Assembly: GCA_903885665.1 (NCBI GenBank)
Contig: CAISJL010000061.1
Coordinates: forward strand, 1-37,377
DNA length: 37,377 bases
DNA from: an uncultured beta proteobacterium
GTDB taxonomy: Bacteria; Pseudomonadota; Gammaproteobacteria; Burkholderiales; SG8-41
Direction of reading: 5' to 3'
Positions 1-37,377 of this stretch are shown here, in pieces. A program made the position numbers and the translations under genes. The notes beneath the pieces were generated by a model. That model had not been told where the DNA came from. It saw only the letters and a list, made by a program, of their open reading frames with translations, and did no database searches. The number at the start of each line of letters is the position of its first letter. The stretch's first letter is position 1.

Positions 1-77
1 CTGTGGCGTGAGGGTGGGTGTATTCCATCCATTTGACGACTTCAACTTATTTGGCCGACGAGGCCCCGAAGGTTGCC

Positions 78-3000
78 ATGGCGAGTATCAGTACAAATTT
101 AAATGCAGCGATTGCTCAAGCATCGCTCAAGACCAATGCCCGTGAATTAACTGCATCGATGCAGCAATTGTCGACTGGGCTGCGGATCAATTCGGCCAAA
201 GATGATGCGACTGGCATCTCGATTACCACGATGATGACCACTCAAATTCGTGCCTTAGATCAATCGGTGCGCAACGCCAATGATGGGGTCGCTTTATTGC
301 AAACCGCTGATGGTGCGACGGGTGAAATTAGTTTGATGTTGCAGCGCATGCGTGAGTTGGCGGTGCAGTCGATGACTGATACCAATACGGCTGAGAATCG
401 TGGTTACTTAGATGTGGAGTTTCAACAGTTAAAGCAAGAAATTGTGCGGGTTGCTGACACGACCGAATGGAATGGTTTTTCGGTATTAAATGGCACGGCA
501 GGGCGGCGGGTCGAGGATGCACCTGCGATGCGCGCAACTGCCAATGGCGTATTTAGTAGTAACTTATCATATTCTGTTGCAACCGCAACAAATACTGGGA
601 AATCTGTCACTACTAACAATAGTGCTACTGACATTGCTAAGTCGGGCACTTTAAAATATTTGGGGAGCAATGCTGCAGAGCTGATCTTAAATGATGGATC
701 AACAGTTCATTTAACTTGTAGTCAATCGGGTAATACACTGTCCTTTACAAATACTGCGTTGACTGATGGTAGTGGCACTGTGCAACTGACTGCAGCGACT
801 GGTTGGGCGGTAAGTGACCAGCTATTAATTATGCGTAATAGCCCAACATTATCTGCGATGGGCGCGAATGATGTGCTGATTAATGGCAATGCTATTGCCG
901 GATCGCAGACCAGTAATGATTCGCTTTCAACTTCCAATAGGGCTGCTAGTGCCATTGCAAAGGTTGCGGCATTTAATGCGGCAACCGGTGTCACTGGGGT
1001 TAGTGCTGTTGTCGGACGCACGGTATTAAGTGGCGCACCAATGACGGGTGAGGCAACTCAGCAGGGCGTCTCCAGCGGCACCATTACAATTAACGGAGTG
1101 ACTACGGCCCCATTGACTACGGTTGCAGGCAATACGCGTGCGACTCGTACTGCGCTCGTTGATGTGATTAATGCCAAATCTACATTAACTGGTGTGGTTG
1201 CAGTCGATAGTGGTAATGATTTTTCGGGAATTCGTCTGGAAGCCGCTGATGGTCGAAATATTGATGTTGCATTTAATACTAATTCTACGGCCGCAGATTT
1301 TTCAGCGCGCACTGGCTTGCGCCAAGGTGTGCAAAGCGCCCCGTATTCATTACAAGCGCCGGTATATAACGCTAATGCACTGGTGGGTAATACGACTACG
1401 CACGTTGGCGAAGTGTTGATTCAAACAAATTCTGTAGGTGATATTACGCGTAGTGGATTGCAGATTGGTAATTACACCAATAATGAATCAGTATTAAGTG
1501 CGCAAGCGCGCGCTACGGTCACTACTGCTGGTGCGCAGGTGGATACCTTAGCAATAGCAAACAATGTCAATGTTGGTGATGTATATAAAGCTACAATTAA
1601 TGGTCGCTCTGTCAGTTTCACGGCGACAGCAGCAACGACGGCAAACGTGCAAGCGGGTCTGCGCGCAGCGATTTCAGCTGACCCCGTGTTGGCAAGTATG
1701 GTTTCAACCCAAGCCAGTGGTTCAGCAGGTATTACCATGACTGCAGTGCGCCCAGGCAATGGTTTTGAGGTGTCGATTCGTAAGGTAACCATTGGCAGCA
1801 CAGTTACGCAAAATGTGGCGGCTACGGCGACAACCAAGCAAAAAAATACCTTAAGCATTACTGGTCCTGTGCAAGTGGGTGATGTGTTTAAGATCACAAT
1901 TTCAGGTCGCTCGATATCCTATACCGCAATGTCAAATACAGTGGCTGATGTGCGCGCTGGATTAACCACTGCGCTGAAAGCAGATCCGGTATTGGGTGCT
2001 GATTATAATTTTGGCGTGGGCACCAGCGTCGATCTTAACGAGCTAACAGTCACCGCTGCGAGCAATAACCAGCGGTTTGCTATGGGCATGACCCAAACTT
2101 TGGATGGTGCTACGGTTACAGTGACAACGCCTAATGCACCCGCTTTGGTGAAACCTTTGCAAGCCGGTGATTTAGTGATTAACGGTGTAGCTATTGGTGC
2201 GAGTGCTGCTGAGGATGATCCGTTCTCGAACGTAAACGTGACCAGTAGTTCGGCGGCTGCTAGCGCAATTGCGATTGCTGCTGCAATTAATCGACAAACA
2301 GATTCAACCGGTGTGAAAGCCACACCCAATACCGTAAGCAGTATAGGTGGTTTGACTGACACCTCAGGTGCAGCCACTGGTGTGCAAAGCTTATTCATTA
2401 ACGGTGAAGAGGTTAAAGTTAATTTAATCTCCACGGATACCGCCAGTGCACGTCAAGATCGAGTCATTGCAGCGATTAATCTGCAATCACAAAGCACCGG
2501 GGTAGTTGCGAGTAAAAATGCGAGCACTTCTGGAGTGGTCTTAACTTCTGAAGACGGTCGCAATTTATCGGCTTGGTATAACGCAAGTATTACGGGCTTA
2601 TCGGCATCGAGTTTTGGTTTATCCTCAACCGATGTTCTGGGGCTGGCTGATGCCACTCAAGAAAGTGTGGGTGCAAAAACCTTATATGCTTCCGTCAGTT
2701 TAACTACAGTACCTAATGATGGTGCGCCAGGCACTGAGCGGGCCTCTGGTTTGATTCATGTTACTGCAGGGGTCAATGGTTTTGCCGATGACTCAAACTT
2801 TAAAGCCCTGGGTTTTGTAGAAGGTACTTATGGTGGTCAGGCAGTAGGTGATATTGCTGTGCCTAAAGTCGGACGTTTGAGTTTTCAGATTGGCGGCAGC
2901 AGTGGTGAAGAGGTCGCGATCGATATGGTTGATTTGGGTCGGCATGGCACTATTACCGGTGCAATTACTGGTGACGTAGATGATACAGACCCGACGGTGC

Positions 3001-3296
3001 GGATTAATACGGTAGCTGGCGCGAATGATGTTTTAGGTTTGATTGATGCGGCTATTGAAAAAGTGAGTTCGGAGCGTGCCAAGTTTGGTAGTGTGATGAA
3101 TCGCTTGAATAATGCAGTCGATAACCTGATGAATGTTTCGGCCAATTCGACCAGTGCGCGCAGTCAGATTCAAGATGCTGATTATGCAATTGCCTCTACA
3201 CGTTTGGCGCGGGCGCAGATTATTCAGCAGGCAGCCACTGCTGTTCTAGCGCAAGCCAATATCAGCCAAGAGTCGGTATTAAAACTCTTGCAGTAA
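78..3296 (+). CDS. fliC: Giant flagellin (flagellar filament subunit)
   Basis: Filament protein, exported through the flagellar type III apparatus. The ATG at 78 is chosen because GAAGG lies 5 nt upstream and the product then begins MASISTNLNAAIAQ, a normal flagellin start; a 20-residue upstream extension (from 18) does not look like flagellin. The product is 1072 aa, about twice or more the usual length. Residues 1-150 are the D0/D1 half with LSTGLRINSAKDDATG; residues about 975-1072 are the C-terminal D1/D0 half ending in the typical ISQESVLKLLQ. The middle contains four segments resembling flagellin hook IN motifs (about 265-313, 335-378, 697-750, 770-815) and a repeated module (484-544 and 585-645) around VGDV-K-TI-GRS. 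Residue 214 is the only cysteine. The promoter lies outside the window. Confidence 0.96.
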   Translation: MASISTNLNAAIAQASLKTNARELTASMQQLSTGLRINSAKDDATGISITTMMTTQIRALDQSVRNANDGVALLQTADGATGEISLMLQRMRELAVQSMTDTNTAENRGYLDVEFQQLKQEIVRVADTTEWNGFSVLNGTAGRRVEDAPAMRATANGVFSSNLSYSVATATNTGKSVTTNNSATDIAKSGTLKYLGSNAAELILNDGSTVHLTCSQSGNTLSFTNTALTDGSGTVQLTAATGWAVSDQLLIMRNSPTLSAMGANDVLINGNAIAGSQTSNDSLSTSNRAASAIAKVAAFNAATGVTGVSAVVGRTVLSGAPMTGEATQQGVSSGTITINGVTTAPLTTVAGNTRATRTALVDVINAKSTLTGVVAVDSGNDFSGIRLEAADGRNIDVAFNTNSTAADFSARTGLRQGVQSAPYSLQAPVYNANALVGNTTTHVGEVLIQTNSVGDITRSGLQIGNYTNNESVLSAQARATVTTAGAQVDTLAIANNVNVGDVYKATINGRSVSFTATAATTANVQAGLRAAISADPVLASMVSTQASGSAGITMTAVRPGNGFEVSIRKVTIGSTVTQNVAATATTKQKNTLSITGPVQVGDVFKITISGRSISYTAMSNTVADVRAGLTTALKADPVLGADYNFGVGTSVDLNELTVTAASNNQRFAMGMTQTLDGATVTVTTPNAPALVKPLQAGDLVINGVAIGASAAEDDPFSNVNVTSSSAAASAIAIAAAINRQTDSTGVKATPNTVSSIGGLTDTSGAATGVQSLFINGEEVKVNLISTDTASARQDRVIAAINLQSQSTGVVASKNASTSGVVLTSEDGRNLSAWYNASITGLSASSFGLSSTDVLGLADATQESVGAKTLYASVSLTTVPNDGAPGTERASGLIHVTAGVNGFADDSNFKALGFVEGTYGGQAVGDIAVPKVGRLSFQIGGSSGEEVAIDMVDLGRHGTITGAITGDVDDTDPTVRINTVAGANDVLGLIDAAIEKVSSERAKFGSVMNRLNNAVDNLMNVSANSTSARSQIQDADYAIASTRLARAQIIQQAATAVLAQANISQESVLKLLQ
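1527..2012 (+). repeat. Diverged internal repeat in the flagellin variable domain
   Basis: Within the flagellin, residues 484-544 and 585-645 align as two copies about 100 residues apart. Shared landmarks in order are VGDV(Y/F)K-TI-GRS(V/I)S(F/Y)TA, then V(Q/R)AGL, then ADPVL. They are similar in protein sequence but not in DNA, so the duplication is old. The pattern resembles repeats I recall from large bacterial surface adhesins; that resemblance is from memory. Confidence 0.6.
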
Positions 3297-3338
3297 ATCA
3301 CTAATTAATCACTGATCAATCCATAATTTTTTCTGCTG

Positions 3339-3599
3339 ATGAATACCGTAAATACCCCTAATGAGCGCCCACATTGCCAGCAATGTCAGCATTTTGGTGT
3401 GAGTTGGGAGCCGCGCATGCCGTATTTGTGTCGATTGTTCGGTTTTAAAAGTCGGCAGCTACCGTGCTTGGAAGTGCTGCGTAATGACGGTTGTTTGTGT
3501 CGGGGTTTTTTGAAAAAAACCATGAGTCAACCGGCACAGCAGGCCGCACCGGTAACGTCACAGCCTGCTGCCCCCTCAGGTATAGAGCGCTGGGTTTAA
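3339..3599 (+). CDS. Small cysteine-rich protein of unknown function
   Basis: 86 aa, not assigned to a named family. Cysteines lie at residues 13, 16, 31, 43, 52 and 54, including CQQC and CLC, and a central RLFGFKSRQLPC segment; this looks like a small metal-binding fold. The last 25 residues are a low-complexity Ala/Pro/Gln tail. There is no signal peptide or membrane segment, so it is probably cytoplasmic. It lies 42 nt after the flagellin and before the flagellar regulator, in the same direction. No clear ribosome-binding site precedes the ATG. I recall small proteins with this cysteine pattern in proteobacteria, some near flagellar genes, but no proven role. Confidence 0.7.
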   Translation: MNTVNTPNERPHCQQCQHFGVSWEPRMPYLCRLFGFKSRQLPCLEVLRNDGCLCRGFLKKTMSQPAQQAAPVTSQPAAPSGIERWV

Positions 3600-3714
3600 G
3601 AGGTGCTTTTCTTGGGATGCTTTGTAGATTGCATCAGCCGTCAAAGTTATGTCGTTTCTAGGCTGTTCAAAACTTTGACATATTATTTAAGTTATTGATT
3701 TTATTGAGATTACT

Positions 3715-5202
3715 ATGTGGCTCGAAAATTGCTTAAGTACACCATCATCGACAGATTGTTATAAGGGTAAAACAGTGCACGCACGATTCGAAGCAAACAA
3801 CCAAGTAGTCTCAGCGCTCTGGCTAGATGCCGCAGGTGTCCCAGAGTCATCTATGCTTGACAACTTACGTGCCGCTGGTCTGCAGCCTATGACTGCACCA
3901 TCAGCCGGTGAGATTCGCTTAATTTCAAGCCGTACCCGCTTGGTTGTGGTGCGTCTTGATGATTCGATCTCACCATTACGCGAGGTGATTACGGCGATGC
4001 GCACATTAGGCACCCGCCTGCCAATTATTTGCCGTGTGGATACCGATCGCATGACTTTGGGCATCAAAGCCATGCAAGAGGGTGCAGGGCATGTGATGGC
4101 TAGTGATAACTGGTCTGTATCTGCTTGGCGCGAAGCTGTGGCTTTGTTAATTCCGGTGCAGTCTGAGCAACGTGCACCATTTGTGTTCGAAGATCCAGCC
4201 AGCCGTGAGTTGTTAGACTTGGCGCGTCGCGTGTCAAAAGCCGGTGTGACCACATTGCTGACTGGTCCAACCGGTGCTGGTAAAGAGGTGTTAGCACGTG
4301 TGTTGCATGAATCTTCAGCGCGTAGTAATGGACCGTTTGTGGGTTTAAATTGTGCAGCGCTACCAGAGAGCATGATTGAGGATATTTTGTTTGGTCATGA
4401 AAAGGGTGCGTTTACAGGCGCTACTCGTGAGTTAGCAGGTGTGTTTGAGCAAGCCAATGGCGGCACATTGTTTTTAGATGAAATTGCTGAAATACCATTC
4501 CCGCTACAGAGTAAATTGTTACGCGTGTTGCAAGAGCGTCAAGTTACACGCTTAGGGGCACAGTCAGCGATTCAAATTGATGTACGTTTGGTCGCAGCGA
4601 CAAATTGTGATTTGCGTAGTGCCATGTTAGCGCGCACATTTAGAGAAGATTTGTATTTCCGGATCAGCACTTTCCGTTTGCGCGTGCCTGCTTTGGCAGA
4701 GCGTCCGGGTGACATTATGCCGCTGGCCCGCCATTTATTAGAGTTGTACGCTCAACCAACCCAGACCTTAGAAATTACACCCGAAGCAGAAGCTGCATTA
4801 ATGGCCTATTCATGGCCAGGCAATGTGCGTGAGTTAGCTAATGTGATGCAGCGTGCCTTGGTGTTGTGCGATGGTGGTGTGATTGATGCGATGCATTTGT
4901 TGTTTGAAGAGTCGTTCCAAGTGCCGATGTCCGATGCGGCATTGCAATCAGCGCCGATCATCAGCGAAGTGGTTGTGGATACTTCGGCTATCGATGCAGA
5001 TGCAGTAGAGGAAATTGAAGTGCCTGCAGGTTTGGGTGCGATGGTAAGAGATAGTGAGTATCGCGCTATCACTGCAGCATTGCGATGTAGTAGTAATCGA
5101 ATTCAGGCGGCGCAGGCACTGGGTATTAGCCCACGCACATTGCGCTATAAGTTAGCACGTTTTAAAGACCAAGGGCTAAGCTTAGCCCATGACCGGGGAT
5201 AA
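3715..5202 (+). CDS. Sigma54-dependent flagellar transcriptional activator, FleR/FlrC-like, degenerate receiver
   Basis: Enhancer-binding activator that would open sigma54 promoters of middle flagellar genes. Numbering from the ATG at 3715: residues about 30-146 have receiver-like spacing but lack the key residues (one acid only in WLDAA at the first strand, Arg80 near the phospho-Asp position, no Lys in GHVMASDNW). The AAA+ domain is about 155-390, with Walker A GPTGAGKE (184-191), the sigma54 contact loop GAFTGA (231-236) and Walker B TLFLDE (251-256). A Fis-type helix-turn-helix lies at about 452-485 (QAAQALGISPRTLRYKL). The start is uncertain: GTG at 3775 has AAGGG 7 nt upstream and would remove a non-conserved 20-residue leader. 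It sits 3 nt before fliE, as fleR does in Pseudomonas, but no fleS-type kinase gene is present. Confidence 0.93.
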   Translation: MWLENCLSTPSSTDCYKGKTVHARFEANNQVVSALWLDAAGVPESSMLDNLRAAGLQPMTAPSAGEIRLISSRTRLVVVRLDDSISPLREVITAMRTLGTRLPIICRVDTDRMTLGIKAMQEGAGHVMASDNWSVSAWREAVALLIPVQSEQRAPFVFEDPASRELLDLARRVSKAGVTTLLTGPTGAGKEVLARVLHESSARSNGPFVGLNCAALPESMIEDILFGHEKGAFTGATRELAGVFEQANGGTLFLDEIAEIPFPLQSKLLRVLQERQVTRLGAQSAIQIDVRLVAATNCDLRSAMLARTFREDLYFRISTFRLRVPALAERPGDIMPLARHLLELYAQPTQTLEITPEAEAALMAYSWPGNVRELANVMQRALVLCDGGVIDAMHLLFEESFQVPMSDAALQSAPIISEVVVDTSAIDADAVEEIEVPAGLGAMVRDSEYRAITAALRCSSNRIQAAQALGISPRTLRYKLARFKDQGLSLAHDRG

Positions 5203-5205
5203 ATC

Positions 5206-5541
5206 ATGGTTGATCAAGTTCATATGGCAAATATTAATTCAATGCTAGATCAGATTCGGCAGTATGAAGTTCGCGCTAAAGGTGCGGATTTACTACCTGC
5301 AACAGATCCTGCCAGTACTAAGGTAGGCTTCTCTGGTTTGGTTAAGGGTGCTTTTGATGCGGTGAATGAGCAGCAACAAAAAGCTAAATCGATGTCAGTC
5401 GCCTATGAGCAAGGTGAGGATATTCCCTTGACGGATGTGGTGTTGCAAATGCAAAAAGCGTCGGTAGCATTTGAGGCTACGCTACAGATTCGTAATAAAG
5501 TGATTAAGGCATATGAAGATATTCGTAATATGCCGGTGTAA
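5206..5541 (+). CDS. fliE: Flagellar hook-basal body protein FliE
   Basis: Rod-proximal adapter thought to join the MS-ring to the rod; exported by the flagellar apparatus. 111 aa, normal for the family. The C-terminal half is characteristic: VVLQMQKASVAFEATLQIRN followed by KVIKAYEDIRNMPV, matching the usual FliE ending. The ATG at 5206 has GGGGA close upstream, formed across the stop codon of the regulator, so the two genes are probably translationally linked. A second Met at codon 7 is possible but less well placed. Confidence 0.95.
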   Translation: MVDQVHMANINSMLDQIRQYEVRAKGADLLPATDPASTKVGFSGLVKGAFDAVNEQQQKAKSMSVAYEQGEDIPLTDVVLQMQKASVAFEATLQIRNKVIKAYEDIRNMPV

Positions 5542-5544
5542 TTG

Positions 5545-5584
5545 ATAAGTATTCATAAGTATTCATAAGTATCCATTAGTATTC
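5545..5584. repeat. 10-bp tandem repeat, four copies, between fliE and fliF
   Basis: ATAAGTATTC occurs twice exactly, then ATAAGTATCC and ATTAGTATTC, followed by an ATTCAT remnant. It fills roughly half of the 88-nt spacer. It does not look like a known regulatory element and belongs to the set of short spacer arrays described under findings. Confidence 0.9.
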
Positions 5585-5629
5585 ATTCATTACGTTATAG
5601 AACTAACTTAGTATTCAAAGGAATTGAAC

Positions 5630-7600
5630 ATGGCAGCTGCTCTACAAACCGCACAGAATACCGTTATGGGACAAGCTACCCCTGGCATGGAGTCGGGCGC
5701 GCTGACCGCTGGTGTTACCCAAGCCAATATGGCAGTTGCTGCTAATGGCGCAGCTGGTGCAGCATCGGTGGCGTATCCTGCAGCTGGCGGCCCCATGGCG
5801 ATGTCTGGTCTACAGGCTGTGTTCAAGCAAGAGGCAGTGCGCAAGGCATTGCCAGCGATTATTGTGTTACTGACTTTAGTGCTGTTTGGTTCGATTTATG
5901 CGTGGATGCAAGAAACCCCGTATCGTCCGTTATTTCCAGGGATGGCTGAATCGGATCAGCAAGCGGCGATGGAAGTTTTAAAAGCAGCTAACATGAAACC
6001 ACAACTAGATCCAACCAGTGGTCAGTTAACCGTGCCTTCAGGTCGTTATCATGAAGCGCGTATCTTATTGGCAGGCCAAGGTTTGCCAAAAGCGCAATCG
6101 CGCGGTGTGCTCGATAGTTTAAAAGATCAATCGGCAATGACCAGTAGCCAGTTTATGGAACAAGCGCGTTATTCAGCCGCGATTGAGCAAGAGTTAGCAA
6201 AAAGTATTGCGCAAATTGGTTCGATTCAAAGTGCGCGTGTGCATTTGGCACAAATCAAACAAAGTGCATTTGTGCGTGAACGCACACCGGTTAAGGCGTC
6301 TGTAGTGGTGGTGCCTTACGGTGGCCGTGCGATATCAGCCAATCAGGTGCAGGCCATTGTGCATTTAGTGGCATCCAGCATCCCTTATTTGTCGACTGAT
6401 GATGTGTCGGTTGTAGATAACGTGGGTAATTTACTGACCCGCAATCCAACTGAATCACTATTAGGATTGACTGCGGCACAGGTTACTCACAAGCAACAAG
6501 TTGAGGAAACATATCGTAACAGGATCATACAGCTGTTAGAGCCAGTGGTGGGTGAGGGTAATGTGCGCTCACAAGTGTCTTTAGAGATGAACTTCACGCA
6601 AGTAGAGACCACCTCTGAGGATTTTGATGTACGTAAAGAAGGTGCAAAAACACGTTCTGAGATGCTGTCTGAAGAGCGTTCTACATCCGCCCCTGAGGCC
6701 GGAGGTGTTCCTGGTGCGTTATCCAATGCGCCCCCTGCAGATGCAGCAGCGACCACTGATACCAAAAGCGCTGATGAAAGCAAGGGCAAAGACAGCAAGG
6801 GTCAGTTAAATACTAAAACCACACGTAATTATGAGTTGGATAAGACCATTCGCCATGTGAAGAGTCCAATGGGAATGATTGAGCGTGTTTCAGTGGCTGT
6901 CGTCATTAAAGATCGCGTGGCTCCGGTTTCCAGTGAAAAAGAATCAGATAAAGGTGCAGGTAAGGGTGGTAAGGGTGCGCCTGCTGCAGATGCTGGTGGT
7001 TATAGCAAAGAAGAAATTGAGCGCTTACAGTCTTTGGTGAAAAGTGCTGTTGGCTTTAGTGATGATCGCAACGATACCGTGACGATTATTCCGGCAAAAT
7101 TTGAATTGCCAGCAGCTGATGGCTCCGCAATTCGTTGGTATGAAAATGATATGGTAGTCAGCAGTATTAAGGTTGGATTGGCGACTGCGGTATTAATTGT
7201 GATCTTGATTACTGTTGTGCGCCCATTAGTTAAATCGTATTTGCCACAACCAGCGATTGCGCCAGAGATCTTGGCCTTGGCACAGCAACAACACTCTGCA
7301 CTAGAGGCTTCTGCCGCTGCGGGTCCGGCAGGTGTTGGTGGTGGGGGCAGCGGTGAAGGTGCTGAGGGTCTGGAAGGTGCGCAAGCCGGTGAGGATGGTA
7401 TGGCCATGGCTGAGGGTGAATCTTTAGAGCAATTTAAAGAGCGCTTGAAGAAATCAGCAGCCCCTAAAAAGTCCTCTATTTCCTCGGATATGCTTGATAC
7501 TGCAAACACTTACGATGATAAGGTTGCTCTGGTGAGGATGCTGGTGCAAGAGGACTCCGGCCGGGTTGCGAATGTTTTGAAAAACATGTTGCGTGCCTAA
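5630..7600 (+). CDS. fliF: Flagellar MS-ring protein FliF
   Basis: Forms the membrane ring on which rotor and export gate assemble. The ATG at 5630 is preceded by AAGGA with 7 nt spacing; a TTG at 5624 is too close to that site. 656 aa, somewhat longer than usual because of an Ala/Gly-rich N-terminal leader of about 60 residues. Membrane helix 1 is at about 74-91, followed by the ring-building region (PYRPLF, SARVHLA, SVVVVPYGG). A Ser/Lys/Asp-rich low-complexity insertion lies before NYELDKTIRHV. Helix 2 is at about 513-531. After a Gly/Glu-rich linker, the tail at 597-656 (SLEQFKERL ... YDDKVALVRMLVQEDSGRVA) is the FliG-binding segment. That tail is repeated in the next gene. Confidence 0.97.
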   Translation: MAAALQTAQNTVMGQATPGMESGALTAGVTQANMAVAANGAAGAASVAYPAAGGPMAMSGLQAVFKQEAVRKALPAIIVLLTLVLFGSIYAWMQETPYRPLFPGMAESDQQAAMEVLKAANMKPQLDPTSGQLTVPSGRYHEARILLAGQGLPKAQSRGVLDSLKDQSAMTSSQFMEQARYSAAIEQELAKSIAQIGSIQSARVHLAQIKQSAFVRERTPVKASVVVVPYGGRAISANQVQAIVHLVASSIPYLSTDDVSVVDNVGNLLTRNPTESLLGLTAAQVTHKQQVEETYRNRIIQLLEPVVGEGNVRSQVSLEMNFTQVETTSEDFDVRKEGAKTRSEMLSEERSTSAPEAGGVPGALSNAPPADAAATTDTKSADESKGKDSKGQLNTKTTRNYELDKTIRHVKSPMGMIERVSVAVVIKDRVAPVSSEKESDKGAGKGGKGAPAADAGGYSKEEIERLQSLVKSAVGFSDDRNDTVTIIPAKFELPAADGSAIRWYENDMVVSSIKVGLATAVLIVILITVVRPLVKSYLPQPAIAPEILALAQQQHSALEASAAAGPAGVGGGGSGEGAEGLEGAQAGEDGMAMAEGESLEQFKERLKKSAAPKKSSISSDMLDTANTYDDKVALVRMLVQEDSGRVANVLKNMLRA

Positions 7601-7617
7601 GGCATTGCTGATTGATC

Positions 7618-8148
7618 ATGGATGATTTGATTGTAGGCATGTCCAAGTTAGCAATGGTGGGCGTGATGCTTCTGGTAGTGATTTTGGTGATATTGCGTCC
7701 GGCTAGGCGTACGGCACCGATAACATCAATGGCTTATTTGCCGCGAACACAAGGGCTGGATGCATTAGGGCAAAGGTCAATGGAGCAAGGTGCATCAGAG
7801 ACGAATGCGTTGGAGAACAGTGCAGTGGGTCAGCTGGATACCAAACGGGATGCCTTAGCCTTGAGTGGTGGTAATGGTCAGTCTCTAGCGTTGATCGAAG
7901 GAGGCTCGGCTGATACTAATGATGCCGCTGTAGGTGAGGCAGCAGGTGAAGAGCAGTCATTAGAAGCGTTTAAAGAAAAGCTGAAACAGGCGGCGCCTAA
8001 GAAAAAAACTGCAATTTCAGCAGAAATGCTAGACACATCATCAAGTTATGATGATAAGGTAGCGATGGTTCGTATGTTAATATCTGAAGATTCGGGCAGA
8101 GTTGCGAGTGTAATCAAAGGTATGATGAAAAGTAATGGAGTGAAATAA
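7618..8148 (+). CDS. FliF C-terminal-like protein: one membrane helix plus FliG-binding tail (partial fliF duplication)
   Basis: 176 aa from the ATG at 7618; a TTG at 7612 has AAGG at better spacing and would add two residues. A membrane helix spans about 8-27 and is followed by RPARR, paralleling FliF helix 2 followed by RPLVK. A variable linker (about 30-110) leads to a tail at 113-172. By hand this tail aligns without gaps to FliF 597-656 with 37 of 60 identical residues, including MLDT, YDDKVA, VRML and EDSGRVA. It has no FliF ring domain. It lies 17 nt after fliF and 5 nt before fliG, intact and co-directional. It could anchor or sequester FliG outside the MS-ring; that is inference. An unrelated small membrane protein is unlikely given the alignment. 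Confidence 0.9.
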   Translation: MDDLIVGMSKLAMVGVMLLVVILVILRPARRTAPITSMAYLPRTQGLDALGQRSMEQGASETNALENSAVGQLDTKRDALALSGGNGQSLALIEGGSADTNDAAVGEAAGEEQSLEAFKEKLKQAAPKKKTAISAEMLDTSSSYDDKVAMVRMLISEDSGRVASVIKGMMKSNGVK

Positions 8149-8153
8149 GGATC

Positions 8154-9218
8154 ATGGCTCAAAATAATGCAGCTGAGGCGGGGCTAGAGCCGCCAGCAAT
8201 GAGCGAAAAGCTCAAACAAGAACTCGATCAACTCACTCGAATACAGCGTGCCGCGGTATTAATGTTGCTATTGGGTGAGCAAGAAGCCGCAAATATTATT
8301 CAGTATTTAGATCCTAAAGAAGTGCAACCGCTGGGTGCCGCAATGGTCTCCGTTGCCGATATTTCGCAAGAGGCTATTAATCATGTGTTGGATGAATTTC
8401 TCCAAACTATTAAACAACAAACGTATTTAGGTTTAGGTGTTGAAGACTACGTAGAGACAGTATTGAAGCGTGCCTTGGGCGCAGATAAGGCCGCTTCAGT
8501 TTTAGGGAGAATTTTGCCAGGTTCTTCCAGCAAAGGCTTGGAAGTGTTGCGTTGGATGGATGCGCGCGGTATTGCAGATATGGTGCGTGAAGAGCATCCG
8601 CAGGTGATAGCAATTATCTTATCCGTTTTAGAGTCCATGGTGGCTGCTGATGTATTGAATTATTTAGATGCAGAGATTCGCCCCGAGATTATCCAGCGCA
8701 TTGCGACCTTGGATACAGTCACACCGGCTGCGATGAAAGAGCTAGAAGTCATCATGAGTAAACAGTTCTCTTCGAGCTCATCGAGCGCATCGTCTAACTT
8801 GGGTGGTGTGAAGGTTGCGGCTGATATTTTAAACTTTACTAAAACCACACCATTGGCTGGCATTATGAAGTCGGTGACTCAGTCGGATGGTGATTTAGCA
8901 CTAAAAATTCAAGATAATATGTTCACCTTTGCTAACTTGGTGGGCTGTGATAACCGTAGTATTCAGGTCATTATGCGTGCCGTAGAGCCCGATTTGTTGA
9001 TGGTGGCCTTAAAGGGTGCGGATCAAGGTGTGCGTGCTAAGTTCTTTGATAATATGTCAACTCGTGCCCGTTCCATGTTTATCGATGATATGGAAGCGAA
9101 AGGCCCGATGCGCTTGGCCGATGTTGAAGAAGGCCAGAAGCAAGTGATTCGGATTGCCCGTAAGTTGTCGGATACTGGCGAGATTATGTTAGCTGGTGGT
9201 GGTGACGATTTTGTCTAA
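8154..9218 (+). CDS. fliG: Flagellar motor switch protein FliG
   Basis: Rotor protein of the C-ring that couples stator ion flow to rotation and sits on the FliF tail. 354 aa, slightly longer than usual through a 16-residue N-terminal extension and a Ser-rich stretch near 205-212. The EHPQ motif of the middle domain is at 147-150. The C-terminal torque helix carries the conserved charges in RARSMFIDDMEAKGP (Asp311, Asp312). AAGGA lies just 2 nt before the ATG, a short spacing; Met16 is a possible alternative start. Its end overlaps the start of fliH. Confidence 0.97.
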   Translation: MAQNNAAEAGLEPPAMSEKLKQELDQLTRIQRAAVLMLLLGEQEAANIIQYLDPKEVQPLGAAMVSVADISQEAINHVLDEFLQTIKQQTYLGLGVEDYVETVLKRALGADKAASVLGRILPGSSSKGLEVLRWMDARGIADMVREEHPQVIAIILSVLESMVAADVLNYLDAEIRPEIIQRIATLDTVTPAAMKELEVIMSKQFSSSSSSASSNLGGVKVAADILNFTKTTPLAGIMKSVTQSDGDLALKIQDNMFTFANLVGCDNRSIQVIMRAVEPDLLMVALKGADQGVRAKFFDNMSTRARSMFIDDMEAKGPMRLADVEEGQKQVIRIARKLSDTGEIMLAGGGDDFV

Positions 9219-10356
9219 TTCTTCATCTCACGCACCCAATTCTGCTGCGGCAGCTCGGTTTCATACGCTGCCCATCGAGGAGAGTGCTAAGATCGTTCGC
9301 CCCTTTGTTGAGATTTGGAATGCGGTCGATGTAGTGAATAAACCATTTCATGCCAGTCAGTGGGATGGTCAATCGCCAGTGCCTGCGCATGAAGGGACTT
9401 CATCGGAAGTCGCTACCCATGTGCAAGAGCTCGTTGATGATGCTGCTATAGCAGATGATGTTGCTGTTGACGCTGCAAGTGATAGTCAAGATGTTGTTGC
9501 TGCCGACTCTGTTATTGATACAGCGATCGATACTGCAGTTACTGTGACTGAAGTTGTAGCGGATGAATCGCATCAATTGGCGCTGCAAGCGCAATGGGAT
9601 GCTGGTTATGAAGAGGGTTTGGCTAAAGCGCGTGCTGAGCATGCAATAGCGATTAAAGAAGAACACCAGCAACTCAATGCGTTAATGCAATCAATTAATG
9701 ACGCTTTGAGCAATACGCCACAATTATTTGCCGGTTTTGAGCGACTAGCGCTACATATGGCCAAGCAATTGGTGCGTGGTGAGTTATCATTATCAGGAGA
9801 TGCGATTCGTAGACTCATTGCGGGTTGCTTAGTCGATATTGAAAATAAAGTAGCATTGACGGTATTTTTAAACCCAGAGGACTTGGATAAATATCGTATA
9901 TTGAATGAAGGTTTGCCGAAAGGGGCAAGCATTGCTCCGGATGCGGCTCTCAGTCGTGGCAGCGTGCGCGTTGCAATGGCTGATGGTGCAATAGAAGATT
10001 TAATAGAGCATCGACTCGAGTCACTCGCCCAGTCTTTACTCGGAAGCTCTGCAGAGCAGTTGGGTGTGTTGGGTGGTGCACAGTCGATTGCGGGGATGTC
10101 TGGTTTAGGACAGTCTAGTCATCTTGCACATCCGGTAAGTCCGTCGTTTGTCAGCCAACGTCATCATGATCAGGGTAGTGTGAATTCACATGCTAACACT
10201 GTGCATGCTGATGTTGAAGATCTTGCTGATCGCGCAGATTCACGTTTTGCAATCAGTGACGTGGATGACTTTACGGTATTGCCACCAATTGGTAGTGGGG
10301 ATGATTATCCGAGCGCGCCTGCAGAGGATTCCATCCGGCATTACGATGGGCTTTGA
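9196..10356 (+). CDS. fliH: Flagellar assembly protein FliH (extended form)
   Basis: Regulator of the export ATPase FliI and carrier of it to the export gate. 386 aa, against roughly 230 in typical FliH. The conserved part is about 125-290: QWDAGYEEGLAKARAE coiled-coil start, then the globular region ending IEDLIEHRLESLAQSLLG. The N-terminal extension is acidic and Ala/Val/Asp-rich (about 70-125), and about 95 variable residues follow the core. The start is uncertain: three consecutive GTG codons (9196, 9199, 9202) and a TTG at 9211 are available, with no clear ribosome-binding site. All overlap fliG, so translational coupling is likely. Confidence 0.9.
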   Translation: MVVTILSNSSSHAPNSAAAARFHTLPIEESAKIVRPFVEIWNAVDVVNKPFHASQWDGQSPVPAHEGTSSEVATHVQELVDDAAIADDVAVDAASDSQDVVAADSVIDTAIDTAVTVTEVVADESHQLALQAQWDAGYEEGLAKARAEHAIAIKEEHQQLNALMQSINDALSNTPQLFAGFERLALHMAKQLVRGELSLSGDAIRRLIAGCLVDIENKVALTVFLNPEDLDKYRILNEGLPKGASIAPDAALSRGSVRVAMADGAIEDLIEHRLESLAQSLLGSSAEQLGVLGGAQSIAGMSGLGQSSHLAHPVSPSFVSQRHHDQGSVNSHANTVHADVEDLADRADSRFAISDVDDFTVLPPIGSGDDYPSAPAEDSIRHYDGL

Positions 10357-11680
10357 TTTTACTCACGATGTAGATCGCGCCATACGCCGCACCCGTATTG
10401 GGGAGCCTGTGCGTAGCGGTCGACTCTTGCGTATGGTCGGATTGACCTTGGAGGCCAAAGGGATACAAGCGCCGATTGGTGCGCATTGTATTGTTGAAGG
10501 TGCTGAAGGTATCCGAGTTGAAGCTGAAGTCGTGGGCTTTAATGACAAGACCACATTTTTAATGCCCTTTAGTGCCTCTACAGGTATTGCACCTGGTGCG
10601 ATTGTGCGTGTGGTGAGCATGACGCCTAAGGCGCGTTTGGGTGTAGAGTTATTGGGGCGCGTGATTGATGCGCGAGGCCATCCTCTAGATGGTCGCCCAC
10701 TGCCCGAATGTAATGATGAATTAAGTCTGCAGGGTTTGGAGTTAAATCCATTAGAGCGCGGCCCAATTGATCAGGTCTTAGATGTTGGTGTGCGGTCTAT
10801 CAATGCTATTTTGACTATGGGTCGTGGTCAGCGTGTGGGTTTGATTGCTGGATCGGGCGTGGGCAAGAGTGTGCTACTCGGGATGCTGACGCGCTACACC
10901 AAGGTTGATGTCGTGGTCATTGGTTTGATTGGTGAGCGTGGTCGCGAAGTCAATGAGTTTATTAAAGAGTCCCTAGGGGCTGAAGGTCTGGCCCGTTCCG
11001 TAGTGGTAGCAGCACCTGCGAATGTACCGCCAGTTTTGCGGTTACGGGCAGCGCACTTGTCACATCTGATTGCAGAATATTTTCGTGATCAAGGCTTAAA
11101 CGTGCTTTTAATCATTGATAGTTTGACTCGCGTGGCGCATGCGCAGCGCGAAATCGGTTTAGCCGTTGGTGAGCCACCCACCTCTAAAGGGTATCCGCCA
11201 TCGGTATTTGCTTTGCTCCCCAATTTAATTGAGCGTGCAGGTGTAGGGCGTAATGGTGTGGGTTCGATCACTGCGATCTATACGGTGCTGATGGAAAACG
11301 ATGATCGTTCAGACCCTATTGTGGATATTGCTCGTGCATCTTTAGACGGTCAGGTGATGTTGTCCCGAGACTTAGCAGATGCCGCGCATTATCCCGCCAT
11401 TGATTTGACTGGCTCGATATCACGGGTGATGCAATCTATTGTGCCCGCCGACCGTTTACAAGCCGCTAATCGCTTGCGCCGATTGTGGAGCGTGTATCAG
11501 CAAAATCGTGATTTAATTCAAGCTGGTGCTTATCAAATGGGCGCCAATAGCGAGCTTGACGAGGCAATTAGTCGTCGTGGAGATATGGAAGAGTTCTTAC
11601 GTCAAGGTATGCATGTGGGGGTTGATTATGAAACCTCGATTGCTGAGCTCCTGACAGTGTTGCCAGTAAATACAAATTAG
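10346..11680 (+). CDS. fliI: Flagellum-specific export ATPase FliI
   Basis: Hexameric cytoplasmic ATPase of the flagellar type III export apparatus. The ATG at 10346 gives 444 aa, the usual length, and overlaps fliH by 11 nt; the 52-residue in-frame upstream extension lies inside fliH and is not FliI-like. Walker A is GSGVGKSV (169-176), followed by GERGREVNEF and the family signature DSLTRVAHAQREI with GEPPTSKGYPPSVF. The C-terminal region (QNRDLIQAGAYQMGANSELDEAI) also matches. No frameshift was seen. Confidence 0.97.
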   Translation: MGFDFTHDVDRAIRRTRIGEPVRSGRLLRMVGLTLEAKGIQAPIGAHCIVEGAEGIRVEAEVVGFNDKTTFLMPFSASTGIAPGAIVRVVSMTPKARLGVELLGRVIDARGHPLDGRPLPECNDELSLQGLELNPLERGPIDQVLDVGVRSINAILTMGRGQRVGLIAGSGVGKSVLLGMLTRYTKVDVVVIGLIGERGREVNEFIKESLGAEGLARSVVVAAPANVPPVLRLRAAHLSHLIAEYFRDQGLNVLLIIDSLTRVAHAQREIGLAVGEPPTSKGYPPSVFALLPNLIERAGVGRNGVGSITAIYTVLMENDDRSDPIVDIARASLDGQVMLSRDLADAAHYPAIDLTGSISRVMQSIVPADRLQAANRLRRLWSVYQQNRDLIQAGAYQMGANSELDEAISRRGDMEEFLRQGMHVGVDYETSIAELLTVLPVNTN

Positions 11681-11693
11681 ATGAGGTATTGAT

Positions 11694-12137
11694 ATGAACA
11701 CAGGTCGGACATGGGATGTGTTAGCGCAGTTAGGTGAAACCAAAGCCAGTGATGCGATGGCCAATTTGACTCGTGCGCGTAAAACCTTAGAAGATATGCA
11801 AGCCTCAGAGGCGCGCTTGCAGGAATTGTATGCTGATTACAGTAGTCGATTACAGCAGCAAGATGGCGCTGTATGCAGTATGAGCGAGACCAAAAATATC
11901 CGTAATTTTATGGACCATATTGAAAATCTGCGCGAGGGTATGACTAAGAATCGACTGATTGCAGAAAGTGCAGTAGGGACTGCCCGCCGGTTGCATGCAG
12001 AAGCAGAACAGTATCGCGTCAAAATGCGCGGACTAGCGGATCGGGCTGCTGAGCAACTACGGCGTGAACAAGAAGCGGCAGAAGCAAAGCGTATGGATGC
12101 TCTGGCTGTTAGTCGTTATAACTTTGGACGGCGTTAA
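11694..12137 (+). CDS. fliJ: Flagellar export chaperone FliJ
   Basis: 147 aa, nearly all predicted helical coiled coil with heptad-like Leu/Ala spacing and many Glu/Arg residues, as in FliJ, which fits into the FliI ring and promotes export. GAGG lies 7 nt before the ATG. It is 13 nt after fliI and ends the block; fliK, the C-ring genes fliM/fliN and the export-gate genes do not follow and must be elsewhere. The assignment rests on position as much as on sequence, since FliJ is poorly conserved. Confidence 0.9.
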   Translation: MNTGRTWDVLAQLGETKASDAMANLTRARKTLEDMQASEARLQELYADYSSRLQQQDGAVCSMSETKNIRNFMDHIENLREGMTKNRLIAESAVGTARRLHAEAEQYRVKMRGLADRAAEQLRREQEAAEAKRMDALAVSRYNFGRR

Positions 12138-12179
12138 GCGATCACTAATTTGCGGCATAACAATTTTAAGGTGTCACTC

Positions 12180-12261
12180 ATTTAAGGTATAAGTAATTAA
12201 AATATACTTAATTTAAGATATAAGTAATTTTAATTTTAAATAATTTAAGATGTAACGGATT
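12180..12261. repeat. AT-rich direct repeats after fliJ, period about 31 bp
   Basis: Three related copies start at 12180, 12211 and 12243: ATTTAAGGTATAAGTAATT, ATTTAAGATATAAGTAATT and ATTTAAGATGTAACGGATT. A weaker copy starts near 12162. They lie in the convergent spacer between fliJ and the VOC gene. No coding potential was seen. No GC-rich hairpin with a U-run follows fliJ. Confidence 0.75.
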
Positions 12262-12330
12262 TTAGGTGCAATCCAATTAAGGAGCGCTAGCCGAGCTCCG
12301 GCAATAAACGCATTATCGTAAATATGCGGA

Positions 12331-13254
12331 TTACTGTATAAACGGTAGATCTTGATCTGCCGTTTGAAAAAAAATTATCCCACCCACAGCTGCCGGTAGT
12401 GCTAGCAAAACGCTGCCACAGTGTAGGCGGCTCAGGTGCGGCTGATGAGTCAGTGTTCGTGCGGTGTGGGTGAGATCTGGGCTCTCAAGGACATAACCGG
12501 CAATCCACGGCAGGCACGGTACTGGGGCGAATGGAACCAGGTCTTCGATCGCTGCAGCGCTGATAAATAACAGACTGCCACGACTGCTGGTGATCCGCCA
12601 ATGTCGCCCATGACGATGTAGTGCAAGCCCTGTGTAACGGGCGAAGCGTTGCGCTGTGGCGTGCGGATCAGCACATACGATGATCACTGCTCGAAGCGCT
12701 GTGGCACCGTTGGCGTGTTTGAGCCAGCGTGCTTGCCACAGGTGTTGTGGTGTGTGTTGCTGGCAGAATTGAATTCGACCTTCTGCCATAGTATCGGCAG
12801 CGACACGCACTACCGTAAAACGTGCTGTTGCGCTGCGTTGCGGGTCGTCTTGATCAATGCCAATTTCACGTTGTAAGTGCACCGCAGGCAGGGGCTCAAA
12901 ACCGGCAGCCTCTAAGCGTGCAAAGTCACGCTCGGGTGTGCTGGTGCCTAGAGCAATCAGATGCACACCAATATAGCGTGCGATGGCGTTGCGGAGTTGT
13001 TGCGCGATTGGGGTGTCCGCAATGGGTGTGAGGAACTCTAAATAGCCAGACCCCAGCATAATGCACCGATTGCCGCTACCTGCAGGTGTGAGCGGCGTAT
13101 TGGGTGCAAGCCGGTGTGATTGCGCTGAGAACGGGGTGAGTGTGAAGCCGGCCTCGATCAGTGCGCTGCTAGCCGTCTCGATATTGGGGATAAAGTGCGC
13201 GATGTGATCGATATTTAACTGCCCCTGTGCAGGGCATTGTTGTGCTTGATCCAT
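12331..13254 (-). CDS. VOC-superfamily (glyoxalase-like) protein
   Basis: 307 aa, soluble, no signal peptide. The N-terminal half begins LNIDHIAHFIPNIETASSAL and continues to GYLEFLTPIAD, with His17 and Glu73 in positions typical of metal ligands in vicinal-oxygen-chelate folds. A second, weaker half starts near LRAVIIVCADPHATAQRF. This fits a two-module glyoxalase-like protein; members include dioxygenases, isomerases and lyases, and the reaction cannot be told from sequence. It is the last gene of the UbiD operon, 15 nt after the dehydrogenase gene, so it may act late in the pathway. No clear ribosome-binding site was seen. Confidence 0.8.
   Translation of the reverse strand: MDQAQQCPAQGQLNIDHIAHFIPNIETASSALIEAGFTLTPFSAQSHRLAPNTPLTPAGSGNRCIMLGSGYLEFLTPIADTPIAQQLRNAIARYIGVHLIALGTSTPERDFARLEAAGFEPLPAVHLQREIGIDQDDPQRSATARFTVVRVAADTMAEGRIQFCQQHTPQHLWQARWLKHANGATALRAVIIVCADPHATAQRFARYTGLALHRHGRHWRITSSRGSLLFISAAAIEDLVPFAPVPCLPWIAGYVLESPDLTHTARTLTHQPHLSRLHCGSVLLALPAAVGGIIFFQTADQDLPFIQ
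12340..12365. repeat. 12-bp inverted repeat at the end of the VOC gene
   Basis: AAACGGTAGATC and GATCTGCCGTTT face each other with a 2-nt centre; one position is a G-T-type mismatch. It spans the last codons of the VOC gene. Neither strand has a run of T after it, so it is not a standard intrinsic terminator, though it could stabilise the 3' end of the operon mRNA. Confidence 0.55.
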
Positions 13255-13269
13255 GCATTAGCGCCTGAA

Positions 13270-14265
13270 TTAGTAACCCAGTTTACGATCGATTTGGCGC
13301 TTTAAGCGTTGACCTGCCCAGTAGCGCTCTAGGTTTTCAAACCAAAGGTCTAGTGAGATGTCGATGTAGTATTCGCCATCATCACAGGAGATATGTGGAG
13401 TAATGATTAAATTGGGAGTGGTCCAGAGGGTAGAGCTCGGGGGTAGCGGTTCAGGATCGACAACATCGAGTATAGCTGCGCCCAGCAAGCCTTGGCGTAG
13501 ACGCGCTTCGAGGGCAACATAATCGGCGACCGGACCGCGCCCAATGTTGACTACACCCGCAGTCGGTTTGAGTAGGGCGAGTCGCTCTTCATTGAGCAAG
13601 TGACGGGTCTCGGCGGTGAGTGGAACGGCTAACACCACAAAGTCGGCTTTGGGTAATACTTTATTGAGTTGTGTGTAGCTCACCACCCGGTCGGCATAGC
13701 GGTTTTTTTGGGCGCTACGACGCACACCGATGACGTGTAGGCCTAGGGTTTTAGCAGCACGCGCAGCGCCGGTGCCGAGGTCACCCAAGCCGATGACTAC
13801 TGCGGTCTTGTACTTAATACTGGGTGAGAATAGCGCCTCCCAGTGCTTGCGATGTTGGTTGGCGATGATCTCGGTCATACGCGAGTTCAGAAGGTTATAG
13901 GCCATGATCATGTATTGCTCAGCCTTGTGGCCGTGGGCGCCACTGTTATTCGTAAATAACAATTTGGGGGGCAACCAATCCAAGGGCAGCACTCCATCTA
14001 CACCCGCAGAAGTGGCATGTAGCCAGCGTAATTTGGGCGCACGCTCAGTCAGATGTTCTCGCCGGGCGGGTACGCCAATAATTGCTTCGGTGTTGGCGAT
14101 AACGTTGTCTAAAATGTCACCATCCCAACCAAAACTCACTTCAATCTGGCGTGCCAGTGCGCGATGGCGGGAGCAGGCGCGCGCCCAGAGCTCTGGCGTG
14201 ACGTGGAAAATCGCATTTTTTTTGCGGGTGTTCTCGATGTGTAGACGTAGTTTAGGTTTGGCCAT
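13270..14265 (-). CDS. D-2-hydroxyacid dehydrogenase (GhrA-like)
   Basis: 331 aa, a normal length for the family, which reduces 2-oxoacids or oxidises D-2-hydroxyacids with NAD(P). The dinucleotide site GLGDLG is at 159-164. Arg182-Arg183 follow the second strand, which usually points to NADPH use. The catalytic Arg, Glu and His are visible at 243 (NIGRGP), 272 (DPEP) and 291 (TPHIS). No signal peptide. It follows the ABC binding protein gene by 48 nt in the UbiD operon, so its substrate is probably a 2-oxo or 2-hydroxy acid made in that pathway; this is inference. Confidence 0.92.
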   Translation of the reverse strand: MAKPKLRLHIENTRKKNAIFHVTPELWARACSRHRALARQIEVSFGWDGDILDNVIANTEAIIGVPARREHLTERAPKLRWLHATSAGVDGVLPLDWLPPKLLFTNNSGAHGHKAEQYMIMAYNLLNSRMTEIIANQHRKHWEALFSPSIKYKTAVVIGLGDLGTGAARAAKTLGLHVIGVRRSAQKNRYADRVVSYTQLNKVLPKADFVVLAVPLTAETRHLLNEERLALLKPTAGVVNIGRGPVADYVALEARLRQGLLGAAILDVVDPEPLPPSSTLWTTPNLIITPHISCDDGEYYIDISLDLWFENLERYWAGQRLKRQIDRKLGY

Positions 14266-14313
14266 GACGAGGTTTTTTATGGTAATGAGCGGAGTGATAG
14301 GATTTTTATATAA

Positions 14314-15324
14314 CTATTTGATTTGTTTGGACTTTTGAAAAGGCTCTGTTACAAAGGTGGTATCAGGTGGGTCGATTTTAACTGCGCCCATGGCTTTACG
14401 AATCGCATGCATACGCTTGAGGGAGGCGACATCAGCGGCTTCAAAGCTCGCCATATAAGCGCTATTCCATTGTCCGGCATAGGCCTTCGCATCTTCAGCG
14501 CTCATATTCGCAGTTTTTTGGAGGATTTCTGCAACCTTATCTTTGTTCTTGGCGCCGTATTCCAGGGCTTTGCGGGTGGCGGCAATGAATTTAGCAACGG
14601 CTTCGGGTTGTTTGCTTAGATAGTCTTGATGCACGATCGTGACCGCGAGAATGGGGAGCGCACTATTTTTAGTGAGTTTTTTCCATTCATCGACGACATT
14701 AGCGATGGTGGAAAACTTTACTTCATCACTCATTTGCGCAAGAGTGACTGAGCGAATCGAGGCAGCGTCAACTTCTTTTTGTGCAATAAATTGCCATAAA
14801 CGACCTTCGTTGCCGGGCACTACGCTGTAGTCGCTGGCTTTGAGGCCATAGGTGCCTTCGAGCACTGCGCCTAAGATTGCATGTGTGGCGCTACCCGGTG
14901 GCGACATGCCAATTTTTTTGCCCTTGAGATCGGCTAAGGATTTGATGGGTGAGCCAGCCGGTACCACAATTTGCGCTTCGGCGATTTGGGTGGCGAGAAC
15001 AATTTTGACTGGCACCCCTTCAGCGGCGATACTCATTGCAGCGGTGGAGGGGGCGGCGAAAGCGAGATCAATGGCTTGGGGCACGATGGCACGTATCGGG
15101 GCGTTGACGTCGGCAAACTTGACCCATTCGATCTCCAGACCTTCTTTTTCAGCAAATTTGAGCTGCTCCATGACTGCGCCAAAGCCCAGACTAAAGCCGC
15201 TGGTCCAGTAGCCGACTTTGATTTTTTCTGCGTGTAACGAATTGCTCAAAAGCAGTGGGGTAATCAGTAATGCGCCGTGAACAAGGTGAGTGGCGAATCG
15301 AGAGAGCTGGGAGAGTGATAGCAT
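14314..15324 (-). CDS. ABC transporter substrate-binding protein (TauA/SsuA/NMT1 type)
   Basis: 336 aa. A signal peptide of about 32 residues ends in LHA before EKIKVGYW. The mature part has the fold landmarks of taurine/nitrate/aromatic-acid binding proteins: GYWTSGFSLGFG near the start, DLAFAAPSTAAMSIAAEGVPVKIV, the SLADLKGKKIG hinge segment and GSATHAILGAVLEG. It would capture the substrate in the periplasm for the permease and ATPase encoded in the same operon. AAGGA lies 10 nt upstream of the ATG. The ligand is unknown; taurine and sulfonates are possible for the family, but the UbiD context favours a carboxylate. Confidence 0.92.
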   Translation of the reverse strand: MLSLSQLSRFATHLVHGALLITPLLLSNSLHAEKIKVGYWTSGFSLGFGAVMEQLKFAEKEGLEIEWVKFADVNAPIRAIVPQAIDLAFAAPSTAAMSIAAEGVPVKIVLATQIAEAQIVVPAGSPIKSLADLKGKKIGMSPPGSATHAILGAVLEGTYGLKASDYSVVPGNEGRLWQFIAQKEVDAASIRSVTLAQMSDEVKFSTIANVVDEWKKLTKNSALPILAVTIVHQDYLSKQPEAVAKFIAATRKALEYGAKNKDKVAEILQKTANMSAEDAKAYAGQWNSAYMASFEAADVASLKRMHAIRKAMGAVKIDPPDTTFVTEPFQKSKQIK

Positions 15325-15354
15325 GTGTGCAAGGTCCTTTATAAAAAATCAATT

Positions 15355-15408
15355 AAATTAACCAAATTAACCAAATTAACCAAATTAACTAAATTAACTA
15401 AATTAATT
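15355..15408. repeat. 9-bp tandem repeat, six copies, between ABC ATPase and binding-protein genes
   Basis: AAATTAACC three times, AAATTAACT twice, then AAATTAATT, without interruption. A related AAATTAAAC lies at the end of the ATPase gene (15443-15451), so the unit may derive from the gene's 3' end. The array is inside the operon, upstream of the binding protein's ribosome-binding site. Confidence 0.95.
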
Positions 15409-15440
15409 CAACTCACTCAATCAATAAGTTCATGAATTTA

Positions 15441-16235
15441 TTAAATTAAACTTTTAAGTTCTTTAATGTATTGGCTGCTAGTTGTCGAGGTGGCATCACG
15501 GGGACGCTCTAGGGGAATAGCTAGGGTGCTGCGAATTCGTCCGGGGCGAGGAGCGAGCACAGTGACTTGGTCGGCGAGCACAACTGCTTCTTCAACGTCA
15601 TGGGTGACAAAGACAATGGTCATTTGTTTGAGTTGCTGGATGCGTAGTAACTCTTCGTGCATTTGGGCGCGAGTGAGCGCGTCTAGGCGTGAGAAGGGTT
15701 CATCCATCAATAAGATGCTGGGGTTTTGCACCAGACTACGCGCTAGCGCGACGCGGCTGCGCATGCCGCCAGAGAGTTGATAGGGGAACGCATCTGCAAA
15801 GCCAGCTAAGCCAACTAGGGCCAAGGCCTCGCATGCTTGTTCTTGGCGAGATTGCCGCGATAGTGAGCCAGCTTCTAGGCTGAACTCGACATTGTGCTGA
15901 GCGGTGCGCCACGGCAATAGTCGATCTTCTTGAAACATGTAGCTCACATGTGGCGAAGGGCCGCTGTGGTCGTTGTAAATACCGTTGATTGCAATACGAC
16001 CTTGGTTAGGCGTCATTAGGCCTGAAATAATATTGAGCAGGGTCGATTTGCCGCAGCCAGAACTACCCAGTATCGCTGCGATACTGTGGACGGGAATTTC
16101 TAGGTTGATTTGATCGAGTACTTGCAGTGGCGTGCCCTCAGCTGTAGCAAACCAGTGTGATAAGTCGCACACACTGATAGCAGAAGCTGGTGTGGTACTA
16201 GTTGGGTGTGATAGCGTGGATTCGATAGTGTTCAC
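15441..16235 (-). CDS. ABC transporter ATP-binding protein (TauB/SsuB type)
   Basis: 264 aa cytoplasmic ATPase of an importer. Walker A GSSGCGKST is at 57-65, the Q-loop segment is MFQEDRLLPW, the signature is LSGGM, Walker B is ILLMDEPF and the H-loop is FVTHDVEEA. The start is GTG, 3 nt after the UbiD stop codon and without a clear ribosome-binding site, so translation probably couples to UbiD. Its partners are the permease upstream of ubiX and the binding protein just downstream. Confidence 0.95.
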   Translation of the reverse strand: MNTIESTLSHPTSTTPASAISVCDLSHWFATAEGTPLQVLDQINLEIPVHSIAAILGSSGCGKSTLLNIISGLMTPNQGRIAINGIYNDHSGPSPHVSYMFQEDRLLPWRTAQHNVEFSLEAGSLSRQSRQEQACEALALVGLAGFADAFPYQLSGGMRSRVALARSLVQNPSILLMDEPFSRLDALTRAQMHEELLRIQQLKQMTIVFVTHDVEEAVVLADQVTVLAPRPGRIRSTLAIPLERPRDATSTTSSQYIKELKSLI

Positions 16236-16238
16236 AGC

Positions 16239-17858
16239 TTAGGCTTTGGTTGGTGGTTTAGCGGCAAATTCAGAGTCGCGTAGGCAGAGACGACCACGCG
16301 GGTCTTGCCACAAAATGTTGTTCTCGTGTAACTGACCGAGGGCGCGCGCAATGGTTTGAAAGTCATGGTCGGCGAAGCGTTCTGCAATTTCAGAATAATA
16401 CTTAGGTGTTAAGGAAATAATTGCGGTGATTGCCGCAGCGATGGTGTTCACGGTATCGGCATTGGCAGTAGTATTGGGTTGGGGATCAGCCTTGCCGTTG
16501 TAGTAGTCATCAATTTTGGCACGATCGGTGTAGGCATACGAAATGCGCTCAAAGCGCTCGCGTGGGATCCCTTCACCAATGGTGGCATCAATTCCGACCT
16601 TCGCCCCTGTGGGCACTACGCCATGGGGCGTGACGGAAAGACTTGGATCTAGTGGCTTTGCACGAGCGCCGGGGATGATCATGACATCGCGATCACCTTG
16701 CACTCGAGTGGCAATTGCCCATTCGACATCGGTGGCATTGAATACATCAATGTCGTCGTCAACAATCACTACATGCTTGAGGTCCATCACAGAGAGCGCG
16801 GCGAGGAGCGCGTTTTTACCCTCCCCAGCTTGCTTTTTAATGGCGACAATTGCGTGCCAGAAGCCACAGCCGCCGAGTGTGACATTGATGTCTTTGATTT
16901 GAATGCCAGCGGTCTGCAAAGCGCGCCGAATAGCGGTATAGCGTGTGGGTGCCATCAGCCACGTGTTCTCCCACGGCATGTGCAAGGCGTAATACAAGGC
17001 GTCGCGACGCATAGTAATAGCATTGATACGCACTACTGGATTCCAGTGCAGGCCACCCATTAAACGGGTGAATTCACCAAAGCGACCTTCGGGCTGGGTC
17101 CAACCCACTGGCAGAATCTCGCCTTCGAGTACGATTTCAGAGTCGGCAATACAGGGTAAGTCAATCGTTTCGCATTGCGAGAGTTCAATCGCAGAGCCGC
17201 GAATGCCACCAGCAATTGCCATCTCATCAGTACCCAGCGGCGCCCGAAAACCAGAGCCTAGATTCTCAAACGGATGATTGCCGATGGAGATGGATATTGG
17301 GCAGGGGCGACCGGCCTCGTAAGCGCGTTGAGCGAATAAGCGCATGTTGTTCGGGGTAACAATATCAATACCGGTGAGATTTTTTTCTTTTACCATGAAG
17401 CGGTAGATGCCTGAGTTAAGACCAAACTCGGGGTCACGCGCGATCGTGATGCCTGCAGTAATCATGGGGCCACCATCATAAATCGAAAACATGGGAATCG
17501 GTAGATTAAATAGATCTACATCGCTACCCATTTGTATGACTTGTTTATGTGGCGCGTTTTTAACATAACGAGGCGCAATGGGGTGATCAATGCCGTGCTG
17601 TAGACGAGCTTCGATTTCAGGATAGGTGGTGCAACCCATGCCCATAATGGCGCGCTTTTGGGAGCGGATGATCCCAGACACGACGGGCATCTGATAGCCA
17701 ATGACGTGATGAAACATGATGGCTTTATCGGCTTGGTCAACCAAAGTTGCGATATGCCTGGAGTCAACTGGTTGATGCATATCAATTAATTCGCCAGATT
17801 GGCGTAGTCGCTCTAGAAAACCACGAAAAGTTTCATCGGCATAAGGGGGCTTAGTCAT
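16239..17858 (-). CDS. UbiD-family prenylated-FMN-dependent decarboxylase
   Basis: 539 aa from the ATG at 17858, which has GGAG 6 nt upstream; an in-frame 40-residue extension to 17978 is not UbiD-like and runs back towards ubiX. The family reversibly decarboxylates aromatic, heteroaromatic or alpha,beta-unsaturated acids with prFMN and a divalent metal. The likely catalytic triad is visible: Arg153 in GIYRF, and Glu257 and Glu262 in EGRFGE, matching the EGxFGE spacing I recall from Fdc1. Ubiquinone biosynthesis is unlikely because the gene sits with ABC transporter, CoA-ligase and thioesterase genes and has its own ubiX. Substrate unknown. Confidence 0.93.
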   Translation of the reverse strand: MTKPPYADETFRGFLERLRQSGELIDMHQPVDSRHIATLVDQADKAIMFHHVIGYQMPVVSGIIRSQKRAIMGMGCTTYPEIEARLQHGIDHPIAPRYVKNAPHKQVIQMGSDVDLFNLPIPMFSIYDGGPMITAGITIARDPEFGLNSGIYRFMVKEKNLTGIDIVTPNNMRLFAQRAYEAGRPCPISISIGNHPFENLGSGFRAPLGTDEMAIAGGIRGSAIELSQCETIDLPCIADSEIVLEGEILPVGWTQPEGRFGEFTRLMGGLHWNPVVRINAITMRRDALYYALHMPWENTWLMAPTRYTAIRRALQTAGIQIKDINVTLGGCGFWHAIVAIKKQAGEGKNALLAALSVMDLKHVVIVDDDIDVFNATDVEWAIATRVQGDRDVMIIPGARAKPLDPSLSVTPHGVVPTGAKVGIDATIGEGIPRERFERISYAYTDRAKIDDYYNGKADPQPNTTANADTVNTIAAAITAIISLTPKYYSEIAERFADHDFQTIARALGQLHENNILWQDPRGRLCLRDSEFAAKPPTKA

Positions 17859-17919
17859 GTCGGGCTCCAGCAAATAGATCGGAATAGATCGGAAAAGTGT
17901 AGTCAGTAGTTTAGATAGT

Positions 17920-18537
17920 TTAGGGGGTCGGTCCGGTAATGCCTTCCCAGCGTTTGATCGTCTCATGGGGCACATCAAATAAGTCTAATACTCGACCGAC
18001 TGTGTGGTTTACAAGATCATCAATCGTTTTACCACCGCTATAAAAAGCGGGCACTGGCGGGAAAATGATGCCACCCATTAAAGTGACGGATTCCATGTTG
18101 CGAATGTGGGCTAGGTTCAATGGTGCTTCGCGGGTTAAGAGGACTAAGCGGCGCCGCTCTTTTAAGATGACATCGGCTGCTCGCGTAATGAGATTGTCAG
18201 ATAAGGCATGAGCAACGCCGCCTAAGGTTTTCATGGAGCAGGGGGCCACCACCATACCGGCAGTAATAAAGGAGCCGCTGGCTATGGTGGCACCGATGTC
18301 GCGTACATTGTGCGTGACATCAGCCAACTGATGGAGAGCTTTGCGATCCATACCATACTCTTGCCAGGCGTTGAGCACGCCAGCTTCAGACACAACCAGA
18401 TGAGATTCCCAATCCCCAAGCGCTTTGAGGCGTTCGAGGATGCGAATGCCGTAGATAGAACCTGAGGCGCCAGTCATGGCGACAATCAGGCGTCGCTTTT
18501 TAGGTTGTGGTGTAGGTTCAGTCATAATGACGCTCAT
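17920..18537 (-). CDS. ubiX: UbiX-like flavin prenyltransferase
   Basis: Makes prenylated FMN from FMN and a dimethylallyl phosphate, the cofactor of UbiD enzymes. 205 aa. The flavin loop TGASGSIYG is near the N-terminus. The middle carries PCSMKTLGGVAHALSDNLI and VILKERRRLVL, and the end MGGIIFPPVPAFY, all typical. The start may be the ATG at 18537 or the one at 18525, the latter with ATGAG 7 nt upstream. It lies 61 nt before ubiD; the spacer contains AATAGATCGG twice in tandem (17873-17892). It may be a copy dedicated to this pathway. Confidence 0.94.
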   Translation of the reverse strand: MSVIMTEPTPQPKKRRLIVAMTGASGSIYGIRILERLKALGDWESHLVVSEAGVLNAWQEYGMDRKALHQLADVTHNVRDIGATIASGSFITAGMVVAPCSMKTLGGVAHALSDNLITRAADVILKERRRLVLLTREAPLNLAHIRNMESVTLMGGIIFPPVPAFYSGGKTIDDLVNHTVGRVLDLFDVPHETIKRWEGITGPTP

Positions 18538-18617
18538 GAGTGGTTAAAGAGTAGTCTTTGATTTCAATCGGCTGCTGGTTCTACTGCTTCATGTTCTACT
18601 GCTTAAGGGGCTACGGA

Positions 18618-18662
18618 TTAATGCGTTACTATTTAATGCGTTACTGCTTAATGCTCTGCTTC
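18618..18662. repeat. 15-bp tandem repeat that includes the permease stop codon
   Basis: TTAATGCGTTACTAT, TTAATGCGTTACTGC and TTAATGCTCTGCTTC lie end to end. The last copy, read on the minus strand, encodes the final residues E-A-E-H and the stop of the permease; the others extend into the spacer before ubiX. A second 15-bp pair lies next to it (TTCTACTGCTTCATG and TTCTACTGCTTAAGG, 18579-18608). Confidence 0.85.
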
Positions 18663-19442
18663 CTTCTGCCAGCGAAACAAATAATTCTCTAGTGGTCGCA
18701 GTATACCCATTTCAAGCACGGCCATCATGAGCACTAAAGTAATGGTCCAAGCAAATACTTGATCGGTTTGAATTAGATCTGCAGCTTGGCGCAAGCGGTA
18801 ACCAACCCCACTGGATGAGCCCAAAGTCTCGGCAACCAATGAAACTCGCCAGCCAAAACCAAAAGCCAGTCTGGCGCCTGAGAAAAAATAGGGCATGATG
18901 CTTGGTAAATACACCTTCAGCATGATTTTCCAATGTGGCATACGTAACACTCGAGCCAATTCAATAAAGTCGGCATTGACGCCGCGCGTGCCTTGCCAGA
19001 CATTGGTAATGATTAAAGGCATCGCAGTCATGAACACAACAAATACGGTTGTGGCATTAGAGATGCCAAACCAAATGATGGCAAATGTGGCCCATATTGC
19101 TGAGGACACAGTATTGAGCACAGGAATCACCGGTTCAAAAAACTCACCTAAGGCTTGGTTAGCGCCGAGTATGATACCCAAGGGTAGGCCAATTGCTGTT
19201 GCAAATATAAAACCAATGCTGACTCGACCTAAGGTAATGCTCAAGTCTTGCCACAGGCTGCCGTTCTCCCAAATCAGGCCAAAGGCGGTCGCTACGCGCG
19301 CAGGTCCAGGCAAGATGTAATGCGGTACACGCAGTGTAGCTAACCACCAAATTCCAATTAGCAAGGCGACCAAGCCCAGCCGTTGCCAGAGGAGAGGGAT
19401 AGTGCGTGTTTGTGACTGGCCTGGCGTTGATTGTGCTGACAT
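18648..19442 (-). CDS. ABC transporter permease (TauC/SsuC type)
   Basis: 264 aa with about six membrane helices. Features of this permease class are visible: LGRVSIGFIFATAIGLPLGI, then the EAA-type cytoplasmic loop around ELARVLRMPHWKIMLKVYLP and the C-terminal region GWRVSLVAETLGSSSGVGYRL. It would form the membrane channel for the ATPase and binding protein of the same operon, although these are separated from it by ubiX and ubiD. It starts 8 nt after the thioesterase stop codon. The C-terminus lies in a tandem repeat. Confidence 0.94.
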   Translation of the reverse strand: MSAQSTPGQSQTRTIPLLWQRLGLVALLIGIWWLATLRVPHYILPGPARVATAFGLIWENGSLWQDLSITLGRVSIGFIFATAIGLPLGIILGANQALGEFFEPVIPVLNTVSSAIWATFAIIWFGISNATTVFVVFMTAMPLIITNVWQGTRGVNADFIELARVLRMPHWKIMLKVYLPSIMPYFFSGARLAFGFGWRVSLVAETLGSSSGVGYRLRQAADLIQTDQVFAWTITLVLMMAVLEMGILRPLENYLFRWQKEAEH

Positions 19443-19450
19443 ATGGAGTC

Positions 19451-19876
19451 TTAGGCTGATTTAGGTGGTGCAGTAAAGTAAGTGCCGCGACCGCTGGCCA
19501 CTAATGCACCTTCGTGATCGTAGATATAGGCTTCAGCGGTGGAGTATTGACTACCGCTGCGCACGATACGTGCTTTGGCGGTGAGATCTCCAGGCATTGC
19601 CGCTTTATGGTAATCGACGCGAATATCAATCGTAGGCACAGGGCGACCAAGCTTAGCTGCAATGGCATAGTCAGCTGCAACATCCACGATGGCAGCAAGT
19701 ATGCCGCCATGGGTATAGCGACGCTCAGGATTGACTACCCATTCTTCTCGCCAAGCGGCTTTGAGTTCGATGCCATTATCATCAGCACTTAAAAAAGTAA
19801 AATTTAACCACTGATTAAATGGTCCACGGCAAATCATGGTTTGTAATTGTTCTAGACTGGGTTTGGTGTCGGCCAT
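19451..19876 (-). CDS. PaaI-type hotdog-fold acyl-CoA thioesterase
   Basis: 141 aa, the normal length. The catalytic motif RYTHGGILAAIVDVAADYA places His56-Gly-Gly and Asp65 as expected for PaaI-family enzymes, which hydrolyse aryl- or acyl-CoA. DIRVDYHKAAMPGD is also typical. GGAG lies 7 nt before the ATG. Between a CoA ligase and an ABC permease in one operon, it probably releases a product acid or clears dead-end CoA esters of the pathway. Confidence 0.92.
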   Translation of the reverse strand: MADTKPSLEQLQTMICRGPFNQWLNFTFLSADDNGIELKAAWREEWVVNPERRYTHGGILAAIVDVAADYAIAAKLGRPVPTIDIRVDYHKAAMPGDLTAKARIVRSGSQYSTAEAYIYDHEGALVASGRGTYFTAPPKSA

Positions 19877-20056
19877 TATAGGTCTCCGTAATTACTAGTG
19901 TTGGCTATGGGTTGAAAAGATTAAATTAAATAAGGTTTTCAGTGGTTCTCAGCGTTGAAGATGTCAGGTCAGCGTAGTGCTTATTGATGGGTGAGTTAGG
20001 TGAGATAAGTAGGCTAGGTTGGTCGGTTGAATTGTTTTGAGTGATTTAGGTTGAGT

Positions 20057-20126
20057 GTATTAGGTTGGGTGAATTAGATTGAGCGAATTAGATTGGGCGA
20101 ATTAGATTGGGCGAATTAGATTGGGT
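20057..20126. repeat. 14-bp tandem repeat, five copies, overlapping the CoA-ligase stop codon
   Basis: Four copies of GAATTAGATTGGGC or close variants run from 20071 to 20126, preceded by a diverged one at 20057. The last copy carries the final codons and the TAA of the CoA ligase on the minus strand, so the unit looks like a reduplicated gene end. It occupies about a third of the 239-nt spacer before the thioesterase; the rest of that spacer shows no gene or clear signal. Confidence 0.9.
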
Positions 20127-21657
20127 GAGTCTGGTTTTTTGCAGCAATTGTTCGCAATTGTTCTCGATCAATTTTATTAGTGCCCGCTAGGGGTAATTGT
20201 TCGAGAAAGAACACTTGGCGCGGGTGTTGGTAGGCTGGACCATGCGCTAAGGTAAATTGTTTGATCTCTTCACTTGTGGTTGTTTGCCCTGTGCGTAAGA
20301 CGATAAATGCGTAAGGAACTTGGCCCTTGAGCTCGTGTGTAAAGGGGATTACGCAGGCCTGATGCACTGCGGGGTGTTGTTCAATTAACTGTTCTACCTC
20401 GATAGGAAAAATATTCTCGCCGCCACATACAAACATATCGTCGGTGCGGCCAACAAAGTAATAAAACCCTTGATCGTCGCGGCGACAAATGTCTCCGGTG
20501 TGATACCAGCCATTGCATAGCCGTTTGGCAGTTTCTGCAGGTAGCCGGTGATAGCCCATTAATAACCCAGGATTGCGGAGAATTAACTCGCCCTCGTTGT
20601 GATTGGGGCCATTGATTAATTGCGCTTCAGTGCCTGCATAGGGAACGCCAATGGAGCCGAGTGGGCGCTCTTTGCCCTCTGGATGCGGCCCTAATGGCAC
20701 CGGTCCTCCTTCAGTCACGCCATAGACCACTAAGGGTTTGGCATTGATAAAATATTTACGGATGTCGTTGAGTAATTGCATGGATGATGGTGCGGAGCCC
20801 ATCATCACCGTTCGCACAGAGGATAGATCAGTGTCGGCTAATTGTGCAGTGCGTGCTAGAGCCATTGCAATCATTGTGGGCACGCCAGAAATTACAGTGC
20901 AGCGATATTTTGCGATAGCTGCAATATAGCCTTCAGCGTTGAACTGTGGCATCAGAATGAGTGTGGCTTGCGCTGTGAGGCCTTGCTTGATGGCATTGAG
21001 CGCATTCTTATGATAGAGCGGTGCTGCTACTAGAATGACATCATCAGCTGTGGTGCCGCGCGTATGGGCAAGAATAAGTCGACTCCAATTCTGGCCGTAA
21101 TGCGTGAGTAACACCCCTTTAGGTTTGCCGGTTGATCCTGATGTATAGGGTTGTATGGCGACGGTATCGGGCTTGGGTTCGGTTGCAGTATAAGGGCCGG
21201 GATCCAAAAATTCAGTAAAGGCATTTGCTTGATCAAAGTGCAATGTTTGGATGTCAGGCGGCAATAGAGATTGATAAGTGGACTCTGCAAACACCCAGCT
21301 TGCCCCAGAGTCGCGAACAATATGCTGAACAGTCGTTGCTGGTAATTTAATATTGATGGGGACAGGGATGATTCCCGCGCGCATGGCACCCAGAAGTGTG
21401 ATGACATATTCAGCACGATTTACTGACAAAATGCCCAGGCGATCCCCTGCGCGTAATCCGAGTCTCTCAAGCCCCCGCGCTGCGGCATTAGCCGCAGAGT
21501 CGAGTTCGCAAAATTGATACGATATTGGCGAATGCGGATGGCGCAGATCAATGAGTGCAGTGTGCGTGCTGTGCGCATGCGCACTGAACGGTAAACCTAG
21601 GTTACCAGGAATACCGTGTGGTGGTGGGCATGCAATAGTCTTCACGAGATCTGACAA
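20116..21657 (-). CDS. AMP-forming acyl-/aryl-CoA ligase (acyl-CoA synthetase family)
   Basis: 513 aa adenylate-forming enzyme that activates a carboxylic acid with ATP and CoA. The phosphate loop YTSGSTGKPKG is at 171-181. The middle has YGVTEGGPVPLG, then GWYHTGDICRRDDQGFYYFVGR and the hinge DDMFVCGGENIFPIEVE. The C-terminal catalytic Lys is in GTNKIDREQL. The start assigned is TTG at 21657, without a clear ribosome-binding site; GTG at codon 5 is an alternative. Its place between an oxidoreductase and a thioesterase suggests activation of the substrate or of the UbiD product; family members include 4-coumarate, benzoate and carnitine ligases. Confidence 0.92.
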   Translation of the reverse strand: MSDLVKTIACPPPHGIPGNLGLPFSAHAHSTHTALIDLRHPHSPISYQFCELDSAANAAARGLERLGLRAGDRLGILSVNRAEYVITLLGAMRAGIIPVPINIKLPATTVQHIVRDSGASWVFAESTYQSLLPPDIQTLHFDQANAFTEFLDPGPYTATEPKPDTVAIQPYTSGSTGKPKGVLLTHYGQNWSRLILAHTRGTTADDVILVAAPLYHKNALNAIKQGLTAQATLILMPQFNAEGYIAAIAKYRCTVISGVPTMIAMALARTAQLADTDLSSVRTVMMGSAPSSMQLLNDIRKYFINAKPLVVYGVTEGGPVPLGPHPEGKERPLGSIGVPYAGTEAQLINGPNHNEGELILRNPGLLMGYHRLPAETAKRLCNGWYHTGDICRRDDQGFYYFVGRTDDMFVCGGENIFPIEVEQLIEQHPAVHQACVIPFTHELKGQVPYAFIVLRTGQTTTSEEIKQFTLAHGPAYQHPRQVFFLEQLPLAGTNKIDREQLRTIAAKNQTHPI

Positions 21658-21700
21658 TCGGCGAACGTTATCGGTTAAATAGCGCTTGTTAAATTTGTGC

Positions 21701-21760
21701 GTATAAATGTATATATATATTTATATACGTGTATATATGTATTTATATGTATTTAGTTAT
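21701..21760. repeat. Alternating AT/TA-rich tract between MDR oxidoreductase and CoA ligase genes
   Basis: About 60 bp made almost only of TATA and GTAT steps, including ATATATATAT and recurrent GTATTTATATG. It could be easily melted DNA, an internal promoter region for the CoA ligase, or decayed simple repeat. No defined -10/-35 pair can be chosen in it. Confidence 0.7.
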
Positions 21761-21763
21761 AGC

Positions 21764-22768
21764 CTACGGAGTGATAATCACTTTGCCAAATACTTCGCGA
21801 TTTTCAATCAGTTTTAAGCCTTCGGCAGCGCGCTCTAATGGCAGCGCAACGTCGATCACCGGTTTGAGTTTGCCGATCTGGATCAAATCCATGAGTGCGC
21901 TTAAATTGTCATCGTAGAAACTATTGGAACCGATGATTTGTATCTCGAAACTCCATACGTAGCGTAGATCTTCTTTCGGGTCGTAGCCTGCAGTTGCACC
22001 ACACACGAGAATCTTACCGCCACGTTTTACACATTTGAGGGAGGGGGCCCAAGTATCGCCACCTGTAAAGTTAATCACAACATCAACACCGCCCTCGTAG
22101 TTACGACGTTGTGGTTTACCAAATTTTTCAACTGCCCATTTCGAGAAGTCAGTTTCTTTGTAATTAATCACATGGTCTGCACCCATGTCAGACAGGCGCT
22201 GAATTTTATCGGCACTTGAAGCGCAGGCAATCACTTCAGCGCCCAGCATTTTTGCCAGTAATACACATCCGGTACCAACACCGCCGCTAGCGCCGAGCAC
22301 TAACACTTTGTCGCCTTTTTTGATGGTGTTATGAGTGATCATCATGCGGTGTGCGGTGCCGTAGGCCACCGGTAGTGATGCGGCATCGGCATAGCTCACT
22401 TGATCTGGCATGCGGATTAATTGTTCCGCTGCAACTAAGCAGCGCTCTGCTAAGCCGCCGTGCATCATTTCGCCCATCAAGCCTTTTTTCTTATTTAGTG
22501 GGTTAACAAGTACGCGATCGCCAACTTTCCAACCACTCACGCCGTTGCCGACTTCAATAATTTCACCAGCCAGATCGAGCCCAATAATCATTGGGAACGG
22601 CACTTTAATGCCGGGCATACCGCGCACTGTGAAAACGTCATGGTAATTAAACGACGTGGCGTGTACTCGAATGATTACGTGGTCATCACAAATCACAGGA
22701 TCTGGAAAATCGGTGACGTATTCTAAGGTGTCGAGTGTGCCATGTTGGCGTAGTACCACTGCTTTCAT
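21764..22768 (-). CDS. MDR-superfamily oxidoreductase, quinone-reductase type (no zinc site)
   Basis: 334 aa NAD(P)-dependent dehydrogenase/reductase. The cofactor motif GASGGVG is at 159-165 in LVLGASGGVGTGCVLLAK; PMIIGLDLAGEIIEVG is typical of the N-terminal domain. The segment SFNYHD replaces the catalytic-zinc Cys of alcohol dehydrogenases and the four structural cysteines are absent, so it should act like quinone oxidoreductases or enoyl reductases rather than as a zinc alcohol dehydrogenase. GGAG lies 6 nt before the ATG. It may reduce or oxidise an intermediate of the UbiD pathway. Confidence 0.9.
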   Translation of the reverse strand: MKAVVLRQHGTLDTLEYVTDFPDPVICDDHVIIRVHATSFNYHDVFTVRGMPGIKVPFPMIIGLDLAGEIIEVGNGVSGWKVGDRVLVNPLNKKKGLMGEMMHGGLAERCLVAAEQLIRMPDQVSYADAASLPVAYGTAHRMMITHNTIKKGDKVLVLGASGGVGTGCVLLAKMLGAEVIACASSADKIQRLSDMGADHVINYKETDFSKWAVEKFGKPQRRNYEGGVDVVINFTGGDTWAPSLKCVKRGGKILVCGATAGYDPKEDLRYVWSFEIQIIGSNSFYDDNLSALMDLIQIGKLKPVIDVALPLERAAEGLKLIENREVFGKVIITP

Positions 22769-22828
22769 ATAATGCTCCGTTAGAAGGGTAAAAGTTAAAT
22801 CGGTAGTTTTTAAAGTGGAAGTTGGGAG

Positions 22829-23833
22829 TTATTGAGCGACTTTAATCTGTGCTCTAGTGGCAATATCTTTAAATTTAGCAACATCATTACGAACGAACTC
22901 GGTAAATTCATGTGGGCTAAGAATTTTAGTATCGACACCGAGCTCATTTAAACGCGCATTAACTGTAGGGTTATTCAAGATTTGGGTCAGTGACGAGGAG
23001 AGTTGATTCAAAATAACAGGGTTTAGGTGTTTTGGTGCAGATAAACCGTACCAAGTATACGTGATAAATCCATTTAAGCCTTCTTCGACGAAGGTTGGGG
23101 CGTCAGGAAACTGCCGTGCACGGTGCTCGCCAGTGACAGCCAGTAAGCGCAAATTATTGGCGCGAATCTGCGGTCCGGCTTCGGGTGAGTTTTGAAACAT
23201 GGCTTGTACTCGATTAGCCATTAAATCAAGAGAGGCTGGTGCAGTGCCTTTATAGGGTACGTGGTTTAATTCGATGCCGGCTTTAAATTTAAATAGTTCT
23301 GATGAAAAATGTCCAATAGACCCAATGCCGGCACTGCCGAAATTAATTTTTCCAGGGTTCCTCTTTGCCTCAGCGATGAAGGACTTGAGTCCTGTAGCAT
23401 TTGATTGTTTGTTCACCACAAAGAATTGTGGCATGACTGCAACTAGTCCGATGTGCGTAAAGTCTTTCTCGGGTGAGTAAGATAGTTTGGGATGGAGGCT
23501 GGGTGCTACGCCTTGTGAAGCAGCGTTGGATAGCAGCAGCGTGTAGCCATCGGGCGCCGCGCGGACAGCAATTTCAGAAGCGAGAACGCCGCCAGCGCCG
23601 CCGCGGTTATCCACAATTACCATTTGACCCAGTAATTCACCGAATTGATTAGCCATTAAACGCCCGAGAAGATCAGCTGTGCCGCCAGCAGGGAAGGTGA
23701 CAATGAGTCGCAATGGTTTGTTTGGATATTTAATGGGTGCTGCATGGCTAGTAATGTTCAAGCAGGACATGATGCTGAGTATGCCTAGCAGAACCGATTG
23801 CAGTAGTGTTTGATGGAACGAAGCGATATTCAT
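22829..23833 (-). CDS. Bug/TctC-family periplasmic solute-binding protein
   Basis: 334 aa. A signal peptide of about 31 residues ends in SHA. The mature protein has the Bug pattern: PNKPLRLIVTFPAGGTADLL, VDNRGGAGG, RAAPDGYTLLL, VPYKGTAPA and a C-terminal LGVDTKILSPHEF. These proteins bind carboxylates and other small molecules in the periplasm. No TctA/TctB membrane genes are in the window, so it must work with a remote transporter or as a sensor. It is the first gene of the 11-gene minus-strand series, so it may bind the same substrate. Confidence 0.95.
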   Translation of the reverse strand: MNIASFHQTLLQSVLLGILSIMSCLNITSHAAPIKYPNKPLRLIVTFPAGGTADLLGRLMANQFGELLGQMVIVDNRGGAGGVLASEIAVRAAPDGYTLLLSNAASQGVAPSLHPKLSYSPEKDFTHIGLVAVMPQFFVVNKQSNATGLKSFIAEAKRNPGKINFGSAGIGSIGHFSSELFKFKAGIELNHVPYKGTAPASLDLMANRVQAMFQNSPEAGPQIRANNLRLLAVTGEHRARQFPDAPTFVEEGLNGFITYTWYGLSAPKHLNPVILNQLSSSLTQILNNPTVNARLNELGVDTKILSPHEFTEFVRNDVAKFKDIATRAQIKVAQ

Positions 23834-24418
23834 GATAATTTCTAATCCATGCTGTGTATGAAGGGATGTATTAAGCCGGTGTATTATTCAGTAGGTCTAT
23901 TAAGTCGGTCTATAAGGCAGTGTGTTAGAAAGTTGTTTAAAGTTGTTTAAAGTAGTTTAAGATGGTTTGAAGCAGTGTTTAAGTCGGATTTAAATGGATT
24001 TGTGTAATTAGTAGGGTGATACGCAGCTTGAAATGAGGTTCTCTAACTCTTTCAGGTATTCTGGATTTTGCGAGTCACATCAACTTTACCCAGGTGCTTT
24101 ATATCGGTGATTATAGATTGGCAGGATGATTATTCTAGCCGATCTTTCGTGAGTATCATCAGTAATTATATGATTTTGACGGATTTGACTCCATTCATTG
24201 GTCTAGATATCAACGCTGCTGTGATAGGGTCACAGGCTTGGTCAGTGGCATGCTGTGCATTTTGATGGCTTGACTGAGTGGTGCAGTTGATACATTAGGC
24301 TATTTCGTCGCGCCGACCCGTGCTTAGACCGCATCGTGAAAATGCATATTGCTTATCGCGCGCTCTGTGATGACAATGACCGCCTTTGATCAAGCTTTTT
24401 TTCACATAGAGCATCACA
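23834..24418. other. 585-nt divergent spacer between the UbiD operon and the MFS operon
   Basis: No convincing gene; the short open frames have no supported start. It should hold both promoters. A four-copy 10-bp array is at 23931-23970 (AGTTGTTTAA twice, AGTAGTTTAA, GATGGTTTGA). Near 23864-23915 there are looser repeats of a TAAGTCGGTCTAT-like unit. A weak plus-strand promoter candidate is TTGACT at 24270 with TACATT at 24291 (15-nt spacing). No regulator gene is next to it. Confidence 0.6.
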
Positions 24419-25627
24419 TTGAATACAGCTAGAGTCTTGCCAAGTGCTTGGATTGTAGTGGCCGTGGCCACTTATGCGCAGATGATGATTGCGATGTCGA
24501 ATATTTTATTGCCGATCATTGCGCCTAAGCTAGCTGAGTCGCTTGGCGTCAGTCCGGTCCTCATTGGCTATCAAGTCAGTTTGACTTTTGGCGTGGCTAC
24601 TTTGGCGACTTTGTTAGCTGGAAATGCGGTATTGCGCTATGGTGCGGCAAGAACGACTCAGTTTTCACTGTTGTGCTGTGGTATTGGTATGGCTTTGTTT
24701 GGTGTGCCTAGCTTGTGGGCGATTGCAGTCGGTTCTTCTTTTATCGGGGTTGGTATGGGCGTAATTAACTCTGCTGCCGCACATTTGTTAGTCGCCTATA
24801 CCACACCCGAACGTCGTAATATTATGTTTTCAATTAAACAAACTGGTGTGCCTGTTGGTGGAGTGCTCACTGGCCTGACCGCTCCTACGATTGCTGTGCG
24901 CTATGGTTTTGGCTGGTCTTTGGTGATGGTGATTGTCTTAATTTTGATATTAATGGTATTTATCCAACGCTATCGTGAGTTGTGGGATCAGGACAGGGGT
25001 ACGGAAAAAGCCGCTAAAACTGCGCCGTTTGGAGGTGTGCCTATGGTGTGGCAACAACCCGATTTGCGCTGGGTTTCTATGGTGGCAATGATTTTCTCGG
25101 GTATTCAGCGTTGTGTGCTGAGCTTTACTGTGGTTTATCTTGTTGCTGAGGGAGGCTTTAGTTTGGTTCAGGGGGGAGTGATGTTATCTGTTGTGCAAGT
25201 AGGGGGCTCTTTGTCGCGGATTAGTTGGGGTTGGCTTGCCGATCGTTTGCAAAGCAGTTTGTTGGTGTTGTTCATCATTTGTTTGATTACTATTGTCTCG
25301 ACTTTAGGCTTAGTCTTTTTTGCCAATACTTGGCATCCCTTGGTGGTGTATGTTTTGTTTTTTATTTTGGGTGCGAGTACGGTGGGTTGGAATGGTGTAT
25401 TTCATGCGGAAGCTGCGCGCCTGAGTCCGCCTGGTATGGCGAGTGTAGTAGCAGCTGGTACTACGTTTTTTGTGTTCGGTGGTGTGCTAATTGGACCTGC
25501 AGCATTTTCGATGGCCTATGGCGTTATCGGCAGTTATAGTCAGACCTTTCAGTTAGTCACATTATCTGCAGTGATTTCATTGGGTTTTTTAATTTTAGCG
25601 CAACGCGCATCTAGAGTAAGGCAATAA
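24419..25627 (+). CDS. MFS transporter, first of three tandem paralogues
   Basis: 402 aa with about 12 membrane helices, a secondary transporter of the major facilitator superfamily. Landmarks shared with the next two genes are SNILLPIIAPKLAESLGV in helix 1 and its loop, SIKQTGVP (138-145), SRISWGWLADRL in the mid-protein motif A, and GWNGVFHAEAARLSPPG late. The start is TTG at 24419 with no clear ribosome-binding site, chosen because helix 1 begins by residue 11. Substrate unknown; its position opposite the UbiD operon suggests import or export of related acids. Confidence 0.9.
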   Translation: MNTARVLPSAWIVVAVATYAQMMIAMSNILLPIIAPKLAESLGVSPVLIGYQVSLTFGVATLATLLAGNAVLRYGAARTTQFSLLCCGIGMALFGVPSLWAIAVGSSFIGVGMGVINSAAAHLLVAYTTPERRNIMFSIKQTGVPVGGVLTGLTAPTIAVRYGFGWSLVMVIVLILILMVFIQRYRELWDQDRGTEKAAKTAPFGGVPMVWQQPDLRWVSMVAMIFSGIQRCVLSFTVVYLVAEGGFSLVQGGVMLSVVQVGGSLSRISWGWLADRLQSSLLVLFIICLITIVSTLGLVFFANTWHPLVVYVLFFILGASTVGWNGVFHAEAARLSPPGMASVVAAGTTFFVFGGVLIGPAAFSMAYGVIGSYSQTFQLVTLSAVISLGFLILAQRASRVRQ

Positions 25628-26872
25628 GTGTCCGTGAAGGATAGCGAATCAAACGGCATGTTGCCGCAAGTCTCTATTGTATTAGTGGTGCTGGTGAGCA
25701 CCGCAACTCAAGTCGCCTCGGCGATGGGCATTGCCATTTTTCCAGTCATTGCACCGCAACTTGCCCTGATGCTCGGGGTGGATGCATCTTACGTGGGTTA
25801 TCAAATCTCTATGGTATTTGGTGCCGCCATGCTTGCTTCGTGTGTTGTTGGGCCTGTGGTGTTGCGGTGGGGTGCTTGTCGGGCGATGCAATGGTCGATG
25901 TGGTTGGCAGCTACTGGTTTGTTGGCGGCGTTAAGCGGGCAACTGTGGTTGATGCCTATAGCTGCAATGGGTATCGGTGCGAGTAATGCCTTGGCTGCCG
26001 GCGGCGCATCGCATTTATTGTTCCGCTTTAGTCAAGCGCGAAATCGTAATTTAATTTATTCCATCAAACAAACCGGTGTGCCGCTGGGCTGGGCAACGGC
26101 TGCTTTGTTCGCACCAATTTTAACGGTGCAATATGGATGGCGTATGCCTATGTTGATAGTATTTTGTTATGCCATTTTTGGAGGGGCGTTATTAGGACGT
26201 TGGTGTACGATTTGGGATGATGATCGAAATCCGCAAGCGGCGCAAAAAACGAATCTGCTCTCGGGAATTGTGTTGCTATGGCATTACCCGATCTTGCGCT
26301 ATCTGGGTATTGCATCCTTATTTTTTTCATTTGCACAGTCTTGTTTAGGCACATTTACCGTTAACTTATTAGTGCAAGAGGCAGATTACTCCTTGGTTGC
26401 GGCGGGCTTGATGTTGTCGGTGATACAAATCTCTGGCGTCTCGGGGCGTGTGATTTGGGGTCTGATTGCGGATCGGCTAGGTAGTGCGATGGGTTTATTG
26501 GTTGTTGGTAGTGTATTGATGGCAGTCGGATGTTTAGTGAGCTTCAGTTTGTCTGGTCATTGGCCGCAGCCACTACTGGTTATTTTTTATATGCTGTTTG
26601 GGATGGTGGCTTATGGTTGGAATGGTATTTTGCATGCGCAGATTGCGCGTTACAGTCCGACTGGTATGGTGAGTGTTGCTACCGGCGGAATGATGGCTTG
26701 GGTCTTTGGTGGAATTTTAATTGGTCCGGCATTGTTTGCGTTTTCGTATCGATGGCTAGGACGCTATACATGGACTTATGGTTTATTGGCCATCATCGCG
26801 CTCACTGGTGCGTTGTTTGCTGGGATGGCGTTTTATCAAGAGCGTAAACTTCATCAAGTTGCAGTATCTTGA
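25628..26872 (+). CDS. MFS transporter, second of three tandem paralogues
   Basis: 414 aa, about 12 membrane helices. GTG start directly after the preceding stop codon, with AAGG 6 nt upstream. It aligns with its neighbours at IAIFPVIAPQLALMLGVD, SIKQTGVP (145-152), SGRVIWGLIADRLG and YGWNGILHAQIARYSP. The level of divergence between the three copies suggests old duplication and possibly distinct substrates. Confidence 0.92.
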   Translation: MSVKDSESNGMLPQVSIVLVVLVSTATQVASAMGIAIFPVIAPQLALMLGVDASYVGYQISMVFGAAMLASCVVGPVVLRWGACRAMQWSMWLAATGLLAALSGQLWLMPIAAMGIGASNALAAGGASHLLFRFSQARNRNLIYSIKQTGVPLGWATAALFAPILTVQYGWRMPMLIVFCYAIFGGALLGRWCTIWDDDRNPQAAQKTNLLSGIVLLWHYPILRYLGIASLFFSFAQSCLGTFTVNLLVQEADYSLVAAGLMLSVIQISGVSGRVIWGLIADRLGSAMGLLVVGSVLMAVGCLVSFSLSGHWPQPLLVIFYMLFGMVAYGWNGILHAQIARYSPTGMVSVATGGMMAWVFGGILIGPALFAFSYRWLGRYTWTYGLLAIIALTGALFAGMAFYQERKLHQVAVS

Positions 26873-28110
26873 CTAGTGCGCTGATTTCTATGGATCGTCG
26901 AGTTATTGCTGTTGTTGCAGCGACTACTGCTGCGCAGGTTGCAGGCGCCATGGGGTCTGCAGTATTTCCGGTGATTGCCCCTAAGCTAGCGCAGTCCTTG
27001 TCGATTGATCCGTCTTGGATTGGTTTTCAAATGAGCTTGATATATGGATCAGCCATGGTAGGTTCTGTGTTATTTGCTAATTTAGTGCCGCGTTATGGTG
27101 GATGTCGAACGACACAGATTGGTTTGAGTTTTTGTGTTTTAGGATTGTTGCTGGGTATGCAGGGTAGTGTAGCAGCCTTGGTGCTGACTTCGGTTTTCAT
27201 TGGTATTGGTATGAGTATTAATTTGCCGGCTGCAGGGCATTTGTTGTTTCGATTTAGTCCGCCTGAGCGCCGCAACTTTATTTTTTCCTTTAAACAAACC
27301 GGTGTACCTTTTGCTTGGGCCTTGATGGCTGTGATTGCTCCCAGTATTACTTTGCAATGGGGGTGGCGCTGGGCTTTAGGTTTGGTATTGCTCTCAGCTG
27401 TTGTAACGGTAATTGCGATGCAGTCTGCGCGAGAGCAATGGGATGATGATCGTTTGCATCACACAAGTCCACGCGGCAATTTATTTGAGGGCTTGGGTTT
27501 GGTGTGGCGTATTCCCAGTTTGCGATGGTTAGGTATTGCTTCTTTTTTCTTGGCTTTTATACAGCTGTGTGTGGGAACGTTTACAGTGATTATGTTGGTT
27601 ACTGAAGGCGATTACAGTTTGGTCCAAGCTGGACTAATGTTGTCGGTTGCGCAAATGGCCGGGGTATTTGGACGTTTGTTTTGGGGGTGGTTAGCAGATC
27701 GGGTTGGTGATTGTGCGCAAGTGTTGCAGTGGTTGACTTCAGTGATGTTGGTATGTTGTGTGGTGATTGGCTTTTTGCGGCCAGGTTGGCCAGTATGGTT
27801 GTTAGCGATATTGTTTTCTGTGATAGGTGCTACTGCCGTGGGTTGGAATGGTTTGTATACCGCGGAAGTTGCTAAGCGGAGTCCGTCCGGTAAGATTAGT
27901 ATTGCCACTGGTGGGGCAATGGTGTGGAATTTTGCGGGCATACTTGCTGGCCCAACAACATTTACCTTGGTCTATGCGTTAACGGGTAGTTATGCCCATA
28001 CCTTTGGTTGTTTAAGCGTTGTGGTGTTAGCAATTTTTGTTGCCTTATCGGCAAGCAAGCGACATGCCGAGACGACAATAAGGACGCACGCGGTGGATCA
28101 TCATGGTTGA
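26869..28110 (+). CDS. MFS transporter, third of three tandem paralogues
   Basis: 413 aa, about 12 membrane helices. The TTG at 26869 overlaps the preceding stop in TTGA; ATG at 26890 (codon 8) is equally possible because neither has a good ribosome-binding site. It shares SAVFPVIAPKLAQSLSID, SFKQTGVP (140-147), FGRLFWGWLADRVG and GWNGLYTAEVAKRSPSG with the other two. Its end overlaps the TauE/SafE gene by 8 nt, so four transport genes seem to form one transcript. Confidence 0.92.
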   Translation: MTSALISMDRRVIAVVAATTAAQVAGAMGSAVFPVIAPKLAQSLSIDPSWIGFQMSLIYGSAMVGSVLFANLVPRYGGCRTTQIGLSFCVLGLLLGMQGSVAALVLTSVFIGIGMSINLPAAGHLLFRFSPPERRNFIFSFKQTGVPFAWALMAVIAPSITLQWGWRWALGLVLLSAVVTVIAMQSAREQWDDDRLHHTSPRGNLFEGLGLVWRIPSLRWLGIASFFLAFIQLCVGTFTVIMLVTEGDYSLVQAGLMLSVAQMAGVFGRLFWGWLADRVGDCAQVLQWLTSVMLVCCVVIGFLRPGWPVWLLAILFSVIGATAVGWNGLYTAEVAKRSPSGKISIATGGAMVWNFAGILAGPTTFTLVYALTGSYAHTFGCLSVVVLAIFVALSASKRHAETTIRTHAVDHHG

Positions 28111-28846
28111 ATTGAGCGCCCCTGAGTTGTTATGGGTAGCGAGTGTTTTTTTATTCGCGTTTATTATTCGCGGCATGTCGGGTTTTGGTGCGGGGATGAT
28201 TGCAGTGCCATTACTCGCTTTGGTAATACCGGTGCAACGTGCAGTCCCTTTATGTAGCTTATTAGTATTTGTATTGTTTGTGATGTTAGTGATTCGCGAT
28301 TGGCGTGAAGTGGTTTGGAATGAGTTGCGTTTGTTGGCGCCACCGACAATTGTGGGCGCCTTATTTGGGTTATGGTTGTTTTCGGTCCTAGATAATCGAA
28401 TACTCGTGATGATGTTGGGAACGTTTTTGGTGGCCTATGCAGTTTATATGTTGGTGGTGAATTTGTTGCGTATGGCCCAGCTGCATTGCTCCCAGCGCTG
28501 GGCGATTCCTGTGGGATTTTTAGGTAGTTTTTTTGATACTTTGTTTGGTGGTGGTGGCGGCACTCTGGTGGTGATTTACATTAATGCCAGAGGGGTCAGT
28601 CGTACCGGTTTTCGTGCAACCTTGGCTGCGCTATGGTTTACCGAGATGATTGCGCGAATCGGTGGCTATGCTTGGTCCGGTTATTATGATCGTCAAACAC
28701 TAACAATGTTTGTCGTGTTGTTGCCGCTGATGGCAGTTGGCACGTTGATCGGTGAGCGACTGGGTAATCGCGTGAGTGCAGAAATTTTTAATAGGTTACT
28801 AGCGTTAATGCTACTGGCGAGCGGGGTGAGTTTGCTCTGTAAGTGA
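28103..28846 (+). CDS. TauE/SafE-family membrane permease
   Basis: 247 aa, about seven to eight membrane helices. The family pattern is visible: IIRGMSGFGAGMIAVPLLAL in the first repeat and GFLGSFFDTLFGGGGGTLVVIYI in the second. Members move sulfite, sulfoacetate or other organic anions. The ATG follows GGTGGA and overlaps the MFS stop codon. With an ABC importer of the TauABC type nearby on the other strand, sulfonate transport is possible but unproven. Confidence 0.92.
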   Translation: MVELSAPELLWVASVFLFAFIIRGMSGFGAGMIAVPLLALVIPVQRAVPLCSLLVFVLFVMLVIRDWREVVWNELRLLAPPTIVGALFGLWLFSVLDNRILVMMLGTFLVAYAVYMLVVNLLRMAQLHCSQRWAIPVGFLGSFFDTLFGGGGGTLVVIYINARGVSRTGFRATLAALWFTEMIARIGGYAWSGYYDRQTLTMFVVLLPLMAVGTLIGERLGNRVSAEIFNRLLALMLLASGVSLLCK

Positions 28847-28854
28847 AGCTGGGT

Positions 28855-28995
28855 CTATCGCATAAATAGAATCACTGGAAATACGGCTATTGCAAGCGCT
28901 AATACTAACCACTCTAGACGATGCCGTTTAAGCCAACCAGTAAAATGTAAAATAATCACAGTGATCGCTATAACATAGAATGCGTAGAAGATCAT
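28855..28995 (-). CDS. Small two-helix membrane protein, 46 aa
   Basis: An open frame starting with ATG, preceded by AAGGA at 7-nt spacing on the minus strand. The product has two hydrophobic stretches, about 2-20 (FYAFYVIAITVIILHFTG) and 29-45 (WLVLALAIAVFPVILFM), joined by a basic turn LKRHRLE: a membrane hairpin. The good ribosome-binding site and the two clean helices support a real gene. It converges on the TauE/SafE gene, their stops 8 nt apart. Function unknown. The remaining sequence to the carbonic anhydrase gene (28996-29179) shows only an AT-rich inverted repeat, AAACCAAAA at 29116 with TTTTGGTTT at 29148. Confidence 0.65.
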   Translation of the reverse strand: MIFYAFYVIAITVIILHFTGWLKRHRLEWLVLALAIAVFPVILFMR

Positions 28996-29179
28996 GAGTC
29001 TATCCTTAGCAAGGGCTGGTGGGCCAAATGTTGCGAGGGGGTGTCTTTACATCTTGTTGTTTTATCATAACAATGCTTTGGATTGCGAATAATATATTAA
29101 AGTCTTGATAAAAATAAACCAAAATCTTTCAAAAACATTGCAACCGCTTTTGGTTTGAACGTGTTTTATACCTTCTGGT

Positions 29180-29704
29180 TTACGTTTCGTCTGCTTGTAG
29201 CTCGTCACGATAACGTTTGAAGTTCTTGACGTAATGATCAGCAGTGCTGTTGATACGTTCAATTTGCTCGGGCGTGAGCTGCCGAACCACCTTGCCAGGT
29301 GATCCCATAACCAATGAGCCATCGGGAATCACTTTGCCCTCGGCGATAAGAGCGCCGGCGCCGATCAAGCAGTTTTTCCCAATTTTGGCGCCATTTAAGA
29401 TCACTGCTTGTATGCCGATTAAGCTGCCTTCGCCTATGGTGCATCCATGTAACATGGCCATGTGGCCGACGCTAACATTTTTTTCGAGCACTAACGGAAA
29501 ACCAGCGTCTGCATGCAGCACAGCACCATCTTGAATTTGCGAGTTCTCTCCGATCGTCAGTGTGGTGCTGTCGCCACGTAACACGCAGTTCCACCAAATG
29601 CTGACATTATTCTCTAAGGTTACACTGCCGATGACCGTGGCATTAGGGGCAATCCAGTAATCGCCTTTGCAGACGACGCGTCGTTCACCGAGTGAATATT
29701 TCAT
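29180..29704 (-). CDS. Gamma-class carbonic anhydrase family protein (YrdA-like)
   Basis: 174 aa left-handed beta-helix protein built from hexapeptide repeats (for example [28 protein letters not shown]). The three histidines that bind zinc in this family are present at 64, 81 and 86 ([15 protein letters not shown]). The length fits YrdA/CaiE-type homologues, of which few have proven carbonic anhydrase activity. It follows the gamma-glutamyltransferase gene by 33 nt in the same direction. No ribosome-binding site is obvious. Confidence 0.94.
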
Positions 29705-29737
29705 AATTGAGATCTATGTTCCGGGTATTGTGATTGA

Positions 29738-31327
29738 TTAAAAACCGACTGCTTGGCCGTCGGTGCGGCGCTCAGAGGCTGCAAAGTAGCCATGCGACAT
29801 TTTGTAGATGAGTTGGGCCCGGCCAAAGTCGGTAGACCAGCGGTCAGCGATTGGCATATCGTGACCGCGGGCGCGTAATTCGCTGACGGTAGCGGGGTCA
29901 ACACCTTGTTCAATGCCCACCTTGAGGCCACTATCGATGCGCCAACGGGGGGCATCTGCGGCAGCTTGTGGGTTTTGTTGGTAATCGACCATGCGTGAGA
30001 GCACCTGCATGTGTCCTTGCGCTTGCATCGAGCCGCCCATCACGCCAAAACTCATTAATGGTTGGTCTTTGTGAGTGACAAAGCCTGGAATAATGGTGTG
30101 GAACGGACGTTTGCGCGGTGCCACGATGTTGGCATGGCCGGGTTTTAGACTAAACCCAAAGCCGCGATTTTGGAGGCTAATGCCGGTACCTGGAACCACA
30201 ACCCCAGAGCCGAAGCCGGCAAAATTGGATTGAATATACGAGACCATCATGCCGGAGGCATCAGCTGCCGTTAAATACACAGTGCCACCGCGGCTGGGGT
30301 CGCCGTGGGTAGGTGCTAGAGCGCGTTTCATGTTAATGAGTTTGGCACGCTCTTTGAGATAGGCTTTGTCTAGCATTTGTGCCGGAGTCACGCGCATGGA
30401 TGCGGGGTCAGCGACATACTCGTTGATGTCGGCAAAGGCTAATTTCATCGCCTCAATTTGCAGGTGCATGCTATCGGGTGAGTCAACCGGTAATGCTTTG
30501 AGATCAAAGTTCTCGAGAATACCTAAAGCGATCAGTGCAGCAATACCTTGGCCATTGGGAGGTATTTCATGCAGGGTGTAGCCACGGTAGTCGAGGCCTA
30601 TGGGCTCTACCCAATCGAGGGTGTGCGAGGCGAGATCATCTAAGGTCATAGCCCCGCCATGTTGCTTAGACCAGTTGACGATTTTTTCTGCGAGCTCTCC
30701 CCGATAGAAGGCCTCACCTTTGGTCTCTGCAATGCGTTTTAAGGTGTAGGCTTGGTCAGGGTTGGTAAAGAATTCGCCTGCGTGAGGTGCTCTGCCTTTA
30801 GGCATAAAGGTCTGGGCAAAGCCAGGTTGGTCTTTTAATTCAGGTACTTGGTTAGCCCATAGTCGGGAAATGGTTGGGCTGACCATAAAGCCATTGCTGG
30901 CGTAGTCAATAGCGGGTTCGAACAAGTCTGCAAATGGGAGTTTGCCAAACTGACTGGACATCTCGACCCATGCAGAAACACAGCCAGGTACGGTGACTGC
31001 ATCGCAACCCCGTTGCGGCATTGCGCTCAATCCCTTGAAGCGCTCAGGCGTCCAGGCTGCTGGTGAGCGTCCCGAGGCGTTTAGACCGTGGAGTTTTTTA
31101 CCATCCCAGAGAATACAAAATGCATCGCTGCCAATGCCGTTACTGGTGGGCTCTAGAACGGTTAAGGCAATGGCGGTGGCGAGGGTTGCGTCAACAGCGT
31201 TGCCACCTTTTAACAACATTCTCAGACCGGCTTGGGCGGCTAGCGGTTGTGAAGTAGCCACTGCATTACGCGCCAAAACGGGCATGCGCTGGGAGGTGTA
31301 GGGAAAGTCAAAATGTAATTCGGTCAT
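29738..31327 (-). CDS. Gamma-glutamyltransferase family Ntn-hydrolase
   Basis: 529 aa. The family transfers or hydrolyses gamma-glutamyl groups after cleaving itself at a Thr; here Thr349 in SRGGTVYLTAAD is the expected nucleophile. Other landmarks are GGNAVDATLATAIALTVLEP, NGIGSDAF, HEIPPNGQG and FGSGVVVPGTGISLQNRG. It lacks a signal peptide, unlike periplasmic Ggt, so it is probably cytoplasmic and may act on something other than glutathione (acylases and amidohydrolases occur in this family). GGA lies just before the ATG. Co-directional with the carbonic anhydrase homologue. Confidence 0.92.
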   Translation of the reverse strand: MTELHFDFPYTSQRMPVLARNAVATSQPLAAQAGLRMLLKGGNAVDATLATAIALTVLEPTSNGIGSDAFCILWDGKKLHGLNASGRSPAAWTPERFKGLSAMPQRGCDAVTVPGCVSAWVEMSSQFGKLPFADLFEPAIDYASNGFMVSPTISRLWANQVPELKDQPGFAQTFMPKGRAPHAGEFFTNPDQAYTLKRIAETKGEAFYRGELAEKIVNWSKQHGGAMTLDDLASHTLDWVEPIGLDYRGYTLHEIPPNGQGIAALIALGILENFDLKALPVDSPDSMHLQIEAMKLAFADINEYVADPASMRVTPAQMLDKAYLKERAKLINMKRALAPTHGDPSRGGTVYLTAADASGMMVSYIQSNFAGFGSGVVVPGTGISLQNRGFGFSLKPGHANIVAPRKRPFHTIIPGFVTHKDQPLMSFGVMGGSMQAQGHMQVLSRMVDYQQNPQAAADAPRWRIDSGLKVGIEQGVDPATVSELRARGHDMPIADRWSTDFGRAQLIYKMSHGYFAASERRTDGQAVGF

Positions 31328-31756
31328 TTGGGGTCCAGTCGTTAGTGGCTTGAATGTGCTGAGTTTTATTGAGAAGTTTTTATTTATCAGGTAGTTAAAT
31401 ATTTTTTGTGCAGTCCAATGGTGCGGTGCTAATTAGTAAATTGAAGGCCTTGAGCCAGTTGTAGTGCATGTTATAGCGCATGCCGTCATCAAATGCCTAG
31501 TCAGATGGAGGAATGGGTATTTTAACTCACACAATTGCTCAGTGAGTCGACGCCTAAAATTTGTGTGATTTGTGTGATTTTTTTGATGTAGGTATGACAT
31601 GGGTGTGCCTTATAGGACTGAATAAATTGCGGAGTTTTAGACCGCTAGTCACTAGGCGGTGTACACTGCGCGCTCAACAACTAACGCAGTGACTGTTGTG
31701 TGTGGTAGAGAAAACGAACCTGTATGAACTTGTAACCCAATTTAGTGGATAATTAT
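31328..31756. other. 429-nt divergent spacer with palindrome and short repeats
   Basis: No gene was found. Between the gamma-glutamyltransferase (-) and Bug (+) starts it should hold both promoters. Visible are a direct repeat near 31558-31580 (TTGTGTGAT twice) and an inverted repeat at 31641-31660. No sure -35/-10 pair was identified. Confidence 0.6.
31641..31660. promoter_or_regulatory. Inverted repeat upstream of the second Bug gene, possible operator
   Basis: ACCGCTAGTCACTAGGCGGT: outer arms ACCGC/GCGGT pair fully, with CTAG on both sides of the centre. It lies about 97 nt before the Bug start. An LysR- or GntR-type operator or an mRNA hairpin are both possible; no regulator gene is adjacent. 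Confidence 0.4.
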
Positions 31757-32755
31757 ATGATTAAAATCAAATACTTAAAATACTTCCCCCGAGTAATTAC
31801 TGGCCTGATGTGTGGCACTTTACTGGGTGCCAGTGGATTGTTTGCGCAAGATGTTACGAATTATCCGAATCGACCTATTCGCTACATTGTGGGTTATACC
31901 CCGGGCGGCACGGCTGATATGTTAGCGCGTGCGGTTGGGCAGAAGATGGCTGTGGCTTGGGGGCAACAAGTGATGGTGGAAAACCGTCCGGGTGCTGGTA
32001 CTAATATTGGAACTGAATTGGGGGCGCGAGCAGCACCCGACGGCTACACCTTGTTTATGCCTACGGTCGCTAATGTCATTAATCCAACGCTCTACCCAAA
32101 ATTAGGTTATGACATGCTAAAAGATTTTGCCTACGTCACTAATTTTGCCAATGTGCCAGGTCTAGTAGTGGTTCATCCTTCGCTACCCGCGAAGAACATT
32201 AAAGAGCTGATTGCGATTGCTAAGGTGCGCCCTGATGCTCTACGTCATGGTTCGACGGGTGTGGGTAGTCCGCATCACTTGGCTGGAGAGATATTTAAGA
32301 CCATGGCTGGGGTGAAAATGATTCATATCCCGTATAAAGGCGCCACTCCGGCTATCGCCGATATTATGGCCGGCAATATTGAAATCTATTTTGGTGCGAT
32401 GGTCACTACATTACCACCGGCTCGTAGTGGACGGTTGCGCGCCATTGCTGTGACTAGCCTCAAGCGAGTGGCTGCCGCAAAAGAAATCCCTACAATGGAT
32501 GAGCAGGGTTTAAAAGGGTATGAGACAGGCTCGTGGTTTGGGATGGCAGTGCCCACTAATACCCCGAAAGAGATTATTTTGAAATTAAATGCTGAAGCAA
32601 CTCGTGCCTTAAAAGCGCCCGATCTGCGCGATCGAATGGTTGCTGAGGGTGCAGAGTTTGTGGGCGATTCGCCAGAACAATTTACTGCTTATATTAAGTC
32701 TGAATTGTTGAAGTGGGGTCGTGCTGTAAAAATCTCAGGCGCGAGAGTCGAATGA
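31757..32755 (+). CDS. Bug/TctC-family periplasmic solute-binding protein (second copy)
   Basis: 332 aa from the ATG at 31757; a GTG at 31745 would add four residues. A signal peptide ends near GLFA before QDVTNYPNRP. Family landmarks are NRPIRYIVGYTPGGTADMLA, VENRPGAGTNIG, RAAPDGYTLFM, HIPYKGATPA and a C-terminal AEGAEFVGDSPEQF. It is only distantly similar to the copy at 22829-23833, so its ligand probably differs. No TctA/TctB genes accompany it. Its stop overlaps the next start (ATGA), which links it to an unknown protein. Confidence 0.95.
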   Translation: MIKIKYLKYFPRVITGLMCGTLLGASGLFAQDVTNYPNRPIRYIVGYTPGGTADMLARAVGQKMAVAWGQQVMVENRPGAGTNIGTELGARAAPDGYTLFMPTVANVINPTLYPKLGYDMLKDFAYVTNFANVPGLVVVHPSLPAKNIKELIAIAKVRPDALRHGSTGVGSPHHLAGEIFKTMAGVKMIHIPYKGATPAIADIMAGNIEIYFGAMVTTLPPARSGRLRAIAVTSLKRVAAAKEIPTMDEQGLKGYETGSWFGMAVPTNTPKEIILKLNAEATRALKAPDLRDRMVAEGAEFVGDSPEQFTAYIKSELLKWGRAVKISGARVE

Positions 32756-33837
32756 CCGACATGATGACTTTGCCAGATCCACGAGTAATCCCTTTGGTGG
32801 CGCCTAATAAAATTTGTGATGCCTTGCAATCGGGTGCAGATGAGCAATTGCGCGAGTCCCTGCTGAGTGTATTCGAGGCCGGTGATCAAGCGCTTCTGAA
32901 TGCGGCTTTAAGCGGGTCCACGCCGGCGCAAGCGCGTCGCTTGGTGAATGCGATGGCGAGTGCCATTGATCGTCGTGGTGCTGGGGTCTCCCTGCGTTGG
33001 TTTGCTATACCCTTAATTATGGTTGCTGGGGCGAGCAAAGCTTGCGCTCTTGATGGGATAGTTCCCGACATTGAAGCGGTGAGCACGCTTTTGGCAGAAC
33101 ACGGCGCAGTGGGTGCAACGCGTAATTTTGGGTTGGGTAATGCGCTCTGTAGTGAGCAGGCCTTGCAATCGATTTCAGCAGTTGATTTATGGTCAGCTGG
33201 TGAAGCCGGTCAGCAACGTAACTTAGCCGAGCATTGCTCTCCCGAGTCTATTGCGATTGCCGGTAAGCGCGAACAAGTGCATCTGCGTTTTTTGGTGGGT
33301 GCGGGGGTTACACCAGAGCATCTGCCATCGTTTTTAGAATCGGCTTCTAATATTGGTACTTGGGGCATGCCGCTGACCAAGGCCTTGGCAGCGCAACTGG
33401 CACAGCCAGGGCTTGAAGTTTTAGCGCTAGCGCGCCCGCCACAGCCGGTTATCAAAGCAGCATATGCGGGTCGTTCGGCGCAGCTCGAGGCGGCTTTGAG
33501 TCTGTTTTTGGGTAACAACGTGCGTCGGTTTCGTTTGAGCGTAGGCGACCCTGAGGCGGTATTGTCTGCCCATCAACTCCCAGGTGGAGCAGGCGAGTTG
33601 CGTCTGAGTTTGAGCTCGCCCTTTGATGAGTCTTTGTTTGAAGGTTTTAGTTGGCCATTGCACCTCATGGATGAGGTGGCCGAAGTGAGTGCCATCATGA
33701 CTAGCGCGCTTGCTGAGTGCCGAATCACTCATGTGACCGTATTGCCGCAGATGTTGCCTGAGCGTCTGCCCAATGGATCTGCTTTTATTGCGGGTCGGAT
33801 GTTAGAGCGCTTGCCGCAGTCGGTTGTAAAGCATTGA
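32752..33837 (+). CDS. Protein of unknown function, coupled to the Bug gene
   Basis: 362 aa from the ATG at 32752, which overlaps the Bug stop in ATGA. I do not recognise the family. It is soluble, without signal peptide; one moderately hydrophobic stretch (SLRWFAIPLIMVAGASKAC) is too short and mixed to be a sure membrane helix. The sequence is Ala/Leu/Ser/Glu-rich, with a possible repeat-like helical first half (LLSVFEAGDQALLNAALSG) and LGNALCSEQAL, WSAGEAGQQRNLAEHC, FLVGAGVTPEHLPSFL later. The long coding frame and the overlap with the gene before it support a real gene. Confidence 0.85.
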   Translation: MTDMMTLPDPRVIPLVAPNKICDALQSGADEQLRESLLSVFEAGDQALLNAALSGSTPAQARRLVNAMASAIDRRGAGVSLRWFAIPLIMVAGASKACALDGIVPDIEAVSTLLAEHGAVGATRNFGLGNALCSEQALQSISAVDLWSAGEAGQQRNLAEHCSPESIAIAGKREQVHLRFLVGAGVTPEHLPSFLESASNIGTWGMPLTKALAAQLAQPGLEVLALARPPQPVIKAAYAGRSAQLEAALSLFLGNNVRRFRLSVGDPEAVLSAHQLPGGAGELRLSLSSPFDESLFEGFSWPLHLMDEVAEVSAIMTSALAECRITHVTVLPQMLPERLPNGSAFIAGRMLERLPQSVVKH

Positions 33838-33901
33838 CTAAATATTTGATACTTAAAGACAAATTTATAGTTATCGGTGTTTGCCTTGAGGTGCGCACAG
33901 G

Positions 33902-34906
33902 ATGACAGATTCGCATCACCCGCAGTTGACGCCCTATGCAGGCCTGAACCCGCAACTGCTGTTAGACGCGATTGAGCAATGCTGTGGCCTAGAGTGTGAT
34001 GGACGCTTGCAGGCCTTAAATAGTTTTGAGAATCGCGTCTACCAAGTGGGCCTAGCGGATGGCTCTGCTGTTGTTGCTAAGTTTTATCGTCCAGAGCGCT
34101 GGTCGGCGGCCGCTATTCAAGAGGAGCATGATTTTGCATTCGCCTTAGCTGCTCGCGAGATTCCTATTGTTGCCCCTTTGCTGTTGCATCAGCGGACCCG
34201 CCATGAATATGCAGGATTTCAGTTTGCTGTCTATCCCAAACGGGGGGGGCGCACGCCAGAGTTTGAAGATCCTGCAATATTACGTTGGCTGGGTCGATTT
34301 ATTGCCAGAATCCATGCGGTTGGTCGATTGCAACCATTTGTAGAAAGACCGCAACTGACGATTGAAAACTATGGCTGGGAACCGTCGCAGTTGGTGTTAG
34401 ATAGTGATTTTGTGCCAACCGATTTATATGACGCTTACGCTAGTGTGGTCGACGATGTTCTAGAGCGTGTCGAGCATTGTTGGGCAGAAGTCGGTGCAGT
34501 CGCTAATTTGCGTTTACACGGTGATTGTCATGCAGGCAATATGCTGTGGACCGATGCCGGCCCGCACTTTGTTGACTTAGACGATGCGCGTATGGGGCCA
34601 GCGGTGCAAGACCTCTGGATGTGTTTGTCGGGCAGTCCGCAAACGCAACAAGTGCAACTCACGGCACTGTTGGAAGGGTATAGCGAATTTTTGAGCTTTA
34701 ATCCAGATGAGTTACGATTGATCGAATCTTTACGCACCTTGCGTATGGTGCATTACACTGGTTGGTTGGCGCGGCGTTGGGATGACCCTGCATTCCCGGT
34801 GAGTTTTCCGTTTTTTAATACGCAACGTTTCTGGCAAGACCATATCCTTGCATTACGTGAGCAAGCCGCGGCACTCGATGAGCCCAGCCTGCAGTGGCAT
34901 CCCTAG
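33902..34906 (+). CDS. srkA: Stress response kinase SrkA (YihE) homologue
   Basis: 334 aa, close to the E. coli length. SrkA is a Ser/Thr kinase of aminoglycoside-phosphotransferase fold linked to envelope and oxidative stress survival. SFENRVYQVG and Lys60 (VVAKFYRPERW) form the nucleotide end; the catalytic loop LRLHGDCHAGN has Asp208 and Asn213, and DLDDARMGPAVQDLWM carries the metal-binding Asp. The sequence matches SrkA along its full length. GAGG lies about 10 nt upstream of the ATG. It has its own 64-nt spacer. Confidence 0.95.
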   Translation: MTDSHHPQLTPYAGLNPQLLLDAIEQCCGLECDGRLQALNSFENRVYQVGLADGSAVVAKFYRPERWSAAAIQEEHDFAFALAAREIPIVAPLLLHQRTRHEYAGFQFAVYPKRGGRTPEFEDPAILRWLGRFIARIHAVGRLQPFVERPQLTIENYGWEPSQLVLDSDFVPTDLYDAYASVVDDVLERVEHCWAEVGAVANLRLHGDCHAGNMLWTDAGPHFVDLDDARMGPAVQDLWMCLSGSPQTQQVQLTALLEGYSEFLSFNPDELRLIESLRTLRMVHYTGWLARRWDDPAFPVSFPFFNTQRFWQDHILALREQAAALDEPSLQWHP

Positions 34907-34942
34907 GCGCCAGCTTTAAATCAAATAAATAGTCAGTGCGAG

Positions 34943-36052
34943 TTACTGCGCGTTTAAAAGACTTGCGACATGATCTGCAATCGCCAGCGATGAGGTCAGA
35001 CCTGGCGATTCAATACCAAATAGATTGAGTAGCCCTTCAACACCATGTTCACGTACACCTGAGAAGGTGAAGTCTTGCACTGGCTCTCCGGGGCCCGTAA
35101 TACGCGGACGAATGCCGGTGTAGCCCGGTTGTAGCGTGCCGTCAGGCAAACCCGGGTAGTAGCGGCGAATTGCTTCATAGAAGCTCGCCTCGCGGGTCTC
35201 GTCAAAGCGGTAATCGATACGGTCTATCCATTCAAAGTCTGGACCAAATTTAACCTGATGCCCCAGATCAATGGTCACGTGCACCCCCAACCAATCTTGG
35301 CGGGTGACTGGATAGACAAGATGATTAAAGGGTGAGGGGCCGCTTAGCGTGTAGTAGTGACCAATGGCATAGTAGGCCGGTGGGATGCTATCGAGAGGGA
35401 TACCGCGGATGCTACGAGCGACATCTGGTGCGCGCAGACCGGCAGCGTTAATGACTGTTCGACAATCGATAGTCATGGTCTCAGCGCCCCCCACTTCTAG
35501 TCTGATACCTTGGTTGGAGACTTGTCCGCCTAATACCGGACTTGCTAGGGCCAGGGCTGCGCCATGCGCTTCGGCCTCGCCTAGATAAGACAGCATTAAG
35601 CCATGGCTATCAATAATGCCTGTCGATGGCGAGTAAAAACCAGCTGCTGCACGTACGTTAGGCTCCATTTCATGGAGTTCTTGAGTGGTTAGTAGTCGAA
35701 GATCATCTACTCCATTGGCTACAGCTTGTGCCATATATTTGTGCATGCTAGCGACCTGTGCTTCTTCGCAAGCCACCACGATCTTACCGATTTGTTCGTG
35801 TTTTACCGCATGTTCCGCACAATATAGATACAAGGCTTTGCGACCGGGAACGCAGAGTTTGGCTTTCATGCTACCAGGCTCGTAATAAATACCGGCATGA
35901 ATGACTTCCGAGTTGCGGGCGCTGGTTTGTGTGCCAAACGCAGTCTCTGCTTCGAGGATGACGACTTCTCGCCCGGCCTTAGCCATGCGCCGCGCTATGG
36001 CCAGCCCAACAACACCTGCACCAATGATGGCGCAATCAACAGTATCGCTCAT
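34943..36052 (-). CDS. FAD-dependent oxidoreductase, LhgO/L-2-hydroxyglutarate dehydrogenase-like
   Basis: 369 aa. The FAD motif GAGVVG is at 11-16 with the following acidic residue in VVILEAE. SARNSEVIHAGIYY (44-57) and PGSMKAKLCVPGR match the L-2-hydroxyglutarate oxidase group of the DAO superfamily. The C-terminal FAD contact is in GIESPGLTSSLAIADHVA. LhgO itself is slightly longer (about 420 aa) and the substrate cannot be fixed, so no gene symbol is given. It converges with srkA and is divergent from the DUF3025 gene. No clear ribosome-binding site was seen. Confidence 0.9.
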   Translation of the reverse strand: MSDTVDCAIIGAGVVGLAIARRMAKAGREVVILEAETAFGTQTSARNSEVIHAGIYYEPGSMKAKLCVPGRKALYLYCAEHAVKHEQIGKIVVACEEAQVASMHKYMAQAVANGVDDLRLLTTQELHEMEPNVRAAAGFYSPSTGIIDSHGLMLSYLGEAEAHGAALALASPVLGGQVSNQGIRLEVGGAETMTIDCRTVINAAGLRAPDVARSIRGIPLDSIPPAYYAIGHYYTLSGPSPFNHLVYPVTRQDWLGVHVTIDLGHQVKFGPDFEWIDRIDYRFDETREASFYEAIRRYYPGLPDGTLQPGYTGIRPRITGPGEPVQDFTFSGVREHGVEGLLNLFGIESPGLTSSLAIADHVASLLNAQ

Positions 36053-36258
36053 AGAAGAATTATTTCAGAGTAAAGAGTAAGCGCATCAACATGCGCAGTT
36101 AAAGAGGTTAAAGATTTAAGGTGGAGATTAAAGAAGAGCACAGAAAAAATACAAGATTTCTCGTAGATCGAATTTAAAATCATAACAATAATAGGACTAG
36201 ATCCGTACTGACAACGAATAAATTTGTTAGAGTGTACTGAAAAATTAAGCAAAAAGCA

Positions 36259-36278
36259 GAAAAATGCCGAAAAATGCC
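36259..36278. repeat. 10-bp direct repeat at the start of the DUF3025 gene
   Basis: GAAAAATGCC occurs twice in tandem. Each copy carries an ATG, ten bases apart and therefore in different frames; only the first (36264) is in frame with the DUF3025 gene. Confidence 0.85.
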
Positions 36279-36296
36279 GAGAGCTCGTATTCAATT

Positions 36297-37172
36297 ATGG
36301 ACATATGGAATCATCAATTTATTGAGTCTCATCCGATTTTTGAACCACTTGCAGGCTATGTGACGCAGTGGGGTTCTGAAGACTGGCCGCGACTACCATG
36401 CTTACAGCAGTTATTAACAGCAGCTGGGATTAAAAATGCAGCGGGTCTGCCGTTGCGCTTGATCTCGCAGGAATTAGATGGGACCAATCATATCTCGCAC
36501 AACATAGCCCATGACCATGACATGCTGTCTTATGAGCAACGTTTGTATGTTTATGGTGAATTATTGTTTAGGGCCAATAATTGGCATGATTTATTGAATG
36601 TGTTGACGTGGTTGCGATTCCCGCATGCTAAAGCAGCTTTAAATGCCCGCCATTATTGGGCAATGATTTGGTATGCAGAGCAATCGCCTGCGCGATCGCA
36701 GCGGGGGCGTGTTAGAGATACCTTAACCCTGTTTGATGAGAGTGGTGTTGTGGTGTGGTCGGCAGATGCTAGCCTATTAGACCAGATTCGGTATTTTCAA
36801 TGGATAGAATTATTTTGGATGCACAGACAGCAGACCATGAACGAACTCCAACTCATGGCATTTGGTCATGCCTTGTATGAGAAAGCATTAGCGCCGTATG
36901 TGGGCATGACGGGTCATTCACGATTGATTCAGGTGTCGCCGGCGTTTATGTGCTTGCCCTTAGCCCGGCAGCGTGCCCAGATTGCTGTGGTATTGGCAGC
37001 GCAACTGCGCAATCAGCAGTTGTGGCGTCACCCCTATGAACTAGCGCCATTACCAGTGTTAGGTTTGCCAGGTTGGTGGGATGGAAATAACAATCTACAC
37101 TTTTATCAAGATACGCGATATTTTCGACCTGGTCGTCGATCAGTAGCAACCAATCATTTGGCGACCATTTAA
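36297..37172 (+). CDS. DUF3025 family protein
   Basis: 291 aa from the ATG at 36297. A longer form from 36264 adds 11 residues, mainly encoded by the 10-bp repeat, so I prefer the later start; neither has a strong ribosome-binding site. The domain is recognisable along its length: NNWHDLLNVLTWLRFPHAKAALNARH, RGRVRDTLTLFDESGVVVW, MAFGHALYEKALAPYVGMTG and PLPVLGLPGWW ending with FYQDTRYFRPGR. The family is widespread in beta- and gammaproteobacteria and has no established function. No signal peptide or membrane helix. Confidence 0.93.
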   Translation: MDIWNHQFIESHPIFEPLAGYVTQWGSEDWPRLPCLQQLLTAAGIKNAAGLPLRLISQELDGTNHISHNIAHDHDMLSYEQRLYVYGELLFRANNWHDLLNVLTWLRFPHAKAALNARHYWAMIWYAEQSPARSQRGRVRDTLTLFDESGVVVWSADASLLDQIRYFQWIELFWMHRQQTMNELQLMAFGHALYEKALAPYVGMTGHSRLIQVSPAFMCLPLARQRAQIAVVLAAQLRNQQLWRHPYELAPLPVLGLPGWWDGNNNLHFYQDTRYFRPGRRSVATNHLATI

Positions 37173-37320
37173 TGGACTGCTATATATCATACTGTCATTT
37201 TAAAAAAACGAGTAAGTGAGGCGTATATTTGCAGTTAAGCAAACCCGAATCATTCAGCTAATTCGATTCGTCAACAATTTTTTGTATACGAACTCAGAGA
37301 TGCTGAGTTGTCAGTGGAAT

Positions 37321-37346
37321 AAAAATCCACCTTAAGGGGGATTTTT
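37321..37346 (+). terminator. Probable intrinsic terminator after the DUF3025 gene
   Basis: AAAAATCCACC, a TTAA loop, then GGGGGATTTTT: an 11-bp stem with one A-G mismatch, closed by four G-C pairs and flanked by A-runs and T-runs, so it could act on both strands. It lies about 150 nt after the DUF3025 stop codon. Confidence 0.7.
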
Positions 37347-37356
37347 GATTTTGTAC

Positions 37357-37362
37357 TATAAT
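37357..37362 (+). promoter_or_regulatory. Consensus -10 hexamer, possible promoter of the next gene
   Basis: TATAAT directly after the terminator. No -35 hexamer at 16-18 nt can be found and the window ends 15 nt later, so this is a weak call. Confidence 0.25.
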
Positions 37363-37377
37363 AGGCTGATTATTTTA

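Follow-up and report, generated by a model that had tools for sequence, protein, structure and literature searches.

The window, that is, the whole stretch of 37,377 nucleotides that was analysed, carries a flagellar operon in which the genes from fliE to the fliJ-like ORFs, including a short additional gene, all lie on the forward strand. Its fliE gene (5206..5541) was recognised by NCBIfam TIGR00205 (E 3.7e-23). The fliF gene (5630..7600) encodes a full-length protein of 656 aa with both ring domains and a tail of its own (PF01514, E 5.4e-52; PF08345, E 1.1e-37; TIGR00206, E 2e-71). The second membrane helix (TM2) of FliF was placed approximately at 7163..7243 by hydropathy and alignment, and its FliG-binding tail at 7409..7597 by position and by alignment with the copy described below, the role of the tail being taken from published FliF-FliG work. 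The fliG gene (8154..9218), which encodes the presumed binding partner, has FliG_N, FliG_M and FliG_C Pfam matches and is the only FliG found in a search of the window's own genome. The remaining operon (9196..12137) comprises fliH, fliI and fliJ-like ORFs, named from position and appearance rather than by profile.

Between fliF and fliG lies an intact frame of 176 aa (7618..8148), which starts with the ATG at 7618, 17 nt after the end of fliF at 7600, and ends with a TAA at 8148, 5 nt before the start of fliG; the initial annotation, made from the sequence alone, had given both the frame and the spacings correctly. We refer to the product as mini-FliF. Since fliF is complete with its own tail, as judged by Pfam, NCBIfam and BLASTP, mini-FliF is an addition and not part of a split FliF. 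Searches of Pfam, NCBIfam and PHROGs returned no family above cut-off for mini-FliF, and the ring domains YscJ_FliF and YscJ_FliF_C are absent from it (no Pfam or NCBIfam FliF match).

Analysis of the ORF, a translated search of the genome, a structure model and BLASTP together divide mini-FliF into three parts. The first is a membrane helix (7621..7710; residues 2-31), modelled by AlphaFold2 with a mean pLDDT of 82-97 per ten-residue block and containing the only hydropathy peak of the protein (residues 8-26), in agreement with the single helix proposed at the outset. The second is a linker (7711..7947) with very low model confidence (pLDDT below 50 for residues 55-82 and 84-111) that is predicted to be disordered. 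The third is a putative FliF-type FliG-docking tail (7948..8136), in which helices were modelled at moderate confidence at residues 115-125, 136-140, 144-157 and 159-173; mean pLDDT and pTM for the whole model were 62 and 0.24, respectively. The helix is preceded by the acidic MDD and followed by RPARR, and these charges suggest that the tail would be cytoplasmic, as it is in FliF.

The tail matched a FliF tail profile with an E value of 4.1e-33, mini-FliF's own sequence being among the ten rows of that profile, and BLASTP aligned mini-FliF to its own FliF without gaps at 40/67 identical residues (E 8e-25). Over 60 residues aligned without gaps, the best match to the adjacent FliF contained 38 identities, compared to the 37 counted originally, and 200 shuffled mini-FliF proteins compared to FliF from residue 501 on reached a maximum of 17/60. 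In a translated search of the window's own genome residues 2-175 of mini-FliF aligned at 41% (E 4.5e-23), indicating that its similarity to FliF extends back to the helix end. A PDB search with the tail profile yielded chance-like matches only, and found no solved FliF tail by sequence. Mini-FliF resembles the C-terminal part of FliF in its FliG-docking tail, its low-complexity linker and its TM2-like helix. Unlike FliF, it lacks TM1, YscJ_FliF and YscJ_FliF_C, so it cannot form an MS ring as FliF does; with a single helix it also lacks the two membrane helices flanking a periplasmic region that are expected of the FliF family.

The source assembly is a draft of 187 contigs. FliG was detectable in 5 of 20 genus-mates and was of another type, with 43-44% identity to the window FliG. 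The window contig may have been transferred or misbinned; the fliF-mini-FliF-fliG junction is unaffected either way.

Several other ORFs of the window were named by eye. A very long flagellin-like ORF of 1092 aa occupies positions 18-3296, and still longer ORFs stand in the same place in relatives L082 (1348 aa) and L089 (1335 aa). A small cysteine-rich ORF lies between the flagellin and a sigma-54 regulator in all three (window, 3339-3599; L082, 4863-5204; L089, 5565-5888); its likeness across lineages was judged by eye, and the window copy has a sub-threshold Pfam match only. Positions 24419-28110 hold three tandem, mutually similar transporter-like ORFs, of the MFS type by eye.

Distribution and origin of the gene

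The junctions compared here are those of the best 80 of 193 relatives from a FliG scan, and the relatives found are mostly metagenome bins. At 4 of these best 80 junctions (L012, L013, L014 and L019) an intact gene encoding a helix and a tail lies between fliF and fliG, its start falling anywhere from 18 nt after to 4 nt inside the end of fliF, and at 2 others (L045 and L059) a tail without a membrane helix occupies the same place. In a tree of FliG and FliF (29 of 81 sets) the window and L012, L013, L014 and L019 form separate branches of one clade with L010-L020. Decayed copies are present at L018, where the copy contains stops, at L011 and at L101, which is another contig from the L011 genome, while neither a gene nor a remnant was found at the junctions of L010, L015, L016, L017 and L020. 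One gain and several losses explain this distribution. L010 has the closest FliG (82%) among the best 80 of 193 and carries neither the gene nor a recognisable remnant, indicating that the gene is dispensable.

Whole-genome searches for the tail covered 71 of the 80 loci, in sets of 21 and 50, the balance being L024, L032, L037, L041, L043, L052, L053, L077 and L086. Among the 21, an intact second tail was found in 9 (L012, L013, L014, L019, L045, L059, L073, L082 and L089), a remnant in 2 (L018 and L011) and none in 10. The further 50 genomes, which are of the same flagellar type, all yielded the FliF tail (50/50) and none a second tail in a short frame (0/50); the extra tail is therefore a feature of certain lineages and not a general flagellar part. 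The tail profile derives from this flagellar type, and tails belonging to other types would escape it. The tail type is matched in 5 of the 74 genomes of the window's family, of which 3 carry an intact extra gene, 1 a remnant and 1 FliF only.

A search of 61 related genomes matched mini-FliF to its own genome and to one chance-level place (G014, E 0.08), and a scan of viral contigs found no relative of mini-FliF. A survey of the class gave matches in 7 of 369 genomes, the window's own included, and the other six were weak: five lie in frames of 560-586 aa, and G522 contributed a short frame that is a piece of FliF beside a run of Ns. Likewise, the second L074 match is no mini-FliF but a frame of 603 aa whose ends are those of FliF, and an 84-aa frame in G951 is the end of a FliF cut by the contig start and followed by fliG.

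The genomes of L013 and L014 (G429 and G430) encode, besides a FliG of the window type, a second FliG of another type with 41% identity, which suggests two flagellar systems per genome. The bins of L017, L018 and L020 are titled Bordetella parapertussis; in the tree, their FliG and FliF fall among those of uncultured betaproteobacterial bins, and the titles look like misnomers.

In a tree of 21 FliF proteins and 5 copies, the five clade copies (window, L012, L013, L014 and L019) form one group with a support of 94. Their occupation of the same junction in five genomes, and their separation from FliF, identify a single orthologous mini-FliF family in the window's clade. The L013 FliF is the neighbour of this group (support 96; some inner nodes are weak, 49-73), and the L013 copy and FliF may have exchanged sequence in the past. 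Over a 42-codon core these two tails differ by a pN of 0.021 and a pS of 0.545. Recent gene conversion as the sole cause of their near-identity was rejected, as about half of the synonymous sites differ; at most it would be an old event.

The anchors were compared to a profile of FliF TM2 built from 74 of 81 FliFs, those of at least 560 aa, a likeness that the initial annotation had not remarked on. The helix of the window mini-FliF scored 11.1 bits and that of the L019 copy 21.0 bits, compared to a best score of 9.3 bits among 43 hydrophobic segments, partly overlapping, taken from five further proteins of the window and at most 2.9 bits for eight FliF TM1 segments. The helices of the L012, L013 and L014 copies did not score above the controls. 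Because its helix resembles FliF TM2, mini-FliF is most readily understood as a paralogue of the fliF 3' end that is truncated and has no ring domains. The simplest account is that this 3' end, starting at TM2, was duplicated in tandem and that the anchor then drifted in some lineages.

Purifying selection on the tail was shown in two ways. In the five clade copies, 105 of 125 tail positions that are invariant in FliF (columns identical in at least 90% of 29 of the 81 FliFs) are kept, compared to 9 of 30 in variable columns (under 60%). In addition, pN/pS was 0.18-0.34 in all 10 pairs of the five copies over the 42-codon core, with synonymous change beyond saturation in 7 of the 10, so that the comparison of synonymous and non-synonymous change proposed at the outset does reveal constraint. 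For the FliF tails of the same genomes pN/pS was 0.01-0.17, and tail identity was 52-71% among the five copies versus 76-94% among these FliFs. The copies therefore evolve faster than the FliF tails, yet are clearly constrained. The initial annotation had proposed a separate, membrane-anchored FliF tail, to be abandoned if it were absent from all relatives and free of purifying selection; with the gene intact in four relatives, decayed at three junctions and kept by selection, that proposal is supported, whereas the functions suggested with it, to seed FliG, fill ring mismatches or sequester FliG, are candidate roles.

The FliF-type tail in other builds

The membrane-anchored tail is not unique to this clade, and other lineages carry the tail in other builds. 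One of these is a helix-plus-tail protein of 219-228 aa encoded between fliH and fliI in L073, L082 and L089. It recurs in f49 (f1, f18, f19, f49 and g508 are anonymous family or genus labels), where 18 of 399 genomes have the tail type and four, all of genus g508, carry the extra gene between fliH and fliI; within g508 these are 4/4 of the genomes with this FliF type, among the matches listed. The placement in all four rests on ORF reading with genes named by resemblance, and one of the four genomes is a single contig. This version is intact in seven genomes and is under strong purifying selection: in the 15 pairs without the divergent L115, dN/dS was 0.03-0.12 for the tail and 0-0.05 for the helix region, and in the 6 pairs with L115 it was 0.22-0.52 (5 pairs with finite dS) and 0.07-0.17, respectively. 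The three helices scored against FliF TM2 reached 19.7-20.8 bits, so that the copies with a helix above the controls are those of the window, L019 and these three. The L082 protein was modelled as a long helix (residues 3-75), a low-confidence linker and tail helices (mean pLDDT 68, pTM 0.28).

The tail also occurs with other anchors or with none. The L045 copy at the fliF-fliG junction consists of 70 aa and has no membrane helix, and the start of the other tail-only copy, L059, is doubtful, with an in-frame stop after its ATG. In family f18 the tail ends a frame of 260-443 aa, away from fliF, in 14 of 26 genomes, and hydropathy predicts two membrane segments in 7 of the 14, four in 6 and five in L093. 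No flagellar neighbours were recognised by eye among the ORFs read around these genes, and the first 80 residues of the proteins exceeded the controls against FliF TM2 in 0/14 cases. The f18 protein goes with this FliF type (9/10 genomes with the FliF versus 5/16 without; one-sided Fisher p 0.005), an association weakened by the incompleteness of many of the 26 genomes. Finally, one f19 genome (G362) encodes a one-helix tail version of 283-290 aa some 3 kb from an flhB-like ORF; this genome, which is 81% complete, yielded neither a FliG nor any FliF tail of this type.

The f18 tail proteins adjoin a recurring single-helix protein of about 200 aa (L090, 7628-8224; L091, 6878-7474; L095, 4987-5598) or, at the two loci tested, an Adhesin_E (PF16747) protein (L092, 2917-3366; L093, 5273-5719). 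It is possible that these neighbours are partners of the f18 tail proteins. ORFs beside flhB-like genes at L082 (18346-19929) and L096 (8045-9454) are loosely alike by eye.

Retention of FliF-invariant columns differs among the builds: it was 25/50 in the tail-only copies (n=2), 49/75 in the fliH-fliI copies (n=3), 255/350 in the multi-helix proteins (n=14) and 17/23 in the L096 protein. The low values of the tail-only and fliH-fliI copies indicate that some of them may bind FliG differently or not at all. Judged by their differing gene positions and anchors, the builds seem to be of independent origin. The presence of similar tails in different builds suggests that extra rotor docking sites were useful more than once, and also that the contact between FliF and FliG serves as a portable plug.

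Possible functions at the rotor

On the current view, the FliF tail holds FliF and FliG at a one-to-one ratio and thereby sets rotor size. Published work describes the FliF C terminus and the FliG N domain as the link between the MS and C rings (PMC11528121), a FliG copy number that follows the 34-FliF ring and not the FliG level (PMC10128058), a Salmonella C ring whose size still shifts, mostly by a single subunit, although the FliF ring is fixed at 34 (PMC8270960), and a C-ring diameter that depends on the FliF C terminus as a template (PMC12222027). If the FliF C terminus acts as a template and FliG number follows FliF, then a free tail held at the membrane could add docking places for FliG. 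We tentatively favour, at somewhat below even confidence, the view that mini-FliF is an auxiliary, membrane-held dock that adds FliG sites at the MS/C-ring interface; without ring domains it cannot build an MS ring, and would act in an auxiliary capacity.

The steps of this model, FliG binding among them, are predictions drawn from homology, distribution and selection. Mini-FliF would be made next to FliF and would insert in the membrane with its tail in the cytoplasm. The tail can probably replace that of FliF in the FliG N-terminal domain, and would fold with this domain in the same manner. Settled at the rim of the MS ring, mini-FliF would offer extra docking sites that recruit FliG, allowing the FliG ring to be started or completed without strictly one FliF per FliG, and other lineages seem to have reached a similar solution with other anchors. 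Several points count against a dock. The gene is dispensable, the copies change faster than FliF tails, the tail-only and fliH-fliI copies keep fewer of the FliF-invariant columns, the L012, L013 and L014 helices do not exceed the controls, and confidence in the structure model is limited (mean pLDDT 62, pTM 0.24). We know of no way for a protein without ring domains to hold a fixed place in the rotor. Moreover, in C. jejuni the C ring was concluded to be widened through a wider FliF ring (PMC12222027).

A broader claim would be that a dedicated second class of FliG-docking subunit uncouples FliG number from FliF number, permits rotor size to change without rebuilding the MS ring and was invented at least three times in this flagellar type, anchored by FliF TM2, by a multi-helix membrane protein or not at all; we consider this rather doubtful. 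Natural tail proteins without rings offer a ready means to test for a fixed ratio, and to study the initial placement of FliG and the evolution of rotor size.

Among known proteins FlgV of Campylobacterota (PMC10655999) comes closest in size and likely place. FlgV is likewise a small inner-membrane accessory protein, and assembles into a ring next to FliF and FliG-N where the MS and C rings meet, a location that mini-FliF may share. FlgV has 104-118 aa, two membrane helices, a GFFxG motif and a gene between flhG and fliA; in contrast, mini-FliF has one helix, no GFFxG and a gene between fliF and fliG. In the FliF-FliG fusion of solved structure 8z4d, as judged from its PDB listing, FliF and FliG form one chain with a forced 1:1 ratio; the fusion links the FliF tail and FliG at the membrane covalently, whereas mini-FliF would do so through a non-covalent contact. 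Among the titles and abstract openings listed no such protein is described, which is weak evidence of absence.

The finding that the tail is also borne by proteins with no helix or with several implies that a FliF-like anchor is not essential, and recruitment or tethering fits this at least as well as insertion into a ring. Mini-FliF could be an assembly factor that captures newly made FliG at the membrane, passes it on to the FliF ring and has no place in the finished motor. The position of its gene between those of the two partners, its membrane-held product without ring domains and an anchor that varies across lineages, down to none in L045, are all what one would expect of such a carrier. 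However, a tail co-folded with FliG would have to be displaced by the very similar tail of FliF, no release feature was seen, and the nearly identical tail cores of L013 (pN 0.021) show no visible difference in affinity; we regard a carrier as unlikely, though less so than the remaining alternatives.

A different role is implied if the tail is a generic plug that holds other membrane proteins to the rotor at the FliF-FliG layer, mini-FliF being the smallest such adaptor. The f18 multi-helix proteins, encoded away from fliF in 14/26 genomes, accompanying this FliF type and adjoined by the single-helix or Adhesin_E proteins (the latter at the two loci tested), are in keeping with this, as is the FlgV ring beside FliF and FliG-N (PMC10655999); FlgV may hold on to the rotor by other means. 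Mini-FliF itself, however, is only a helix, a linker and a tail, with nothing evident to tether but the membrane, and the f18 association is weakened by incomplete genomes; tethering appears quite improbable for mini-FliF. Still less probable is a decoy that binds FliG away from motors and so limits flagella number or delays C-ring assembly. A tail that is free of ring domains would be expected to compete for FliG, and repeated loss fits a dispensable regulator, but mini-FliF seems to be co-produced with FliF and FliG, and a soluble peptide would suffice for this purpose, although the version between fliH and fliI has kept its helix nearly invariant.

Decayed copies in relatives, a draft assembly of 187 contigs and relatives that are mostly metagenome bins might point to a functionless remnant of a decaying fliF duplication or to an artefact of assembly, a very remote prospect given that misassembly and pseudogene readings were rejected on copies intact in five genomes, mostly saturated synonymous change and tail residues conserved under selection, and that intact copies of the fliH-fliI version occur in seven genomes, of which one is a single contig.
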